From the IMG/VR virus record IMGVR_UViG_3300042934_000980, positions 1 to 64,000 of that record: a DNA stretch of 64,000 nt; one strand, 5' to 3'. Below, piece by piece: positions 1-64,000 of this stretch (its first letter is position 1; each line of letters opens with the position of its first letter). This DNA is from a virus. The notes below the pieces were generated by a model that saw nothing but the letters and a program-made list of their open reading frames with translations, was not told the DNA's origin and ran no database searches. A program made the translations under genes and the position numbers.

Positions 1-198
1 CCAGTGTTTACCAAAGATCAAAGGTTCGCCGGTGAGGGTGGTAAGCCTTAAGCTTTCTACAAAGAACGGTGCATGCCGTGGCACCACAACCCGGCTGAAC
101 AAACCGGCTTCGACCGAGAACGGTTCACCGTCGATTGCGTTCTCAAGGTTGGTGCCTTCGATGTCGGTTTTGTACTCTTTGACGATTGGGAATTGCAT
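1..198 (-). CDS. Tail-fibre/appendage protein, N-terminal part (runs off window)
   Basis: Open from an ATG at 198 to the window edge; 66 codons are visible and the C-terminus is missing. The visible part contains VPRHAPFF followed by TGEPLIFGKHW. This matches the spacing of VPRYAPFF and TTPLILGVDY in the adjacent gene (210-971), so the two share an N-terminal attachment-type domain. Domains of this type, with a polar strand and then an L-x-x-G-x-D/H-Y turn, occur at the base of myovirus tail fibres. It lies 11 bp after its upstream neighbour and is clearly co-transcribed with it. Function is inferred; the receptor-binding part is not in view. Confidence 0.6.
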   Translation of the reverse strand, partial: MQFPIVKEYKTDIEGTNLENAIDGEPFSVEAGLFSRVVVPRHAPFFVESLRLTTLTGEPLIFGKHW

Positions 199-209
199 AA
201 CCCGACCTC

Positions 210-971
210 TTAGTTAATGTTGAGCGTACCGGCGGCTTGTTGCCGGAAAGCCTCTTTAAGCACCGCCACGGTGACACTCTTGTTGGCGCTGTTGCCCTTG
301 AGGTCTTCGTTGGTAGCAGGCGCCATGTTTTCCACATCTTCCAACCCCAAGTCTTCCTTGGTACCGGGGTGGGCTTCGATCAGAGGTTTGTTCAAATGCT
401 CTTCGAGCATTTTCTGCACATCCATTATCCCATTGACCGACATCATGACGAGCACCAAGCTGTTGAGCGCGGTGTACATCTCCAAGTAGTCGTAGGTTTG
501 GGTAGCAGGATGGGTGTGCGGATCAGCTGGCCATTCGGTGGGAATGGTCACCGGGTCCAGATCGCTCCAGTCAGCCTGACGTGGGCTGTTGACGATGTTG
601 GCCACCAACTGGGCAAACGCTGCGTCATCGAGGGTGAACGGCCCGCCAATGGTGCTGTAGCTCGCCTCAAGCACAGCGTCGATCTTCTTGAGCAGTACCA
701 CCGAGCCAAACACGTTGCGACGGTTCTTAAGCACCAGTTGGTTGAAGGGGTGAGCAAAGGCGTAATCCACCCCCAAGATCAGCGGGGTGGTCGAACCCTG
801 GCGGTAAAGCTTGAACGTTTTATCGTCGGTCGGACCGCCTGAAAAGAACGGGGCGTAACGCGGCACAAACTCAAATCGGGTGTCGGTGGCGTTGACTTTG
901 ATAACTTCTCGTTTGATGTCGTTGTCAACGCGTTCCTGGAACGGGTTCCATTGAAAGGTGATGGCAGCCAT
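210..971 (-). CDS. Putative tail-fibre / tail-appendage protein
   Basis: 253 aa. The N-terminal ~90 residues contain VPRYAPFFSGG and PLILGVDYAF, resembling the virion-attachment domain of the next gene (1-198). The C-terminal ~50 residues contain DLGLEDVENMAPATNEDL and NKSVTVAVLKEAF. This is the common phage tail-fibre element (LGL-x-x-V-x-N...AT-x-x-x) that precedes fibre shafts or trimerisation tips. The middle has an HTHP tetrapeptide and helical segments. It starts with ATG at 971, back to back with a plus-strand gene at 1092. The short length suggests an adaptor or short fibre rather than a full receptor-binding fibre. Confidence 0.6.
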   Translation of the reverse strand: MAAITFQWNPFQERVDNDIKREVIKVNATDTRFEFVPRYAPFFSGGPTDDKTFKLYRQGSTTPLILGVDYAFAHPFNQLVLKNRRNVFGSVVLLKKIDAVLEASYSTIGGPFTLDDAAFAQLVANIVNSPRQADWSDLDPVTIPTEWPADPHTHPATQTYDYLEMYTALNSLVLVMMSVNGIMDVQKMLEEHLNKPLIEAHPGTKEDLGLEDVENMAPATNEDLKGNSANKSVTVAVLKEAFRQQAAGTLNIN

Positions 972-1091
972 TTAGCGCGCTCCTGAGACGGTTGGTGGGG
1001 ATATCTTATGACCTCACCCCATAGTGATAACGGTGCCTATAGGTCGTTTATAGGACCGAATTTTCATAGAATCGTAAGGAGCTCGCCCCCT
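972..1091. promoter_or_regulatory. Divergent intergenic region, likely two promoters
   Basis: About 120 bp lie between divergent start codons. The region is AT-richer than the flanking genes and contains TCTTATGACC, GCCTATAGG and TTTATAGG. An 11-mer GGTGCCTATAG (1032-1042) recurs at 34749-34759 upstream of another minus-strand gene. The AAGGAG Shine-Dalgarno at about 1075-1080 serves the plus-strand gene. Promoter positions are inferred, not demonstrated. Confidence 0.35.
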
Positions 1092-2351
1092 ATGTACACT
1101 TACAAAAGGGCCGTTGGCATCAACCAACTTGTCCCCCGAGGAGAAGAACTTTTAGATATTTCCTCGATGCCCACGAAAGAGCTTTTCACCACCTACAGTG
1201 ATTTGACCCTTGTGGTAACCGACGAACTGGCCAAAGTCGAAGTGGCGATTGACGTCATAGGGTACTACAACGATCTGGTCGGGTTCACCGGAACCATTCA
1301 AGAGTGGTTGGACACCAAAAAGACTACCCCACTCAAAACCACCAACACCGTGCCGGGCAAAGAGTACCGCTTCGTTACCAGCCACGACATCCAGTACGAA
1401 TGGTTCAGCCTGCTGCCAGGTGACGTACGGCTCGCTGATGACCGCCAAGCCCTGTTGACCACCACCGGCGCGCCGGACATTCGGGTGGTGAAGACTGACA
1501 ACACGGAAGTGGATTTCAAAGCCTTGACCGAACGGGCCTTGTGGACGGTCAACGGGCATTTGACCCGCGCGGTCGAAGGCACCCGGGAGTTGTACCTGCT
1601 TAACGCCGGCAAGCACTTTAACGTGAACGACAACATTCACGTGGGCTGCTTGAACTTCAATACCGTCTCCAAGCTTGCCACCTACCCCATCACCGCCGAG
1701 ATGCTCAACTTTGCGGACAACGGCACCACCCGTTCGGTGCGGCTGGATGCCCCCACTCAAGCCAATGGCGAGAAGCTCTCCTTTGCCGGTAAGACGGTGT
1801 GGATGAGCTTGGGCGGGCGGTTGATGTTTAACGACGTGGTGCAAGTCAACGGTGACAAGGGCGTGACGCTGCGCACTGAGAAAGTGGACTGGTTTACCCG
1901 GATCTTTGACTCCAAGGCGATGATTGACCTTTCCGGCGTCATTGACAAGGAGCGCGACGTGGTGGGTGCAGAGTTCTTCAACACCGAAGAGTTCTTCACA
2001 GCCCTGCTGACTGACCCTTCAACGTTCTTTATTGTTCTGGACAACCCGAATTTGTACGTGTGGCGCAAGCCCTTGGAAGCGTACCAATACCCGTTTACGT
2101 TCCACACGGAAGAAACCAGACGTATCCCGTTGATGGTCAGCAATGGACTGTTGCCCAAATACTTCACGCGCAAGATCATAAACCGGAGGTTACTCGACAT
2201 CGATTTGGGGATTAATAAGCGATACCTCAACAAGACCACGGGGATCCATAACGAGGGCAACCTTTTCCATGGGTTCACGAACCGCTTTCAACCGAGCACC
2301 CTTTTCGAGGGATACCTGCTCTACATTCGTGCAATCATTCAAGGGGCCTAG
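1092..2351 (+). CDS. Putative virion structural protein
   Basis: 419 aa from the ATG at 1092. I chose it over the upstream ATG at 1008 because AAGGAG lies about 11 bases ahead and the first 28 residues of the longer form look like intergenic sequence. No enzyme motif is seen. The protein is soluble, beta-rich and mixed in charge, as phage tail/baseplate proteins often are. Its C-terminus (GLLPKYFTRKIINRRLLDIDLGINKRYLNK) is basic. It sits just upstream of the spanin genes (2 bp to the next ATG), so it is likely a late gene in the same transcript. Not recognised beyond this. Confidence 0.5.
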   Translation: MYTYKRAVGINQLVPRGEELLDISSMPTKELFTTYSDLTLVVTDELAKVEVAIDVIGYYNDLVGFTGTIQEWLDTKKTTPLKTTNTVPGKEYRFVTSHDIQYEWFSLLPGDVRLADDRQALLTTTGAPDIRVVKTDNTEVDFKALTERALWTVNGHLTRAVEGTRELYLLNAGKHFNVNDNIHVGCLNFNTVSKLATYPITAEMLNFADNGTTRSVRLDAPTQANGEKLSFAGKTVWMSLGGRLMFNDVVQVNGDKGVTLRTEKVDWFTRIFDSKAMIDLSGVIDKERDVVGAEFFNTEEFFTALLTDPSTFFIVLDNPNLYVWRKPLEAYQYPFTFHTEETRRIPLMVSNGLLPKYFTRKIINRRLLDIDLGINKRYLNKTTGIHNEGNLFHGFTNRFQPSTLFEGYLLYIRAIIQGA

Positions 2352-2353
2352 TC

Positions 2354-2848
2354 ATGGGCAAGTTTTTGGAATCAACCTTTTTCTCGGATAAGATCCGGGG
2401 GTTGGTAACCCTGTTTTTACTGGTGCTCATCGCGGGCTTTTTGTTGTTTCAAACAATCTTCCCGCACAAACCCACGCTTGACCAAGAAACCATGCAGTCG
2501 CTTCAGAACGTGACGGAGGTGCTGCGTAAGGCCGCCGTCAACCTGGAGTCTGCCGGGCAAAGTCAGGCTGAACTTAATGAGACGCTCAAACGACAATTGG
2601 GTGATCTCGACACCGCAAGGAACAAAGGATATGAGGAGCTTCTTGAAAAGTACGGCTTGGATGTGGATCTTCCCACTACTCCTGGTGATGGGCTCATTAA
2701 CCGGATGCAGCCACGGAACAACGATCTCCGAGGGAAACCTGTACCTCCAGGCTCAAGCCCAACAGGTGCAGATCAACACCTACAAAGTCCAACTCCAGGA
2801 CACCAAGAAAAGGCTGACCCAGGTCATACCGGCGGTCAAGAACGATAA
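2354..2848 (+). CDS. Inner-membrane spanin subunit (i-spanin, Rz-like)
   Basis: 164 aa. A short cytoplasmic N-terminus is followed by one strong transmembrane helix at about residues 14-35. After it comes a periplasmic helical segment (about 45-110: heptad-like, rich in L, A, E, Q, K) and a Pro/Gly-rich tail. This is the N-in, C-out plan of i-spanins. Its last 218 bases are overlapped in the +1 frame by the start of a lipoprotein gene, the classic Rz/Rz1 arrangement. AAGGGG precedes the start. Together with the lipoprotein it would bridge the periplasm and fuse inner and outer membranes at lysis. No sequence homologue is claimed; the call rests on topology and genetic architecture. Confidence 0.75.
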   Translation: MGKFLESTFFSDKIRGLVTLFLLVLIAGFLLFQTIFPHKPTLDQETMQSLQNVTEVLRKAAVNLESAGQSQAELNETLKRQLGDLDTARNKGYEELLEKYGLDVDLPTTPGDGLINRMQPRNNDLRGKPVPPGSSPTGADQHLQSPTPGHQEKADPGHTGGQER

Positions 2849-3122
2849 CCCCACGGTCCCGGTTACATTGGTAGGGGATTTGAGCGACTTCTTGGCGAGC
2901 AACGATTGCACCCAGATGTCGGGGAACCTCAAAGACAACTGCTACAAGGTAACCCGGGTCAAGCTCATAAATACGACGCGTGCTTTGGATGAAGCCAATG
3001 CGAATATTTATGCAGGCCAAGTGACCGTGAATCAACTGATCAGCAACATCAATGTCTTGGTGGACTCCTTGGGCCAGCCGGTAGACGCGTTAGGGAACCC
3101 GATACCTGCTGCACCTAAGTGA
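2631..3122 (+). CDS. Outer-membrane spanin lipoprotein (o-spanin, Rz1-like)
   Basis: 163 aa from the ATG at 2631. The signal peptide has basic residues, then IFPLLLVMG, then a lipobox LTGC with the lipidated Cys at about residue 26, so this is a type II-processed lipoprotein. The open frame extends upstream to 2577, but AAAGGA lies just before 2631 and only this start yields a canonical signal. It begins inside the i-spanin gene in another frame and ends 274 bp beyond it. The mature part is helical (QAQQVQINTYKVQLQDTKK), with two Cys (CTQM...NCYK) that could form a disulfide. It ends with a Pro-rich tail. It is larger than lambda Rz1 (about 40 aa mature), as o-spanins of big phages can be. 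Confidence 0.78.
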   Translation: MRSFLKSTAWMWIFPLLLVMGSLTGCSHGTTISEGNLYLQAQAQQVQINTYKVQLQDTKKRLTQVIPAVKNDNPTVPVTLVGDLSDFLASNDCTQMSGNLKDNCYKVTRVKLINTTRALDEANANIYAGQVTVNQLISNINVLVDSLGQPVDALGNPIPAAPK

Positions 3123-3132
3123 CGCGGCATAC

Positions 3133-3177
3133 CCTACTCCCCTCCAGAGCCCGTAAGGAGCTCTGGAGGGGAGTAGG
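3133..3177. terminator. Bidirectional terminator hairpin
   Basis: A perfect 18-bp inverted repeat (3133-3150 with 3160-3177, 9-base loop) between the convergent ends of the spanin transcript and the minus-strand operon. A T-rich tract follows on the plus strand (3189-3204). Confidence 0.85.
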
Positions 3178-3207
3178 AATACGTTTGCTTGTGTTTCTTT
3201 TTTAACG

Positions 3208-3723
3208 CTACTCAGGGCGCCTTGGAGGGGCCTCTGGGACGGTGTTGTCCTCGGGGTAATCCAGTCTTCCGTAAGCCGGAGGGGGAGGAGGTGCCGGAGG
3301 AGGTGTTTCAGGACGATTCACTGGGTGACTGGGTGGTGCAATGATCTCTGCCATCTTGCCGCGGATCTTGGTGGTGAGCGAGGTGCCCTCCAGCAAAGTC
3401 GACAGCGTCTTGTTGGCGTTGATCCAGGTCCAGGCACAGATGATCGGACCGACGTTCATGATCAACATTATCATCATGTCCGGCCAGCCTTGTCCGGCAG
3501 TCACCGAGTGGTTCACGCTCCAGGCGTTCATCAACGCCGCGATGCAGGTGGTCAGTACGGCCAGTGTGCCTGTCAAGTTACGCAGCATCACTGTCCACTT
3601 ACCAAAGACTTCGCGTTCAATGCCACCTGGGTTGTTGCTGGGTACTTCAATGTTGAAGGCAGGCTCCACCATCACAGGGACAGGCTTGCCCTCTTCATTG
3701 GGGGTCTGGGTTGGATCGGTCAT
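3208..3723 (-). CDS. Two-TM membrane protein, holin candidate
   Basis: 171 aa from the ATG at 3723, chosen over the ATG at 3738 because GGAG sits 9 bases upstream of it. A polar N-terminus is followed by two hydrophobic helices, roughly LTGTLAVLTTCIAALMNA and MMIMLIMNVGPIICAWTW, then a basic segment (TKIRGK). A long Pro-rich tail ends PPPPPAYGRLDYPED...PRRPE. The topology and position facing the spanin pair suggest a holin or other lysis membrane protein; this is inference. The tail shares a PPxYGxL-F/Y-PED motif with the 789-aa structural protein at 6317-8686. Start overlaps the resolvase stop by 29 bp. Confidence 0.5.
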   Translation of the reverse strand: MTDPTQTPNEEGKPVPVMVEPAFNIEVPSNNPGGIEREVFGKWTVMLRNLTGTLAVLTTCIAALMNAWSVNHSVTAGQGWPDMMIMLIMNVGPIICAWTWINANKTLSTLLEGTSLTTKIRGKMAEIIAPPSHPVNRPETPPPAPPPPPAYGRLDYPEDNTVPEAPPRRPE

Positions 3724-4309
3724 CGGGGAATACTCCATAATGCTTAGCTATCACTTCACAGCGATAAAGAGTGACGGCCCCGGCATCGACAGAGTGTTCG
3801 TCCATCAATGCAAGATCATGATCCCCTGGGTTCAGCCACGTGTAATTAAGAAGGCCTTGTGCAACATCATCTTTGGTCATACCCCGACCCGTGACCCCCA
3901 CAATAGCCTTGGCCAAGTTAGGCAAGACCATGGACAGGTGCACGTCGCGTGACGTACAGGTCTCACGCAACATGCCCACGCACTGGATCAACTGCTTAAA
4001 CGTGAGTGCACTCATGCCCAAGAAGTTGTCTTCGCAGATCGCAGTGTCCGGCTTGTAGGTGTCGATCAGGATACCCAGACTTCGTCCCATGCAGTAACTA
4101 CGCGCCATCACCCGTGTGCTGGCCAGGTCATCAAACTGAACTGGCACGTCATACAGGATCTTTTCGCCGTAGATGGTGTTTCCATACACCAGTTGAAAAG
4201 GCTCAGGCTTCTCAATGTTCACGTCAACGAACCAGACGCCCATGTTGGTGGTAGACGGGTCAATACCCATGACCCGGTACACACCTGGATGATTCATACC
4301 CTTAGACAT
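3695..4309 (-). CDS. RuvC-like Holliday-junction resolvase
   Basis: 204 aa with the RNase H-fold signature of RuvC-type nucleases. The first acidic residue lies in MGIDPSTTNMGVW (D17), a glutamate in AICEDNFLG (E93), and the last acidic motif in DEHSVDAGAV (D170, H172, D175). A basic VTGRGMTKDDV segment (about 138-149) matches RuvC's K-x-x-V-T-G-x-G-x-A-x-K region. It would cut branched replicative or recombinational DNA before packaging. It sits in a structural-gene operon and overlaps both neighbours (16 bp upstream, 29 bp downstream), so it is probably expressed late with them. The family call is secure from motifs; substrate preference is inferred. Confidence 0.85.
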   Translation of the reverse strand: MSKGMNHPGVYRVMGIDPSTTNMGVWFVDVNIEKPEPFQLVYGNTIYGEKILYDVPVQFDDLASTRVMARSYCMGRSLGILIDTYKPDTAICEDNFLGMSALTFKQLIQCVGMLRETCTSRDVHLSMVLPNLAKAIVGVTGRGMTKDDVAQGLLNYTWLNPGDHDLALMDEHSVDAGAVTLYRCEVIAKHYGVFPDDRSNPDPQ

Positions 4310-4938
4310 AAGTAGCCCTGCTGGGACCCGTGAAGGATCTCGACAATTGCCACCATCTCAGAGTAGTCCACCATAAACTCGGTGGGGAGATCTTGCGTGG
4401 AGCCTTTGTACACCAGCTTAAAGCCCCCAGTGCACAGCTCACCAATGGTGCCCGACATCCAACCCCCCATAACGCGGTAGTTGTTAAGCAACTGCGCCAA
4501 GGTGTAGGCCACAGTGTTGTCGGTGCCCACGATGGGGTAGGTGTTGCCCACCCCCACGATGTCCAAGAACTCCAACTCTTCGACGTTGTGCACAGTAATA
4601 GGTGCGTTCAGCCAGACGGCCCGCGTGCCGGTGTCGTACAGCGGATTGTCAATGACCCAATCGTCTGAGTCGTCAACCGCCAGGCTGGAACCCTCCTCCA
4701 CCGGTTGAACGGCCATGGTCTTGTTGGTAAACGTCACCAACACCTCACCACTCTCCTTGTCAATCAGCTCCAGAGCAAACTGACGCGAAGGGTTCAAGAA
4801 CGCTTGGGACTGTTTAAAGTCTTCAGCGCTCAAGGCGGTGAGGTAAAACCCATTGCACAGTTCAATGGCTTGGACGGAGGTCATTCCTTCTTTCAACGGG
4901 AGGTGAACACCCCCCTTGAGGATTTCAGGAATCTCCAT
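4294..4938 (-). CDS. Hypothetical protein in late operon
   Basis: 214 aa, acidic, with no recognised motif. Notable stretches are ELIDKESGEVLVTFTNK and the acidic turn DDSDDWVIDNP. It has no signal peptide or TM segment. It starts 3 bp after the stop of the abundant-looking virion protein (4942-5889) and overlaps the resolvase by 16 bp, so translational coupling is likely. Virion or assembly role is possible from context only. Confidence 0.6.
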   Translation of the reverse strand: MEIPEILKGGVHLPLKEGMTSVQAIELCNGFYLTALSAEDFKQSQAFLNPSRQFALELIDKESGEVLVTFTNKTMAVQPVEEGSSLAVDDSDDWVIDNPLYDTGTRAVWLNAPITVHNVEELEFLDIVGVGNTYPIVGTDNTVAYTLAQLLNNYRVMGGWMSGTIGELCTGGFKLVYKGSTQDLPTEFMVDYSEMVAIVEILHGSQQGYLCLRV

Positions 4939-4941
4939 GGG

Positions 4942-5889
4942 TTAGTTCCCCTGGCTGGAAGTGCTGGCGGTGGCCGTGGTGTGCAGCAGCATAGGCTCAC
5001 TGGCACCGTGGTCGAACGCCAACTGGATCTTGGTGTTGTTGATCGCGTTACGCCCGTCACGCTCGGTGATGTAGTGGCTGAACACCGCGCTCAGCACTTC
5101 GGTGTAACGAATGGTCGCCCCGCCTGCGATCTGACCGTCGAACTGGGTATCAATCCCCCACGCCACACCCACTTCGTTGATCGACGCGTAGCTGCTGTCG
5201 CCAAAGTAGACTTTGCAGGCGTTGGCCAGTTCCACCAGGTCCTGCGCACTCATCGAGCAGTCCAGAATGGCGGAGCTGTTCATGTACGTGTCGCTGATCG
5301 GGACGGTGTTCTCGCTGGTGAAGTCCACCGGCTGCGGGTTGAACAGGTTGTCCTTGGACGGCACGTACGGCTTGGCCGTCTCGTTACCTGCTGCATCGCG
5401 GGTGATCTTGTTGACCGAGGGGTTGTAGTTGGCAAAGTCAATGAGCTTGAGCCAGTAAACCGCGTAGGTCACACCGTCGCTCAGCGTCTCAACCGTACGC
5501 AGGCGGTACTTGGCGCGGTTGACGTTATCCAGGTCGTTGTCGATCGGACGCAGGATAAACGGCACCGCGGTAAACAGGTTGCCGTCAATGGGCTGGTGCT
5601 GGTTGACTTTAAGCTTGGTCACGCCGCGCGCGTCTTTACCGTCGCAGGCGCTACCACGAATACCGATGCCGAAAAACTTCAGCTCGAAATCACGACCGTT
5701 CTTCACCCCGATCGATTCCTCCCCCATGATGTTGTACACTTCATTGAGGGTGGTGTACTGAGGCAGGTTGATCTTTTGGTTGGTCGAACAGCACTTGCCG
5801 ATCAGGTTGCCGTAAGGGGTGTTGGTGACGGTTTGCGTAGGAACCTCAGAGCGGTTCTGATCTTGTACTTCGGCACTGGAAATGGCCAT
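4942..5889 (-). CDS. Putative virion protein (tail tube/structural-like)
   Basis: 315 aa starting MAISSAEVQDQNR, with AGGA upstream. The sequence is beta-rich with many small and polar residues (T, S, N, G), no Cys-based motifs and no TM. This resembles repetitive virion proteins such as tube or decoration proteins. It contains VPFILRPIDNDLDN and IRYTEVLSAVFSHYITERDGRN. The well-spaced Shine-Dalgarno fits high expression. It lies between a 134-aa gene and a 214-aa gene of the same operon. I cannot assign it to a named phiKZ protein from memory with confidence. Confidence 0.5.
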   Translation of the reverse strand: MAISSAEVQDQNRSEVPTQTVTNTPYGNLIGKCCSTNQKINLPQYTTLNEVYNIMGEESIGVKNGRDFELKFFGIGIRGSACDGKDARGVTKLKVNQHQPIDGNLFTAVPFILRPIDNDLDNVNRAKYRLRTVETLSDGVTYAVYWLKLIDFANYNPSVNKITRDAAGNETAKPYVPSKDNLFNPQPVDFTSENTVPISDTYMNSSAILDCSMSAQDLVELANACKVYFGDSSYASINEVGVAWGIDTQFDGQIAGGATIRYTEVLSAVFSHYITERDGRNAINNTKIQLAFDHGASEPMLLHTTATASTSSQGN

Positions 5890-5900
5890 GAAAAAAGTTC

Positions 5901-6305
5901 CTATTGGAAATAGAGAATGAAAGAGTTCCGAAATCGCATAGAATTCGGGGCTGTAACCACGGTGATTTGCTTATCACCCAGCACCAATTTGCTGATGTCT
6001 TCGGGGAGCAATTCCAAGTTGATTTGTCTGTTGACCCAGGACGCGATGTGGCCTTTGCTCAGCAACACGTCCCGGCTCGACTGCATGTCCTTGGGGATCC
6101 ACAACGACTTTTGCAGGCTTAAGGCTGTCACGTCCACCCGAGGGTGTTCGTACATCTCAGGCATGCCGTCTGGCGGCGCTGCAAGGAAGATGTGGTTCCC
6201 AGTGATACGATTTACCCGCTGGTAGACAAAGGCTGAAGCACTTAGGTCTTTCAGCCCCCGTTTACTGCAGAAGGCTTTGCGCACCAGTCGTAATTCCTGA
6301 CTCAT
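5901..6305 (-). CDS. Hypothetical protein in structural operon
   Basis: 134 aa, basic N-terminus (MSQELRLVRKAFCSKRGL), no signal or TM. It has an AAGGAG Shine-Dalgarno 7 bases before the start. It is 11 bp from each neighbour, between the 789-aa structural protein and the 315-aa virion protein. A small tail or neck completion protein would fit the context, but nothing in the sequence shows it. Confidence 0.55.
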   Translation of the reverse strand: MSQELRLVRKAFCSKRGLKDLSASAFVYQRVNRITGNHIFLAAPPDGMPEMYEHPRVDVTALSLQKSLWIPKDMQSSRDVLLSKGHIASWVNRQINLELLPEDISKLVLGDKQITVVTAPNSMRFRNSFILYFQ

Positions 6306-6316
6306 GGCGCAGCTCC

Positions 6317-8686
6317 TTAGGTGTTGGTTTTAAGCACGCTGTAATCGGTGCCCGGCAAGAGGGTCCAGTCGTTTTCGGTCGTTTGCGTTTGCTCGATCTC
6401 CAGCAACCCGTACTGGGTATTTGGAACGCGGGTAAACGGTAAGACCTCATCGCCTGGGAAGACCAACTTGTCGTAATACGTAGGCGGGATGTCAACCCAA
6501 GGCTCCACCGGGGTCAGGTCTTCAGGGAACTCCAACTGACCGTAGTAGGTCGGTGGGGGCAACTCTTCAACCGGTTTGGGGATATCGGGCAACGGCAACA
6601 TACGGAAGTACGAAGTGTCGTTAATTCGCACCGCGTAATCACGCAGGTCTGTAGTCAGGTCCACAGGTTTGATGTGGTCCCGGCTTTTGATCACGCCAAA
6701 GCCTTCGGAATCCATCACAAAGGTGGGCTTGGCCAGATCCACCAACTGCACCAATGTTTCGGTGTGGCGAATGCTGTCAATGTGCCCGTTGCTGTCAAAC
6801 TTGGCATTCTGGAAGTCCCCGTACGAACCGTTGCCTTCGCTGGTCCATTTAGGGTCGCCCACAAACGTTTCGTTCTTAAGCTCCGTAACCTCGGTGCCGT
6901 CATCCATCTCCTTGACCACGTTAATGGTGTAGGAGGAAAGCCGCATCATGATCTCAATCAGATCGTTCTGCTTAACCCGCAGCGACGGTTGGCTGTTGCT
7001 GTCCCACCCGGTGATGCGTTTGAAGATGTCCCACGCAAAGTTACGCGCTTCATCGACCGAGTACTCCGAGAAGTCCAGCTCATACGCCCCCAGCAGGTCC
7101 TTATAGGCTGTGTAGGACGTCATCTCGATGTAGCCTGACTCGTACATGAGTTCGGTGGTGTTTTTCACCCGCGCCCGCATGTTGAGGTCGTAGTACTGAC
7201 TGAAGATCTTGCGGTGGTTCCACTTAGCGTCGTACACCTGTGCGCTGTAGCTCATCAGGTATTCGGGAGCAATGAAGGTGTCCACGTTGATCCACTGATC
7301 GCGAATCCCTTGGGCCGTCTTCTCGTGGATAAACGCACGACCCCCGATCGCAATCAACGCGTCAATGGTCGGTGGCTTGATCTTCATGACGTTCTGATAG
7401 AACGCCGGCTCAATGGTGACTGGATCTTTGCCTTTGGTCAGGTCAATCAAGTACCGCCAGACATAGAAGGCATCCCCCACCGGCAATCGCAGCGACTTAC
7501 CGTTCTTGGGGTCCACCACCAAGATCTTGCCGCGGAACAACCCTTTACCCGCCAGATAGATCCACTCGTTGTACACGGTGGACATCAGGGTGTCGATGTG
7601 CCGGTTGGTATAATCGGTCATCGACGACACAAGGGTCTTGGTAGGCAGTTCCGAGTGCAGCGAGTACTTACCCTTAAGCAGCGCATCCTCGTAATAGATC
7701 GAGGTCTGGTCGTAGTTGTCTTTGGCCAAGTACTGCTGTTTAAGGATCAACGCTTGGGTGTCGATGAACGAGGCTGCCCGACCGTAGTCCTCAATCAGGT
7801 TCAACTGCAACCGGCGGTACAACGGGGTGGGGGTTAACTCATCGAGCTGGGTTTCGGTGGTCTCCACCATGTCGTACTTGGCCAGCGGGATTTCAGCACT
7901 GGTCAGCATGTTGTCCAGCAGTTTACCAAAGGTGTACTGCTGACCGGGGTTGTTCTTGACCCAGGCGATATTGCGGTACAACCACATGATCTGAAAACGG
8001 GTAAGGCTATTCTTATACTTGGAGAAGTCCCCAAATGAATCTATATGGCTCCAGATAAAGAAGTCGTGCGCATACCGGGTACCGATCGCTTCAAAGCGAA
8101 TCGTGCAGATCGCCTTGATCAAATCTGCGTACAACTGCATCACCGCGATAGGCAGCATCAAGTTGTCGGTGATCATGTAGTCATTCTTAAACAAATGACT
8201 GGTTTCGGCATTGACCCAGCTCTGTAGCTGCGGGATCAATTGGTCCTCATTCCAGAGCACCAGATTCTCGTTGTACTTGAGAATCTTATAGTCATCGGCC
8301 TCAATCGTCTCGGTGTACGGGATGGGAGCCAATATGCCGCGAATCAATTCTGACTGACCCGGGTAGGTGGTGCTCAGCCTTTGGAACAACTCACCGCCTG
8401 AACTGTACTCACGAAAGGTTTGCAGGTGAACGTTCAGGTTGGCCTTATTAAAGACAATCTCTTCGCCGGTGTCCACGGACTTGACGAACATGATCTCGTC
8501 AGTTGGGTGGTAGTCACCGTTTAAGTTCATGTAATAGCGCCAGGTGCGCTTGTCTGAACTGACGGGGTACCCTGCTTTTTGCAGGATGACGTTGTCGCGT
8601 AGAGCCACAGCCTCAATCTTGATCACCATGGTTCGCGTTAAGCGCAACACACTGGTTAGAAATGCATCGAATTCGATATTGTTCAT
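6317..8686 (-). CDS. Large virion structural protein with C-terminal PPxYxxL repeats
   Basis: 789 aa, mostly helical and beta mix rich in Tyr, Asp and Leu, with no catalytic motif. The last ~80 residues (708-789) contain two clear repeats, PPTYYGQLEFPED and PPTYYDKLVFPGD, spaced 23 residues. A degenerate third (PNTQYGLLEI) follows 21 residues on. The same motif ends the membrane protein at 3208-3723. It begins the minus-strand structural operon, back to back with the portal-like gene (22 bp between start codons). The length and context suggest a baseplate or tail-fibre network component; this is inference. Confidence 0.55.
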   Translation of the reverse strand: MNNIEFDAFLTSVLRLTRTMVIKIEAVALRDNVILQKAGYPVSSDKRTWRYYMNLNGDYHPTDEIMFVKSVDTGEEIVFNKANLNVHLQTFREYSSGGELFQRLSTTYPGQSELIRGILAPIPYTETIEADDYKILKYNENLVLWNEDQLIPQLQSWVNAETSHLFKNDYMITDNLMLPIAVMQLYADLIKAICTIRFEAIGTRYAHDFFIWSHIDSFGDFSKYKNSLTRFQIMWLYRNIAWVKNNPGQQYTFGKLLDNMLTSAEIPLAKYDMVETTETQLDELTPTPLYRRLQLNLIEDYGRAASFIDTQALILKQQYLAKDNYDQTSIYYEDALLKGKYSLHSELPTKTLVSSMTDYTNRHIDTLMSTVYNEWIYLAGKGLFRGKILVVDPKNGKSLRLPVGDAFYVWRYLIDLTKGKDPVTIEPAFYQNVMKIKPPTIDALIAIGGRAFIHEKTAQGIRDQWINVDTFIAPEYLMSYSAQVYDAKWNHRKIFSQYYDLNMRARVKNTTELMYESGYIEMTSYTAYKDLLGAYELDFSEYSVDEARNFAWDIFKRITGWDSNSQPSLRVKQNDLIEIMMRLSSYTINVVKEMDDGTEVTELKNETFVGDPKWTSEGNGSYGDFQNAKFDSNGHIDSIRHTETLVQLVDLAKPTFVMDSEGFGVIKSRDHIKPVDLTTDLRDYAVRINDTSYFRMLPLPDIPKPVEELPPPTYYGQLEFPEDLTPVEPWVDIPPTYYDKLVFPGDEVLPFTRVPNTQYGLLEIEQTQTTENDWTLLPGTDYSVLKTNT

Positions 8687-8707
8687 AATTCACTCATGAG
8701 GTTCATA

Positions 8708-11683
8708 ATGGCTAGGGAAACTCGTCATGGTACGAGAGGGAATGTCTCGGTAGACTACACAGCCCTACGGGCCGACATAAACAACATCAACCCGGTTGTA
8801 AAGGCAACCCTGCGTAACGCGGTGCCTCGCAACGGTACCCAACCTGAACGTGATGAGCTTCAGGGTACAACGACGGTCAACCCTTTTAAGTTGCAGCGGC
8901 TGAGTAACATCATCAGTGCCAACATTAACGCCGCCAGCGACCTGCGCCAGATTACGCCCTATATTGATAAGGCTGAGCTGATCTGGAGCACCATTTTGCT
9001 GTACCCCAACGGCAAACAAGACAAGACCCTCAACTACGACACCAAGCCGTCCAAGCTCAAGAATGCTAAGCTGCACGATGAGTTGCTGCGTAAGTGGGAT
9101 AACTATTACACGAACGACTATAAAATCGAGGCAGACCTGCGCTCGATTATTAACGACGTGTTGTGGAATACCGGCAGTTACACCCTGTTCAACTTAAGCC
9201 GTCCAGGCCTTGATTACCTGATCAACGGCAGCGAGATGGAAAGTGTGGCAGGTCAGGAATCCTTCAAGGAGCAAGCTAAGGCTGCAATTGACCAAGAGTT
9301 TGAGATGGTCGACGGCAAACTCCTGGCACGTAACTTGGGCACCTTTGTGCGTGACCCCAATGCCAAGGACCAGAAATCATCGGTCAGCGGTTTGGAATCG
9401 CTTTTCACCGGTCGGGCTAACTACAAAGGCACCGAGTTCAAACTCTTTAGCGGCACGGAGTTTGAAGGTGCTGAGTTCCCTATCACCCTGACGGACAACC
9501 CGGCGCTGTTGTACACCCAAAAGTTCAACGAAGTGACACGGCGCAATGATGTAAGCCAGGTCATGGGCACTGAGGACTTAAACCTTGTCATTCACCGTTC
9601 GGTTGCAAAGGACAAGAAAAAGAGAAAGCCCACCGACCCTAAGGCCACCACGCAAAACCTGTCTGAAGAACAAGCCGAAGCGATCAGCCACGGCCTGTTC
9701 CCCAACCGTAACGTGGCCAGCCAGAGCATTCAGTTTGTTAAGGGTTCTGATACCCTTAAGAGTCCTCTGTACGGGCGTGGTCTGACTTGGCACGTGCCGT
9801 CTGAAGCGGTGGTTCCTATTCACCGCCAGGGCAGCAATGGGCAAAAGCAAGACTTCATCTTGCTGGTGGATGACGACGGTAACTTTCTGAAGAACACCGC
9901 CGATGCGGACTACTATCAGAGCGCCAAGTCCACCACCGGCTCGATCGCCAACGCCCCTAAAGGCGGCAGCACCGATTCGTTGATCTCCAACCTGAAGAAG
10001 ATTCAGGATGGCAAGGAATGCGACTTTGACATGCAAGAGTTTGCGGAGATGAGTAAGTCCATCATCATCCGTCAATTCATGTCCTCGATCTTGAGCGGTA
10101 AAGGTGACAACATCAGTATCAGTATTGATGAAGAAACCAACAAGATCTTCTTGGCCCGCCTGTTCAAGAAGCAAGGGGTGCGGTGCTTGTACGTGCCGGG
10201 TGAGTCGATCACCTACATTGCACTCAAGCACAACCGCATGGGGATCGGGCAGTCGTTGACCCAGACCGCCAAGATGCACATTGCGCGTCTGGCCGCCTTT
10301 GACGTCGCTGACGCCATGGCTAACCTGGAAGCTGCTCAACCCCACACCCTGATGGAGATCAACATCCAGAAGGAAGACCCGGACCCTGCACACAGCATCG
10401 CCGTGGCTCGTGGGGTGTTCTTTGAAGCCAACCCACGCTTGCACAGCATTCTGAGTACCGCGCAACTGTCGGTGCCTCAGATTGTCGACGCCCTGCGCGA
10501 GTCCTCGCTGACGGTTAAGATCAACGCCGGTGATAACCCGCACATCCCTGCGCCTGACATTAACTTGTCACACATGGATAAGCAAACGTTCAAGCCGGTG
10601 GACCAAGGCAGCCGGGAGGAGGTGCTGAACAAGATCTCCAACTACTTCTTCTTGCCGCGCAGTTGGCTGGACGTGGTGGACGGGGGTGAGAACAACTTTC
10701 AGATCGAGGCGTTGGTTGAACACCAAATGCTGCTGAACCAAGGGGCCAACTGGCAGGAACAGCTGGCGGCGTTCATCATCGACTTTGAGCGCAAGCACGC
10801 CGCAGTCAACGGGCCCTTGCTCAATGACTTGGTGGACACCATCGTTGAGAACAAGACCCTGTGGACGCCCGATAGCAAGGAACCTGTCGACGGCAAGCTG
10901 CCCGAAGAAGTCCGCATTAAGCTGATCTTGAATGACTTTCTGAACAACCTTTATTGCTGGTTGCCGACCCCAAGCAGTACGGAGTCGACCAACAAGCTTA
11001 AGGAGAAGCTGGAAGCCATTAACGATCTGGTTGAGGCTTGGCAGGAGATCTCCGGGTACACCCAGGTGATGGAGCCTATCTGCAAGGTGCTGGGGCTGGA
11101 TAAGGAAGACTTCACCCCAGATCAGATCAAGGCCTCGCTTAAAGCGATATTCCTGACTGAAGCCTTCAAGCGCTACAACATCCCGATGCCGTTTGACGAC
11201 ATCGTGAACGAAGGTAAAGGCGGTGGTATGGCGTCGTTGATTAACGCCATGGTCTTCCAGCGGGCAAACGTGGGTGAGTTCTTGGCCAAGTTTGCTATCG
11301 ACGTGGCCGGGGCTGATAAGAAGCTGGTGGCCTCTCACCAAGCCAAGATCGCCAAAGCCATGACTGCACTGGAAGCGGTAATGGCACCGGAGGATGAAGG
11401 CGGCGAGGGCGGGCTTGACGCGGATAACCCAGCGGATAGCTTGGCTGCAGCTGACGACGGCGAGGGTGAGGACGACTTGGACGATCTGGGCGGTGGTCTG
11501 GATGACGACGACGGCGGTGCACCTGCCGACGACGCACCAGAAGACGGGGAAGAGGAAGAAGAGCCAGAAAGCGAGGAAGATGACAGCGGCACTGACGGGG
11601 GTGGTGATACTCCTGACGATGACGCAGGTGCCATCGACCCTGCTGACAATGACCCTAACCACAACCCGTTTGGCACTAAATAA
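8708..11683 (+). CDS. Putative portal protein with acidic C-terminal tail
   Basis: 991 aa from the ATG at 8708 (GAGG 6-7 bases upstream; the ATG at 8696 lacks one). The core at about 590-690 reads like a myovirus portal: a stretch around LSVPQIVDALRESSL, then EVLNKISNYFFLPRSWLDVV, then a helix with IEALVEHQMLLNQGANWQEQL. Length is close to the phiKZ portal class. Candidate protease sites occur at VAGQESF and SVSGLESLF (about 180-235). The final ~95 residues are extremely acidic (runs of D/E with G and P). The portal would form the head vertex for DNA packaging. Confidence is moderate because the call is by pattern only. Confidence 0.65.
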   Translation: MARETRHGTRGNVSVDYTALRADINNINPVVKATLRNAVPRNGTQPERDELQGTTTVNPFKLQRLSNIISANINAASDLRQITPYIDKAELIWSTILLYPNGKQDKTLNYDTKPSKLKNAKLHDELLRKWDNYYTNDYKIEADLRSIINDVLWNTGSYTLFNLSRPGLDYLINGSEMESVAGQESFKEQAKAAIDQEFEMVDGKLLARNLGTFVRDPNAKDQKSSVSGLESLFTGRANYKGTEFKLFSGTEFEGAEFPITLTDNPALLYTQKFNEVTRRNDVSQVMGTEDLNLVIHRSVAKDKKKRKPTDPKATTQNLSEEQAEAISHGLFPNRNVASQSIQFVKGSDTLKSPLYGRGLTWHVPSEAVVPIHRQGSNGQKQDFILLVDDDGNFLKNTADADYYQSAKSTTGSIANAPKGGSTDSLISNLKKIQDGKECDFDMQEFAEMSKSIIIRQFMSSILSGKGDNISISIDEETNKIFLARLFKKQGVRCLYVPGESITYIALKHNRMGIGQSLTQTAKMHIARLAAFDVADAMANLEAAQPHTLMEINIQKEDPDPAHSIAVARGVFFEANPRLHSILSTAQLSVPQIVDALRESSLTVKINAGDNPHIPAPDINLSHMDKQTFKPVDQGSREEVLNKISNYFFLPRSWLDVVDGGENNFQIEALVEHQMLLNQGANWQEQLAAFIIDFERKHAAVNGPLLNDLVDTIVENKTLWTPDSKEPVDGKLPEEVRIKLILNDFLNNLYCWLPTPSSTESTNKLKEKLEAINDLVEAWQEISGYTQVMEPICKVLGLDKEDFTPDQIKASLKAIFLTEAFKRYNIPMPFDDIVNEGKGGGMASLINAMVFQRANVGEFLAKFAIDVAGADKKLVASHQAKIAKAMTALEAVMAPEDEGGEGGLDADNPADSLAAADDGEGEDDLDDLGGGLDDDDGGAPADDAPEDGEEEEEPESEEDDSGTDGGGDTPDDDAGAIDPADNDPNHNPFGTK

Positions 11684-11708
11684 ACGAAACAAAAAAGGAA
11701 AGGTCATG

Positions 11709-11740
11709 CTGGTACCTCGGGCTAATGCCCGAGGTACCAG
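11709..11740. terminator. Bidirectional terminator hairpin
   Basis: A perfect 14-bp stem (11709-11722 with 11727-11740) with a TAAT tetraloop, between the convergent ends of the portal-like gene and the minus-strand gene at 11756. Confidence 0.8.
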
Positions 11741-11755
11741 TAGCCTTATAGCCGC

Positions 11756-12412
11756 TTACAGATGTTCTTCTAGATGTGCGTGGATCATCCAACCTGGGTA
11801 CTGGGTTTTGAGTTCCCGGTACAGCTCGGTGGTCTGACGCAGTTGGTCTGGGTTGACCACAGGGTCTTTAAGGTCGATCCTGGTAGGGTCACCCACAATC
11901 AATACAGGGTTAGCCGCCTCCATGATAGGGCCTAGACTGGCCATGTTCTTGATCCCTTCCACCAGCAAATGGAATACGCGGGTCGCTTGTGGGATGTACA
12001 GTGGCCAGTTTCGGTTCTCTTCAACGATGTTGAAGATGTGTCCGATGGCCGCCATGACGACCTGGATGTCGTAGGACAAATCCCCGGTGGTCTGGAAGTG
12101 TTTGAGGCGGACCGTGAAGTAATTGGATCCGTGAACTTCAAACGCTCGTTCTAGGAAATCGTGGTCGAACTTGATGTTGCTGTTGGGGTCTACCAGCGCT
12201 CGGGTCCCCTTGGTCTCAGCAAGTGCAACAGGGGTTGGTTTAAGTGGCTTAGGAGTAGGCTTAGCCGGTTTAAGGCGCTCTTTTATCAACCTGATCAACT
12301 GGTTCTTAGCAGGGGGCTTTAAAGCTTCCAAATGGGGAGGAAGCTCTTGGGTCTGATAAATGTTGTAATAACTCAACAACTCAACAAGCTGCTCATTGGT
12401 AAGCTCCGACAT
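11756..12412 (-). CDS. Hypothetical protein with SAP-like N-terminal helix pair
   Basis: 218 aa. The N-terminal ~50 residues (LTNEQLVELLSYY...QLIRLIKERLKP) form a helix-loop-helix pattern that recurs in the proteins at 12491-13465, 13500-14051 and 25678-26025. It is followed by a Pro/Lys linker (KPAKPTPKPLKPTP) and a ~140-aa helical domain with no recognised motif. It is the last gene before the 11709-11740 terminator and is separated from its upstream neighbour by another hairpin. The basic linker and SAP-like pattern would suit DNA or protein binding, but this is speculative. Confidence 0.6.
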   Translation of the reverse strand: MSELTNEQLVELLSYYNIYQTQELPPHLEALKPPAKNQLIRLIKERLKPAKPTPKPLKPTPVALAETKGTRALVDPNSNIKFDHDFLERAFEVHGSNYFTVRLKHFQTTGDLSYDIQVVMAAIGHIFNIVEENRNWPLYIPQATRVFHLLVEGIKNMASLGPIMEAANPVLIVGDPTRIDLKDPVVNPDQLRQTTELYRELKTQYPGWMIHAHLEEHL

Positions 12413-12448
12413 AATACTTCTACTACCTTCTCAAACAAATTAAGGAAC

Positions 12449-12474
12449 CCGTGGGGATAAACCACTCCCCACGG
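12449..12474 (-). terminator. Intercistronic hairpin
   Basis: A perfect 9-bp stem, CCGTGGGGA with TCCCCACGG, between the stop at 12491 and the next start at 12412. No strong U tract follows, so it may attenuate or process the mRNA rather than fully terminate. Confidence 0.5.
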
Positions 12475-12490
12475 AACGTACCGCCTTAAC

Positions 12491-13465
12491 TTAGACGGTG
12501 GTGATAAAATGCATCGGGGTGGAGTTACGGTCACGCATACCTGCGGACAAGATCCAACCGTCGTAGTTGCGTGTTGTCACCGCAGCCAAACCCGGCGCGA
12601 GCGTGTCTACTGGAGCAACCTCAAGCAACCACTGCTCTTTCTCGTGCAGCGCGTAAGGGTAATCTTTAAGACGCGTTCTGATGCTGTCGTGCAGTGCATG
12701 CAACTTGGCGAAACGTTCGGGTTGGCTCATCGCGTCATCCGTGTCAAGCTCCGGGTAAGCTCGGTCCATGTAGGCGTTCCAGAGGTTGTCAAAGGTTTCG
12801 TCTTTGTCCCGGCCCAGCTTAAAGCTTACCAAAGCACTCCGAACATGCGGTTCGTTCTGAAGGTTGCTTTCGGTAGCAGATGTGGAAAGGGAGCACTGTG
12901 TTTGGCTCAGCTCACGGCGCACCAGTTCCAACAGTTCCAGCCCGTCGGGCAGGTTTGCGGCTTTTTGGCTGTGGTTGAACGGATGGATCTGGGTCAACGA
13001 GTACGCTGCCAGTTTATCCGCCAGCACCGAGCCTGATGCAACCTTGGAAGTGTAGGGACGCACTCCCAAAAAGAGCGGTCTCGGTGCTGGGACATCCCGC
13101 ACCTCTGACGGCCCAGGTTTAAGCTCATACACCTTGGGTGCGTTCGCATCACCTCGATTCTTCATGACAATGAATTCGTGACTGACCCCGAAAGGTTCAT
13201 TGGCGATGATCGAGAACTTGACCCGGTTTTTACCGTACGGTTCGTTCGAGTAGTAATGCACTTTGACCACCACGTCGTATTTCGTGGCCAACAGGTGGTT
13301 GATCTCTTGGTGACGCTCAAAGAAGCGTTCAGGGATCAGCACCGCGGCGTCGTCATCGAACATCGGTTGAAGGCACGCATTGGCGATGGGGGGCATGGTC
13401 ATCTTCTGTTCACCGAACATACCGGACAGGTCGAAGATGTACACTTTTGGAAGTTGGATACTCAT
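12491..13465 (-). CDS. Hypothetical protein
   Basis: 324 aa with an AAGGA Shine-Dalgarno. No signal peptide, TM or catalytic motif is recognised. The central section (LADKLAAYSLTQ...LPDGLELLELVRREL, about 150-200) resembles helix-pair segments of the neighbouring proteins at 11756 and 13500. It ends in a beta-rich section (AVTTRNYDGWILSAGM). It is third in a run of four unknown genes (14906 to 11756) with short gaps, probably one transcription unit. Confidence 0.6.
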   Translation of the reverse strand: MSIQLPKVYIFDLSGMFGEQKMTMPPIANACLQPMFDDDAAVLIPERFFERHQEINHLLATKYDVVVKVHYYSNEPYGKNRVKFSIIANEPFGVSHEFIVMKNRGDANAPKVYELKPGPSEVRDVPAPRPLFLGVRPYTSKVASGSVLADKLAAYSLTQIHPFNHSQKAANLPDGLELLELVRRELSQTQCSLSTSATESNLQNEPHVRSALVSFKLGRDKDETFDNLWNAYMDRAYPELDTDDAMSQPERFAKLHALHDSIRTRLKDYPYALHEKEQWLLEVAPVDTLAPGLAAVTTRNYDGWILSAGMRDRNSTPMHFITTV

Positions 13466-13499
13466 GGCTAGTTTCCTTGTTACTGAATGTGGGTGAGAT

Positions 13500-14051
13500 T
13501 TACTTGGTGTTGTGCAGCCGGCGTTGAATTTCTTCGATCAGCTCTGTACCGGTGGGCAGCTCTTTACCCTTGAGGTACTCAGGTGCTGATTGGAAAGCCA
13601 GCAAACGGTTGCAACCGAGCAGGTTGGCGATGTCGCGGTTGGACAAGTGGCTGTAGTCCTTGGCGGGTACTTCGGTCGGCCCTGGGATCTGGTGCCCCAT
13701 GTGTTGGGTCGACACCACCGAGTCATCACTGTGGTCAACGGGAACGAGTTGGAAGTACCAGCCCTGGTAGTTAGTGAGAGGAGCAAAGTTCTTCTCGGCA
13801 CCAGTTGGGTGCTCAGGACGGGTTTGCCCGGGCTCTATGTTCTCGATCACGAAAGTGACCACGTGATCCCGCGTGGCACCCGATGCCACTACACCGTCGT
13901 AGATATCAAGCGCACGCTTCCACACACGGTCTGGATGCAGATTTTCAGGCCAGCTGGACAGCAGAGCTACTTCACGCAGCCGACGGGCCAGCCACTTCAT
14001 GCGCTCTGGGTGTTGCAGAGTACCGCTCTGGTTCAGGTCGATCTTGATCAT
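13500..14051 (-). CDS. Hypothetical protein with C-terminal helix pair
   Basis: 183 aa from the ATG at 14051. GGAG 6 bases upstream decides the start; the longer frame would need a TTG. An early helical region (RMKWLARRLREVALL) is followed by a beta-rich middle (NYQGWYFQLVPVDHSDD). A C-terminal helix pair (LSNRDIANLLG...ELPTGTELIEEIQRRL) resembles the N-terminus of the 11756-12412 protein. Not recognised otherwise; no membrane segment. Confidence 0.6.
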   Translation of the reverse strand: MIKIDLNQSGTLQHPERMKWLARRLREVALLSSWPENLHPDRVWKRALDIYDGVVASGATRDHVVTFVIENIEPGQTRPEHPTGAEKNFAPLTNYQGWYFQLVPVDHSDDSVVSTQHMGHQIPGPTEVPAKDYSHLSNRDIANLLGCNRLLAFQSAPEYLKGKELPTGTELIEEIQRRLHNTK

Positions 14052-14099
14052 GAGGTTCTCCAAAGCTTGGTTAAAAGATAAAGGTTCCGTAGAATTTTG

Positions 14100-14906
14100 T
14101 TACTTAGGCTCCTCTTTCTTTTCTGGGACCTGAACGGCATCCATCAGTTTCAAAGGCAGTATCTGACAGTAATGCCCTTCCAAACTATTTTTAAAAGCCT
14201 CTTGGTATTCGGCGTCGTGTGCGGGTTTTTCCTTGAGCAGTATATCCAATGGCCGGAAACGGTACTCGATTGTTTGGTCCTGTTCATTGATGACGAAACT
14301 ACCAACGTTCTCGTGGGTTTGCCAGAAGTGGAACTGGATTTGTTTGCCCTCTGTTGCATCACCCACACGTCGGCCCGAGAAGCGCCACACATGGCCGTTT
14401 GAGTAGATGTGCTTAAAGGTTTCCTTTCCCTCGGTCATGAAGATACGCCAATCAGAGAAGTCGGCCTTAATTTCAAGACGACAGACGTCGCCCTTATACG
14501 CTTTGCACGCTTCTTGAATGTTGATTACTTCTCCAACTTGTCGCAGGTAACTACGCCAGAAGCTTAACGGTTTGTCTGGTGTTTGTTTGAGCAAAAGGTC
14601 AATGGCTTCATCCGGGATATACCTGCCCCAACAATCTCGCTCCACCACCCAAGAAACACGGTAAACCTCACCCATGTACGGAACGGGCTTGATCGGTTGC
14701 ATGATCGCCAGACGTTCAGCGATGGCGGCCAGTACGCCGCGGGCTTCATCTGACATTGGCAGGTAACTGGCCAGAGTAGCTGCTTTCAACCCCAACACTT
14801 GGGTGGGTAGACCGAAGGTATTATCGTAGCTATTATGGACTTGGTTGGTCAGGGTGTTTTCCCCGAGCATGATCTTGGTCAACGGAGTTTTAGTGTAAGG
14901 TGACAT
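14100..14906 (-). CDS. Hypothetical protein
   Basis: 268 aa with GGGAG 7 bases ahead of the ATG. Soluble, mixed alpha/beta, with several Trp/Phe-rich strands (DWRIFMTEGKETFKHIY, IQFHFWQTHENVGSFVI) and a charged C-terminus (EKKEEPK). No catalytic or binding motif is recognised. First gene of the four-gene unknown cluster downstream of the glycine-zipper gene and its terminator. Confidence 0.6.
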   Translation of the reverse strand: MSPYTKTPLTKIMLGENTLTNQVHNSYDNTFGLPTQVLGLKAATLASYLPMSDEARGVLAAIAERLAIMQPIKPVPYMGEVYRVSWVVERDCWGRYIPDEAIDLLLKQTPDKPLSFWRSYLRQVGEVINIQEACKAYKGDVCRLEIKADFSDWRIFMTEGKETFKHIYSNGHVWRFSGRRVGDATEGKQIQFHFWQTHENVGSFVINEQDQTIEYRFRPLDILLKEKPAHDAEYQEAFKNSLEGHYCQILPLKLMDAVQVPEKKEEPK

Positions 14907-14939
14907 GTTGTTGCTCCCAATTAGAAAAGAACAAAAAAT

Positions 14940-14963
14940 AAAGGACCCCGTGAGAGGTCCTTT
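14940..14963 (-). terminator. Rho-independent terminator after glycine-zipper gene
   Basis: 8-bp stem AAAGGACC with GGTCCTTT, followed on the minus strand by ATTTTTTG. It lies between the stop of the 111-aa gene and the start of the 268-aa gene, so the small gene forms its own transcription unit. Confidence 0.8.
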
Positions 14964-14976
14964 GAATCAGCAACCC

Positions 14977-15312
14977 TTACAGGCCGCTGACTTTACCGAT
15001 CGAGCCACCGACCATGGCGCCCAGCTGAGCACAGCTGATGCCGAAGCTTGCCGAGATGGCACCGGTCAGAATCTTGGCACCGGTACCGCAGTGGTTGGAG
15101 AATGGGGACAGGAGAGTACCCATGCCGTAACCGCCGATTGCGCCGGCCACAGCGCCGACTACACCTGCGCCTACCGATTGACCTTGAGCGACGGCTACCA
15201 CGCCACCGAGCAGGCCGCCCACTACACCGCAGACTTCCGAGACAGCTACGCCGTCGTTACGAACGCCCATGATGCCTTTGTATTCAGTGTTTTCTTGAGC
15301 TTGATTAGTCAT
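14977..15312 (-). CDS. Small glycine-zipper membrane protein
   Basis: 111 aa. After a polar N-terminus (about 20 residues) the rest is Gly/Ala/Val-rich with GxxxG-type spacing: VVGGLLGGVV, VGAGVVGAVAGAIGGYG and GAMVGGSIG. This predicts two or three packed membrane helices. Three Cys lie in or near the helices. Glycine-zipper proteins include pore-formers and bacteriocin-like peptides. Alternatively it could be an early membrane-acting host-takeover protein. It has its own promoter-like TATATTAC 60 bp upstream and its own terminator, so it is regulated apart from the surrounding late genes. Function unknown. Confidence 0.65.
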   Translation of the reverse strand: MTNQAQENTEYKGIMGVRNDGVAVSEVCGVVGGLLGGVVAVAQGQSVGAGVVGAVAGAIGGYGMGTLLSPFSNHCGTGAKILTGAISASFGISCAQLGAMVGGSIGKVSGL

Positions 15313-15371
15313 GTTCCAATACCTTGTGTTACGGACTGATAGAAAGTTATTTGTGTTGCTTAACTACATCG

Positions 15372-15392
15372 GTAATATAGGCTTGAAACAAA
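15372..15392 (-). promoter_or_regulatory. phiKZ-type early promoter candidate
   Basis: On the minus strand the site reads TTTCAAGCCTATATTACC, containing TATATTAC, the reported core of phiKZ early promoters. It lies in a noncoding gap between a terminator (15424-15452) and the 111-aa gene start (60 bp downstream). A related TTTCAAACCTACATTATC lies upstream of the gene at 20653. By chance about one TATATTAC would be expected in this window, so the support comes from position and flanking match. Confidence 0.55.
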
Positions 15393-15423
15393 CTGTAAGT
15401 TAAAAATAAAAAGAACGAATAGA

Positions 15424-15452
15424 GTCCTGCCCAGGTTTCCCCGGGCAGGCTC
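15424..15452 (-). terminator. Rho-independent terminator of the 15478-20653 operon
   Basis: Stem CCTGCCC (15426-15432) with GGGCAGG (15443-15449) plus an inner GG/CC pair, followed on the minus strand by a U-rich tract within TTCTTTTTATTTTT. Confidence 0.8.
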
Positions 15453-15477
15453 CACAAGTTACTTAGCGCTAAGTGAC

Positions 15478-17787
15478 TCAGTCCAAACTCAAAAACACCA
15501 GTGGGTTACGACGCGATACGTGGCGCAATGTTGCCATGTTCTTGTCGATCGCCGAATAGCTAAACAGCCAGAGGTTCTCACTGCTTTGGGTAAAGCAGAT
15601 CAACTTGTCAGTGACTTCAACCGACTGCTCGCCCATAGTCGAAGCAAAGCCTTTCTCGATCACATCGAAGTATTCCGGGAACGTGCTACGTTTCATGACG
15701 ACGGGCAGGTTCGTGTCGGTGTAGATCGGGCCGCCTTTTTGGTTGACGAAAGTGACAGAGAGGTTACGCTCCAGCACCAGTTCTTGTTCACGCTTGATCT
15801 GCTCGATCGCCCCCAGCTCTTGGTCGCCCGCTTTAAACGGATGGCCGAAGGTAAACAGCTTCAGGCTCTCGGTCAGGTAGTGCGGCTTGTCAACTTGGTT
15901 GAACAGACGAAACATCATCTCGTCGGTTTTGTCCAGGTGCAGGTCCAGCTCATCGTGGTCGCGGATGAGGCTTTCCACCGACAGGTGGTGCGGTTGATGA
16001 GGGAATGGGTCATACCCACCGGCGTTGATCAGGTAATCATTGAAGATTGCGGTAAGGCGCTCATCAATGAAGTCACACAGCTCACGGCTGATGATGCCGG
16101 CCTTGAAGTACCCCAGCATTTTCTTGCACGCTTCAAACAAGCTGGGCTGGTTCTGGATCTTGCTGTCCTTAAACAGGAACGGCAGGTCGTGGAACAAGCG
16201 AATCTTGTCTTCTGGGCTTTCGCAGTCAAAGGTGTCCCAGATCGTGCTGTTAAAGCTCACTGCGTTGGGGGTGGTGATCTTGCCGGCCAAGCGCTGGTTG
16301 ACTGCTGTCAGGGTGCTTTCCAATTGCTTGGAGTTGTTAGCCACCACCACGTCTTTAACGGCGATCACCGGCAAAGCTGCATCGAGCGCATTGAACGTGT
16401 CCAGCTCGATCTCAGTCGGCTTGTCGGTCTTAACCAGCTCTTCCATCGGATACGCCACCACCGACATCACACCGCCGCCGGTAGGGTTTTCGAGCAGCGG
16501 CAAGAGTTTAGTGGGGTCGGTTAACACGGTTGCCATGTCAAGGTCCTCGCTTCTTACCAGGGTACTGAACCACCCACTGTCCGCTTCCAGGTCGATGATC
16601 ACGATCCGGAAACAGCCGGGTTGTACCGTTTGTTCTTGGCCCATTTCTGGGTGTTTGCGAAACGCGTGTTTGATCTGTTTCCAATCGGATTCAGGAATCA
16701 CGTAATGCTTGGGTTTGCCGATGCTGTTAAAGAACCGACCCAGTTGGAACTCAGCCTTGTTCTCCGGAGTGAGGTTGTTGATGTCATTACGAATTTTGTT
16801 CCAACGCTCCTCCTCAAACATGCTGTTGACCCGCGCCGCTTGAAAGCCTGTTGCTTCGCCACGATACTCCCGCGCACCGCGGTGGATCATGTCGTACACA
16901 TCTTTCATGCTGCTGTTGTCGGCTGGCGCACCGGTCATGCCGTTGTTGCCGTACAGATAATCAGCGCCTGCCTCATAGCGCAGGTTCTGAATGTCGGTAC
17001 GCACCGGAGCTTTAACCTCAAAGGTCAGGCCGGCGTAAGGGTTGTTAACCCCAAAGGCTGCACACGCGGTGTTGACCACATCGTTCATCTTTTCCAGGTT
17101 GGGCATCTTGCTGGCCAGGTCCTTAGGAAGCGCCCGGGCGTGCAGTTGACCTTCTTGGGTTTTCATCAACCACTGGACCATCTCAAAGAACAAGATAGAC
17201 CGGATGGCGATTTCTGCCGCTTGCAGGTATTGATTGGCGTTGAGCTCGTCTTTACCGGTTTCGCGTTTGATGTTGATGATCCGCCAGCCAAACAATGGCG
17301 CGGCGGCAATAGCCACTGGACGGTTGAACTCGTGGTGCTTGGAGAATGTTGTCACAAACGCTTCACGGACACCACAGGGGTTGCCGATCTCGTTGCGACG
17401 AAAGCTTTCCAAGGTCTGGCGGTACACCTCATAGAACTTACCCATGCGGGCAATGATCTGTTGCATGAAGAGCACGTTCACCGGGGCAACTTGCGCTGCC
17501 ATGTACTGCATGGAATCTTGATCCGGGCCGGACGCATTGACAATTTCTTGAATGCCCGAATCGTAGCCAGCGCCTTGGTTGTACTGCTCCCACTTAATCG
17601 TGGAACCGTGCATCCCAACTTGGCCGCCTTCAGACATCTGGCGCATGATGGCCATGGGGTCTTGCTGTTGCATCATCCCCATTTGACCAGCACCTGGGTT
17701 GGCGCGGCTCGCCATACCTGGCATGGACTGTGGGACTTGTACAGCGGCACTCGGTCGCAGTAGATTGCCGGGATTGTTCTGTTGCAT
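15478..17787 (-). CDS. Large hypothetical protein, probable virion component
   Basis: 769 aa. The N-terminal ~60 residues are low-complexity and rich in Met, Gln, Pro and Gly (GQMGMMQQQDPMAIM), then a long alpha/beta body. No catalytic motif is recognised. An ordered core seems to run from about 90 to 760, with strand-like segments such as GCFRIVIIDLEADSGWF. It is last in a three-gene operon (385 aa, 553 aa, 769 aa) downstream of the capsid gene, ending at a strong terminator. A Met/Gln-rich disordered leader is unusual in this window. Structural role is inferred from context. Confidence 0.5.
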   Translation of the reverse strand: MQQNNPGNLLRPSAAVQVPQSMPGMASRANPGAGQMGMMQQQDPMAIMRQMSEGGQVGMHGSTIKWEQYNQGAGYDSGIQEIVNASGPDQDSMQYMAAQVAPVNVLFMQQIIARMGKFYEVYRQTLESFRRNEIGNPCGVREAFVTTFSKHHEFNRPVAIAAAPLFGWRIINIKRETGKDELNANQYLQAAEIAIRSILFFEMVQWLMKTQEGQLHARALPKDLASKMPNLEKMNDVVNTACAAFGVNNPYAGLTFEVKAPVRTDIQNLRYEAGADYLYGNNGMTGAPADNSSMKDVYDMIHRGAREYRGEATGFQAARVNSMFEEERWNKIRNDINNLTPENKAEFQLGRFFNSIGKPKHYVIPESDWKQIKHAFRKHPEMGQEQTVQPGCFRIVIIDLEADSGWFSTLVRSEDLDMATVLTDPTKLLPLLENPTGGGVMSVVAYPMEELVKTDKPTEIELDTFNALDAALPVIAVKDVVVANNSKQLESTLTAVNQRLAGKITTPNAVSFNSTIWDTFDCESPEDKIRLFHDLPFLFKDSKIQNQPSLFEACKKMLGYFKAGIISRELCDFIDERLTAIFNDYLINAGGYDPFPHQPHHLSVESLIRDHDELDLHLDKTDEMMFRLFNQVDKPHYLTESLKLFTFGHPFKAGDQELGAIEQIKREQELVLERNLSVTFVNQKGGPIYTDTNLPVVMKRSTFPEYFDVIEKGFASTMGEQSVEVTDKLICFTQSSENLWLFSYSAIDKNMATLRHVSRRNPLVFLSLD

Positions 17788-17820
17788 GGCTAGTTCACTC
17801 TATCTGGGGCACGGATGCCC

Positions 17821-19482
17821 CTAATCTGGCATCCGGCGCTTCAAGCGTTGTTCTGTCTTGTCGTATAACTCTTTGAACTCAGGGTTCAGGGCGGTTACTT
17901 TGTCGTTGATCAGATGTACGCAAGGCGTTAAGAAACCCCGACCATCAGGGTACGGATTGGTTACCCGCAGGTAACTGTTCACGAAAGGCAAGGACGCGTG
18001 GGTAAAGCAGGCGCTGTCGGTGGTGTCAAAGTCACCGCGCTTCTTCTTATTCCCGGCACCTGTGTAGACCTTGTGCTGCGGCATGCAGCCTAAGCCATAG
18101 TCAATGTACGGATTGTCAGTCGGCGTCGGTTCCTGGATGAGATTGGTCGTGCGCGCATTGTCAATCTCCTTAATGTGGAAGTTGTTGTTAAGGAACCGGG
18201 CCACTTTCTTTTGGCTAAGCTCAGAGTTGTTTTTGATGTCATGCTTGAAACTGTTGGCGGCTGTGATCAGCTTGTCCAACGTAAATTCCAGGCTGGCCAA
18301 CTCTTTGTGGAACATCGAGGCGCGGTCAGTGGTTTGCACGATCTCACTGCGGTTGGCAATGATAAAGTTAAACAACTCGAACATGTTGGTCACCACAATG
18401 GACTGGCTGGCGAACTTCTTGATGGAGTCCTCATCCAGATACTCATTGATGGAGTCAAAGTGCTCGTTCATCAGGCGCATGATGTATTCATTGCTATCGC
18501 CGGCTTTCACCGAGCAACGGCCAATGATCAGCTTCCAGTAGTCCGGGTTATCGATGTTGTCGATGTCGAAGTAGGATGACAAGCAATCGATTACAAACAG
18601 CAAGGCTGCGGCATACTGAAGTGCCATGGAGCTCAGCTCTTTACGTTTCACGTTCTTGTTGCGCACAGCGACCGCATAATCGTGCCCGACAAAATCACCC
18701 AGCGACTTGGCGTTGCGCGAACTCGAACGGGTGATGATCTCCCACCGGTCTTTGGCTTTGCACTCGGCAATCAGTGCATCGGTCGGACCTACTTCAAAAT
18801 CACACTCGCCATACTCTTCCATGGCGCGGCTGAAGCCTTTGTCAGCAAAGATGTACCAAGCCAGCAACGGGGTGGGGGTTTTGCTGTCCTTGATCTTGCG
18901 GGCTTCAGTCGGGCTGTAGAACCGATTGGCCGCTAGGTTGATGTCAGAGGTGCGGGTAAGGTTGTTGGCCGTTTCGGTGAACACCTGGTCATACAGGAAA
19001 TGTTCGATGCCGATCTTGAACTTGAACCCCAGCACTTTGACAAACAGCGAGTTTTCCTTGGTGACCGGCAGTCCACGCTCGGCCAGAACAAATTGCAAGC
19101 TGTACTGCGTTCCCCGCAGCCACAGGTCACCGTACACGTCGCAATACGGCAGCATGGTGTACACAGGCCCCATGGGGATAATGCGTTTGGACTTGTCCAT
19201 GTACTCAAACATCAATTTGACCGGGTACAGGGTCTCCTTGTGGATGTCGAAGATTTTGTTGCTGCTCTTGGTGAGGTAGTCGATGTACTCGCGCGGTGGC
19301 ACACGGAAGACGCCCCGAAAGAACACCCCGCGCTTTTCAATGGACTTGAAGATCAGCCGCAAGGACCGATCAAAGTAGTGCAGGCCTTTTTCAAACTCCT
19401 TTTGATGAAACCCCTCCACGATGGCCTGATTAAACCGCGGCATCGTCTCCTCACCAATGACTTTGGACAATTTCTGATGCAT
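17821..19482 (-). CDS. Large hypothetical protein
   Basis: 553 aa from the ATG at 19482. GGGG about 6-8 bases upstream supports it, and the longer frame would require TTG. Charged, mostly helical, with basic clusters (RNKNVKRKELSS, GNKKKRGDF) and a long central helix region (about 370-440). No membrane segment or enzyme motif is recognised. It sits between the 385-aa coiled-coil protein and the 769-aa protein with gaps of 13-33 bp. Not assigned. Confidence 0.55.
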   Translation of the reverse strand: MHQKLSKVIGEETMPRFNQAIVEGFHQKEFEKGLHYFDRSLRLIFKSIEKRGVFFRGVFRVPPREYIDYLTKSSNKIFDIHKETLYPVKLMFEYMDKSKRIIPMGPVYTMLPYCDVYGDLWLRGTQYSLQFVLAERGLPVTKENSLFVKVLGFKFKIGIEHFLYDQVFTETANNLTRTSDINLAANRFYSPTEARKIKDSKTPTPLLAWYIFADKGFSRAMEEYGECDFEVGPTDALIAECKAKDRWEIITRSSSRNAKSLGDFVGHDYAVAVRNKNVKRKELSSMALQYAAALLFVIDCLSSYFDIDNIDNPDYWKLIIGRCSVKAGDSNEYIMRLMNEHFDSINEYLDEDSIKKFASQSIVVTNMFELFNFIIANRSEIVQTTDRASMFHKELASLEFTLDKLITAANSFKHDIKNNSELSQKKVARFLNNNFHIKEIDNARTTNLIQEPTPTDNPYIDYGLGCMPQHKVYTGAGNKKKRGDFDTTDSACFTHASLPFVNSYLRVTNPYPDGRGFLTPCVHLINDKVTALNPEFKELYDKTEQRLKRRMPD

Positions 19483-19495
19483 CAGGTACCCCAAA

Positions 19496-20653
19496 CTACG
19501 AAGTAAAAAGTTTATATCCTGTAAACCCTAAACCGGCTATCGTCCCGATAGCTTTTGCAAACTCGCCCCAGGTGTTTACAGAACCCTTGTGTTTGATCAG
19601 TTCCAAGTTGGCTTTGGCGGCAGCGTCTTTGATGCGCTGCTCATACTTAAACAGGTCTCCTGACATTTTAGTCTGGTGCTTAAGTTGGCTGATCTCGACC
19701 TCGTACCGGTGTTTCATTTGAGTGACCTCGGTGCGGTGGTCCTGCTTTAACTGGAGGACGTCTTGGTTTAGTTTATTACAATTGGCTTCCGCCCGTTCCA
19801 AGAGGGTGTCCAGGTTGTCAATCTGGTCCTTGGATTTTTGCAGCTCCTTATTCAGATCGTGCGCCCGTTTCTCAGCGGCGATGGCCCGTTCGGTGTTGCC
19901 CCCACTCTCACAATCAGAGCGGCTTTCGAACAAGCCCAAAGCTTCCAGTGCTTTCTTATCCAATCGGTCGAAAGTGTAGAATAGAGTCTGCGGTGATTCA
20001 TTACCATGCATGACCCCCATGTACAAGCCAGGCAACCGTGTCTCGTCGGACACTACTGGTACCTCAACGGCTTTGCCCATGATGTTGCTGTAGAGCGCTC
20101 CCATGTGTCTGCGTGGATCATTGCAGAAGATAAAGTGGTGCAGACCGCCTTCTGGTAGAGGCTGATCGGCGATGGTCATGTTGAACAGTTCTTGGATCGT
20201 AAACCCTGGGGTGTTCAGGCTTGGCTGGTTGGCATTGGTCAACCCGTTGTACAAGGTCATGCCCAACAACTCGCTGTGGATGGCGTCATTTTTCTCCACC
20301 ATGCTTTCCATCAGCTTGATCACCACATGCAGGGTGTGGCTAAAGGTCTGGTACAGGTACTGCCCGCCTGCATTCTTCTTCACCCGGTCCGCTTCCTGCT
20401 TGATGCCTTTAAGCAGCTCCCGATCAAACTTGGTCAGGGCCAGCTCTTCATCAATCAGCAAGTTCTCGATGTACACGTTAGGCAATTCCACGAACACGCA
20501 CCGCTCTTCCGAGTAGGTCGGTTCTTTGCAGCGCTTGATGATGTAACCCAACCCGCCTTTAGCCCGGACAATCATTTCCTGATTGGTGCGGTTGACTACC
20601 CGATAGTTTAACCGGAAAGTGTTCACTTCATTATCCATTTCGATAACACCCAT
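19496..20653 (-). CDS. Coiled-coil protein with C-terminal membrane helix
   Basis: 385 aa. The N-terminal ~230 residues form an alpha/beta domain. Residues about 255-335 are a strong coiled coil (heptads rich in L, K, E, Q: LNKELQKSKDQIDNLDTLL). The end (KAIGTIAGLGFTGYKLF) is a short Gly-rich hydrophobic helix that may anchor it in a membrane. The start is taken at the ATG at 20653; an in-frame ATG at 20638 is an alternative. It follows a promoter-like element directly and heads a three-gene operon. Tail-anchored coiled-coil topology is seen in tape-measure-like and tethering proteins; the function here is unknown. Confidence 0.6.
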   Translation of the reverse strand: MGVIEMDNEVNTFRLNYRVVNRTNQEMIVRAKGGLGYIIKRCKEPTYSEERCVFVELPNVYIENLLIDEELALTKFDRELLKGIKQEADRVKKNAGGQYLYQTFSHTLHVVIKLMESMVEKNDAIHSELLGMTLYNGLTNANQPSLNTPGFTIQELFNMTIADQPLPEGGLHHFIFCNDPRRHMGALYSNIMGKAVEVPVVSDETRLPGLYMGVMHGNESPQTLFYTFDRLDKKALEALGLFESRSDCESGGNTERAIAAEKRAHDLNKELQKSKDQIDNLDTLLERAEANCNKLNQDVLQLKQDHRTEVTQMKHRYEVEISQLKHQTKMSGDLFKYEQRIKDAAAKANLELIKHKGSVNTWGEFAKAIGTIAGLGFTGYKLFTS

Positions 20654-20671
20654 ATTAGTTACTCTGAAGAG

Positions 20672-20689
20672 ATAATGTAGGTTTGAAAA
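20672..20689 (-). promoter_or_regulatory. Promoter-like element upstream of coiled-coil gene
   Basis: The minus strand reads TTTCAAACCTACATTATC, matching 15 of 18 positions of the element at 15372-15392. It lies between the capsid-gene terminator and the next gene start (about 20 bp downstream). The core is CATTAT rather than TATTAC, so strength or timing may differ. Confidence 0.4.
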
Positions 20690-20704
20690 AGTCTAATGGC
20701 GAAC

Positions 20705-20744
20705 ATAACCCCCTCCCCCAACCGAAGCCGGGGGAGGGGGTTAT
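20705..20744 (-). terminator. Terminator after major capsid gene
   Basis: A perfect 15-bp GC-rich stem (20705-20719 with 20730-20744), loop 10 bases, between the capsid stop and the next minus-strand unit. Confidence 0.8.
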
Positions 20745-20818
20745 TAGTGCTGCTCAACTTAGCCCAACATCACACCGTACTTACTCACCGACGGTGAGTG
20801 TTCCGTAGTTCGTGGGAC

Positions 20819-23038
20819 TCAGCCGTTTGGGGCTGCTGGGTCCACTGGATCCGTGGTACCGGTGTCGCCACCAGTTTGCACGTTCTTGCCAGCGTCGCCG
20901 ATGTTGTCAACGTTTACGCGCAGGTGCGCCAGACGCGACAGGATGCCTTCGTTGCCCAGGAAGTCACGAGCATCTTCGATCGTCAGCGAGCCGATGATCG
21001 GGTTCAGCGCCCAGTGCTTGTAGATCGGGAGGGTCATGACCACACCGAAGTCCTGCTGGTCACGAGTGACGTTGCCCTGGACGAGGATGTTTTCCTTGGA
21101 CACGCAGACGCCGACACCGCCCAGAGGGTTGATGGTATCGTTGGTGCTGGTGTTCTTCGGAACGATCAGGATCTGACCGATCTGGCTGTCGAAGTTCGTT
21201 TCAACGACGTTCAGCGTCTGCTGGTTGCCGATGGAGCGAGCGTCGCCGGAACGCATGATGAAGCGACCCAGGTTCTGGTGCACGATCACCGTCCACTCGA
21301 TCTTGCCATCAGTGCCGCCGTATTCCGAAATCGCGGCCAGGCCGGACTTGGTGTTCAGAGCAGCGGTGATGTCGCTGATTTCGTTGGTGATCACAGCGCA
21401 GACGGAATCGAACACGTCGCTGGAGTTGGTAGCCGAAACTACATCCGCCAGACGCATGCTGCGGTTAACCGCCGAAGCTGTTACGAAGTGCTGACCGGCC
21501 AGGACGTTGGAGCCCTGCTGGTTGCCGACCACTGGAGCGCCGTCGATCGAAGTGATGTACTTCAGGTGCTCTTGAGCCTTGTCGAACGCGTGCTTGGAGC
21601 ACTGGTTGTTGATCACAACCGACATCTGCTGGATTGCGAAGTCCAGGGAAGCCTGGTTGACGTCGTCCTTGGCGATCGGGTACTTGACCGAGATCGGGGA
21701 ACGGCGCTGAACCGACAGGTGCTTGCGAGCATCGAACACTTCGATACGGTAGCCGAAGTTACCGCGGTTGGTGTTGGACACGTTGAACGTGGCCTTCATG
21801 CCGATGACGGAGCCGCCGGTGAAGGTGCGGAACAGAGCGATCTGGTTCTTGTCAGCAGTGCCCAGAGTGATCAGGCGACCGGTGGTCAGTTCGCGCAGAG
21901 CGTGAACGTCAACAGTACCGCCGTTCAGGCGCAGCTCGTTGCCCTGGCGCTGGTAGTTGCCCGACAGCGAGATGTTGAGCATCGGTTCGTAGCCCGCAGT
22001 TTTGAAAGCTGCGAACAGGGTTTCGCCGACTGGCAGGCCGTCTTTGTCCACGACCGAGAAACCAGGATGGTTACGCAGGTGCATGTTCAGCTGACGGTCA
22101 TCGCTCGACTGACCCATGGTGGTCGGGCCGAAGGTGTTGTTGCTCATCGCACGGGTGTCGATGAAGAAGGCAACATTGGTGCTGCCCGATTTGCCGCCCA
22201 GTGCCAGTGCAGCAGCGCTGATCGAGTTGGACTCGATTTCGTCGGTGCTGGTCCATGGACGCTGGCCAGGAGCTTGGGTCAGAGCCAGCAAGTTCGGTAT
22301 GGTGACCGGAACTGCCAGGTACTGAGTGTCGTGCGCTTGACGGCCGTAGGCGTCGCCTGCGATGTAGCTGACTGGCAGCGGCGCTTTCACGTCGGCGGAC
22401 AGGAACAGGTCGCGGGTGGTGTCGTCAGCATCGGCTGGGTACACAGGGTACAGGCTCAGGACTTCGTCCTTGAACATTTCGCCGGTGCGCAGCAGGCCGA
22501 AGATTGGACGCAGGTCGGAAGCCGACTGCCAGGCGCTGTTGCCGTAGGCGTAGGTACCCAGACCAGCAGCGCGAACGGTGAGCTCGGCGCCTTCGTCTTC
22601 GTAGCGGACGGAGATGGTGGTGAACAGGGCTTCAGCGGCCGGGGTCTGCAGGTGAGACTGGGCGTTGAGGGTCATGTTCGCAGCTTTCAGGTCAGCTTGG
22701 CTGCCCTGGAAGTTTTGCATGGAGAAGCCTTCAAGACCACCAACCGACGCCAGGCCAGTCGCAGCTTCTTGGAAGATGCCCATCACGTCAGACGGAACGC
22801 CGTTACGAGTACGGGCCGACTGGAATGCTTCGAAGGAACCTTTGGTCAGAACTTTCAGACCGCCGGTGAGTTGATGTCCTTCGGTACCGCTGACTGTAGC
22901 CAGAGCCGTTTGAAAGCTGTCGAAGCTTTCGTTGCCACTGACGGTCGCCAGAACCGAATTGTTGGAGAGAGAAGAGCGGATTGCACTGAACAGGTTGTTC
23001 TCCGGTTTCAGCGCTGCCGTCAGTTGTTTCATGGCCAT
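20819..23038 (-). CDS. Major capsid protein (phiKZ gp120-like), with propeptide
   Basis: 739 aa from the ATG at 23038 (AGGA about 8 bases upstream; the longer frame starts inside the hairpin leader). Length and composition fit the phiKZ gp120 class (about 747 aa). The N-terminal ~135 residues form a propeptide with repeated protease-type sites: SGNE-SF, SGTE-GH (about 50-53), GGLE-GF (100-103) and PAAE-AL (133-136). In phiKZ the head protease cuts after [S/A/G]-x-E. The mature part is Gly/Ala/Val/Asp-rich and beta-containing, as in HK97-fold capsids. It has its own leader hairpin and a strong terminator, indicating independent high expression. Exact cleavage point is not determinable here. 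Confidence 0.85.
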   Translation of the reverse strand: MAMKQLTAALKPENNLFSAIRSSLSNNSVLATVSGNESFDSFQTALATVSGTEGHQLTGGLKVLTKGSFEAFQSARTRNGVPSDVMGIFQEAATGLASVGGLEGFSMQNFQGSQADLKAANMTLNAQSHLQTPAAEALFTTISVRYEDEGAELTVRAAGLGTYAYGNSAWQSASDLRPIFGLLRTGEMFKDEVLSLYPVYPADADDTTRDLFLSADVKAPLPVSYIAGDAYGRQAHDTQYLAVPVTIPNLLALTQAPGQRPWTSTDEIESNSISAAALALGGKSGSTNVAFFIDTRAMSNNTFGPTTMGQSSDDRQLNMHLRNHPGFSVVDKDGLPVGETLFAAFKTAGYEPMLNISLSGNYQRQGNELRLNGGTVDVHALRELTTGRLITLGTADKNQIALFRTFTGGSVIGMKATFNVSNTNRGNFGYRIEVFDARKHLSVQRRSPISVKYPIAKDDVNQASLDFAIQQMSVVINNQCSKHAFDKAQEHLKYITSIDGAPVVGNQQGSNVLAGQHFVTASAVNRSMRLADVVSATNSSDVFDSVCAVITNEISDITAALNTKSGLAAISEYGGTDGKIEWTVIVHQNLGRFIMRSGDARSIGNQQTLNVVETNFDSQIGQILIVPKNTSTNDTINPLGGVGVCVSKENILVQGNVTRDQQDFGVVMTLPIYKHWALNPIIGSLTIEDARDFLGNEGILSRLAHLRVNVDNIGDAGKNVQTGGDTGTTDPVDPAAPNG

Positions 23039-23065
23039 GTTTAAGTCCTGTGAGTTGAACGTTTG

Positions 23066-23083
23066 AAACAAATATATTTGTTT
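23066..23083. promoter_or_regulatory. AT-rich palindrome in capsid-gene leader
   Basis: A perfect 18-bp palindrome, AAACAAATATATTTGTTT, 28 bp upstream of the capsid start in an otherwise GC-rich genome. It is followed on the minus strand by TTTCAAACG. It may be the late promoter region or an operator-like site. Confidence 0.45.
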
Positions 23084-23094
23084 GCGCAAGTTGA

Positions 23095-23117
23095 GCTGCA
23101 CATAAAATATGTGCAGC
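23095..23117 (-). terminator. Strong hairpin between 181-aa gene and capsid gene
   Basis: A perfect 10-bp stem, GCTGCACATA with TATGTGCAGC around a 3-base loop. It lies 5 bp after the stop of the upstream gene. It lacks a clear U tract, so it could be a processing or stability element rather than a terminator. Confidence 0.5.
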
Positions 23118-23122
23118 AATGA

Positions 23123-23668
23123 TTATGGGTTCTGAATGCTCAGCAGTTTGAAAACCTCTGCCAAGGTAAACTCACCCAACTCAGGATGAACCACGGGAGC
23201 GCCATGCGCTTCCAAATAGCCGGCCTGTTTGTAAATCGCTTCCAGCATCGCTGCTGAAAAGGTCCCGCCTTCTAGCAATGCCCAACCCGGGAGCAACGGG
23301 TCATCAGCTTCTCCTGCCACCATAATAATGGATTGTGCGATTGTAACCATTTGGAAACGGCCCGCACGCTTGAAGATTTCAACTAACGTTTCACGGCTGG
23401 TTGAATTGAATGCTTCCTTGAGCATGGCGCCGTCATAGCCGTTGCCAAATGCAGGCAGCGGGTCTGGCATGGGAACGCCCATTACACTGGCAACCGCCAG
23501 CTGGAACTTAATGATGGCTGCCATTTCTCCGTAAGTCAGGACACCATGGTATACCGACAACTTGTCCAAGTCCTGCAACGGAACAGATTGTCTGAGCAGA
23601 GTCTCTACCATCCCTCTGGTCAGAAAGAAAAACTTTAATGGATGTCCGTTGGGATAATTCAAAATCAT
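23123..23668 (-). CDS. Hypothetical protein upstream of capsid gene
   Basis: 181 aa, soluble and helical (ETLLRQSVPLQDLDKL, EMAAIIKFQLAVASVM), with no catalytic motif. It starts 23 bp from the divergent helicase gene start, so both promoters must overlap coding sequence or be very compact. A head-assembly role is suggested only by its place before the capsid gene. Confidence 0.55.
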   Translation of the reverse strand: MILNYPNGHPLKFFFLTRGMVETLLRQSVPLQDLDKLSVYHGVLTYGEMAAIIKFQLAVASVMGVPMPDPLPAFGNGYDGAMLKEAFNSTSRETLVEIFKRAGRFQMVTIAQSIIMVAGEADDPLLPGWALLEGGTFSAAMLEAIYKQAGYLEAHGAPVVHPELGEFTLAEVFKLLSIQNP

Positions 23669-23691
23669 CTTTAGCTCCCGGGGAGTTTTTA

Positions 23692-25224
23692 ATGAACGAT
23701 TTACTGGTGCTGGTTAAGATCCTATCGGCTCTCTATCAGGCTAAGAAGCTAAAAGACAACAACCTGATCAACGAACTGGTCGAGACGCTCGAAGAATTAC
23801 CCAAACCTAATCCCGATGTGTTTCAGCAGGACAAGGAAACACGCGAAAGTATCAGGGCCACGATTCAGTGGCTGCTTAAGCAGCCTAACGACGAGCCAAT
23901 CATAAAATCATTGCTGATGCAGCGTGTGGAGCTGTTTTGCAAGAACGATGATGCGTTGAAGAAAACCATCGAAGCCGGCCTTGAAGACTGCGCCGACGAC
24001 GAGATGACGCGCAAGCTGGTTTACAAGCACGTCACCGAAGTGCGCATGAATGGCGAGACCGAAGCGTTCGCCAAGAAGTTCAAGTCAGCGATTCGCGACT
24101 TCTACTTCAAAGAACTGCACGAGATGAAGAAAGAAGACTGGGGCAACTTGGTCGACATGATTCAAGAGCGCATCAATGCCACTTATGAAGAGCGGCAAAG
24201 TGAGATCGTTCATACGATCACATCTGATGCCCCTGAATCGTTCTACGACGTCATTGAGATGGCGAAGAAGGAGAACAGTAAGGAAGGTATCCTTAAGACC
24301 GGCTTGCAGGGTATCAACGAAGGCTTGGAACCGGATGGGGGCTTCCGGCGTTCGAAGATGTACTTGGTCAACGCCCTGACCAACCGCGGTAAGTCTCTGA
24401 CCATGGCTCACTTCCTGGCCTCGGTGGGGATGTACAACAAGCCGCTGCTGCGTAAAGCGGTCAAGATCCCGACGCTGCTCATGGAGTCCTCCGAAGACAC
24501 CATGGACTTGATCGTGATGCGCATGTACAAGCTGGCGACTGAATCTAAGGCCCAGTACGACAAGTCTTTCCAGACCTCTGAGAAAGAAGACATCGTTGAC
24601 ACCATTGTCAGCTGCTTTAAAGAGAACGGCTGGTATTTGATCGTTAACCAGATCGAAGCCAACAAAGACTCCATGCAGCACATCTTTGACCGCGTGCGCG
24701 CGTTGGAGATGAAAGGCCACGAAATTATCTGGTACGGTTACGACTACTTGGGCCTGGTGCCGATCGACAAGATCCCAGGCGAAAGCAAGTCGGACAAACT
24801 CCAAATCCTGTTCCGTCGTGTGCGCTCGTTTATGATTGCACGGGGCATCTGCTTTGTAACACCCCATCAGCTCTCACCTGAAGCTAAGAAGATGCTTAAG
24901 GAAGCGGACGATGAGTCTGAGGTTTACTTTGCCCGGGAAGCAGCCGGTAAATCTCTGACAGAGACCTCCACCAAGATCACCAACGAAGTGGACGTTGAGA
25001 TCACCATCCATGTCGCCAAGACCAACACCCGCAACTACTGGACGTTCTGTATCGGTAAGCAGCGCGGTGAAGGGTGTGCGCCGAATAAGCGCTTTGGCAT
25101 CTACGACATTGACCCGGTGTATGGTCTGCAACACGATATTCACACCAAGCCTAAGTACCGACGCAGCCTGCAACAAAAGTTCAGTGAGAACGGCGAACTT
25201 GTTAGCGACTTTGATCACTTGTAA
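23692..25224 (+). CDS. DnaB-like replicative helicase (SF4)
   Basis: 510 aa from the ATG at 23692 (GGGGAG 6 bases upstream; the longer frame runs through the divergent gene's start). The C-terminal RecA-like domain has a P-loop, NALTNRGKSLTM (GKS 233-235). A glutamate in LLMESSEDT (about 262-270) aligns with DnaB's catalytic region. Walker B is IIWYGYDYLGLV (DYLG 351-354), matching DnaB's DYLQL. R-x-x-x-A-R-G-I-C-F-V-T-P-H-Q-L follows (about 379-393). The N-terminal ~190 residues are helical and unlike DnaB, probably a phage-specific loading or primase-contact domain. It acts at the fork as a hexamer. It ends at a hairpin terminator. Confidence 0.85.
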   Translation: MNDLLVLVKILSALYQAKKLKDNNLINELVETLEELPKPNPDVFQQDKETRESIRATIQWLLKQPNDEPIIKSLLMQRVELFCKNDDALKKTIEAGLEDCADDEMTRKLVYKHVTEVRMNGETEAFAKKFKSAIRDFYFKELHEMKKEDWGNLVDMIQERINATYEERQSEIVHTITSDAPESFYDVIEMAKKENSKEGILKTGLQGINEGLEPDGGFRRSKMYLVNALTNRGKSLTMAHFLASVGMYNKPLLRKAVKIPTLLMESSEDTMDLIVMRMYKLATESKAQYDKSFQTSEKEDIVDTIVSCFKENGWYLIVNQIEANKDSMQHIFDRVRALEMKGHEIIWYGYDYLGLVPIDKIPGESKSDKLQILFRRVRSFMIARGICFVTPHQLSPEAKKMLKEADDESEVYFAREAAGKSLTETSTKITNEVDVEITIHVAKTNTRNYWTFCIGKQRGEGCAPNKRFGIYDIDPVYGLQHDIHTKPKYRRSLQQKFSENGELVSDFDHL

Positions 25225-25242
25225 CTAAAACTCTCTCCGGTT

Positions 25243-25270
25243 CCTTCCCAGGGCGCAAGCCTTGGGAGGG
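25243..25270 (+). terminator. Terminator after DnaB-like helicase
   Basis: 12-bp stem with two G-T wobbles and a GCAA loop (25243-25254 with 25259-25270), followed by ATTATTTTATG. Confidence 0.7.
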
Positions 25271-25617
25271 TAAGGATTATTTTATGTTTGAGTACCAAAT
25301 AAGTATTTTTTTATTTGGGTTCTATGAGTATAACTCTAGGCGTTGCAATTCCACCCAATAGGGCATTCCTGTGGTGTGTGAAAATCCAACCTGTGCTTAG
25401 TTTGCGTGTTGTTCTTGTAGCCTGTCTTCAGTCGCCGATGGCCATTGTGAAGCGCTACGTTGCGTTTTGGGAGCATTCCCAGATAACCCTCAGCTTTCGC
25501 TAAGGTCTATCTCTCTAAATATCTTTAAAAAGGCTTTCAAACGGTCGGAAAGTACCTTTGTGTATACCACTGTTTAAACTGAATCCAAACTACAGAACAG
25601 CAAAAGCAACACAGCAT
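25271..25617. other. About 350 bp without a convincing gene
   Basis: A gap between two convergent terminators. It begins with a weak hairpin CCAAATAA/TTATTTGG (25295-25318) over a T run. A 62-codon open frame (25315-25503) has no Shine-Dalgarno and no recognisable product. The rest is AT-richer than the genome. I looked for tRNA cloverleaf elements (T-arm, CCA) and saw none. It could encode a small RNA or be a degraded gene. Confidence 0.5.
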
Positions 25618-25649
25618 AGCCTACAGACCCGACCAGGGGTCTGTAGGCT
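25618..25649. terminator. Terminator after 115-aa gene
   Basis: A perfect 13-bp stem (25618-25630 with 25637-25649, 6-base loop) just beyond the stop at 25678 on the minus strand. Confidence 0.75.
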
Positions 25650-25677
25650 TATGGCTTTATGTCCGCTTGGGTCACAT

Positions 25678-26025
25678 TTAAAGGGTGTCTTGCATCAGCA
25701 GTTGGATCACGTGTTTCTGCCACTCTAGGCGCTTTTGTACCATGTAGGCCACATCTCTACGACTCAGACCACTTGGTAATTCTTCATCGCTCACTTGTAG
25801 GAAAAGTTGCAGCTGTTCAATGCTGTATTCATTCCCTACCAAGGTGGCGTATGAAACCCTGACCTGTTCTTTATGAGGCAACGCTTGGAAGTTCTCTGGC
25901 AGATACCCCAACCCATACCCTTGATGAAACAACTGAGGCTTTACCCACATTGGGGTATGATCTTCAGGTGTGGTATCCGTGGGGTTGAAGAAGACAGTTT
26001 CTTTAAGCTCTTCTTGGGTATTCAT
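25678..26025 (-). CDS. Small hypothetical protein
   Basis: 115 aa. Polar N-terminus (about 30 residues), then helical segments. The stretch YSIEQLQLFLQVSDEELPSGL...VAYMVQKRLEW resembles the helix-pair motif of the proteins at 11756, 12491 and 13500. It is isolated between two terminators, so it is its own transcript or a read-through tail of the long late operon. No function is recognised. Confidence 0.6.
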   Translation of the reverse strand: MNTQEELKETVFFNPTDTTPEDHTPMWVKPQLFHQGYGLGYLPENFQALPHKEQVRVSYATLVGNEYSIEQLQLFLQVSDEELPSGLSRRDVAYMVQKRLEWQKHVIQLLMQDTL

Positions 26026-26071
26026 TGTTGTGCTCTCTTTCTAGTTGAGGTATCTACCTAAAGGTAAAAGC

Positions 26072-26095
26072 AAAAAGGAGGGGATCTTTCCTCCT
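26072..26095 (-). terminator. Rho-independent terminator of the long late operon
   Basis: On the minus strand AGGAGG pairs with CCTCCT and is directly followed by TTTTTG. It lies 60 bp beyond the stop at 26155 and probably ends the operon that starts near 41.0 kb. Confidence 0.75.
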
Positions 26096-26154
26096 CTGCT
26101 TTCGCAAAGAACTCCATGACGGTATAAGCATGGTGCCTGAGAGGCAAAACACTG

Positions 26155-27492
26155 TCAACTGTTCACCGTCACCGTTTGGTTGCTGATAAAGAGCTCCAAG
26201 GCGGCATGCTCTCTGAACACCGGAGACACCGACTGGGTGTCTTTAACCGCTTCACCCCGTGCACTGATCACAGTTCCTTCCCGGTACATCAGGGTTTCAC
26301 TGCCGTGCATGAAGTAGAACCTGCACGGCATCCCAGGAACCAGTTGGTCGATGTCGGAGTTGTGCCAGTTCAAGGACACAATCGAGCCATCGGCGTACGC
26401 GTTCTGGGAGAGCAGCTTACAGAGGTTGTTGGTGGGCTTGTCATGGAAAGGCAGCACTTCCTCCCCACTGCCGCGCTCAGAGGTCTTGTACTCGCTCAGA
26501 GAGTCTTGGCGCGTGGTTAACGCTTGACCCCGGGCGTAGTACCGTCCCACCTCCCCCATCACCGCGTCTGAGCTGATCACCCGCTTACCCGAACCCTTGT
26601 TCAGCTTCAAGACGTCAGAGCCGTCCACGTTGTCCCCACCCCCGGTTGCCAAGATGGTCAACACCTTGTCGTCGACAAACCAAGTGTTCTTAAGCGTGGG
26701 GAAGACGTCTTCAGGCAGTCGGTAGATATTGACCACTTTGCGGGCCTGCTCGTACCGACCGATCTTTAGGAGCGGGTAGACGTACCACATGCCTTTGCGG
26801 TAGTAACTCCCCATGGCCTTGCTGTAGAACCCGAACTTATCGTCGTTTTGCATCCACTCCGCCAGTTTGACCAGCGACATGGGCGGAATGACAATCACCC
26901 CAAAGATCCGTTCGTTGTCCATCGGCTCTTCAATGTCCACCCCCCGCCACGCATCAGCCCCGGTCAGGTTCAGCGTTTCGCCAAACTTGGTCAGCTGGTA
27001 ATGCAGGGCATCGCGCAGGGTGCACATCAACAGGTGATCAGAGACCTGTGCGTTGCGCAAGATGGCAAACCCTGGGTCCAGCAGCTGGAACGTCAGGGTC
27101 ACCATGTTGATCTCATCCTTGGTGGTCAGGTCTGCCATGGCCGTGTTGGTGCCGATCATGGTGGGGTCCGCGTCCCCTTGCGGGATAGCCCGGTAACGGG
27201 TCACCGTTTGGGTCAACCCTACCCGACGCACCACCTCGATGTACAGGTTATCGCGGTACGGCAGCACCCGGGTCTGGTACACCCCAGGTTGCAGCTGAGC
27301 GCTGATACGCACGTCATCGCTGTGGTTGATCCCAAACAGGCACAGTTTGGCCATGCCCGTTGGGATCAGCAAGGGGATTTGCTCAGTAGGGGTAATGATG
27401 GTGGCCGATATCTGAAACAGCCGTTCACTGCCGCTGCCGTCAATGGCGTTGGCGTAATTGATCAAGTTGGCTAACGGGCGTGGTAGTTCCAT
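26155..27492 (-). CDS. Putative tail/baseplate structural protein
   Basis: 445 aa with a good Shine-Dalgarno (GGGGATAAGG). Beta-rich N-terminal half (FQISATIITPTEQIPLLIP, VYQTRVLPYRDNLYIEVVRR) and a C-terminal section with PGMPCRFYFMHGSETLMYREGTVI that resembles an OB-like or hub-type barrel strand pattern. No enzyme motif. It is last in a run of four tightly packed genes (31014 to 26155, overlaps or gaps of at most 4 bp), typical of a baseplate module. The structural assignment is by context. Confidence 0.5.
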   Translation of the reverse strand: MELPRPLANLINYANAIDGSGSERLFQISATIITPTEQIPLLIPTGMAKLCLFGINHSDDVRISAQLQPGVYQTRVLPYRDNLYIEVVRRVGLTQTVTRYRAIPQGDADPTMIGTNTAMADLTTKDEINMVTLTFQLLDPGFAILRNAQVSDHLLMCTLRDALHYQLTKFGETLNLTGADAWRGVDIEEPMDNERIFGVIVIPPMSLVKLAEWMQNDDKFGFYSKAMGSYYRKGMWYVYPLLKIGRYEQARKVVNIYRLPEDVFPTLKNTWFVDDKVLTILATGGGDNVDGSDVLKLNKGSGKRVISSDAVMGEVGRYYARGQALTTRQDSLSEYKTSERGSGEEVLPFHDKPTNNLCKLLSQNAYADGSIVSLNWHNSDIDQLVPGMPCRFYFMHGSETLMYREGTVISARGEAVKDTQSVSPVFREHAALELFISNQTVTVNS

Positions 27493-27495
27493 GCC

Positions 27496-28206
27496 TTATC
27501 CCCTGAAGAGCCATTCGGTAGTGTCGTTACCGTGGGTCTCCAATTTGGCCAGACTGTCTGCCAGAGCCGCCGTAGGCACCGCAGGACGGTCCAGCATGAA
27601 GTTTTCGGACGTGGCGAAATCGGTGTTCTGCAAGGCATCCAAGTGACTTACAAAACTGATGTCGTCCAGTTTCTTGTTGTAGCTAAAGAGCATCCCCAGC
27701 CCCATCAGGCCTTTGCGGTTTAAGGCCTCATCTTCACGCATCTGCTTGTTGATGTCATGGGTCATCTTGAACGGCTTGATCTTTTTGTACATGGGGAACA
27801 GGTGGTAGGCCAAGGTTTCCAAGTACCGCAGCTCCGTGGTGGGCGGGGTCGGAAACTCCGGGGCGTTGGTCATCATCTCGCACCACAAGGAGATGTACTC
27901 CTGAATGGACTCGTAGATCTCCACCACCGTGTCGTTGGCGTCGCGAAACCCCAGATCATTGGGTCCGGTCACGTTGGGTAACAGGTCAATGATCTGGGGC
28001 ACCTTCATGCGCCGTACTTGAAACTCGCTGTAGTAGGTGTTGTCGTTGGCAAAACCTTCTTGCCGGTACTGCTCCCGGTCACGCATCTGTTCCAAGGTCA
28101 TCAGCGTGGCCGGGGTTACCCAGACTTCGTACTGGCGGTTGTTGAGGATGTTAAACAGTTTAAACACCCGCAGCCGCAGCGCGTTGTAACGCGATTCAGT
28201 CATCAT
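27496..28206 (-). CDS. Putative tail/baseplate protein
   Basis: 236 aa, with ATG codons at 28206 and 28203. The start overlaps the preceding stop by 4 bp (ATGA). Helical, charged and without catalytic motif. Segments LRYLETLAYHLFPMYKKIKPF and ALADSLAKLETHGNDTTEWLFRG are visible. Translationally coupled to both neighbours of the presumed baseplate module; no family recognised. Confidence 0.55.
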   Translation of the reverse strand: MMTESRYNALRLRVFKLFNILNNRQYEVWVTPATLMTLEQMRDREQYRQEGFANDNTYYSEFQVRRMKVPQIIDLLPNVTGPNDLGFRDANDTVVEIYESIQEYISLWCEMMTNAPEFPTPPTTELRYLETLAYHLFPMYKKIKPFKMTHDINKQMREDEALNRKGLMGLGMLFSYNKKLDDISFVSHLDALQNTDFATSENFMLDRPAVPTAALADSLAKLETHGNDTTEWLFRG

Positions 28207-29492
28207 ATCGTGGTTCTCAGTTTACGACTTGCCTCCAGCAACAGAATCAGGATGGCCCCGTAGTACAGCTGCTGGCGTTGCGGCAAATCAAAGTACGTTT
28301 TGCAGTAGCGCAACAAGCGCTGCCGGTCCAAGATTTTGTCTTTGAGTACCGACCAGACCAAGTGTTCAAATTCATTGGCCGGCTGGCCTTTGTAGAACTC
28401 TTCGGTGAACAGGTAGTTGGCGATCGGTTCGCTGACGCTTGGTTGTAGAATCGGAAAGCCGTCAGCGTTGAAGTACGCCTTGTACTGGATAAAGTCTTCC
28501 GGGTTGGTCGTCACAAAGTAACGGAACTTGCTGGAGCGCAGGTTACCGTACATCCGGGTGTTGGCCAGGCGGGTGGTCTGCATCAACGCCGCTTTGTCGT
28601 CGCAGATGCGCAGCAGGTTAAAGTCCCCACGCAGCAACACTTCCCAGATGTTGATAGTGCCGTGGTAGCCGCGCTCCAACCCGCCGTACTGAACCGAGAA
28701 CTGATTGATGAACGGGTAGGTGGTGCGCAGATCCGGCGGCATGATCGCGCACAGGAAGTTCACCAAGTACGGGTCATAGACGTACTGACCTTGGCTGTTC
28801 TTGAACGCGATGGTCTTTTCCGGGTTCCAGTAGAAGGTGCGCATCAGGTAGTTGCCGATGGTCCCCCGCCAGCTGAAGAGCTCCTTACTGGCTTCGAACT
28901 CGTCAGTGGTCAGCAGACCTGCCCCACCACTTAACGCTGAATCCTTGGAGTAGACCAGTTCTTTAACCACACAGCTGTTGAGGGCTAGGTAGTTCTCCTC
29001 GGTCAAGATCCCCATCAACTTGTAGGTGATGTAGTAGACCTTGTTGGCCGTGAAGTTGCGGATCTCGGGTTGTTCGGTAATCATGAACAACCCGGCGTTG
29101 CCGTCGCCGATGTCAAAGATGATCACGTCATAGCGTACCGGGGCCACGTCCATGACCACCCAGCCATTGCACTCCGTTGTGGACTGAGCAGTGGTGGGGT
29201 CAAAGTTGTACGCCCCGCCGCCTTCTTGGCGGATGATGCAGTTCTTGATCCGGGTGTAACTTTGGTAGGTCCCGGTGTTGCCCGGCGAGAACGGGGTCGG
29301 TTCTTCGTCCCCCGTCAGGTACTGGCGGTAGTACTCACCCAAGCGCGGCGAACCGCTGACCATGGTAAGCAGGCTGACTTCAGGTTGATACGAGGAGTCA
29401 ACGATCGAATGCTTGTAGCTATCAGAATAGATCTTGGGGACTTCCGGCTCCGGCGCCTTGTTCTCCCCCAAGGGGGTAATGTTAACGGGCAT
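28203..29492 (-). CDS. Putative tail/baseplate protein
   Basis: 429 aa with GAGG 9 bases upstream, overlapping the preceding gene by 11 bp and the next by 4 bp. Mixed alpha/beta, Tyr-rich. The N-terminal third has extended strands (SYTRIKNCIIRQEGGGAYNF, APVRYDVIIFDIGDGNAG). The C-terminal third is helical (LVWSVLKDKILDRQRLLRY). No recognised family. Tight coupling implies stoichiometric assembly with its neighbours. Confidence 0.55.
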   Translation of the reverse strand: MPVNITPLGENKAPEPEVPKIYSDSYKHSIVDSSYQPEVSLLTMVSGSPRLGEYYRQYLTGDEEPTPFSPGNTGTYQSYTRIKNCIIRQEGGGAYNFDPTTAQSTTECNGWVVMDVAPVRYDVIIFDIGDGNAGLFMITEQPEIRNFTANKVYYITYKLMGILTEENYLALNSCVVKELVYSKDSALSGGAGLLTTDEFEASKELFSWRGTIGNYLMRTFYWNPEKTIAFKNSQGQYVYDPYLVNFLCAIMPPDLRTTYPFINQFSVQYGGLERGYHGTINIWEVLLRGDFNLLRICDDKAALMQTTRLANTRMYGNLRSSKFRYFVTTNPEDFIQYKAYFNADGFPILQPSVSEPIANYLFTEEFYKGQPANEFEHLVWSVLKDKILDRQRLLRYCKTYFDLPQRQQLYYGAILILLLEASRKLRTTI

Positions 29493-31014
29493 GCTTAACT
29501 TCCTCGATCAAAACAAACGCGTTAAGGTCAGCGTTCATCGTGTAAGTGTTGAAAGCGGGCTGTCCACGGCCAAAGCCTTTGGCGATGTCACGGCGCACTT
29601 CGTAAAGGTGGTTGATCCAGTCATCGTCAAACTGACCCCAGTCGTAGTTGGGGAAGATCGACTCGACCAAGCCCCATTCGTCCCGGTGTTCGCGCAGATC
29701 ATCCCAGAAGGCGTCTGCGTAGTCTCTGATGGCCCAATCGAGTAAAACCACAACACGGTATGTGTTCTTAAGGTTAGGCGCCCTGAGCAGCGTTATAGAG
29801 CCTTTGTCGTCCATCTGCAGATCCGTCGGGGAAACCCGCTGGTCATTGCTGTAGACTTGGATGAGGAACGGGGAGTGGTGATTGCCGAATACCCATTCAT
29901 GCCGCCGACACATGTACGCCTTGACCTGGGGGTTCCACTGGAAGCTTGGCAGGTCATCGAAGATGTTGCACAGCACCTGCTGTTCTTCAGCAGCCACCGT
30001 AAGGCGAGCCTGCACCACCGGTTGCAACCATGACTGCGCCGGCCACACCCACGGGTCGTGGTCGGGCAACTTGACGTAGTAAGGACCTTGAATGGCACGG
30101 TCAGGGAAACTGATGTCCCGGGCAAATGCCACTTCTGGAGCCACCCGGCGGTTGAACTCCTCCTTGTACTTGGTTTGGACCCGGGGAATGTAGACCGCAG
30201 GGATCTCGTCTTGGTAGACCATCAGCGGGTAGATCAATTCCCAGCCAATGAATTCTTGGAAGAAGAAGCTGTAGCTAAGTGTCACTTCGTACTTGCCAAA
30301 AATCTCAGCCCGGCGACTTAACGCGGTGCGTGGCTCATTGAAGTAGATACCAATGTTGTCCAAGCGCATCGGGAAGACGTTACGACGCATTTGGTTGGCG
30401 ACGTTACTGATGATGGTCATCGGGGCTTGGCAGCCTTTTTCAAACCAGTCTTCCAAAGCCGGGAAAGTGGGATCGTTCTTGGCCAGCAGCTTGTGGATCT
30501 CTTTGAAGAACTCCACGATGGTGGGGTTCATCAGCAAGTGGACCGTGGCGCTGAAGTTGTACGCCCCCACTTGGTTGGCCTGCAGCCGGTTAATCCGGTT
30601 GACAAACTGCTGGGCCGGGGTACGACTGTTGAAGTTGGCCGTAACGTTAACCGTGATCTTGCGCCCTTCAAAAGACGGGGTCAACATCAAGGGCAGGGCG
30701 CCATCATCGGACCACACCGACATCTCGGTCTGCATCCGGCGTTGGTTACTGAAGCCTGAGTTAAATTCATGGGCTTCGACTTCGGTGGTGACAAAGATCT
30801 TGTTACGGAAAATGCCGTCGGTGTAAAACGCTGCGCGGTCGCCATCGCCCATGTTGTTGCCCACCAGCTTGGCAACTTCGTTTTCACCGTTGTAGTAGAT
30901 CTGCGCTGCGCTCTGCAAGTTGTAGAACCGCAGGGTGGCGCGCAGTGAATCAAGGACAGCCGGCCGGAAGAAGGCGTTGTAATCCTCTTCTGACTCAACG
31001 AACGTTTCTAACAT
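29482..31014 (-). CDS. Putative virion structural protein
   Basis: 511 aa from the ATG at 31014. The open frame extends to 31218, but that part would run through the upstream terminator and the end of the preceding gene. Rich in Asn, Phe, Arg and Trp. A beta-type section (KITVNVTANFNSRTPAQQF) is followed by a long aromatic-rich region (DHDPWVWPAQSWLQPVVQ). No catalytic motif. It begins the four-gene baseplate-like cluster right after a terminator, so a promoter may lie in 31015-31050. Confidence 0.55.
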   Translation of the reverse strand: MLETFVESEEDYNAFFRPAVLDSLRATLRFYNLQSAAQIYYNGENEVAKLVGNNMGDGDRAAFYTDGIFRNKIFVTTEVEAHEFNSGFSNQRRMQTEMSVWSDDGALPLMLTPSFEGRKITVNVTANFNSRTPAQQFVNRINRLQANQVGAYNFSATVHLLMNPTIVEFFKEIHKLLAKNDPTFPALEDWFEKGCQAPMTIISNVANQMRRNVFPMRLDNIGIYFNEPRTALSRRAEIFGKYEVTLSYSFFFQEFIGWELIYPLMVYQDEIPAVYIPRVQTKYKEEFNRRVAPEVAFARDISFPDRAIQGPYYVKLPDHDPWVWPAQSWLQPVVQARLTVAAEEQQVLCNIFDDLPSFQWNPQVKAYMCRRHEWVFGNHHSPFLIQVYSNDQRVSPTDLQMDDKGSITLLRAPNLKNTYRVVVLLDWAIRDYADAFWDDLREHRDEWGLVESIFPNYDWGQFDDDWINHLYEVRRDIAKGFGRGQPAFNTYTMNADLNAFVLIEEVKHAR

Positions 31015-31047
31015 GACAAAGTACCTGCGGGGGTAAAGAAAATAAAA

Positions 31048-31077
31048 CCAGTATGGAAGGTGACCCCTCCATACTGG
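31048..31077 (-). terminator. Rho-independent terminator within late region
   Basis: A perfect 10-bp outer stem, CCAGTATGGA with TCCATACTGG, plus an inner AGG/CCC-type pairing. The minus strand continues TTTTATTTTCTTT. It separates the inner-body genes (upstream) from the baseplate-like cluster. Confidence 0.8.
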
Positions 31078-31084
31078 CGTGGCC

Positions 31085-31831
31085 TTACTCGGTGTCTTCC
31101 GAGGCTTCTGTTTCAGGCACAGCTTCTTGTACGGGCAGTGCAAACCGTATGCACCAAAAGTTACCGCTGAAGTCTTTAAGGGCCAAGACTTTGGAAACGC
31201 CGTCTTGCAAGACGTCAATCACCTCACCCATGGCCAAGTCCTCAAGCGTAGGCATCACCTCCAGTTTAAGCGCTGTGAGGTATTCCAACACCGTCTCACT
31301 GAACTCGCGGGTCAACTGGTTGCCCGTCAGGTACTGACCTTCTTCAACGCTGAACACCGTGCTGATCAACGCCAGCTGGGTGCGTTCGCGTTCAAGAGAA
31401 GGCCTTAAAATACCGTCAGGTTTGTCGCACTTGCCTTTTTGGCGCAGGGTGAAGGTGAGTACCCCCCGCATGCTCACCGAGTCCTTAAGAATCGGCACGG
31501 TGCGCGACAGGGTTACTTGGTCACCAAACACCACGCGGCTGTTGCCCACGCTGTAATCCACACCGGGCACCAAGAACAGGCGGTACTTCTCCGCCAGCTT
31601 TTGCATGACTTCTTCCATGCTGGTGCCTTCGGCCACTTCCAGATCGACCACTTGAGAGCCTAGGTAGGTTGCCACGTCCGCTTTGGGCATCAAAACCCGC
31701 TTGATGCCTTGTTCGCGTTTAACCATGAACAACCCCTGCGTGGGGTTTTCGGACATGGCGCCTACCACTTCAGCACCCTGGGGCAACCGAGCCACGATGG
31801 ACTCCAAGATACGAGGGTGTACATTTTTCAT
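31085..31831 (-). CDS. Hypothetical virion-associated protein
   Basis: 248 aa, starting MKNVHPRIL. Mixed alpha/beta with Val/Leu-rich strands (LFLVPGVDYSVGNSRVVFGDQVTL), then a helical section. The last ~15 residues are acidic (PETEASEDTE). No motif known to me. It follows the 466-aa inner-body-like gene by 3 bp and ends right before the 31048-31077 terminator. Confidence 0.55.
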   Translation of the reverse strand: MKNVHPRILESIVARLPQGAEVVGAMSENPTQGLFMVKREQGIKRVLMPKADVATYLGSQVVDLEVAEGTSMEEVMQKLAEKYRLFLVPGVDYSVGNSRVVFGDQVTLSRTVPILKDSVSMRGVLTFTLRQKGKCDKPDGILRPSLERERTQLALISTVFSVEEGQYLTGNQLTREFSETVLEYLTALKLEVMPTLEDLAMGEVIDVLQDGVSKVLALKDFSGNFWCIRFALPVQEAVPETEASEDTE

Positions 31832-31834
31832 GGC

Positions 31835-33235
31835 TTAATCGCCCTTGCTTGTGTCTTCGACAAAGATCTTCGGGTTGATCCCGGCAATGGCCTTCTTCAA
31901 CCCAGACATCCACTTGTTGTGTTGCGAAAGTTCGGCCTTCACCTTTTTCAAGGCTTCCTTGGCTTCGGCCACTTTCTCTTGCACCCGGGCTTTGTTGGCC
32001 GCCACGACTTCTTTGTTCTCTTCGTCGCCTTTGTCCGCGTCGTCGCCGGCCTTCTTAAGCTCGTCTATCGTCTTCTGTGCTTCTTTGATCTTGTCGGCCA
32101 CACCCGAGCCGTCCAAGATCCCCTTGCGCATAAACCCCAACATCCCATCCAGCACACGGGCGCCGTCCGCAGGGGTGGTGAGGTTACTGACCAGGTTCTT
32201 AAGCCTGCCGGTGGGGTCGATCTTTTCAGCCAGATCGTTGATGCCCTTACGGGCCGCGTCATTGATTCTGGCCGGGGTGTCTGACTTAATGGATTGCAAG
32301 GCTTTCTTGTTGGTGTCCGCGGTTTCTTTGGCGTCGTCCATTTTCTCTTGGTCGTCGCCTTCGTCAAACAGCTCCTTGACCGCCTTAAGTGACTCTACCG
32401 CCACTTCGTACGCTTTACGCCCCAGCTCTTTAAGAGCATCAAACACCGCCCCTTCCTGACCTTCCACGCGCCGCAGCCTTAGGCTGTTGGCGTGGGCCAC
32501 CCCTTCCATGTACGCCCGAGGCGCCGTGTCGCGGTCGGCCAAGAGGTCTTCAAACCCTTCCACCATCATCACCGCTTCATCCAGCCGGCAACCGCACAGG
32601 CAGTTCTCGTCACCGCACTCGTCGGTATCGAGTTCAAAGTCAGGCTCCGCAGGTTCAGGCAGATCGACCAGTGCCGACTCGGGGAATTCAGGCACCCCAC
32701 TTACCGCAGCAAAACGGCTGGTAACAAACACGTCCGTCAACTCCAGCGCTTTGAGCACTTGGTGCAGGTTGTGGGTGTGGAGTTGGAACTGCGTGCGTGG
32801 GGCTTGTTCCTCGTACCCTTCGTCGTGCAGCTTGTAGAGCTCCGCCAGCTTTTGGTAGCCGGTCTCGATCAACAGCAACACCCCGTCGGTCTCGCCGTAG
32901 ATCCCACCCTTATTCCCCATGGCACTGATGTTCACCGCCATCTGCCGGCACGTCTCACCTTGGGCCACGTCAATGGACTGGGCAAGCTCTGTGAGGTAGA
33001 GGTTAAGCGCCGGGTTGGTTTGAATCTCCAGCGACTCGTAGTACTTAAGGTCGGCGTCAAACTCACCCACCGAACGGATGTACTCTTGGCGGATGCGGTC
33101 TTTGTCCTGGAGCACGTCACCGTAAATGCCGAGCTGGACCAGCATGTTGAAAAGCACGGGGTTTTCTTCAGGGTCGACCGTCTTGTCTTCGGCCATCAGC
33201 AACCCTAGCATCTCCAGCTTGATTTGCTTGTTCAT
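31835..33235 (-). CDS. Inner-body-like protein with GQE-G processing site and Cys cluster
   Basis: 466 aa. The N-terminal ~255 residues are acidic and helical. Four Cys sit in DECGDENCLCGC (about 206-216), which could bind a metal. A phiKZ-protease-type site GQE-GA lies at 259-261. It is directly followed by an amphipathic helix (DALKELGRKAYEVAVESLKAV), as in six other proteins here. The C-terminal ~180 residues are Lys/Glu/Ala-rich coiled-coil-like helices. Proposed as a head/inner-body protein cut by the morphogenetic protease. The acidic propeptide would be removed. Confidence 0.6.
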   Translation of the reverse strand: MNKQIKLEMLGLLMAEDKTVDPEENPVLFNMLVQLGIYGDVLQDKDRIRQEYIRSVGEFDADLKYYESLEIQTNPALNLYLTELAQSIDVAQGETCRQMAVNISAMGNKGGIYGETDGVLLLIETGYQKLAELYKLHDEGYEEQAPRTQFQLHTHNLHQVLKALELTDVFVTSRFAAVSGVPEFPESALVDLPEPAEPDFELDTDECGDENCLCGCRLDEAVMMVEGFEDLLADRDTAPRAYMEGVAHANSLRLRRVEGQEGAVFDALKELGRKAYEVAVESLKAVKELFDEGDDQEKMDDAKETADTNKKALQSIKSDTPARINDAARKGINDLAEKIDPTGRLKNLVSNLTTPADGARVLDGMLGFMRKGILDGSGVADKIKEAQKTIDELKKAGDDADKGDEENKEVVAANKARVQEKVAEAKEALKKVKAELSQHNKWMSGLKKAIAGINPKIFVEDTSKGD

Positions 33236-33244
33236 CGGATACCC

Positions 33245-33736
33245 CTATTTGATTTTGATTTGAACCACGCCTTTGTAGACCACCGCGCGGCGGGCATCAA
33301 CAATCAGGCAGTCATCCAGTACGCTGAGATCGACTTGAGCACGGGGCAGGTCACCGATCCCGACCATCCGGGTCCAGTTGACAAAGTGCTGACCCAGTTC
33401 GTCGCTTTCTGGGATCAGTTCGTAGTCGCTGGTCTCCACCGGGTACTGAGCGGTCATGGGGTCGATCCCCAGTTGGCCGTTCAGCTGGCTTACATCACCC
33501 CCCAAAGACTCCTCAAAGGCGATGTGAGAGATGTCCAGAGGCAAGCCTTCAAACAGCACGCCCAAGTCCACACGAGCGATCAGCGCATTGCTGGAGGGGT
33601 CACTGGCCATGCTGTATTTGAACAGGTCTTTGTTCACGGCCTGTGCTTCACCAAAGCGTGGGTTCATCTGGGTGAGGCCGGCGTGACTTAGAGCACCTGT
33701 GACAATCACGGTTTGGTTCAGCAGGTTTAAGCGCAT
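33245..33736 (-). CDS. Small putative virion protein
   Basis: 163 aa, beta-rich (LLNQTVIVTGALSHAG, RRAVVYKGVVQIKIK), with AAGGT upstream. No signal, TM or enzyme motif. It lies between two genes whose products carry GxE processing sites (gaps of 9 and 11 bp), so a head-related structural role is likely by context only. Confidence 0.55.
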   Translation of the reverse strand: MRLNLLNQTVIVTGALSHAGLTQMNPRFGEAQAVNKDLFKYSMASDPSSNALIARVDLGVLFEGLPLDISHIAFEESLGGDVSQLNGQLGIDPMTAQYPVETSDYELIPESDELGQHFVNWTRMVGIGDLPRAQVDLSVLDDCLIVDARRAVVYKGVVQIKIK

Positions 33737-33747
33737 CGTAGTTTACC

Positions 33748-34719
33748 TTAATCGTTGACAGCAGCCTTGAGGATATTGACAGCGGCACCCGCACCCCGAA
33801 ACAGCAGACTCTCCAATTCCTTGATAGTCCCCATGGAGGTACGGATGTGGCGGCGCAGCACTTCAAGCTCTGCAGTTTCTTCAACCTTGCCCAAGGCCTT
33901 AAGCAAACCGTTTTCCAGCTCAACCGATTTGTTGACCATGGTCTCCAGCTTGTTCTGTACGCCTTTGATCTCATCGACCAAGTGACGGACCTGGGTGAGG
34001 TTGGTCTTAAAACTACCCGGGGCTACCCGTGGGTCACGTGCCAGCTTTTCGGTGGAGATACGCCCTTCAGGGTTTACCTTCACCTTGTAGGGGCCAAAGA
34101 AGTGCTGACCCTCGGCAAAGTGGGTCTTGACCGCAGCCAGGTACTGTTCCAAGTCAGTGCCCTGGGTAGTCCCGCTGTGCACGGCCTGGGCAAACGCCCG
34201 GGTAGCGTCCAGGTAGTTCTCGACCTTGCCAATGGATGCTGCCAGCGTTTTGATCTCAGTTTCCAGCCAGGTCAGGCTAGGGTCTGGTTTCGACGCTTTG
34301 GTGTACAGCTCAAAGACTGAGAGCGGGTATTCAACGTCACCGGCTTTCACCCCCTTTACCTTGAGGGTGTCTTCTAAGTCTTCGGTCTTGTTCTCCAGCC
34401 GGGATTGCTTACCGGTAAAGAACTCCCACAGCCACTTAAAGAAATCCTTTACCGCTTGGATCAGGGCTTTGGTGCCGTTGGCAATCGAGCCCAAGAAACC
34501 TTCGGTCCCGGTCACTGTGTCAGTGAAGACCACAGGCTTATGTTCCAGCAGGGATTTGTAGAGCGATTCAAAACCCACAACGCGGTCGTACTCGCGGCTA
34601 AGCTTTAGCGGAGCATCGCCTTCGATCTGGGTGTCGTAGCCTTTTTGATCGGCCTCGTAATCCTCCAACACGGTAGGTGTGTTGATGAACCGAGGACTGG
34701 TCGCGGAAATGGAGGACAT
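33748..34719 (-). CDS. Inner-body-like protein, GTE-G processing site
   Basis: 323 aa from the ATG at 34719; the longer frame to 34779 lacks a ribosome site and includes the intergenic hairpin area. Residues 1-70 form a polar propeptide. At 71-73 GTE is followed by GFLGSIANGTKALIQAVKDF and further aromatic residues, the same arrangement as the tandem genes at 51161 and 52295. The rest is helical (EKLARDPRV..., LENGLLKALGKVEETAELEV). It would be cleaved by the phage head protease and packed inside the capsid. The leader contains TATATTCACATTAC, a possible promoter. Confidence 0.65.
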   Translation of the reverse strand: MSSISATSPRFINTPTVLEDYEADQKGYDTQIEGDAPLKLSREYDRVVGFESLYKSLLEHKPVVFTDTVTGTEGFLGSIANGTKALIQAVKDFFKWLWEFFTGKQSRLENKTEDLEDTLKVKGVKAGDVEYPLSVFELYTKASKPDPSLTWLETEIKTLAASIGKVENYLDATRAFAQAVHSGTTQGTDLEQYLAAVKTHFAEGQHFFGPYKVKVNPEGRISTEKLARDPRVAPGSFKTNLTQVRHLVDEIKGVQNKLETMVNKSVELENGLLKALGKVEETAELEVLRRHIRTSMGTIKELESLLFRGAGAAVNILKAAVND

Positions 34720-34790
34720 ATACCAACCCTTCGTAATGTGAATATAAAGGTGCCTATAGCATTCTGGAAAAACCCCCAAGCGGCCATAAG

Positions 34791-34822
34791 GCTAACCCCC
34801 GGGATTGCTCCAGGGGGTTAGC
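34791..34822 (-). terminator. Terminator after inner-body gene 34852-36102
   Basis: A perfect 10-bp stem, GCTAACCCCC with GGGGGTTAGC. It lies between the stop at 34852 and the start at 34719; about 40 bases on, the minus strand has GGGGGTTTTT. Confidence 0.7.
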
Positions 34823-34851
34823 TTATTTACAGCAGGCTTAACCCGTGAGGG

Positions 34852-36102
34852 TTAGACGTGCGCGGAGACCGCGTCCAGAGTCCAGGAAGCGCAACGAACG
34901 TTGTGCTTGTTCAGGGCCTGGGTGAAGCTGGAAGCCGAGGTGTAGATAGCACGAACCAGCGCGATCTTCTCGTTGACTTCCTTGGCCTTTTCCTTGTCTT
35001 CGGCTTTGATCACGCCGAGGGAACCGATCACCTTGTCGCGAACCGACTTGGAGAACGAAGCCGAGACTTTGTCTTCACGCATCTGGGTGATGGTGCCACG
35101 CACTTCAGCCAGGATAGCCTTCAGACCAGCCTTGTCGACCTTCGGCGCAACTTCACCGGTGGTCAGCTTCTTGACGTCGCCAGAGCCGAAGTGGATCTTC
35201 AGCGAGCGAGCCAGGACAGCGGCTTCAGCCAGATCCTTCGCAGGACCTTCTTTCATTTCGGCGTGGATACGCACACCAGCCGACTGGCCGATCAGGATCT
35301 TCTTGTCGCCCTGGGATTTTGGACTGGCGTCCAGATCTTTCTTGGCGTCTTTGAAGACGGACAGCAGCAGGTCGCCGTAGGCGCTGTTGAAGCTGTTCAG
35401 GTCAACCGAGGTGACGTTCTGACCGATGTTGGTGAACTTGGCCAGGGCCGCCAGAGTACCGCTCCAGCCTTCGGTGCCTTCTTTCAGGCCGTGGGCTTCG
35501 TAGTCGAACAGAGCGTTCCAGCCGCCCAGCTTGATCTTTTCCTTGACGGCTTTGGCGTCGTCAACGCGCTTGACCAGTTGGTCGTGGCGGCGCAGCAGCT
35601 TTTCAGCCGAGGAGAAGATGCCGACGAAGAAGTTGATCACGGCGTTGAAGATGTGCTTGATGGCTTCGATAGCCTTCTTTGCCCAGCCCTTGACGGTGTC
35701 CATGAAGGACTCCATGCCGTGGCGAGCCATGATCTGCGCGGTGCCAGCGTCGCCCAGGGCTTCAACGCCCATACGGTCAACGGACACACCGCCGAGCTTG
35801 GCGTTCAGCTTGGTGGCGCGGTTGTAGAGGGTGGCGAACGCGGTGGAGTTGAACGAGCCGGAGCCGATCAGCGATTCCATGCCTTCCACAACTTCCTGGA
35901 TTTCTTCGACAGCTTCGTCCTGCTCTTCAACAGCAGCCTTCAGCTCTTCGATTTCCTGGCCTTGCTGTTCCAGCTCGACCTGAACTTCGGCGACTTCGGC
36001 GCGAACGGCGTCTTCCACGATTGCAGCGGTCTGCTCGCCTTCAGTGCCAGTGCCATTCAGCTCCAGGTTCTCGAAGCCGGCATAACGGTCCAAAATGCTC
36101 AT
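34852..36102 (-). CDS. Major inner-body-like protein with coiled-coil propeptide
   Basis: 416 aa. Residues 25-78 are a highly acidic coiled coil (EVQVELEQQGQEIEELKAAV and onward). At 129-131 GME is followed by SFMDTVKGWAKKAIEAIKHI, an amphipathic helix also seen in the paralogous inner-body proteins. The codon usage is strongly biased, leaving the opposite strand open nearly throughout, as in the capsid gene, which suggests very high expression. The rest is Lys/Ala-rich helix. The likely role is a scaffold-like head core or inner-body protein, its acidic leader removed by the [S/A/G]-x-E protease. It is flanked by hairpins, so separately transcribed. Confidence 0.7.
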   Translation of the reverse strand: MSILDRYAGFENLELNGTGTEGEQTAAIVEDAVRAEVAEVQVELEQQGQEIEELKAAVEEQDEAVEEIQEVVEGMESLIGSGSFNSTAFATLYNRATKLNAKLGGVSVDRMGVEALGDAGTAQIMARHGMESFMDTVKGWAKKAIEAIKHIFNAVINFFVGIFSSAEKLLRRHDQLVKRVDDAKAVKEKIKLGGWNALFDYEAHGLKEGTEGWSGTLAALAKFTNIGQNVTSVDLNSFNSAYGDLLLSVFKDAKKDLDASPKSQGDKKILIGQSAGVRIHAEMKEGPAKDLAEAAVLARSLKIHFGSGDVKKLTTGEVAPKVDKAGLKAILAEVRGTITQMREDKVSASFSKSVRDKVIGSLGVIKAEDKEKAKEVNEKIALVRAIYTSASSFTQALNKHNVRCASWTLDAVSAHV

Positions 36103-36110
36103 TGGGTATA

Positions 36111-36150
36111 TCCTTCGTTAACGAAAATGATTGTCTGTTTAAACAGGTTA
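36111..36150 (-). promoter_or_regulatory. Leader of inner-body gene with two short palindromes
   Basis: Between the stop at 36148 and the start at 36102 the DNA contains CGTTAACG and CTGTTTAAACAG, AT-rich palindromes unlike the surrounding GC-rich genes, and an AAGGA ribosome site. It probably holds a late promoter. Confidence 0.35.
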
Positions 36151-37152
36151 AGCGAAAACACCCAGTACACCATGAATGTACCGGTCGGTATAGCCGACCA
36201 CACGCGGGGTGAATCCACTATAAAATGCAAGTGCTCCGTGATTCCCCTCAAGAAGCTTCTCCGCTTCCTTCAGTGCGCTCTTGCTCACCTTGAACTCCAG
36301 CTTGCCCAACGCTTCGTCAACGACCTTGACCATTTCGGCCCAAGACTTGAGAAATGCAAGGTAACCGTCGTAGGCGTCTTTCACACGCTGATGGAGACTG
36401 TTCACTTTGTCCAGCTTGTTCAGCACCTCAGCGATCTGAGATTTGGACAGCGAAAGGTTCCCACCTTCGCCCGCAGGTGAATCCCCGGACATAGAATATT
36501 TCGGGGAGTAACCATCAGGATCGTTAAACGTCCACTCTTTGCCCCCGGGCAGCACGGCAGAGTGCTGAGCGCCCGATTGGTTGCGCGGAAGTTTGAAGGC
36601 TGGGTACTTCAGTTTTTCCATAGCATCGATCACTGCGAAAACGTCATCGGTATGCTTGGCATCTTTGAGCTTACGGACGGCGATCAACTGAGCATCCAGA
36701 TGATCGAGTACTTCCTTGCTGTGCTTGTCGAGAATCTCAAGTTGCGACAGCAGAACGTCCATATCGTGCCCAATATGATCGTGATCGCCTTGGGAGGTGA
36801 TCAACGCCACTTGGGCGGCGCTCAGTTCGATAGAATGTTCCTCTTTATCAGAGGCCGACGAAATCACCTTGCGGATCAACGTCTTGTTATCATCGAACGT
36901 CTTGGACAGCTGGGACCCGGCCGCCTTAAACCCCGTGGTAAGGCCTGAGAGCGCTTTACCCCCAACCCACTTGGTGACGCTGAGCAAACCGGAGCCCAGG
37001 TTCTGCAGGCTGTCCATGAACGCTTCTTGGCCTTTGACCGAGTCCACGTCCAAAGCCATGAGGCTACCGAGCTCAATCACGTCACGCAGCGACTGGCTCA
37101 GTTGCAGGTGCTGTTCCATGCCGGTGATCAGCAAACGCTTGTTCTGACTCAT
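36148..37152 (-). CDS. Inner-body-like protein, GQE-A processing site
   Basis: 334 aa with the strongest Shine-Dalgarno in the region (AAGGAGG, 6 bases). A 40-residue leader is followed by GQE-AF at 41-43 and then an amphipathic stretch (MDSLQNLGSGLLSVTKWVGG). The middle is helical (HIGHDMDVLLSQLEILDKH) and the C-terminal third is also helical. The layout matches the other propeptide-cleavage proteins here. In phiKZ, inner-body proteins are cleaved at [S/A/G]-x-E. Expression is likely high. Confidence 0.65.
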   Translation of the reverse strand: MSQNKRLLITGMEQHLQLSQSLRDVIELGSLMALDVDSVKGQEAFMDSLQNLGSGLLSVTKWVGGKALSGLTTGFKAAGSQLSKTFDDNKTLIRKVISSASDKEEHSIELSAAQVALITSQGDHDHIGHDMDVLLSQLEILDKHSKEVLDHLDAQLIAVRKLKDAKHTDDVFAVIDAMEKLKYPAFKLPRNQSGAQHSAVLPGGKEWTFNDPDGYSPKYSMSGDSPAGEGGNLSLSKSQIAEVLNKLDKVNSLHQRVKDAYDGYLAFLKSWAEMVKVVDEALGKLEFKVSKSALKEAEKLLEGNHGALAFYSGFTPRVVGYTDRYIHGVLGVFA

Positions 37153-37163
37153 TGCAGACCTCC

Positions 37164-38483
37164 TTAAGGGGTATTGACCTTGATGGAGGTGTAGCAGAGC
37201 TCAACCATGCCGGAGAAGATCAACACCAGGTAGCTGTTGACCGCAGCCCGTACGTTCAGCATTTCCAGCTGGTTCTTACGGATCACGGCGTTGAACTGGG
37301 TGAGCAGGCGGTCTTTGAGCTCGGTGGAGATGTCCGCTTCCACAAAGCCTTTGACGATGTCCAGGTACTCTGGATCGCTCAGCTGGTAGCGGCTGGTGGT
37401 CTCCACGCTTTTACGCCAGTCCTTGAGGACTTCACGCAGCAGCTTGGTCACCGACTTGATCTCGCTCTGGCTCAGGCTTTTGATTTCCATGCCCAGCTTG
37501 GGGAAGACCATCGGGGCGTTGTTCTCGAACCCGGTGAAGTCCACCTTGACGTAACGCTGGATCGAGTCTTCAGCCGCTTCTAGGGTCTTGACGTCGCGCA
37601 CCGGCGAATCCTGACGCACGTCCACAAAGTAGGCGCCGCCCATCAGCTCCACGCTTTGCTTGGCGGTAACACCTGGCGCTGCGTAAACGCGGTTGGGGTA
37701 GGTGCACTCTTTGAAACGCTCCGACGGGATGGCCTTGGGCATCAGCAGGAACCGTTCTTCGGCCGCTTGCTGGTCCAACCCCGAGAAGCCGCCAAAGTAG
37801 CTCAGCGTGCTGTTGAGGTTGTTCTTGGCGTTCAGGTGGTAGTTGTTGGACAACCCACTGATGGTGCGGCTGAGTTTACCCAGGTTGGTGACCCACTCGC
37901 CGTTGACTTCACCGTTGACCTTGAACAGGTTGAACAGGCGCTCGCCCAGGTTGATGGTTTCCAGGTCGCGGTTGAACGCAGGGGTGGTGTTGATGGAGTT
38001 TTCCAGCAAGTCCACTTGCTTTTCCAGCGCATCCTGAGACTGGGTCAGCAGGATGTAAGCCTCACGGAAACTGATGCTCATCTGGGTGACCACTTGCCGG
38101 GAGCGCTTGAAGAAGTCTTCCAGGAAGCTCTCACAGCCTGCCAGACGCGTGACAATGTACTCACGCGGCAACAGGGTAAAGCCCAGCGCTTCAGCGCCCT
38201 CCACGACGTCCATGCCCTCAGCGGGCGCGATCTCAACATCCGAGCGCTCCAACTGACGGTCCAGGCTGAAGGCAATGCTTGGGGTGATCTCGTGGGCCTT
38301 GAGGATGTTCAGGGTATTGCGCACGGCCTGAACCCGGTCCTTGGCGTCGTCGAGTTTGTTCTGGTAACGGTTCAACTCAGCCGAATCAGAAGCGTGAGCC
38401 ACCAGTTCCTGAGACTGTACCACGTTGATAGCCGCCATTTCGGCTGCCAACTTTTCACTTGCAAGTACCTCAGGACTAGCCAT
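37164..38483 (-). CDS. Putative inner-body/head protein
   Basis: 439 aa from the ATG at 38483 (GGAG 9 bases upstream); the open frame upstream to 38801 overlaps another gene and is not used. Helical throughout, with Gln/Asp/Leu-rich segments (QSQDALEKQVDLLENSIN) and a candidate EGAE-AL site at about residue 94-97. The start overlaps the stop of the preceding gene (38476) by 8 bp. No enzyme motif. It groups with its neighbours as a head-associated protein by context and composition. Confidence 0.55.
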   Translation of the reverse strand: MASPEVLASEKLAAEMAAINVVQSQELVAHASDSAELNRYQNKLDDAKDRVQAVRNTLNILKAHEITPSIAFSLDRQLERSDVEIAPAEGMDVVEGAEALGFTLLPREYIVTRLAGCESFLEDFFKRSRQVVTQMSISFREAYILLTQSQDALEKQVDLLENSINTTPAFNRDLETINLGERLFNLFKVNGEVNGEWVTNLGKLSRTISGLSNNYHLNAKNNLNSTLSYFGGFSGLDQQAAEERFLLMPKAIPSERFKECTYPNRVYAAPGVTAKQSVELMGGAYFVDVRQDSPVRDVKTLEAAEDSIQRYVKVDFTGFENNAPMVFPKLGMEIKSLSQSEIKSVTKLLREVLKDWRKSVETTSRYQLSDPEYLDIVKGFVEADISTELKDRLLTQFNAVIRKNQLEMLNVRAAVNSYLVLIFSGMVELCYTSIKVNTP

Positions 38484-38988
38484 AGTAGTTTTCTCCGCCC
38501 AAGAGTAGGAATAGACGTCCCAAGGCAGCGGGGCCGATGCCTGCCGCAAGACGGTAAAGGTCGTAGTCGTCGAGGCGGTAACCCTTCTCGATAAAGGGCA
38601 CACTGGAACCTGCACGGTGGATTGGACCGTACGTGGCTGCGCGGCGTTTGGCCGCGGCCTGGAGGGTGTGCTCTTGAATACGGATTTGCGAGAGCAGCGA
38701 TTGCACACCCACCTTACCGTTAAGGTAATGCAGGATGTCCTTGGCCAGCACCGCCATAGGCCCGCGGCCGCTGTCGTAGTTGGCTTCCAAGAACTTGGCA
38801 AAGTTGCCGCCGGTGATCAGGTTGACGTCGCGCAGCGTTTCGATGGCCACGTAGCCTTTCATCACGATCTCGAAATCGTTGTAGCTGTCGATTCGCAACA
38901 GCCGCAGATTACGAAACAGGGACGCAAGGTCCCCGTCGCTCAACGCAGCGTTCACGTAACCGTTACTGGCCAGTCGAAAGTCAGGCAT
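38476..38988 (-). CDS. Hypothetical virion-associated protein
   Basis: 170 aa from the ATG at 38988 (GAGG 6 bases upstream; the frame's longer start is TTG). An N-terminal ~100-residue helical domain is followed by a basic segment (AAAKRRAATYGPIHRAG) and a Gly/Leu-rich C-terminus (GIGPAALGRLFLLLGGENYYG) that is hydrophobic but short for a TM helix. It overlaps both neighbours by 8 bp. No family recognised. Confidence 0.55.
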   Translation of the reverse strand: MPDFRLASNGYVNAALSDGDLASLFRNLRLLRIDSYNDFEIVMKGYVAIETLRDVNLITGGNFAKFLEANYDSGRGPMAVLAKDILHYLNGKVGVQSLLSQIRIQEHTLQAAAKRRAATYGPIHRAGSSVPFIEKGYRLDDYDLYRLAAGIGPAALGRLFLLLGGENYYG

Positions 38989-39862
38989 AGCTGGCCTCAA
39001 TACGCTCGATGGCGTCCTGGTTCTTGATGATCTCGTTCTGATAGATCTCGATCTGACGTTCCAGCTGGGGATCGTCGCCGCCGTTTTGCTTGTTGACGGC
39101 TTGGGAGACCTTCATGGCGAAGAGTTCGTTTTCACGACGCATCTTTTCAATGCGCATGATGTTGATCTTGGACCACAGCAGGCTGACCCAGAACATGGGG
39201 TTAACCAGGTGCACACCAAAGCCTTGTTTCAAGGCGTCCACGCTCTGCGCCCCTTCCATGCTTTCGAGCACGTCCAACGAGGTCTGCGAAGCTTCCACAT
39301 CCGGCACGTTGTTGAGGTTGGTGATCATGGCGCGCGAGCCGCTGAACAGGTCAGCCGACAGGGTGCGGTAGAACATCTCGGTGCCGTTGATCCAGCGGAA
39401 GTCCACCTTGTCCAGATACTGCGCAGGGTCCTGACCTTTGAGGTGGTTGGTCAGCAACACATCGAACACCATGCGGGTGTACTTGCACCAGAACAGCAGG
39501 TGTTCGATCATGTTGAGCAGGTTGAGCTGGCGGACGGTGAGCAGCTTGCCGTCCCAGATCTTTTCCTTGTAACCCTGCACCAGCTTGGTCAGCTCAGGCA
39601 ACAGCGACTCGATCACGTTGGTTTCATACAGCACCGCTTCCACCAAGGTGTTGCCGGTAAAACCGCGGGCCTTCAGGTGCTTCATCACACCCTTGGACAC
39701 GATCCAGCGCTCGCTTTCGGCAACCAGCAGGATATGGTTGCTTTGCATGCGCATCAGGTTGGCCTTGATGTCCAAGACCGCCACCTTGACGTTGAGCAGG
39801 CTTTCGAGGATCTCGCCTTCCTTGAAGGTCTTGACACCCCGTGCGTATTCAATAACGTTCAT
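38981..39862 (-). CDS. Hypothetical virion-associated protein
   Basis: 293 aa, helical, Leu/Met-rich (ADLFSGSRAMITNLNNVPD, MFWVSLLWSKINIMRIEKM). A candidate processing site SME-GA occurs at about 212-214. The C-terminus is a charged coiled coil (QLERQIEIYQNEIIKNQDAI). Start and stop overlap the neighbours, indicating translational coupling in the head/inner-body operon. No named homologue recognised. Confidence 0.55.
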   Translation of the reverse strand: MNVIEYARGVKTFKEGEILESLLNVKVAVLDIKANLMRMQSNHILLVAESERWIVSKGVMKHLKARGFTGNTLVEAVLYETNVIESLLPELTKLVQGYKEKIWDGKLLTVRQLNLLNMIEHLLFWCKYTRMVFDVLLTNHLKGQDPAQYLDKVDFRWINGTEMFYRTLSADLFSGSRAMITNLNNVPDVEASQTSLDVLESMEGAQSVDALKQGFGVHLVNPMFWVSLLWSKINIMRIEKMRRENELFAMKVSQAVNKQNGGDDPQLERQIEIYQNEIIKNQDAIERIEASYA

Positions 39863-40998
39863 TACATACCCCCGTTCAACAGTTTGACCAGATCGGCCAG
39901 CGTGTTGCTGCCGGTGTCTTTCTTGGATTTGATGGCCAGGTCACGACGCGTGTAAACTTCTGGCATGTCGTTACCGTGGGTGTAGAAGGTAAACACACCG
40001 CGGTCTTCGTTGCAGACCACGATGGTGTTGGCCTTCACGGCGCGGAAGATGTGCTCGCGGCTGGTGGCATCACCAAAGCGCTTGCCGATGTCCAGCTCCA
40101 ACTGAGTGGAGGTGTCTTTGTTCATCACAAAGGCGTTGGCCAAGTTGTTGAAACTGACCAGACCGGTACGCAGGGCTGCCATCTTGTTACCGGTTTCCCG
40201 GTTCATGGCTTCCTTGTAGTACCCGGACATGTCTTCGTTCTTGATCTTGAAGCGTTCTTTGATGATGTCCTTACCACCCAAGAACTCAGGGCCGGTGATT
40301 TCGCCGGTCTTGAGCATCAGCAGACGCGCAAAGAAGCCGTCTTCGCCGCGCGCAGCGGTGAATACTCGGGTCAGGTCCTTGCCCTGGATGGGGACGGGGA
40401 TCTGGCGGAAGGTCAGCGGGAACTCTTGCTTGGCGCCGGCTTCACCGTAGATGGTGGCGAGCACGACTTTGCCGATGGCCAGCGGGGTGTATTCATTCAG
40501 GTCCGGGAAGGTCTTGCCACCGATCTGCACAGTGTTGGCCGGGATCGGTTCTTTTTCATCGCCCTTGTCCTTGGGGTCGGCTGCTTCATTGCCGGTGACC
40601 AACTTGATGTTGTCATCCAGCGCTTCAGCACCCATCACCGACAACAGACCGCCGCGGTTGGGGTTGATGGTGCCGATGATGTTTTCAACCTTGACGCCCA
40701 TGCCCACCGAGTTCTGCAACGACAGGTGGGTCAGGGTGGCGACGATGTCGCGCAACATGATGACCTGCATCAAGTCGCCCATGAATTCTTGGTGCAACAA
40801 TGGGGCTTCAATCGCCGTCATAGGGGCGATAATGGCACGGTTTGCACTCTGGTGAACAGAGGTCGTGCTGACCACATTGTATGAATGTTTTGCGCGCTCA
40901 GCCACCGAGGCAGCGGAGCCTATGTCCTTGCTATCCGGATAAAGCTTGGACGCAAAGTCCAACAGGAAAGACCCCAAATTGAGCACTGTACCGATCAT
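39862..40998 (-). CDS. Putative inner-body/head protein, first gene of long late operon
   Basis: 378 aa with GGAGAGG upstream. A hydrophobic N-terminus (IGTVLNLGSFLLDFASKLY) could be a membrane-active or packing helix rather than a cleaved signal. Candidate processing sites are MGAE-AL and TGNE-AA (about 126-144). The C-terminal half is alpha/beta (TIVVCNEDRGVFTFYTHG). The start is only 30 bp from the divergent plus-strand gene at 41028, so its promoter must be very compact. Confidence 0.55.
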   Translation of the reverse strand: MIGTVLNLGSFLLDFASKLYPDSKDIGSAASVAERAKHSYNVVSTTSVHQSANRAIIAPMTAIEAPLLHQEFMGDLMQVIMLRDIVATLTHLSLQNSVGMGVKVENIIGTINPNRGGLLSVMGAEALDDNIKLVTGNEAADPKDKGDEKEPIPANTVQIGGKTFPDLNEYTPLAIGKVVLATIYGEAGAKQEFPLTFRQIPVPIQGKDLTRVFTAARGEDGFFARLLMLKTGEITGPEFLGGKDIIKERFKIKNEDMSGYYKEAMNRETGNKMAALRTGLVSFNNLANAFVMNKDTSTQLELDIGKRFGDATSREHIFRAVKANTIVVCNEDRGVFTFYTHGNDMPEVYTRRDLAIKSKKDTGSNTLADLVKLLNGGM

Positions 40999-41027
40999 GT
41001 TAACCTCTCCAAGAAGGAATGTTCTAA

Positions 41028-42101
41028 ATGGCCATCAAGGACCAAAATTCTGAGGGATGGTTCGAGGGAACCCCAGGAAACCAGAAACCGACTGCCGCCT
41101 TAGACTCAAGTAATGTCGGCGAATTTTTAGATTACGCGTTTCGTGAAAACGGAGGACCGGGATACGGGAGTGCGTTGGTTAACATGCTCCGCGGCATCAG
41201 AATCCTAGGTCCAGGGAACCAGTTAGCGCCCATCCCCGACGACACCATAGGATTAGCGTTTGTTAGCCGGCCGATGCTGAATTTGTCCGATGAAAACGTA
41301 ATCAAACACCCGCAGTTGGCTCCCTTGTACCGGCCGCAGAAAAACACCTTGATGGCTTACATCAAAGGCTTGTTGGACCCCACGTGGGGACGGGGTAACA
41401 GTGGGCTGTCCGATATCTTGGACCCGCTTTACCCCTGGATCGCTCCGGTCACCAACCTGCTCAAGGTCAGTTCCGGGTTTCCGGACCTAAGCCTTGCCAC
41501 CACTAAAAGTGGCAGCGGGTTTCGTAAGGAAGTCCACCAGCGCGCCGCCGGGGTGCTTAAAGTCAACTACGACTTTGAGATGCGCCAAAGCTACCACATG
41601 CCCAAACCCAACGTGCTGCCGTACATGTACGAAGCCTGGGTGCATTACATAGAAGCGGTAACGTTGGGCGATGAAGGGATGGAGCCGTACCCTGAAGCCT
41701 TGATCGAGAACTACCTCGATTACGACTGCCGCATCTACCACATGATTCTGAACAAGAACATGCGCAACATCGAGTGGCTGTTCTGTAACGCCAGCTGCTT
41801 TCCCACCACCTTCCCCTCAGGCGCCTTCAGCACCATTGACCGGACGCAGAACAGTTTGCGCGGTCAGGGTCAAGACGAACTGGAGATTGGGTTTAGCTGC
41901 GTGGGGTTCCGGTTCGGGAACATTCGCATTGCCGACATGTTTAACCGCACCACCCTTAAATTCAATCCAGGTCTGCATCCAAGCGTGCGCGATCAAGCCT
42001 ACCGCAAGCTCGACTTCTCCGAGTACTTTGCCGGGGGCTACGACGTGACGCCGTGGATCAACATCAACACGATGGAACTGGAATACTGGAGTAAGATCTG
42101 A
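41028..42101 (+). CDS. Putative virion structural protein (baseplate-like)
   Basis: 357 aa, starting MAIKDQNSEGWFEGTPGNQ with AAGGA upstream. Pro/Gly/Tyr/Trp-rich, with no catalytic motif or TM. Central MRQSYHMPKPNVLPYMYEAW and C-terminal GYDVTPWININTMELEYWSK are conserved-looking structural stretches. Its stop overlaps the ATG of the 976-aa gene (TGATG), so the two are co-translated and probably assemble together. A tail or baseplate role is inferred from the large partner. Confidence 0.5.
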   Translation: MAIKDQNSEGWFEGTPGNQKPTAALDSSNVGEFLDYAFRENGGPGYGSALVNMLRGIRILGPGNQLAPIPDDTIGLAFVSRPMLNLSDENVIKHPQLAPLYRPQKNTLMAYIKGLLDPTWGRGNSGLSDILDPLYPWIAPVTNLLKVSSGFPDLSLATTKSGSGFRKEVHQRAAGVLKVNYDFEMRQSYHMPKPNVLPYMYEAWVHYIEAVTLGDEGMEPYPEALIENYLDYDCRIYHMILNKNMRNIEWLFCNASCFPTTFPSGAFSTIDRTQNSLRGQGQDELEIGFSCVGFRFGNIRIADMFNRTTLKFNPGLHPSVRDQAYRKLDFSEYFAGGYDVTPWININTMELEYWSKI

Positions 42102-45031
42102 TGGCACTGTCACAAGATGACTTGGAGCGGTTGGCCAACAACCCCCAGCGTGGAATCAACCAGGTCGTAAACGAGATCGAGACCAACTGGTTCAATGGCA
42201 CGGTGCGCCTGAACAGCAAAAGCCACCCGGCGGTGCTGAGCATCGATCTGATCTTGGGCACCACCCATGGCTTTTTGAACCGGCTCAGTGATGCGGTAAG
42301 CAAAACGTTTCTGATGCACGCCCGCAACATCAGCGACCTGTCGCGCAACATGGCCGATGAAGAGCGCTTTGGTCTGTTTGCCAACCCGGCTGACTGTGAA
42401 CTGCAATTGGCCATCTCGGAAGCCAGCTTTTTGGAGATCGCCAAAGATTTCACAATCTCTCAGGGCAAGAGCACCCTGACCTACAAAAAGTTGCTGATCC
42501 CCAAAGACACCGTCATCGAGGTCAATGGCTACAGCTTTGCGGTCAACAACGGCATTGAGCTGCGCTTCAGCGAAAAGTCAGGCTGGCAGGCGGTGTATGA
42601 CGAGGAAACCAACAACCCGTTCGCCCCCATCACCACCAACCTGATCGGCAAAGACAAGAAGGTGGTGGGCAGTACTGTGTACCGGTTGTTTACCATCCCA
42701 GTCCAGCAGCTGCACATCCGGGCCACGGAAAACATCACCTCCAACGAAGGGTCGGGTTGCCGCGGCAGCATCGAGTACACCGACTACCTCTACGGGGTGC
42801 GGGCCTTCCTTATGAAGGACGGGGTACTGAGTGAAGTTCGGGTCACTTACGACCAGGACGTGTTTGATCCTTTGACCCCCACCTTGACGCTGAACATCGA
42901 CACGGTGAACCGGATGTTTCAGTACGAAATCCCGGACGTGTACATCAGCAACAAGCTGGGGGTGGGGAGTCTTCGGATCTACACCTACACCACCAAGGGT
43001 GAACTGACCAAGGATCTGCGTGAGACCCCTTCGCAAGAAGTGGTTCCCAACTATCAGGACTACCGCTACGGTGCGGGCAAGATGGGTGAGTACTCCACGC
43101 CTTTGCGTAATGCCCCAGGGATTGCGTGGGCGGTGAGTAAAGTCACCACAGGTGGCAGTAACCCGGTGGACTTCAACGTGCTCAAGCAGCAGTTGATCAA
43201 TGACCGGCGCAGCCGTGTAATCCCTATCACCGAAAACAACCTGACCGGTAAGGTTGAGAACTACGGCTACAACGCCGTGAAAGCAATCGACTACCTGACC
43301 GGACGCAGCTACTCGGTGAGCAAGGAACTGCCGATCCAAGACAACAAAGGCTTCTACGCCCCGATGTCGTGTTACGTGGGCAGTCACCTGACCTCGGCCA
43401 ACGACTTGGTAGGGGCGGGTGTGGTCATGGACAACGGCAAGCGGATCACCATTCCGCACAACGTGCTGTTTGACATCACCCAGCCCACCTCCAAGCTGGT
43501 GAACAGCCTGACCAAGGACCGTTACTTGGGCTTGAGCAGTGAAGCTTTGGTTGACACCATGGCCGACCTGACGCTGGCCTACACCCCGTTCTACTACGTG
43601 ATGGACCTGACCAGCAACCAAGCCGTGCTCAGGACTTATCACCTGGATGAACCTAAGGTGAACAAGCAAACGTTCGTGGCCGAGAACTCGTTGCTGGGCT
43701 TTGAACTGGGGGTGGGGGCGCTGACCATCGAGCACCAAGACGACGGTTACCTGATCACGGTGCAAACCAAATCCAGCGACGCGTACAAGAAGTTGGACAA
43801 CAACCTCTTGGGGCTGCAGTTGAGTATCACCCCGCAGGACTCCAACAGCTTGGCCAGCATGGCAGGTGAATTGGTGGCCTTAAGCGAGGATGGGGAACGG
43901 ATCTGGGAGTTCCGCCTGAAGAGCAAGTTTGATGTGGACGTCAACGACGTGATCTACTTCACCAACTTCTCGCAGTTCGGTTCGGTCCAACCTTCCACCG
44001 GCACCCCGTTGGATCTGGAGATGACCCTGATCTTCACCTACGCCGGCGACCCTGAGCTGACCAAGTCCGATTCTGACGTCAAGATCGATAAGACCTTGTT
44101 TGAAGACGACATGGTGGCGATCATCGAGACCCGGTACAACGCAACCTTGGGCAAACTGCTGGGCAACCTCTACAGCCGGATCCGTCCGTTGGTGGGGGAG
44201 GCGCAGTACAAGCGTTACGAAGCCGATGTCCCGCAGACGTACACCCAGACCACCATGCGCCGTGAGAACGGCCAGTTGGTGTTTGACGAGGCCGGTAACC
44301 CAATCCCTGAGCACCAAGCCGGCGACATCGTCTACAACGACAACGGCAGTGTGCGGTTGCTGTACCGCCGCGGTGACGTGGTGATAGATGAGAACGGGCA
44401 ACCGGTGGAACTGGCGCCGCGGGACTTGAAGTACCATTGGGACTTTATTGCGTTCGATGGCAACTACTTCTTCTCCAACGACGTCTACGACCAAGAGTTC
44501 GCTCAGGCCACCAAAGACTACTTTGTCGATGTGATCAGCAAAGACATGGAAGCCTTTACCTCGCAAGCACTGGACCGCACTAACCTGCTGTACCAGCCGC
44601 GCAGTAAGCTGGGGTACCAGAAGGTGGTGGTCAACAGCAACTACGAGTCGTTCTTGAAACAGGACCTCTCGTTCACGGTCACCTACTACCTCACGGCCAG
44701 CGGGTACCGTAACCAGAACCTCAAGGACGCACTGAGTAATTCCACCCCGCAGGTACTCAACCAACAGCTGTACGGGTCGAGCACCATTGCCATGTCCAGC
44801 TTTATCACCTCGCTGTTGGGTGATTCCAGTCAGGATGTGGTGACGGCTAAGATCAACGCCTTGTCGGGAGACACGACAGTTGATGTTATCAGTAACGTGG
44901 ACGACCTCACAGGCTTCAGTGTTCGTAAAGAACTCAAACTCAGTGGGGACGGTGGTGTGGCAGTTAAGGAGGCGATTGACATCATCTTCTTGCCGCACGA
45001 CATCAGCACCGCCGGTGTGATGAACAACTAA
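42101..45031 (+). CDS. Giant virion protein, baseplate-wedge-like candidate
   Basis: 976 aa, the second-largest product here. The N-terminal ~100 residues are helical. A long beta-rich part follows, with LTLNIDTVNRMFQYEIPDVY and GVGSLRIYTYTTKGELTKDL (about 270-310), a pattern seen in large baseplate-wedge proteins. A ~100-residue Asp/Asn/Tyr-rich insert (DEAGNPIPEHQAGDIVYNDN) occurs near 730. The C-terminus is helical and Ser-rich. Convergent with a minus-strand operon at a shared terminator. Baseplate assignment is an inference from size, fold pattern and coupling to 41028-42101. Confidence 0.45.
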   Translation: MALSQDDLERLANNPQRGINQVVNEIETNWFNGTVRLNSKSHPAVLSIDLILGTTHGFLNRLSDAVSKTFLMHARNISDLSRNMADEERFGLFANPADCELQLAISEASFLEIAKDFTISQGKSTLTYKKLLIPKDTVIEVNGYSFAVNNGIELRFSEKSGWQAVYDEETNNPFAPITTNLIGKDKKVVGSTVYRLFTIPVQQLHIRATENITSNEGSGCRGSIEYTDYLYGVRAFLMKDGVLSEVRVTYDQDVFDPLTPTLTLNIDTVNRMFQYEIPDVYISNKLGVGSLRIYTYTTKGELTKDLRETPSQEVVPNYQDYRYGAGKMGEYSTPLRNAPGIAWAVSKVTTGGSNPVDFNVLKQQLINDRRSRVIPITENNLTGKVENYGYNAVKAIDYLTGRSYSVSKELPIQDNKGFYAPMSCYVGSHLTSANDLVGAGVVMDNGKRITIPHNVLFDITQPTSKLVNSLTKDRYLGLSSEALVDTMADLTLAYTPFYYVMDLTSNQAVLRTYHLDEPKVNKQTFVAENSLLGFELGVGALTIEHQDDGYLITVQTKSSDAYKKLDNNLLGLQLSITPQDSNSLASMAGELVALSEDGERIWEFRLKSKFDVDVNDVIYFTNFSQFGSVQPSTGTPLDLEMTLIFTYAGDPELTKSDSDVKIDKTLFEDDMVAIIETRYNATLGKLLGNLYSRIRPLVGEAQYKRYEADVPQTYTQTTMRRENGQLVFDEAGNPIPEHQAGDIVYNDNGSVRLLYRRGDVVIDENGQPVELAPRDLKYHWDFIAFDGNYFFSNDVYDQEFAQATKDYFVDVISKDMEAFTSQALDRTNLLYQPRSKLGYQKVVVNSNYESFLKQDLSFTVTYYLTASGYRNQNLKDALSNSTPQVLNQQLYGSSTIAMSSFITSLLGDSSQDVVTAKINALSGDTTVDVISNVDDLTGFSVRKELKLSGDGGVAVKEAIDIIFLPHDISTAGVMNN

Positions 45032-45037
45032 GCAGTT

Positions 45038-45078
45038 ATAACCCCTACCCCAGCCATTACGGTCGGGGTAGGGGTTAT
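45038..45078. terminator. Bidirectional terminator hairpin
   Basis: A perfect 14-bp stem (45038-45051 with 45065-45078) around a 13-base loop, between the convergent ends at 45031 and 45084. Confidence 0.85.
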
Positions 45079-45083
45079 GTTTG

Positions 45084-45803
45084 TTACTCACCCAGTGGGT
45101 AGTGGTGCAGGTAGTTGGCAAACAGCAGGATCAACTCCATTACCGCTTCGATGGTGTTCAGGCGATATTCCACCGACCCCAACGACATCTCCCAGCGCAC
45201 CGGCATTTCCTTGTCCACAAACGTTTTCAAGGCTTCGCCCACCAGCTGTTCCAGGTTTTCCAAGAACAGGTAGTCCCCTTGTTCAACGATATCCACCGTT
45301 GGACTCAGGTCTTCCCATTTCGCCGCACCGTTGCTCAGCAACTGCGAACGAATCTCGTAAACCCCCCAACCCATGTAACCCAGGAACTTGGCAACTTGCA
45401 TGCGCACGGTATTGATCGTGGTGACCAATTCCGGGGTGCTTTGCACCGGCAAGCCGTTGACATGGTCCAGGACCGCACGGATCTGGCATTGCAGGTCTTC
45501 ACTGGCCTTAACGAAGAACGCTTGGGTGATGACCGTGGTGATGGTTGCCCTCACACGATCGTCCAAGCCTTTCTCCAGGATAATTCGACCGTTTTCCTTG
45601 GGGAAGTTGTTGTACAGCTTGGTCTTGAGCACCATCGCTTCGCGCGGTTCCCAGAAGCGGTTAACAATCTCCACCGCTTCTTCGTAACTCACCCCGTGAC
45701 GCAGTTGGGTCACCAAGCCCTTGAGAGCCCCGCCAACGGCCGACAGCTCCGTTTGGGCATTGGTGCGTGCCTCAACCAATTGCTCGTACGCTGGATGGGT
45801 CAT
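45084..45803 (-). CDS. Hypothetical virion-associated protein
   Basis: 239 aa, entirely helical in appearance (EQLVEARTNAQTELSAVGGAL, IEAVMELILLFANYLHHYPLGE). The C-terminal ~20 residues are hydrophobic enough to be membrane-associated. The start overlaps the stop of the 505-aa inner-body-like gene by 4 bp. It is last in the operon, before the shared terminator. No family recognised. Confidence 0.55.
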   Translation of the reverse strand: MTHPAYEQLVEARTNAQTELSAVGGALKGLVTQLRHGVSYEEAVEIVNRFWEPREAMVLKTKLYNNFPKENGRIILEKGLDDRVRATITTVITQAFFVKASEDLQCQIRAVLDHVNGLPVQSTPELVTTINTVRMQVAKFLGYMGWGVYEIRSQLLSNGAAKWEDLSPTVDIVEQGDYLFLENLEQLVGEALKTFVDKEMPVRWEMSLGSVEYRLNTIEAVMELILLFANYLHHYPLGE

Positions 45804-47317
45804 AGCGGTTTACTCCAGCCGGTTTGTTTGGCCAACTCGTTGAAGTTCTCCTTGATACCAGAGATCTCCAACACCATGTTGGTGTTAGCGGCAGCTTTCT
45901 CGCCAAAGGTACGGGCGTCAGCTTCTGGGATGAACTCGCTGTCAAGCGGGTTACCCAATGCATCGGCGTACGGACTCAGGCCTTCAGCACGGGCTTTGAG
46001 GTTGATCTCTTGCAGCTTTTCCAGATCATCCAACACGCCGTGGTAGTAGTACATCGACGCCCGGCCGTGCCAGTCGATCAGGTTGGTAGCCTGCTGATGC
46101 ACGACCATGAGGCTTTGCGAGACGCTGAAGCAGAACTGGCTGAAGTTACGCGTGGCCACAGTCGCGTCCTGGTAAGCTTGCAGCAGGGCCGGGAAGCTGT
46201 GGTGCGCCGCAATCTCTTGCACCTTGGTGGCATCGTCTTTATCAGCGATCCCGCCAATGGCTTTCCAGTTCACCCCCGACAGGTCCATCTCGTGGGGGGC
46301 AATGGAGACATAACGGGCGTTGAGGTATTGGATCGTGCGCAAGATCTCTGCGACGTTGTTTTTACCCAGCTTAACCCGTTCGGCGGCAACCTGTTCCTGG
46401 ATCTTGGTTTTAACCGCGTTGAATCCGTTCAACAGTTCGTCACTGCTGAAGTTGATCTTGTACAGCGCTTCGTAGAGCTTACCTACGTCGGCTGCCAAAC
46501 CATCCGGGTCCAAACACGCTTCTACTTCCAAGCACGCCTTGGTCAAGCGGTTCAGCTCAGGGGCGTCCTTGGCCGGCACTTGCAGGTCAGGCCGAGTGGA
46601 ACGCAGGCGCGTGCGCTTGTGCTCTTCGGTGATCACCTGCTTGAGCCGCTTGGACGCTTGCACCACCTTGTCGGATGAGTTCTTAAGCTTGGCAATGCAC
46701 TGTTGGATCAACGGCAATGCATCGGCCAGACCTTGGATGGCTTCCTGGTCGCTTTCCACCTTGCTCTTCATGATCAAGACCTGACCCATACGGTCAGTGC
46801 CGGCAGGCAGGTTGCCGATGTAGTTTTCCAGGTTGTAATCAGCCGCTGGGAAACCAAGACCGGACATGGTCTTTTCAAACTCTTTCTTAACGCCGCCGAG
46901 CTTGTCGTTGATAGCCGAGTTGATGCGCTCAGATTTGCGCATACCCAAGATCCGGGCCACCGTGTCCACCACCCAGTTGATCGCCATGCGAATGTACTTG
47001 ATGATGTTTTCGATGAACGTCTTAAAGCCTTCTTTCAGGGTGTGAAAGAAACCTTCTTGACCGGCGCGGGCGTTACGCTCGGACGGGAACGGGTCGTAGT
47101 TACGCGCCCCCGGCAGATTCAGCTGGATGGCAATGCGCTTGGACAGCTTACCCAGGTTAAGCTCTTCGGAGCCTGTGACCATGAGCGTGGCAACGTCCTG
47201 CTGAGTCTCTTTGTAGTACTCAGTCAGGTCGATGCGCTGCTTGTCGTCACCCGGGACAAAGCTGTCAACCGTGTGCCCTGAGGCGAGCTGGGTGTAGGAA
47301 TCGAGGATGTCATTCAT
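45800..47317 (-). CDS. Inner-body-like protein, GQE-G processing site
   Basis: 505 aa. An ~85-residue polar leader ends at GQE (86-88) followed by GFFHTLKEGFKTFIENIIK, an amphipathic, membrane-like helix, then a second hydrophobic helix (MAINWVVDTVARILG). The same order of leader, GxE-G-F and amphipathic helix is found at 31835, 33748, 34852, 36148, 51161 and 52295. The remainder is helical with Lys/Arg-rich loops. Expected to be cleaved by the [S/A/G]-x-E head protease and packed in the head. It overlaps both neighbours. Confidence 0.65.
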   Translation of the reverse strand: MNDILDSYTQLASGHTVDSFVPGDDKQRIDLTEYYKETQQDVATLMVTGSEELNLGKLSKRIAIQLNLPGARNYDPFPSERNARAGQEGFFHTLKEGFKTFIENIIKYIRMAINWVVDTVARILGMRKSERINSAINDKLGGVKKEFEKTMSGLGFPAADYNLENYIGNLPAGTDRMGQVLIMKSKVESDQEAIQGLADALPLIQQCIAKLKNSSDKVVQASKRLKQVITEEHKRTRLRSTRPDLQVPAKDAPELNRLTKACLEVEACLDPDGLAADVGKLYEALYKINFSSDELLNGFNAVKTKIQEQVAAERVKLGKNNVAEILRTIQYLNARYVSIAPHEMDLSGVNWKAIGGIADKDDATKVQEIAAHHSFPALLQAYQDATVATRNFSQFCFSVSQSLMVVHQQATNLIDWHGRASMYYYHGVLDDLEKLQEINLKARAEGLSPYADALGNPLDSEFIPEADARTFGEKAAANTNMVLEISGIKENFNELAKQTGWSKPL

Positions 47318-47726
47318 GGCCGCCCACCAGTTCTTTAACTAGGTAACCCACCAGCGTGTCGAACATTTCGTCTTGGAAAGCACCGTTATCAACTTCATCA
47401 CGGGTGCTGTCCGGGGCAAAGGCACGGGGGGCAGGAGGACGACCGGTTTCCATCAGCTGCTTGCGCAGGGTGTTGAGACGGTACTTGACCGTTTCGAAGA
47501 TCATTGCCCCTTTGATGGGGCTGACCTTGTTCCAGCGGTCCAGTTGCTCCCAGACGTGTTCTTCTTCATCGTCGCTCAAGCTCAAGGTGGAGCTGTGGCG
47601 GAAGTGTGCACGCAGGATGGCGTTGATGTACGGTTCCTGGGCAAAGTTGTTCAGCTCTTCGGGGCAAGTGATCCCCAGATTCAGCAGGTGTTTGCGGTAA
47701 TCGAGTACGTGAGGCAAATGCGACAT
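47310..47726 (-). CDS. Small hypothetical protein
   Basis: 138 aa, helical, with an acidic patch (SLSDDEEEHVWEQLD) and a Pro-rich mid section (GRPPAPRAFAPDS). AAGGA precedes the start. It sits between the metalloprotease and a head protein in the same operon, with an 8-bp downstream overlap. It might be an assembly factor, but nothing shows this. Confidence 0.55.
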   Translation of the reverse strand: MSHLPHVLDYRKHLLNLGITCPEELNNFAQEPYINAILRAHFRHSSTLSLSDDEEEHVWEQLDRWNKVSPIKGAMIFETVKYRLNTLRKQLMETGRPPAPRAFAPDSTRDEVDNGAFQDEMFDTLVGYLVKELVGGHE

Positions 47727-47752
47727 GATAGTTTCCTTGGCGAGGGAGTGGT

Positions 47753-49186
47753 TTAGGCTTCGAAGGTTTTGACGTCGTCTTCAGGGCCGGTGTAGGTGGT
47801 GTCCTGGCGACGTGCGGTCAGCGCGGACAGTTTGGATGACAGCAGGTACAGCTCATGGTTGGCCATCACCTGCGTGTAGTGTTCAACTTCGGAGAGCTTA
47901 AAGTCCCCGCCGCTGTACACCCAGCCCATCATGCGGTAGATGACGGTGTTGTCATACCAAGGCTTGAGGGCTTTGTTGATGGTCAGCAGGTTTTCGATTT
48001 CCTTGATCAACTGGCTGCGCGCTTGGCTGTTGAGGTTCTTGTCCTCTTTGAGCTTGGCAATCAGTTGACGCAGGGCGTCGTCAAACCGGCGGTGGTCGGC
48101 GTTGTAGATCCCCGAGTACCCGCGTGAGAAGTAGTCCATCACAAAGATGGTGGTGAACATCACCCCGCTTAGGAAGATAAACGGCCCCAGGCCGCCGGCC
48201 ACGGTAATGGTGGTGACGAAGATCGGCAGCAGCAACAGTTCGGTCAGCACCGTCAGCAATGCAGCGGTCATCAGACTGGTGGTGACTGCGGTGATCAACC
48301 CGACGTCCACCAAAGTGCCGATGGCAGCAACAATGCCTTTATGGCACCCCATGCGGATGGCGTACATGTCAGCCACCACTTCGGAGGACATGCGTTCCAC
48401 CCCCACCGACAAACTGCGACGGGTATTGCGCTGCGCCACCAGTTTGTTGAAGTACAGGATAAAGGCTTCGTCTTTGGCGTCTTTGGCGATGGCTTCAAGC
48501 TCTGCTTGTTTGGCCGGGGTTTCTTCCAGCACCGCCGCTGTTTCACGCAGCACCACCACCCGGTCCTCAGCACGCTCAGCGCTGCGGTAGTAATGCAAGG
48601 CAGCCTTTGCCGCCAAGTTGTCGCTGGCTTGGGTGTGCATCATCATGCAGCCCCCAAATACGTGACCCATTTCGTGGGCCAAGGCACCTGCGATCAAACC
48701 AGCCAGAGGTTCACCGAACTTCTGCACCCGGTCATCAGGGAAGGTCACACTGAGGTTGACGTTGATGTACAGCGTCACCGGTACGGTCTTAAAACTACCT
48801 TTTACTTTACCGGTGGAGTAATCAATATCCCCCTTGAAGACTTTTGACTTGTTATCGCGGAACCAGCGATACAGGGTGGACTTGGTGACGTTGAGGTATT
48901 CGTCAATCCCCTCGTTGTTGAGCACGTGACGCGGGGAGAAGAATCCGGTGTCGACCGCCAGGTTACCGTACTGCTCGAAACGGATCGTGATGTTTTCGAA
49001 ACCACAGTACTCTTCTATGGCTTCCAAGATGTCCTTTCTGGAGTTAGAGCTTAAGACCGGTTTGCCTGTCTCCAGAGAAATGTGTTTTTCAAGCTTTGCG
49101 GTGAGGGTGTCGTAGAAACGGGTCGTTTGAAAATCAATAAACTCGTTCCCACCCACCAGCTTGGGTAGGAAAGCCATAGAAATCAT
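47753..49186 (-). CDS. Membrane zinc metalloprotease (HExxH, M48-like)
   Basis: 477 aa with GGAG 8 bases upstream. The catalytic signature HEMGH is at 171-175 in LIAGALAHEMGHVFGG. About 95 residues on, SSEVVADMYAIRMG (E269, D273) is placed like the third zinc ligand and ADxYA element of M48-type gluzincins. Two hydrophobic stretches (about 288-320 and 322-352) follow, consistent with a membrane hairpin. The C-terminus is soluble. The usual head-maturation protease of phiKZ-type phages is a serine protease, so this would be a second protease. It could act on host membrane proteins or during assembly or entry. It is first in its operon with inner-body-like genes. Substrate unknown. Confidence 0.7.
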   Translation of the reverse strand: MISMAFLPKLVGGNEFIDFQTTRFYDTLTAKLEKHISLETGKPVLSSNSRKDILEAIEEYCGFENITIRFEQYGNLAVDTGFFSPRHVLNNEGIDEYLNVTKSTLYRWFRDNKSKVFKGDIDYSTGKVKGSFKTVPVTLYINVNLSVTFPDDRVQKFGEPLAGLIAGALAHEMGHVFGGCMMMHTQASDNLAAKAALHYYRSAERAEDRVVVLRETAAVLEETPAKQAELEAIAKDAKDEAFILYFNKLVAQRNTRRSLSVGVERMSSEVVADMYAIRMGCHKGIVAAIGTLVDVGLITAVTTSLMTAALLTVLTELLLLPIFVTTITVAGGLGPFIFLSGVMFTTIFVMDYFSRGYSGIYNADHRRFDDALRQLIAKLKEDKNLNSQARSQLIKEIENLLTINKALKPWYDNTVIYRMMGWVYSGGDFKLSEVEHYTQVMANHELYLLSSKLSALTARRQDTTYTGPEDDVKTFEA

Positions 49187-49264
49187 GCGAGTTGCTCCAG
49201 GTGAATTGAGACAAGGACCCTATTAATATAGTGTCAAAAGCAGGCATAAAATGCAGGGTATCCA
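49187..49264. promoter_or_regulatory. Divergent promoter region, CCCTATTAA element
   Basis: A 78-bp gap between the metalloprotease and the DNA polymerase. It contains CCCTATTAA (49218-49226, plus strand) followed by TATAGTG. The same 9-mer occurs before the genes at 57196 and 63960. On the minus strand the same DNA reads CACTATATTAATAGGG, close to the phiKZ early-promoter core. Confidence 0.45.
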
Positions 49265-51094
49265 ATGAACCAACCTAATTCCCCGATAATCGCGAAAGTC
49301 TGCAAATCCGCAGCTCAGTCGATTAACCGTTTTGACAAAAGTAAAGATTTGCTGTGTGCCAAGATTACCAACATCCACGAGGACGGCACACGCTCCAATA
49401 GCTTTGTAGCGCTGGAAAATTACAAGCAACCGTTTTGGATTGTCAAAGAAGACAAACGCAAGTTCAAGCAACATAAAGATTACATTGAAGAGACTGCGTG
49501 CAAGGAATATCGCGCCCCACGGTGTCAACTGGGTTACGCGGTCAGCAAGTACCTGTATGGCAGCCCGGACCGCAGTTACAGCGTGCGTCAGGCCAGTGAC
49601 AACTGCTTTGTGTTTGGGTTGGACCAGACCCCACCGGTGCACTTTAAACGCAAGTTCTTTGAACGGTACGGCGACCATCAGGAAACCGAAGCGTACACCA
49701 TGGCCAGCTACGACGTTGAAACGGACATGTTCAAACCGAACAACCCGGTCATGATGGCGTCGGTGACCTTTAAAGGCAAAGCGTTCTTTGCAGGTGTGCG
49801 CGGCTGGTTTAAGGAAAAGCACAAAGACCGCAAACGCGACCTCACCGATGAGATGATTCTTAACAACCTTAAGGAAGCTGAAGACAAGCACCTTAAGTCG
49901 CACTTGGAGCGCCGTAAGTGTGAGGTGGAGTACCTGTTGGTGGATACTCCGGGTCAGGTGGTTGCAGCCTGCATCCAAAAGATGCACGAGTGGGAGCCCG
50001 ATTGGGTGACTGCGTGGAACGCCCTCTACGACATGACCAAAAACGAAGAAGCCTTGATGGCCGAAGGGTATGACTTGGCGGACGTGTATTCCGACCCACG
50101 CATCCCTTACGAGTACAAGTCGTACAAGTTGCACCCAGGGCGTACGCACAAGGTAAAGGAAGACGGCACCAAGACTCCTTTGGAATGGCAAGAGAAGTTC
50201 CCCACGGTGCGCACCATGGCGTCTTGGCAGTTTGCTGATGCCGGGTCTTTCTACGCCATCAAGCGTCAACCGGTGGTGGGTAAGCTTGAGTCCTACGCGC
50301 TGCAGGCGATTGCAGACCGTGAGAAGGTCCCAGGTAAGCTGTACACCGAAGAAGGCCGAGACCATGACTTGGGCTCTCCTCAGTGGCACCGCTACATGCA
50401 GGAGAACTGGCCGTACATCTACGCCATGTACAACATCTGCGATAACTTTGTCATTGAAGAGATCAACGAGAACACCAACGACTTCTCGCTCTCGCTCCCA
50501 ATGCTGCTGAAGTACTCGGAATACTTCAACTACGTCTCTCAGCCAAAACTGATCTCCGACACCTTGTCATTCATGGCGCGTGAACGCGGTTATGTGTGGG
50601 GCTCGACGCCGGGCAACCGGGACAAGAGCTTCAGTGAGAAGCTGCCGACACTGGGTGACTGGATTGCGTTGCTGGACACTGAGAAGAACGCCTCGTTTGG
50701 TAAGGCGCTCTTTGCAGGCCTTGACGACGTGTTCAGTAACGGGCGCACCGACACCTCAGACATTGACGTGGAAGGCGCGTACCCGCACGTAACGCTTGCA
50801 CTGAACGCCAGTAACCGAACCACCATGATGGAGGCTTACCAGATCCAAGGGGCTGACCCCATGAAGTTCCGCGAGATTGGGGTGAACTACGCCAGCAGCA
50901 CTGAAGCCAATGCGTTTGGTCTGTGTCATGATCTGTTCCGTTTCCCGCAGCCGGACAAACTCAAAGAGGTGTTTGAGGACCGCATGAACCAACTGGGTCT
51001 TATTGACGAGTTGGCCATGCTTAAGAAGAACCTGGAAGCCAAGCGACAAATCGCCACAGAAGAAGACCTTACTGAAATCCTAGAAGTGGCATAA
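49265..51094 (+). CDS. Family B DNA polymerase, exonuclease plus partial palm
   Basis: 609 aa. All three 3'-5' exonuclease motifs are present: Exo I SYDVETD (D150, E152), Exo II TAWNALYDM (N252, D256) and Exo III YNICDNFVIEEI (Y389, D393; very like the T4/RB69 type). Polymerase motif A, DIDVEGAYPHV (D501), follows. Only about 100 residues remain, and I see neither motif B (K-x-x-x-N-S-x-Y-G) nor motif C (Y-x-D-T-D). The catalytic palm must therefore be completed by another gene outside this window, or these motifs have diverged beyond recognition. The gene ends at a strong terminator with no continuation downstream. It replicates the phage genome with the helicases nearby. Confidence 0.8.
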   Translation: MNQPNSPIIAKVCKSAAQSINRFDKSKDLLCAKITNIHEDGTRSNSFVALENYKQPFWIVKEDKRKFKQHKDYIEETACKEYRAPRCQLGYAVSKYLYGSPDRSYSVRQASDNCFVFGLDQTPPVHFKRKFFERYGDHQETEAYTMASYDVETDMFKPNNPVMMASVTFKGKAFFAGVRGWFKEKHKDRKRDLTDEMILNNLKEAEDKHLKSHLERRKCEVEYLLVDTPGQVVAACIQKMHEWEPDWVTAWNALYDMTKNEEALMAEGYDLADVYSDPRIPYEYKSYKLHPGRTHKVKEDGTKTPLEWQEKFPTVRTMASWQFADAGSFYAIKRQPVVGKLESYALQAIADREKVPGKLYTEEGRDHDLGSPQWHRYMQENWPYIYAMYNICDNFVIEEINENTNDFSLSLPMLLKYSEYFNYVSQPKLISDTLSFMARERGYVWGSTPGNRDKSFSEKLPTLGDWIALLDTEKNASFGKALFAGLDDVFSNGRTDTSDIDVEGAYPHVTLALNASNRTTMMEAYQIQGADPMKFREIGVNYASSTEANAFGLCHDLFRFPQPDKLKEVFEDRMNQLGLIDELAMLKKNLEAKRQIATEEDLTEILEVA

Positions 51095-51103
51095 AGCAAA
51101 CAT

Positions 51104-51139
51104 ACCCCTACCCCCGACCGTAAGGCTGGGGGTAGGGGT
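51104..51139. terminator. Bidirectional terminator hairpin
   Basis: A perfect 12-bp stem, ACCCCTACCCCC with GGGGGTAGGGGT, 12-base loop, between the convergent ends at 51094 and 51161. Confidence 0.85.
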
Positions 51140-51160
51140 TATTCACGCCAGGGGATGCAC

Positions 51161-52267
51161 TTACTTCTTGCCGCCCGCTTCGTGGACGAAGAACATCTTG
51201 TTGATCGCGTTGGAGTATTCCTTTTCCGCTTCGATCGACTTCTTGATGTACGTCGCAACCGCAGCGCTGACCGACATGATACCGCGCAGGTACTGCAGTT
51301 CTTTGGTGTGCTTGTCGTGGCCGTCAGAACCAGGCTTGGTACTGCCCAACTGTTTTTCGACGTCGGACATGGCGCCTTTGATCTTGCCGGTGTAAGCGTT
51401 GCACTCACGAATCAGCTGCCCCAGCGCCTCGATCGATGCAGTGATCTCGGTCTGAATATGCTTACCGTCGTCAAGGGTTTTGATTTCACCGGACAAGGCC
51501 GAAGTGCTGGCAGATGTCTTGTGGTGTTCCACAAACTTCTTGATCACGCTGAAGAAGCTCTCTGCCAACGTTTTCGCAGCGGCGCTTTCGTCGTTGTGGT
51601 TGACCCCCAGCGAAGAACGCTTGTTGCCTTCCTTCTCGAACCAGGTCAGGAAACTGCTGTTCAGGCGCACAACCTTTTCAGCCGCCGCTTTGACCTTACG
51701 ACCGCCTTTCTCGTTGTAGGTGCCGATCTTGGAATAGATTTCCTTGACGACCTTTTCAGCCGCAGCCTTACGCTCTGCAGGCTCACCTTCTACCAAGCTG
51801 GCCAACCAATCGCGGGTCTTTTGAGGGTCGACGTTGTGCTCGCCGTTTTCAATCGCGTGGGCCATGGTTTTGGCTTTTGCAATGGCTTTGTCAGCACCCT
51901 CGGCATTGACCGAAGCTCCAGCACTTACCAGCGCCTCAGCGTTAGCCTGTACTTCTTGCTTGGCTTCTTTAACCTCTGCAGCCGCATCGCGGTTGAAGAA
52001 GAATTCCCAGACGCTTTTAAACATCTTGACGATGTAATCCCACACCGCCTTGGCGCCTGAAGCGATCGAGCCGAAGAAGCCTTCATTACCAGCACGGTAG
52101 TTGTTGGCACCCAGCACGCCTGCCGCGTAAATCTGGGTGGGGGTCAACACCATGCCTTCAGTACCGGACACGGTATCGTTCAACGCATCAAACATGATCT
52201 CGACATGCGGACTGTCCGGGATGCTGTCATCCAGTTCGTCCGTGGGGTAGGTGTTCAGGGTGTCCAT
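51161..52267 (-). CDS. Inner-body-like protein, tandem paralogue A
   Basis: 368 aa. It shares PHVEIMFDALNDTVSGTEGM (about 20-39) nearly exactly with the next gene upstream (52295-53359). It also shares GNE-GFFGSIASGAKAVWDYIVK (60-62 site; amphipathic then aromatic helix ending FFFNRD). Two protease-type sites occur, SGTE (34-37) and AGNE (59-62). The remaining ~270 residues are Lys/Glu/Ala-rich helices. The two genes arose by tandem duplication. Expected to be cleaved and packed in the head with the inner body. It ends at the 51104-51139 terminator. Confidence 0.7.
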   Translation of the reverse strand: MDTLNTYPTDELDDSIPDSPHVEIMFDALNDTVSGTEGMVLTPTQIYAAGVLGANNYRAGNEGFFGSIASGAKAVWDYIVKMFKSVWEFFFNRDAAAEVKEAKQEVQANAEALVSAGASVNAEGADKAIAKAKTMAHAIENGEHNVDPQKTRDWLASLVEGEPAERKAAAEKVVKEIYSKIGTYNEKGGRKVKAAAEKVVRLNSSFLTWFEKEGNKRSSLGVNHNDESAAAKTLAESFFSVIKKFVEHHKTSASTSALSGEIKTLDDGKHIQTEITASIEALGQLIRECNAYTGKIKGAMSDVEKQLGSTKPGSDGHDKHTKELQYLRGIMSVSAAVATYIKKSIEAEKEYSNAINKMFFVHEAGGKK

Positions 52268-52294
52268 GACGTATTTCCTGAGGTGGGTGCTGGA

Positions 52295-53359
52295 TTACAG
52301 GCCAAAGACCGAGTTGACCGTTTTGCTCAGGACAACCTGGGCCTTCATCGAGCGCTTGAGGTACTGCGCCACGTTGGTGGAGAACGTCAGGATGCCACGC
52401 AGCACAGTCAGATGACCGGAGGTGTGGGTGCCTTTGGCGTCTTCCTTGGCCAAGCTCTCGTAGAACTTGATCTCGTTGTTGAGCGAGCTGGTGTGCGACT
52501 TGACTGTGTCGACCAAAGCCTTGTTCGCCGCGATTTCTGCTTGCACCTGGGCGTGAATGGCTTGAGCCTCAGCTACCGATTTGATCTCGGTATGCTTTTC
52601 AAGATCGGCAACTGTCTTGCTGGCATGACCCAAGTACTTGGCCACATCACCCACGATGGCGTGCACCAGCTTGGTCACGTCCGCATCGATGTTGCCGTTG
52701 ATCTTGGTGTCAGCACCTTGGCACAAGGCGATGAACTTCTTGTTCAAGTCCACCACGTTTTCCACGGTGTGCTTAAGGCTGTACTGGCCTTTCTTGTTGA
52801 CCTTGGGCATTTCATTGACCAAGTTCTTAAGCGCGGCTTTCTTTTCAGCCACGGTGCCGCTTTTCAGGGCTTCTTTACCTTCGGTCATGAACTTGTCGAG
52901 GGCTGCCTGATCGCCAGTGGGAATGTCTTCCAGCTTGGCGGCAGTGGAGCTGACCTTTTTCAAGGCTTCGTTGACAGCTTCTTCAGAACTTGGGCTGACC
53001 ACCGCGTCCTTGAAGTGCTGCTCGGAATCTTTTGCTTCTTTCTTGGCTGCTTCCGCTTGGGCAGCGCCGTCGCGGTTGAAGAAGAAACCCCAGACCGACT
53101 TGAACATCTTGATGATGTAGTCGTAAACAGCTTTGGCGCCAGAGGCAACAGAACCAAAGAAACCTTCGGTACCGGCGACGGACGTAGCGGGGCGGTAACC
53201 GTTGGCCGACAATACACCCGCGGCGTAATGCTGGGCGGGGGTCATCCCTTCAGTCCCGGTTACAGTATCGTTGAGGGCGTCGAACATGATCTCGACGTGG
53301 GGGGCTTCGGGGATGTCAGCGCCGGCATCGTCTTCGTGGGTGATGTCAAGTGGTTCCAT
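52295..53359 (-). CDS. Inner-body-like protein, tandem paralogue B
   Basis: 354 aa, the duplicate of 51161-52267. It has the same PHVEIMFDALNDTVTGTEGM segment, a GTE site at 35-37 and a second at 63-65 (AGTE-GFFGSVASGAKAVYDY). The helical bodies have diverged much more than the N-terminal 90 residues, so the leader, processing sites and amphipathic helix are the conserved module. AGGA precedes the start. 27 bp separate it from its paralogue, and both are likely expressed late with the 219-aa gene upstream. Confidence 0.7.
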   Translation of the reverse strand: MEPLDITHEDDAGADIPEAPHVEIMFDALNDTVTGTEGMTPAQHYAAGVLSANGYRPATSVAGTEGFFGSVASGAKAVYDYIIKMFKSVWGFFFNRDGAAQAEAAKKEAKDSEQHFKDAVVSPSSEEAVNEALKKVSSTAAKLEDIPTGDQAALDKFMTEGKEALKSGTVAEKKAALKNLVNEMPKVNKKGQYSLKHTVENVVDLNKKFIALCQGADTKINGNIDADVTKLVHAIVGDVAKYLGHASKTVADLEKHTEIKSVAEAQAIHAQVQAEIAANKALVDTVKSHTSSLNNEIKFYESLAKEDAKGTHTSGHLTVLRGILTFSTNVAQYLKRSMKAQVVLSKTVNSVFGL

Positions 53360-53401
53360 GATAGGTCCTATGGAGTGGTGAGTAAAGGGTGAAACCAGCG
53401 C

Positions 53402-54061
53402 TTACGCGCTGGCTACCTTGCGGAAGTATTGCGTGACGTTTTCTTTGCCTTTGCGCGGCATCGGAGCAATCACAGAACTGATGTCCATCAGCTTGCCCAG
53501 CTTGAAGCGAACCTTCCAGTTCTGAGCAATCTTGGTGAGCATCTCGATGTAAGCCTGGTAGTTCTTGATGTACTCGGACGGGTAGTCCTTGCTCAGGCCT
53601 GCGGCGAAGCGGAAGGCCATGCCATCGGAGAACACCTGCGGGTTTTCGCGGATCACGTTCAGGAAGTAGTCGGTGATCACGACGTACTGTTCAAAATCGA
53701 GCTTGAGCATGTTGCCCACGGTCTCGATGAAGTTGACCTGTTCTTGGGCGGCTTGTTCGACGCTTTCGAAGCTGGCTTCGCCGCGCAGGTACTTGACGTG
53801 GTTTTCGATGCGCTGTTGCATGATGTCGCTGACCACGTTGCCTTTGGCGTTCAGCATCTTGCTCACCGAGATCACCGCAGGGGTTTCGGCCAGGGTCGGT
53901 TCCTTGGCGGTGTCCTGGGTCTTGGTCTCGGTGTCTTTGCTCGCCGAAGACTCGGAAGTTTTGGCGGTGGATTTGGCGGCTTGTTCCAAGGCCTGGTCGG
54001 CCTTTTCAGCAGCTTTACCCGTGTTCGAAGTTTCTGGCGGGGTGTACTCGGAATTGCTCAT
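53402..54061 (-). CDS. Putative head-associated protein with disordered leader
   Basis: 219 aa. The N-terminal ~65 residues are low-complexity, rich in T, S, A, K, E and Q (SSASKDTETKTQDTAKEP), probably disordered. A helical domain follows (ENHVKYLRGEASFESVEQAA, TDYFLNVIRENPQVF). The C-terminus is basic (PRKGKENVTQYFRKVASA). No enzyme motif. Position upstream of the tandem inner-body genes suggests a head-related role; not recognised otherwise. Confidence 0.55.
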   Translation of the reverse strand: MSNSEYTPPETSNTGKAAEKADQALEQAAKSTAKTSESSASKDTETKTQDTAKEPTLAETPAVISVSKMLNAKGNVVSDIMQQRIENHVKYLRGEASFESVEQAAQEQVNFIETVGNMLKLDFEQYVVITDYFLNVIRENPQVFSDGMAFRFAAGLSKDYPSEYIKNYQAYIEMLTKIAQNWKVRFKLGKLMDISSVIAPMPRKGKENVTQYFRKVASA

Positions 54062-54118
54062 GGAAAGGCCCTTTGAAGAGGAGTGGGTGGGGCGAAAATA
54101 GGGGACGCATCTTCATAA

Positions 54119-54150
54119 GATATCCCCAGGGAATGACCCCCGGGGATATC
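54119..54150 (-). terminator. Intra-operon hairpin
   Basis: Stem GATATCCCC (54119-54127) with GGGGATATC (54142-54150) between the 127-aa gene end and the 219-aa gene start, on the minus strand. No U tract; may attenuate read-through. Confidence 0.55.
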
Positions 54151-54168
54151 CATTTAGGAAGGTTGGTG

Positions 54169-54552
54169 TTACAGAAGTCCCTCTTTCTTAAGCAGTTGCT
54201 CTACCTCACGTTGCTCTTTGGTGGGCTGACCGCCTTCGGGTTGACGTTCAGCTTCTTGCCTCGCCCGCCGATCACTGCCGGTCACGATCCCCTCAATCAA
54301 ATCCTCCACAAAGTAGGCCGGCAGGTTCAGGTACTCCTGCAAAGGAATGATGTCCTTAAGCCTGGCGTACCCGTACTGCTGACCGATGTGTTTAATGGAC
54401 CAAGGATGGGTGAACTTGTTCTCCTCCTCGATAAACCGCACCGAGCTGTGAGGGGTCATGGTGGCAGGGGTCAGATACCCCATGTTGAAGTCGTGCAGGA
54501 ACTGCTGGTCAAACTCTTGCTTTTCCAAAGTGCCTTGCAAGGGTTTGCCCAA
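54169..54552 (-). CDS. Small hypothetical protein, start uncertain
   Basis: About 127 aa if it begins at the TTG at 54552. The frame is open further upstream, into the end of the 574-aa gene, with no in-frame ATG and no good ribosome site nearby. An ATG at 54483 (MGYLTPATM) would give 104 aa. Helical, ending in a charged coiled coil (RRARQEAERQPEGGQPTKE). A rare start codon, or translational coupling to the overlapping upstream gene, would explain this. Function unknown. Confidence 0.5.
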   Translation of the reverse strand: MGKPLQGTLEKQEFDQQFLHDFNMGYLTPATMTPHSSVRFIEEENKFTHPWSIKHIGQQYGYARLKDIIPLQEYLNLPAYFVEDLIEGIVTGSDRRARQEAERQPEGGQPTKEQREVEQLLKKEGLL

Positions 54553-54602
54553 CAGGTTCTGGGTAACTGCACGGTGGGTGTCGGAGTAAACCCGTTGGGG
54601 TT

Positions 54603-56318
54603 TTATTCCGAGATGGCTTCTTGCCGGGCCGCTTGCGCTTCCGAGGCTTGGGCCATCATCTTCAACTGGGTGAGGGTAAAAAAAGCCATGAATGGGTCCA
54701 GCGGGGTGTAACCCAGACGCCGGCTTTGCTCGTTGGCTGAAGAGTGTTCACCGCATTTCGGGCACTGGCTGTTGGCCACCCCCACAAAGGTGTGGGACAT
54801 CAGCGGGGTCTTGTTGAGCACGAAGGCTGAGAACGCTTTGTTCAGCGCAGCGCTCTCCAAGATCACGTCCATCAAACCCTTGTTGAACTCCGTCGAGTCA
54901 TGCTCCGAACGTTTAAGAACAATGTCCTTCTCGTCGGTGTCCGGGGTGGCCACGTTGATGAACGCCCGTACCCAGTGCAGGTATTCGGTAGCGCCCAAGG
55001 TGGCGAGCAGCATGCCCACTTGGGTTTCGAATTCCTGCTGGTCCACGATCTTGCTGCGCAGTTCGGCCAACTGAGGGTTGACACGCCCTGCGTAGTAGTC
55101 GAAGGTTTCAAACGCTTCGGCCAACGACGGCGAACCGATTTCCAGGCAGATCGACTTGTCCTCGTTGTACACCCGGTTGGTGTCTAGGTTGTACGTGGCC
55201 GCCATGATCAGTTCCAGGGTCTCTTCAACGGTGTACTTGGCCTTGCCGTTGAGGAGGTTGGCGTAGATCGCGTAGTCTTCAGGTGTGTGCGCCGAGTGAC
55301 GGATACGCACCATGCGGTCCGGGTCCGAGATCTGGAACTCATGCCAGTCGCACTTGTCCGACAGGCAGCGCAGGTCCAGGTTGATGCCGTTGGCGTGAGT
55401 AGCACGGATCAACGCCATGCACAGCACACCAAAGTCCTTCAACCGGATCACCCGGGCCAACTCGTTGAAGTCAACGATGCCGGTAACGCTGCTGCTGACG
55501 ATACGCGGGGCCAAGAACTCCCACACCGCACGGGCGCCCGCAATGTAAGCCAGCGAGATGCTGTTCTCACCCACTGTACGCACGTAGCCTTTGACGGTCC
55601 GGTTGATGTCAGAGACCAACCCTGCCAGGTCCAGCTTGCTTGGGCGGATGAACGTCAGGTTGGTGTACGAATCACGCAACAGCACGTCGAACTGGAAGTC
55701 GCCCTTTTCAGCCCGGATCGAGGAACGGCGCATCAGCTCAGAAACCGAGAAGCCTTTGGAGCTGTTGCTTGGGCGCTTGCCGACGATGTCCGGGGTGACG
55801 ATCTTGCTGCCCCGGTCAGAGACGTTGGCCACGTCAGGTTCGTTGAGGATCTTTGAACGCACCGCCACGTTGTCCTGGAAGTCTTCAAAGAAACGGTAGA
55901 GGTTGGAGGCCAGGTCTTCCATCTCTTCCAGGGTTTTGTTCGGGTAGCTTTCTTCCAAGTACTGCGACCATTCGTTCTTGGCCACAGCTTGGACACCGTC
56001 ACCCACTTGGCCGGACTTGTACAGGTCCAGCACCGCCTGCTTTTGCAGCCAGCGACCCAGCAGCTTTTGGGCTTGTTCCTGATCGACCCGGGTATTGCCC
56101 AAGAAGAATGGCAGGTAACCCTTGGCGCGGTCTTCGTCGGTGCCTTCACGCAGTTTGGTGTCTTGCACCGGCAACACTTTTTTCATCGGGGTATTGGCGG
56201 GCGTGTGCACGTCGCCGAACGCTGCTTCGGATACTGCAACCGGTTCTGCTGGGGTAGCCGGCGCCGGAGGAACCGAGTTAAGCTCTTCCGAACCTTGTGG
56301 GTTTTCAATGTCACTCAT
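54603..56318 (-). CDS. Zinc-ribbon protein, putative assembly factor
   Basis: 571 aa from the ATG at 56318: AAGG lies 9 bases before it but touches the alternative ATG at 56327. The N-terminal ~60 residues are Pro/Ala/Glu-rich and disordered. Two Cys pairs occur far apart: CLSDKCDWHEF (about 332-342) and CPKCGEHSS (about 530-538). A zinc ribbon built from these would stabilise the fold. The rest is helical (GLVSDINRTVKGYVRTVGEN). Distantly spaced CxxC/Cx4C pairs recur in phage baseplate-hub chaperones, so an assembly-chaperone role is possible. It overlaps no gene but is 2 bp from the upstream basic protein. Confidence 0.45.
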   Translation of the reverse strand: MSDIENPQGSEELNSVPPAPATPAEPVAVSEAAFGDVHTPANTPMKKVLPVQDTKLREGTDEDRAKGYLPFFLGNTRVDQEQAQKLLGRWLQKQAVLDLYKSGQVGDGVQAVAKNEWSQYLEESYPNKTLEEMEDLASNLYRFFEDFQDNVAVRSKILNEPDVANVSDRGSKIVTPDIVGKRPSNSSKGFSVSELMRRSSIRAEKGDFQFDVLLRDSYTNLTFIRPSKLDLAGLVSDINRTVKGYVRTVGENSISLAYIAGARAVWEFLAPRIVSSSVTGIVDFNELARVIRLKDFGVLCMALIRATHANGINLDLRCLSDKCDWHEFQISDPDRMVRIRHSAHTPEDYAIYANLLNGKAKYTVEETLELIMAATYNLDTNRVYNEDKSICLEIGSPSLAEAFETFDYYAGRVNPQLAELRSKIVDQQEFETQVGMLLATLGATEYLHWVRAFINVATPDTDEKDIVLKRSEHDSTEFNKGLMDVILESAALNKAFSAFVLNKTPLMSHTFVGVANSQCPKCGEHSSANEQSRRLGYTPLDPFMAFFTLTQLKMMAQASEAQAARQEAISE

Positions 56319-56329
56319 TTCAGACATCC

Positions 56330-57151
56330 TTACTGCGGTTGTTCAGTGGAGACGGCTTCAACGTCTTTGACCAGGTCCGGCTCAACGCTCAGCACCGGGG
56401 TTTCGACCGGGTCCAAAGGCATCGGGTCGGCTGGGGTGTAAGCGTGTTCAGCGGCCGCTTCCTTGGCTTCGAGGAACTGCTCGTGCAAGAAGGTGGCGTA
56501 TTCGGCACCCACACGCAGCATGCGCAGGCCATGCAGTTGTTGCTGGTAGGCGAACATCGGCATGTTGCCGCGGTGTTCGTGAGCGTACTGGTCGATCAGA
56601 TCCTTTTGGGTCTGCAGCATCGCAATCACAGCCGGCTGGGTATCGTTACCGATCTGGGCCAGCACCTGGACCAAGTGCATGTAGACTTCGGAGTAGTCGT
56701 CCGGGGTCTTGCCGGCTTCGATCAGCGTGTTAATCGCGTGAATGTCTTCGCAGATCTGAACGGTGCGCTCGTCGGTGTCCTTCATGACCTGGATGTTTTC
56801 AGGCGTCAGCTCGAAACGCTTTTCCTTGGCCAGGATGTCGAACAGCTCTACGCCGGCGTGCAGTTGCACGATCTGGGGCAGGACGTTGGTGATGTTTTGC
56901 ATCACGACCTTGTTGGTCAGCTCTTCGGCTTCGGTGCCTTGCTTTTTGCGCTTGCGCTTTTCGTGTTCCTGGTACGCAGCAGCCCCCACACCGCCTTGAG
57001 CGATGCTTGCCATCATACGCGCGTCTTCACGACGGCCCAGCAGTTGGGAACTGGCGCTGCGCTCCACGTTGGCCTTTTTCTGCTTTTGCTTGGCTGCGGC
57101 TTTACGCTTGGCCAGCTTCTTGGCCTGTAGTGCAGCGGTTTTAGTTGCCAT
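56330..57151 (-). CDS. Basic-N-terminus protein, putative assembly factor
   Basis: 273 aa. The first ~30 residues are almost all Ala, Lys, Gln and Arg (AKKLAKRKAAAKQKQKKA), another basic patch is EKRKRKKQG near 65, and the C-terminus is acidic and Pro-rich. The middle is helical (VVMQNITNVLPQIVQLHAG). Basic leader plus acidic tail suggests nucleic-acid or scaffold binding; not recognised. It starts 45 bp from the divergent gene at 57196, and the region between holds a CCCTATTAA element. Confidence 0.5.
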   Translation of the reverse strand: MATKTAALQAKKLAKRKAAAKQKQKKANVERSASSQLLGRREDARMMASIAQGGVGAAAYQEHEKRKRKKQGTEAEELTNKVVMQNITNVLPQIVQLHAGVELFDILAKEKRFELTPENIQVMKDTDERTVQICEDIHAINTLIEAGKTPDDYSEVYMHLVQVLAQIGNDTQPAVIAMLQTQKDLIDQYAHEHRGNMPMFAYQQQLHGLRMLRVGAEYATFLHEQFLEAKEAAAEHAYTPADPMPLDPVETPVLSVEPDLVKDVEAVSTEQPQ

Positions 57152-57195
57152 ATGCTATGTTTCCCTATTAATGAACAGCCACGGGTATTACCCCA
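57152..57195. promoter_or_regulatory. Divergent promoter region with CCCTATTAA
   Basis: A 44-bp gap. CCCTATTAA at 57163-57171 reads toward the plus-strand operon encoding the RNA polymerase fragment, 24 bp before its ATG. The same element precedes the DNA polymerase and the intein-bearing helicase. Confidence 0.45.
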
Positions 57196-58143
57196 ATGAT
57201 TATTGACACTCAAGAAGCGGTATTGGTTAACGAGGATGATGATCTTGCCGCCAGCCTCATGGGGGGTATCTGGGAGGACTTTAAGGCCTCGATCCCCGAG
57301 CCTCAAGCTAAACTATTAGTCAAGGCGTTTAATTTAATTCTCCTCAGCACCCCTGAATCATTTCAGCTGGACGAGGACGGTGACGCCGGCAGCTTTGATA
57401 CGCTGTTGCCCAACATCGTCACGGAAATCTTGGTGGATGACAACACACACATCCCCGAAAAGAAAAATGCGGTGTTTGAGCTCATAACCGGTAATATAAT
57501 CGACACCTTGGTACAAATGGGCTTTACCCTCGATGAAGACGAGGCCATGCCCCAAACATTGCTGGAGATGATCAACATCGGCCAGTTGTTCTTTGACCTG
57601 GACCAGTACCAAGACTTGATCGGGTTGGCTGACCTGCTGGACTCACGCGACATTCCACCCAAGGAACGTTTCCTGTTGTTGATGGAAAAGTACTTGGGCG
57701 AGAACTTTGATTTGGACGTCTATGAACGTCTGATCGTCGACATCAGCGAGATGACCTTGATGGTGATCCGCAATGCCCTGTTGCAAGAAGACAGTGCCGA
57801 AGGGGTGCCCGTTAATATCATTAAGCGCATCGTGGCCAACAAGGCCGCGCTGGAAGACACCTTGGTGTCTGGACACATCCGCAACAACGGTCAGCTGGGT
57901 GGGTCGGTGCACAGCTTTCTGAACTTCTTTAAGCGCGAGCTTGAGGTGTACACCGACAACCCCACCGAAGATAACTTGGTGGCTTATGGTCGGGAAGTGG
58001 CGGCGATCTACTTGGCCAGTGAATTGAACACGCCTATGATCAAGGACGGGTTGATCCGTTACTTAAGCGACATCATCACCGATTACACCGCCATGCTCAA
58101 GATCGAAAAACTCATCAACGCGTTGGTATTGACTGATGACTAA
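57196..58143 (+). CDS. Hypothetical protein co-transcribed with RNA polymerase fragment
   Basis: 315 aa, acidic and Leu/Ile-rich, all-helical in appearance (ELITGNIIDTLVQMGFTLDED, ERFLLLMEKYLGENFDLDVY). No TM or motif. The ribosome site is weak. It overlaps the beta' fragment gene by 8 bp and shares its promoter, so it may be an accessory partner or assembly factor of that polymerase; this is inference from context. Confidence 0.5.
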   Translation: MIIDTQEAVLVNEDDDLAASLMGGIWEDFKASIPEPQAKLLVKAFNLILLSTPESFQLDEDGDAGSFDTLLPNIVTEILVDDNTHIPEKKNAVFELITGNIIDTLVQMGFTLDEDEAMPQTLLEMINIGQLFFDLDQYQDLIGLADLLDSRDIPPKERFLLLMEKYLGENFDLDVYERLIVDISEMTLMVIRNALLQEDSAEGVPVNIIKRIVANKAALEDTLVSGHIRNNGQLGGSVHSFLNFFKRELEVYTDNPTEDNLVAYGREVAAIYLASELNTPMIKDGLIRYLSDIITDYTAMLKIEKLINALVLTDD

Positions 58144-59434
58144 ACTTGAATTTCTCAAGTGGTGCTTTGACAACCAGGGCTATGGCTTAAAAGCCATGAT
58201 CCAGTCAATCATCACCATCCAGTTTGAAGACGAAGACTCCTCGGGGCAGTTTAAGAAGGTTCCGTACGCAGTCTTTGTAGAAGGCGGGAAGTACTGGGCG
58301 TTGGTGAACGACGAACCGGTGGTAGTGGACGGTGATGTGACTCAGTCGCTGTTTCACATGGACGACATCCTGGAGCTGCCCGGGGACTTTCACCCTTGCC
58401 TGAAGAACAAGGACACCCGCACCACCTTTGGCTTGTTCTTCTTCAACGTGGTGCTCTTCTGGGAGACATGGCATGGGTTGGTGGACTACATCAACCGACC
58501 CTTCACCAAACCTCTGATCGAGGGCATTATCAGCGACCTGATGGTCGATGACCCCAAACCTGGAGAGACGGTCCCGGAAGGCAAGAGCCCGGCCAGTGAG
58601 TGCTTGAAGTTCACCGAGAACTGTTACTTCCTAGAAGGCCTTGGGGCGCACTTTATCAAGCCAGGTGGGGTAGACGTCTTGGTGGTGAGCCCTGCGGTCT
58701 TAAAACGCAAGGCAGAGCTGCTGGAGCTGCACAAGCACGAGCTGAACGACCCGGTGGTGTTCACCGCCATTGTCGATGAGCTGGTGAAGCTGGACGAAGC
58801 TGAAATGCTTAAGGGTCCAAGTAAGAACTTCTTCATTAACAAGAAGTTTATCCACACCGCACGTAAGCGGATGTTCATCGCCTTTGGTATTGAACCCAGT
58901 GCCGATGGGGAAGGCTGGCAAGCCCTGCCTGATTCGTTGGACACAGGGATTGACCCCAAGCACATCGTGGACTACATCAACACCGCCGTGGCTGGTTCTT
59001 ATAGCCGCTCTATGGCGACCGGTGACGGTGGCGCACAGGTGAAGGCGACCCTACGCTTGATTGGTCGTTCCACGGTGGCTGAGGAGGACTGTGGGAGCCC
59101 TAAGGGCGAACCTATCCACATCAACTCCCTCAACAAGAAGCAGTGGGCTGGTTCTTACCAGATCGTGGACGGCAAGGCGGTGTTGCTGACTCAAGAGGCG
59201 TTGGATAAGTTGGTCGGTAAAACCATCAACATCCGCGTCACTGAGTACTGCACTACCAAAGAAGGTAACTACTGCAAAGTCTGCTGTGGTGAAAGCTTGG
59301 GTAAATACGGCACCCGTATCAGTGCTGAGGTGGTATTGATCCCCACCACCTCGATGTTGACGCGAATGAAAGCGGCGCATACCGCAGGAGGGACAATCGT
59401 AAGGTTAAATCTGGCCACGGCTATCCGGACCTGA
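58136..59434 (+). CDS. Multisubunit RNA polymerase beta' subunit, C-terminal fragment
   Basis: 432 aa. The pattern matches bacterial beta' from before the bridge helix to the trigger loop. FIHTARKRMFIAFG aligns with the ADSGARGS region. IDPKHIVDYINTAVAGSYSR and the following ATGDGGAQVKATLRLIG align with the bridge helix ([20 protein letters not shown]). EEDCG (316-320) provides the first zinc Cys. YC at 371-372 and CKVC (380-383) complete the zinc site. TSMLTRMKAAHTAGG matches the trigger-loop tip with its His (H415). phiKZ-type phages split beta' into two polypeptides, for virion and nonvirion RNA polymerases. The virion-gene context favours the virion enzyme (phiKZ gp80 type). It ends just after the trigger loop, so the C-terminal jaw region is absent. 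Confidence 0.85.
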   Translation: MTKLEFLKWCFDNQGYGLKAMIQSIITIQFEDEDSSGQFKKVPYAVFVEGGKYWALVNDEPVVVDGDVTQSLFHMDDILELPGDFHPCLKNKDTRTTFGLFFFNVVLFWETWHGLVDYINRPFTKPLIEGIISDLMVDDPKPGETVPEGKSPASECLKFTENCYFLEGLGAHFIKPGGVDVLVVSPAVLKRKAELLELHKHELNDPVVFTAIVDELVKLDEAEMLKGPSKNFFINKKFIHTARKRMFIAFGIEPSADGEGWQALPDSLDTGIDPKHIVDYINTAVAGSYSRSMATGDGGAQVKATLRLIGRSTVAEEDCGSPKGEPIHINSLNKKQWAGSYQIVDGKAVLLTQEALDKLVGKTINIRVTEYCTTKEGNYCKVCCGESLGKYGTRISAEVVLIPTTSMLTRMKAAHTAGGTIVRLNLATAIRT

Positions 59435-59454
59435 AACAAAAAAATAAAGCATAC

Positions 59455-59485
59455 GCCCTACCCACCCCCGAAAGGAGTGGGTAGG
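59455..59485. terminator. Bidirectional terminator hairpin
   Basis: A perfect 10-bp stem, CCCTACCCAC with GTGGGTAGGG, between the convergent ends at 59434 and 59497. Confidence 0.8.
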
Positions 59486-59496
59486 GTTATGTTTGA

Positions 59497-59748
59497 TCAG
59501 TGGGTTACCTTGACACCGCGTTTGGAAGAGAGGAACTCGCCTGCGTTTGCTTCGAGCATCATCCTGTCGAACTTACCTTCGGGCATAGCCTTAAGAATTT
59601 CTTGAAAATTCTTAAACGGCTCGCCTGTCTCTGGGTTAAGCCTTGACCCAGTGAAAGTGTTAGCGATTTCTTCACGGCCGTTGCGGGATGACCCCAGGTA
59701 GTGTCGGGACATTGTTTCGATCAAGTGTTCTTTTTGTTGAGGCGTCAT
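59497..59748 (-). CDS. Small hypothetical protein
   Basis: 83 aa, charged and helical (PFKNFQEILKAMPEGKFDRM). The start overlaps the stop of the HNH gene by 4 bp, so the two are coupled. Last gene of the operon before the terminator. Function unknown. Confidence 0.55.
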   Translation of the reverse strand: MTPQQKEHLIETMSRHYLGSSRNGREEIANTFTGSRLNPETGEPFKNFQEILKAMPEGKFDRMMLEANAGEFLSSKRGVKVTH

Positions 59749-60305
59749 ACCAGTACCCCCACGATGCCTGTGCCCGCTGGTTCTTCTGCGCCGTCACCGG
59801 CTTTAGGTGGCAGCTGCCATTGCAGGTTGCCCAGAGCGTAGTTGCCCTTGTCGCCGTCCAAGTGAATCACTTGCAGCTCTTTGGGGTGTTTGGTGCCCAG
59901 CTCCGGGGGCAGCGGCAGGAAGGCGCAGGCCAGTGCACGGGACAGGATGATGTGCTCGACCTTGTTCTTACCCAAACGCACTTGCACTTCGGGGTAGTCA
60001 GAGGAGTTGATGGTGGGTTCGATCCACTCAGGCTTTTTGCTGTTGCGCAGATTGACCACCCGACCCTTGTTGCTGATGTACCATTTGTACGGGTCGACCT
60101 TGAGGTTGTCGTTCTTGGCGCCCATGTGGGCTTCTTGCTTGTAGTAGGTCAGTGGAACAAAGACTTCGTAGTCCGGCTCATCCACCAAGCGTTCGGTCAA
60201 GTTCACGAACACCAGCTCATTACGAAACGGGAACGGCTGCTGTTGGTATTCCAGATACGCTTCAGCGGTCAGCAGCTCGGCAAGGCCATTGATATCAACA
60301 AGCAT
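59745..60305 (-). CDS. HNH homing-type endonuclease
   Basis: 186 aa. Residues about 70-90 (YKWYISNKGRVVNLRN) match the NUMOD4-type DNA-binding element that precedes phage HNH nucleases. The catalytic ββα element is VIHLDGDKGNYALGNLQW (about 150-167): the His, the Asp/Gly turn and the N-x-x-L-G-N-L-Q-W ending are present. The preceding HIILSRALACAFLPLPPE matches the L-V-A-x-A-F-P helix of these enzymes. It is likely a free-standing selfish endonuclease that cuts related phage genomes; its site is unknown. An AAGGA site and a terminator (60343-60366) flank its start. Confidence 0.75.
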   Translation of the reverse strand: MLVDINGLAELLTAEAYLEYQQQPFPFRNELVFVNLTERLVDEPDYEVFVPLTYYKQEAHMGAKNDNLKVDPYKWYISNKGRVVNLRNSKKPEWIEPTINSSDYPEVQVRLGKNKVEHIILSRALACAFLPLPPELGTKHPKELQVIHLDGDKGNYALGNLQWQLPPKAGDGAEEPAGTGIVGVLV

Positions 60306-60342
60306 GGGGGTATTCCTTAAAGTTAAGGGAAAGCGGACATAA

Positions 60343-60366
60343 CCCTACCGTTCGAAAACGGTAGGG
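60343..60366 (-). terminator. Terminator upstream of HNH gene
   Basis: A perfect 10-bp stem, CCCTACCGTT with AACGGTAGGG, CGAA tetraloop, following the stop at 60373. It separates the HNH gene's transcript from the three small genes upstream. Confidence 0.8.
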
Positions 60367-60372
60367 AATGTG

Positions 60373-60837
60373 TTAGGCGGCGCCCAAGGTAAACAGAACT
60401 TTGTCACCCAGGTGCGTGGCCGTAAAGCTCATGTTGTTCACAAGCTCTGGGGAGTTGAGCACCGCGCTGATGGTGGCAAGGTCTGCCACATCGTTGACCG
60501 TCCCGATCGATTCCATCGCCGCAAACAACTTCTGGCTGACGTGCTCGTTGAACTCGTCGATGTTGTACTGCGGGGCGTTGGTGTCAACGCCGTTCTTTTC
60601 GTCGTGCTCGATCAGGATCGTCACCAGGTTTTCCACCGAGACCATCAGCTGGGTGTCGGTATCGTCCATGGCTTCTGCCACTTGCTCGTCGAGCGTTTTC
60701 GCACGCGCAGGCACCGGCAGCTCGTTGACCACGTTGATCACCGCTTCGAGCAGGATAAACGCCAGCAGGTCAGGCGAGATATCTGAATACAGCTCTTCTT
60801 GGGTCGAAGGATTCAGTTTGACGATAATACTTTTCAT
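60373..60837 (-). CDS. Small hypothetical protein
   Basis: 154 aa, acidic, mainly helical (LAFILLEAVINVVNELPVPA, QLMVSVENLVTILIEHDEK). No motif. Its ATG overlaps the preceding stop (ATGA). One of three short coupled genes between the helicase and the HNH gene. Confidence 0.55.
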   Translation of the reverse strand: MKSIIVKLNPSTQEELYSDISPDLLAFILLEAVINVVNELPVPARAKTLDEQVAEAMDDTDTQLMVSVENLVTILIEHDEKNGVDTNAPQYNIDEFNEHVSQKLFAAMESIGTVNDVADLATISAVLNSPELVNNMSFTATHLGDKVLFTLGAA

Positions 60838-61205
60838 GCGGCGTTTGTCTCCGGGATCGTGATCAGCACCATGATGCCATTGACCGTGACGGCGCTGACT
60901 TCGTAGACGTTGCCCGCATACGGCGCCAGCGCTTTGAGGGCGTCGATGTACGGCGGGGTCTTCTCGAACGTCTTGAACGAATTCATGATGTCCCGCGCCG
61001 CGGTCTTGAAGAAGTTTTCCTGCTCATCGGCCGAGCGCAGGGTGGGTGGAATGGTCAAATACTTCTCAACCAGTTCACGGCTGGTGTCGTTGAACTTGTC
61101 ACCGGTCATGATGCACCGGACGCGTTCCTTGGCCAACAGCTGCACCAGGTAGTAGTTGCTGAACTGTTCCACCTGAGGGGTGGGCACAAACAGGGATCGA
61201 ATCAT
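60834..61205 (-). CDS. Small hypothetical protein
   Basis: 123 aa with GGAG 7 bases upstream and 4-bp overlaps on both sides. Helical N-terminal two-thirds (EQFSNYYLVQLLAKERVRC), with a short beta C-terminus (YEVSAVTVNGIMVLITIPE). Single Cys. No family recognised. Confidence 0.55.
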   Translation of the reverse strand: MIRSLFVPTPQVEQFSNYYLVQLLAKERVRCIMTGDKFNDTSRELVEKYLTIPPTLRSADEQENFFKTAARDIMNSFKTFEKTPPYIDALKALAPYAGNVYEVSAVTVNGIMVLITIPETNAA

Positions 61206-61630
61206 TTCTTAACTCCTTCGGCCAGCATGAGCCATTGGTTGCGAAACGCACGAATGACCGTCAGGTGCTGAAGGTCATAGTTTTCGCTGATCGAGTGGAT
61301 GTAGGGTTCGTTACAGGTTCGGAACTTTTCCAAGCAGGCGGCAACCTGATCGGCGTAAACCCGGCGTTGGTGATGGGGGTCTTGCATGAACTCCCACAAC
61401 TCAGGGCCTTGGGCTGTCAGCACGATCTCACCGTCCTCGTCGAACAGCCGATCTTGCAGGTTGTCCCAGTGCCAGAATTCGTTCCCCCAATCCTTAGGGC
61501 CTTCACCGTTAAGGAGCAGGTCAACCAGGGTTTCCTCAACCACTGCCGTAACAACTGTAGGCGCCAGATGGATCTCAGGACACCGCAACAAAAACGTAAA
61601 GTTCTCGCTGTCTTGTGATTTCTTGGTCAT
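61202..61630 (-). CDS. Small hypothetical protein
   Basis: 142 aa, with AAGAG before the ATG. Mixed alpha/beta (NFTFLLRCPEIHLAPTVVTA) and Trp/Asp-rich (PKDWGNEFWHWDNLQDRLF). Preceded by a near-match to the CCCTATTAA element (CCCTATCAA at 61642-61650, minus strand), so it may start its own transcript 30 bp after the helicase stop. Function unknown. Confidence 0.55.
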   Translation of the reverse strand: MTKKSQDSENFTFLLRCPEIHLAPTVVTAVVEETLVDLLLNGEGPKDWGNEFWHWDNLQDRLFDEDGEIVLTAQGPELWEFMQDPHHQRRVYADQVAACLEKFRTCNEPYIHSISENYDLQHLTVIRAFRNQWLMLAEGVKK

Positions 61631-61659
61631 GGTTGTACTCTTGATAGGGCTGTGCGCCG

Positions 61660-63960
61660 CTACTCCAGCGCACAGTTTGAGTCAATCGTCTTAAACGAAT
61701 GCTTCTTAGGCTCAAAGGCCACTTTTCGTTTTTGGTAATATTCCTTATGCTTGGGCTGGCTGATGCACACGGCAAACACAAACCGCGGACGAACACGCCC
61801 GTCAAACATCTTGAGCACCTTATCCCGCAACCGGCCAATCATTTGTTTATTACGTTGGATGGAAGACACAGTGTGGAAACAGATAACTGTAACCAACCCG
61901 TCGATGTCTTTACCCGTCCCGCAACTGCCCGGAGTGGTGATCACGTTCTCATGCTTGAGGTACTTAAGCTTGTCCGCGTTCTTCCCCTTGGTGTCTTCAC
62001 CGTGGAAGGTGACAAAGTCTTCACCGGGGTAGTCCTTTTGGAACATGCTCAGCATGACGTCGCACATGTTCACCTTGGAGAAGAAGAACAAGCACTTGGT
62101 GCCCGGCTCTCGGACATCGAGGTAATAATCCTCGTACGCCTTCTTAGCCACGTCGTAGTAGAACCGGGTCGTGACCTCGTTCTTAAGGATGCTGTCCTCC
62201 CACGTCAGGTCATTGTAGCTGCCAAACTGCATCGTCTTTAGGTTGTAACGCCTTGGGTTGATGTCGTACAGGTAGGCCACAATGTCGATGTAGTTCTCAG
62301 GCTCCGGCTCTTTCAGGCGGATGTTGACCGGGAACATGATCTTGTAAATCTTGTTGATAAACGGATCGTCTGCCGTCAAGGTTGCCGAGAGCAGCAAGAG
62401 CTTGGGGAAGTTGCCGTACATCAACGAGATGCACACCTGGTGGATGGCCTCATGGCCTTCGTCAATGATCCTGAGGCCGCAACCTAGGCTCTTGTACAGG
62501 GTGTCTAGGTCAGGGGCGTCCGGATCTTTCTTTTCATTGCGCAGGTACACATCGATCCGCGTCATGGTCAGAATAATGATCTTAGGATTCACCGCCCCCG
62601 ACGCCAAAACCCCAGGCAGCCGGCTTAAGTCCTGTTCCCAGAGCAGCACATCCTCAGGTGCAAGCTTAAGGATATCCCCCAGCGCTTTAAGCCACGTGGT
62701 CACGTACCGCGGTTGCACCGTGATCAACGTACGGGTGCCCATTAAGAGCATGGTGCGCAAGGCCATGTAAGTGTTGTGAGTCACCACATAGTCTTTGACC
62801 ACGTACAGCTTGCTTGGGTGCTCCACGGAGATACAGCAGGTCTCCTGAGGCATCCCACGGTTGATGGAAACAATCTTGAGGGCCAAGTCAGGGTTATGAT
62901 GACCACGCGCTTCAGACACCCGCTCAGGGCGTGTGAAGAACATCTCCGGGTATGGGAACTTGATGTACACGTTCGACAAGCGCGGCGTGGAGTTCAGTTC
63001 CGCAATCCCACCCAAACTCCACACCAGTTGCTGCACAAAGCTGGCCGTGCGTGGGTACTCGGTGGTGTAGGTTAAAGTGCCGTCCTGCTCCACGTACCCC
63101 CGGTTGTCCATTAAGCCTTGGAGCAGCTCCAGCCGTTGGACGGTAGAACCTTCCAAGTACTTCTCACTGAGCACTTGGTCTTCGAACCCGACCTTGTACA
63201 TGTTGCGGGCTTCGTTGCGTGGCGCTTTGCGCTCACTGTCCACCAACGGCAGGTAATAGGTCTTGCCCGACTCCACCATCTGTTGCGTGGTCAGGGTGTG
63301 GAACCCACCTTCAGCGGTGCGCACCTCCCACTGATGCTCAGGACAGCAAGTAACGTTACGACCGTCCTCCAAGATGATGATGTAGGTTTCAGTTCGGCCT
63401 TGGGGGTAGACACCGGTGACGTAGGTGTGCGAACCGTCCTGCGTCATCACCAGGTCATCCACCTGCAAGTTGCCGATGGGCACCCAGCCATTGATGGTGC
63501 GCACCGGGGTGTCCACGGCTAAAGCTTTGCCGTAGCCGGTTGAGGCGTTGTTGATCTTGATAGGCCCTGGGGCTAACTGGTAGTTGACCCACTCGTCCTG
63601 ACCTGGGCGGGTGTTTTCATACCCGGGCTGAAACTCAAAGCTTGCAGGTAACCCAAACAGCTCAGGTTCTTCGAACACTTGAATGCGGGTTGGGTTATAG
63701 CCTCGGTGCTGGGCGAAGTCTAAGAACTCCTTGAGCAACGAGGACGGAATGCGGTATTCGGTTTTGTCAAAGTTGGAACGGGCAAAGACGTGGGTCACCT
63801 TCCACGTTGTCTTGTTACGCACACCCGGTACAGGGACCTTACCCACCTTAAAAAGATGAGCTTTGCAAAAGGGCGTGATAACCTGTGCAAGGAACTCCCC
63901 GTAGAACCCAAAGATTCTCAGGTAGTTATGGGCACGGGCAATATGGGCTACATGTCTCAT
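61660..63960 (-). CDS. SF2 DNA helicase with intein in Walker A
   Basis: 766 aa precursor, about 515 aa after splicing. The helicase core has a split P-loop TGYGK / TYMAL (Walker A after splicing: TGYGKTYMAL), motif II IIDEGHEAIHQ (DEGH), motif III LLLSATLTADD (SAT) and motif VI QMIGRLRDK. These are the SF2 features of T4 UvsW-like helicases that act on branched or stalled DNA. The N-terminal ~125 residues are a phage-specific domain (IPSSLLKEFLDFAQHRGYNP). The C-terminus is basic (KRKVAFEPKKHSFKT). It starts with AGG upstream, 12 bp after a CCCTATTAA element. The intein occupies residues 146-396. Confidence 0.88.
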   Translation of the reverse strand: MRHVAHIARAHNYLRIFGFYGEFLAQVITPFCKAHLFKVGKVPVPGVRNKTTWKVTHVFARSNFDKTEYRIPSSLLKEFLDFAQHRGYNPTRIQVFEEPELFGLPASFEFQPGYENTRPGQDEWVNYQLAPGPIKINNASTGYGKALAVDTPVRTINGWVPIGNLQVDDLVMTQDGSHTYVTGVYPQGRTETYIIILEDGRNVTCCPEHQWEVRTAEGGFHTLTTQQMVESGKTYYLPLVDSERKAPRNEARNMYKVGFEDQVLSEKYLEGSTVQRLELLQGLMDNRGYVEQDGTLTYTTEYPRTASFVQQLVWSLGGIAELNSTPRLSNVYIKFPYPEMFFTRPERVSEARGHHNPDLALKIVSINRGMPQETCCISVEHPSKLYVVKDYVVTHNTYMALRTMLLMGTRTLITVQPRYVTTWLKALGDILKLAPEDVLLWEQDLSRLPGVLASGAVNPKIIILTMTRIDVYLRNEKKDPDAPDLDTLYKSLGCGLRIIDEGHEAIHQVCISLMYGNFPKLLLLSATLTADDPFINKIYKIMFPVNIRLKEPEPENYIDIVAYLYDINPRRYNLKTMQFGSYNDLTWEDSILKNEVTTRFYYDVAKKAYEDYYLDVREPGTKCLFFFSKVNMCDVMLSMFQKDYPGEDFVTFHGEDTKGKNADKLKYLKHENVITTPGSCGTGKDIDGLVTVICFHTVSSIQRNKQMIGRLRDKVLKMFDGRVRPRFVFAVCISQPKHKEYYQKRKVAFEPKKHSFKTIDSNCALE
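62773..63525 (-). other. Intein (Ala-1 type) inserted in helicase P-loop
   Basis: 251 aa, inserted between Lys145 and Thr397 of the precursor, exactly inside Walker A. The N-terminal splicing block is ALAVDTPVRTINGWVPIGNL: it starts with Ala rather than Cys or Ser. Block B is GRNVTCCPEHQWEV. The C-terminal splicing block is LYVVKDYVVTHN followed by Thr+1. A degenerate LAGLIDADG-like helix (LLQGLMDNRGYV) with an Asn where the catalytic acid is expected suggests a decayed homing endonuclease. Ala-1 inteins splice by a variant mechanism in which the C-terminal nucleophile attacks the N-terminal junction directly. The insertion inactivates ATP binding until splicing. Confidence 0.85.
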
Positions 63961-64000
63961 ATCCGACCTTTGTTAATAGGGCATAAGGGAACCCGAAGGT
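63961..64000. promoter_or_regulatory. Upstream region of helicase gene with CCCTATTAA
   Basis: The minus strand carries CCCTATTAA at 63981-63973, 12 bp before the helicase start. Only 40 bp upstream are in the window, so the rest of the promoter cannot be judged. Confidence 0.4.

Follow-up and report, generated by a model that had tools for sequence, protein, structure and literature searches.

A predicted M48-like zinc metallopeptidase conserved in phiKZ-group phages, probably packaged in the head and possibly acting in the next host

Introduction

What would a zinc metallopeptidase do among the virion genes of a phage? The question is raised by an open reading frame for a 477-residue protein (positions 47753-49186, minus strand) in a 64,000-nucleotide stretch, here called the window, taken from a virus record of 220,495 bp (IMGVR_UViG_3300042934_000980). 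A preliminary description, made from the letters alone, proposed an M48-like, membrane-bound zinc protease with two transmembrane stretches, which it regarded as unexpected in an operon of virion genes and thought might cut host envelope proteins, assist delivery of the genome or process a virion protein.

Such an enzyme had in fact been reported. Iyer et al. (2021) described a conserved, uncharacterised zincin-like metallopeptidase in group 1 jumbo phages, citing AMR59696.1 (PMC7824862); this is SEGD1_047, the orthologue of SPN3US gp45, and the window gene is a further member of that known, uncharacterised family. Members are annotated in several records as peptidase, CAAX prenyl protease, BepA-like or M48 lipoprotein protease. 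The SprT-like, ArdC-like and MoxR-associated metallopeptidases of other jumbo phages are likewise zinc peptidases, but they occur patchily, belong to other families and are not this syntenic head gene (PMC7824862). The SPN3US papers of 2017 and 2023 treat gp45 as a head protein, and no metallo- or zinc terms were found in either. In the literature that we searched, mostly its freely readable part, no functional study of PHIKZ084/gp84 or of a Chimalliviridae metalloprotease was found. New here are the joining of the head-protein and peptidase literatures, a prohead-cleavage site that runs through the family, a tyrosine in the active-site plug motif, and the position of a hydrophobic hairpin.

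Results

Family membership and gene order

The 477-residue protein gave a full-length match to phrog_2767 (E=2.6e-86; residues 7-455 against profile positions 8-441 of 442). The named relatives nearest to it at this gene are those of Pseudomonas phage EL and related phages, with EL gp52 48% identical, and identity to the phiKZ and SPN3US members is approximately 15-20%. The family profile identified a single copy each in phiKZ (gp84), EL (gp52), SPN3US (gp45) and RAY (gp286), all of which have gene order, motifs and an N-terminal cleavage site in common with the window protein; compared with these relatives, the latter has a longer C-terminus and a stronger double hydrophobic stretch. Using tblastn, 94 phage records were matched by the window protein at E<=0.01 and 227 by phiKZ gp84 at E<=1, among them phages of Pseudomonas, Erwinia, Salmonella, Vibrio, Aeromonas, Klebsiella, Serratia and other hosts. 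No relatives were found in the bacterial genomes searched with the window protein, and few or no loci were recovered from viral contigs searched with distant family members.

The neighbours of the metallopeptidase gene are virion genes, as the preliminary description had supposed, and their order is kept among relatives: a divergent upstream gene is followed by the metallopeptidase, a gene of about 140 codons and the counterpart of gp86/gp47, in most cases with one further gene before those on the opposite strand begin. In the window, the next gene downstream encodes a 138-residue virion structural protein (47310-47726, minus strand; phrog_14520 and synteny) at the position of EL gp53 and phiKZ gp85. 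It is followed by a 505-residue head protein (45800-47317, minus strand; phrog_14541) at the position of phiKZ gp86 and SPN3US gp47, a candidate ejection protein (PMC5694885), and by a 239-residue protein encoded by the fourth gene of the cluster (45084-45803, minus strand). Beyond the cluster lie two plus-strand genes in conserved order, a putative tail tube gene (41028-42101; PF23971, E=1e-49) on the strand opposite to the head genes, and a gene for a 976-residue phrog_3248 protein (42101-45031) whose start it overlaps.

On the upstream side, a 78-bp gap (49187-49264) separates the metallopeptidase gene from a divergent DNA polymerase gene (49265-51094, plus strand). The divergent arrangement is retained in most relatives, and in most of them the upstream neighbour is likewise a DNA polymerase gene. 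In phiKZ its place is taken by gp83, which carries the annotation of a structural head protein, with the DNA polymerase-annotated gp82 adjoining it; EL and other relatives have a DNA polymerase-annotated gene where phiKZ has gp83.

Conservation of the predicted active site

The predicted zinc-binding and catalytic motif is HEMGH (residues 171-175; 48662-48676, minus strand), and EVVAD (residues 269-273; 48368-48382, minus strand) would supply the third zinc ligand, E269, together with D273. Both elements had been pointed out in the preliminary description; in relatives HExGH is invariant, as are the E and D of the second motif. We aligned 24 diverse relatives, with identity down to 15%; numbered without Met1, the invariant columns are G129, H170, E171, G173, H174, E268, D272, G279 and R366, with A271, R277 and Y360 nearly so. 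Loss of the HExxH motif in homologues had been named beforehand as one of two observations that would count against a protease, and the motif is kept throughout: HExGH, ExxA/SD and [Y/H]x5R are present together in all 50 sequences collected. With three spaced motifs in every sequence, a chance match can be ruled out, and the enzyme is unlikely to be a dead one; catalytic competence of the family is well supported, as judged by conservation.

The third motif, Y361-N-x4-R367 (48086-48106, minus strand), corresponds in the profile alignment to the common active-site plug HPx4R of M48 proteases, in which the His is the fourth zinc ligand (PMC7950410). In the phage family the Arg (24 of 24) and the spacing are kept, the Pro is replaced by Asp or Asn, and the His by Tyr in 23 of the 24 aligned relatives. 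The one aligned member with His at this position, as in true M48 enzymes, is that of Serratia phage KpGz_1. The change from His to Tyr may alter how a packaged enzyme stays inactive.

Relation to the M48 peptidases

Of the Pfam families, M48 (PF01435) alone had matches to several members, 4 of the 24, with scores of 17-20 bits that lie below the gathering cut-off of 20.3; the best of these was the Proteus phage 10 member at 20.0 bits, and SPN3US scored 17.7. Pfam and NCBIfam gave no useful match to the window protein, M48 included, and the Pfam M48 and S77 models matched nothing in its own genome. When the family profile was compared with all PDB sequences, ZMPSTE24 and Ste24p ranked at the top (E=0.0012), with both HExGH and ExxAD aligned for ZMPSTE24; this match is weak taken alone, because unrelated exportins follow closely.

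Profiles were also compared with each other, using hhalign. Against four E. coli M48 proteins the HExxH helix was matched with E=1.8e-5, and against 38 M48 domains drawn from Pseudomonadota genomes the probability was 93, with E=3e-7 and a score of 57.5. Reversed controls scored 13, and no block-permuted decoy exceeded 44.9; the decoys retain short blocks of the HExxH motif, which itself accounts for part of the score. In the unconstrained alignment all three motifs fell in register, with low confidence outside the HExxH region. The preceding strand also aligned with M48 in the profile comparisons, as did the spacing of the plug.

Foldseek searches of the PDB with the full AlphaFold2 model and with a trimmed SPN3US catalytic domain (pLDDT 77-79, from shallow alignments) returned matches at noise level only and no M48 chain. 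Absence of a structural match to gluzincins was the other observation named beforehand as refuting, and it stands against an M48 assignment, although the best matches were noise and the models came from shallow alignments. The predicted order of strands and helices is compatible with the M48 fold, and against viral models Foldseek returned the family itself together with models annotated 'Peptidase' (E=5e-4) and 'Beta-barrel assembly-enhancing protease' (E=0.02). The gluzincin layout proposed at the outset is supported by the sequence profiles and finds no counterpart in the structural search. Like the M48 peptidases (Ste24/ZMPSTE24, HtpX, BepA, LoiP, YcaL), the phage protein has HExxH, ExxAD, the preceding strand and the plug-motif spacing; unlike them, it has Tyr for the plug His, falls below the Pfam cut-off and, going by its SPN3US relative, is packaged in a virion. 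Since the plug reads Y-(D/N)-x4-R, with His only in the divergent KpGz_1 member, we describe the protein as M48-like rather than as a member of M48.

A hydrophobic hairpin between the ExxAD helix and the plug

Kyte-Doolittle windows identified hydrophobic stretches at residues ~284-302, 309-327 and 332-350, and AlphaFold2 placed helices in the same region, at 296-318 and 334-357. Together these outline a predicted hydrophobic hairpin (residues ~284-350; 48137-48337, minus strand) that lies between the helix carrying the ExxAD glutamate and the plug motif. HtpX has its hydrophobic hairpin between the motifs, whereas that of the phage protein follows the ExxAD helix. The two transmembrane stretches of the preliminary description thus have a basis in the window protein, but they do not extend to the family as a whole: two or three strong stretches are found in some relatives only, and many have one.

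Head location and prohead processing

By mass spectrometry of purified virions, SPN3US gp45 is a mid-abundance constituent of the head, from which the prohead serine protease gp245 removes the first 20 residues by cutting after ASE-20 (PMC5694885, PMC10052503); the phiKZ gp84 record is annotated as a structural head protein. The studied relative is found in purified heads, and the membrane-bound state proposed earlier is at this point a conjecture. In our alignment, GNE-15|FIDFQ of the window protein coincides with ASE-20|SIGFQ of SPN3US gp45, which predicts a serine-protease site at G13-N-E15 (49142-49150, minus strand) and removal of about 15 residues. [S/A/G]-x-E occupies this column in 23 of the 24 aligned relatives as scored by script, and in all 24 after an upstream shift of the start codon in the exception (L024; SGLE|FMDF). 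A search of the genome with the sequence of phiKZ gp175, the prohead serine protease, found a homologue away from this locus (G000:117814-118452; E=1.4e-21), so that the metallopeptidase is indeed a second protease beside one of phiKZ type. Given the conserved site and the prohead protease homologue, packaging and processing are very likely kept in the window phage. phiKZ gp175 and SPN3US gp245 (S80) are, like the metallopeptidase, proteases of these heads, but they are unrelated serine enzymes, and the metallopeptidase is their substrate (PMC5694885).

A related motif, AG-x-E|GFF followed by a similar stretch, is common to three head-type proteins encoded on the minus strand at 45800-47317, 51161-52267 and 52295-53359, with sites near residues 88, 62 and 65, respectively; the latter two are tandem paralogues (phrog_21850). 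The motif resembles GGNE|FID of the metallopeptidase and is consistent with a local prohead-protease consensus.

Discussion

The reading that we favour, with no better than even confidence, is that an M48-like protease is packaged in the head, carried into the next host and active at its inner membrane early in infection. Packaging is its well-supported part; ejection, membrane insertion and the substrate are what we infer. The zinc metallopeptidase would be built into the phage head, targeted into the prohead by its short N-terminal propeptide, and would leave the capsid alongside the DNA and other ejection proteins. Its hairpin would then insert into, or lean on, the host inner membrane, and the enzyme would cut a host envelope protein or a phage-injected protein early, at the stage when a vesicle of membrane origin encloses the genome. 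Delivery of the genome into a vesicle derived from the inner membrane is described for the phiKZ group (review PMC13282480). The gene is syntenic with that of the gp86/gp47 ejection-protein candidate; SPN3US gp47 has a transmembrane segment, and its mutant particles are intact and normal-looking but non-infective. phiKZ gp84 is not among the proteins validated as injected, nor was it reported as tested (PMC10449902). The difficulty of explaining how a hydrophobic hairpin could be carried within a DNA-filled head also counts against this reading.

The same head location would suit a second maturation protease, activated by the serine protease, whose substrates in the prohead would be proteins of the capsid or the inner body. 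This role was put forward for the family by Iyer et al. (PMC7824862), and a relative is both found and processed in the head (PMC5694885), the gene being conserved together with the virion type. The published cleavages, however, leave it little to do: all 14 SPN3US head cleavage sites fit the A-X-E rule of the serine protease, 42 head proteins were judged uncleaved by that enzyme (PMC10052503), and LSxE is the enriched motif in phiKZ semi-tryptic peptides (PMC10449902). These sites and this motif reveal no visible work for a second head enzyme, with the reservation that rare other cuts could be missed because both sets of studies sought cuts after glutamate. Maturation would moreover have no need of the hairpin. 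We consider such a role unlikely, and the mapped SPN3US cleavages make the earlier suggestion that the enzyme processes a virion protein less likely. The hairpin would find a use if the protein sat in the inner membrane at sites of prohead assembly, anchoring or releasing proheads, and became trapped in the head; SPN3US proheads that lack the serine protease do remain bound to the inner membrane (PMC10052503). Yet the conserved cleavage takes off only a short N-terminus and spares the hairpin, so that a membrane anchor would not be freed, and mid abundance in finished heads (SPN3US gp45) also fits an assembly factor poorly; we regard this alternative as quite improbable.

Two further readings deny the protein an enzymatic role altogether, and conservation makes both unlikely. 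Many virion proteins reuse enzyme folds, and the replacement of the plug His by Tyr would suit a structural head protein that has merely kept the fold of a protease. Against this, the catalytic Glu, both His, the Glu ligand and the Asp are invariant while the remainder falls to 15% identity, the opposite of the pattern of a dead enzyme; the probability of this reading is low, a little below that of an assembly factor. That a membrane or structural protein has come to contain HExxH by chance could be argued from the window protein, which alone has no significant Pfam match, and from the negative Foldseek result, but the joint conservation of three spaced motifs and the M48 profile matches already contradict it and leave it hardly credible. 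The absence of visible work in the head, a hairpin that processing does not remove, an ejection-candidate neighbour and delivery into a vesicle together favour ejection and action at the inner membrane.

In a bolder form of the ejection reading, the early membrane vesicle around the incoming genome would depend, for its formation, stability or opening, on proteolysis at the inner membrane by the injected M48-like protease with its Tyr plug; this seems distinctly unlikely to us at present. The heads of phiKZ-group phages carry dozens of proteins, most of them without an assigned role, and the metallopeptidase is among the few with a predictable chemistry. A change of HExGH to HQxGH is one obvious point mutation expected to inactivate it, which makes its role directly testable in SPN3US or phiKZ.
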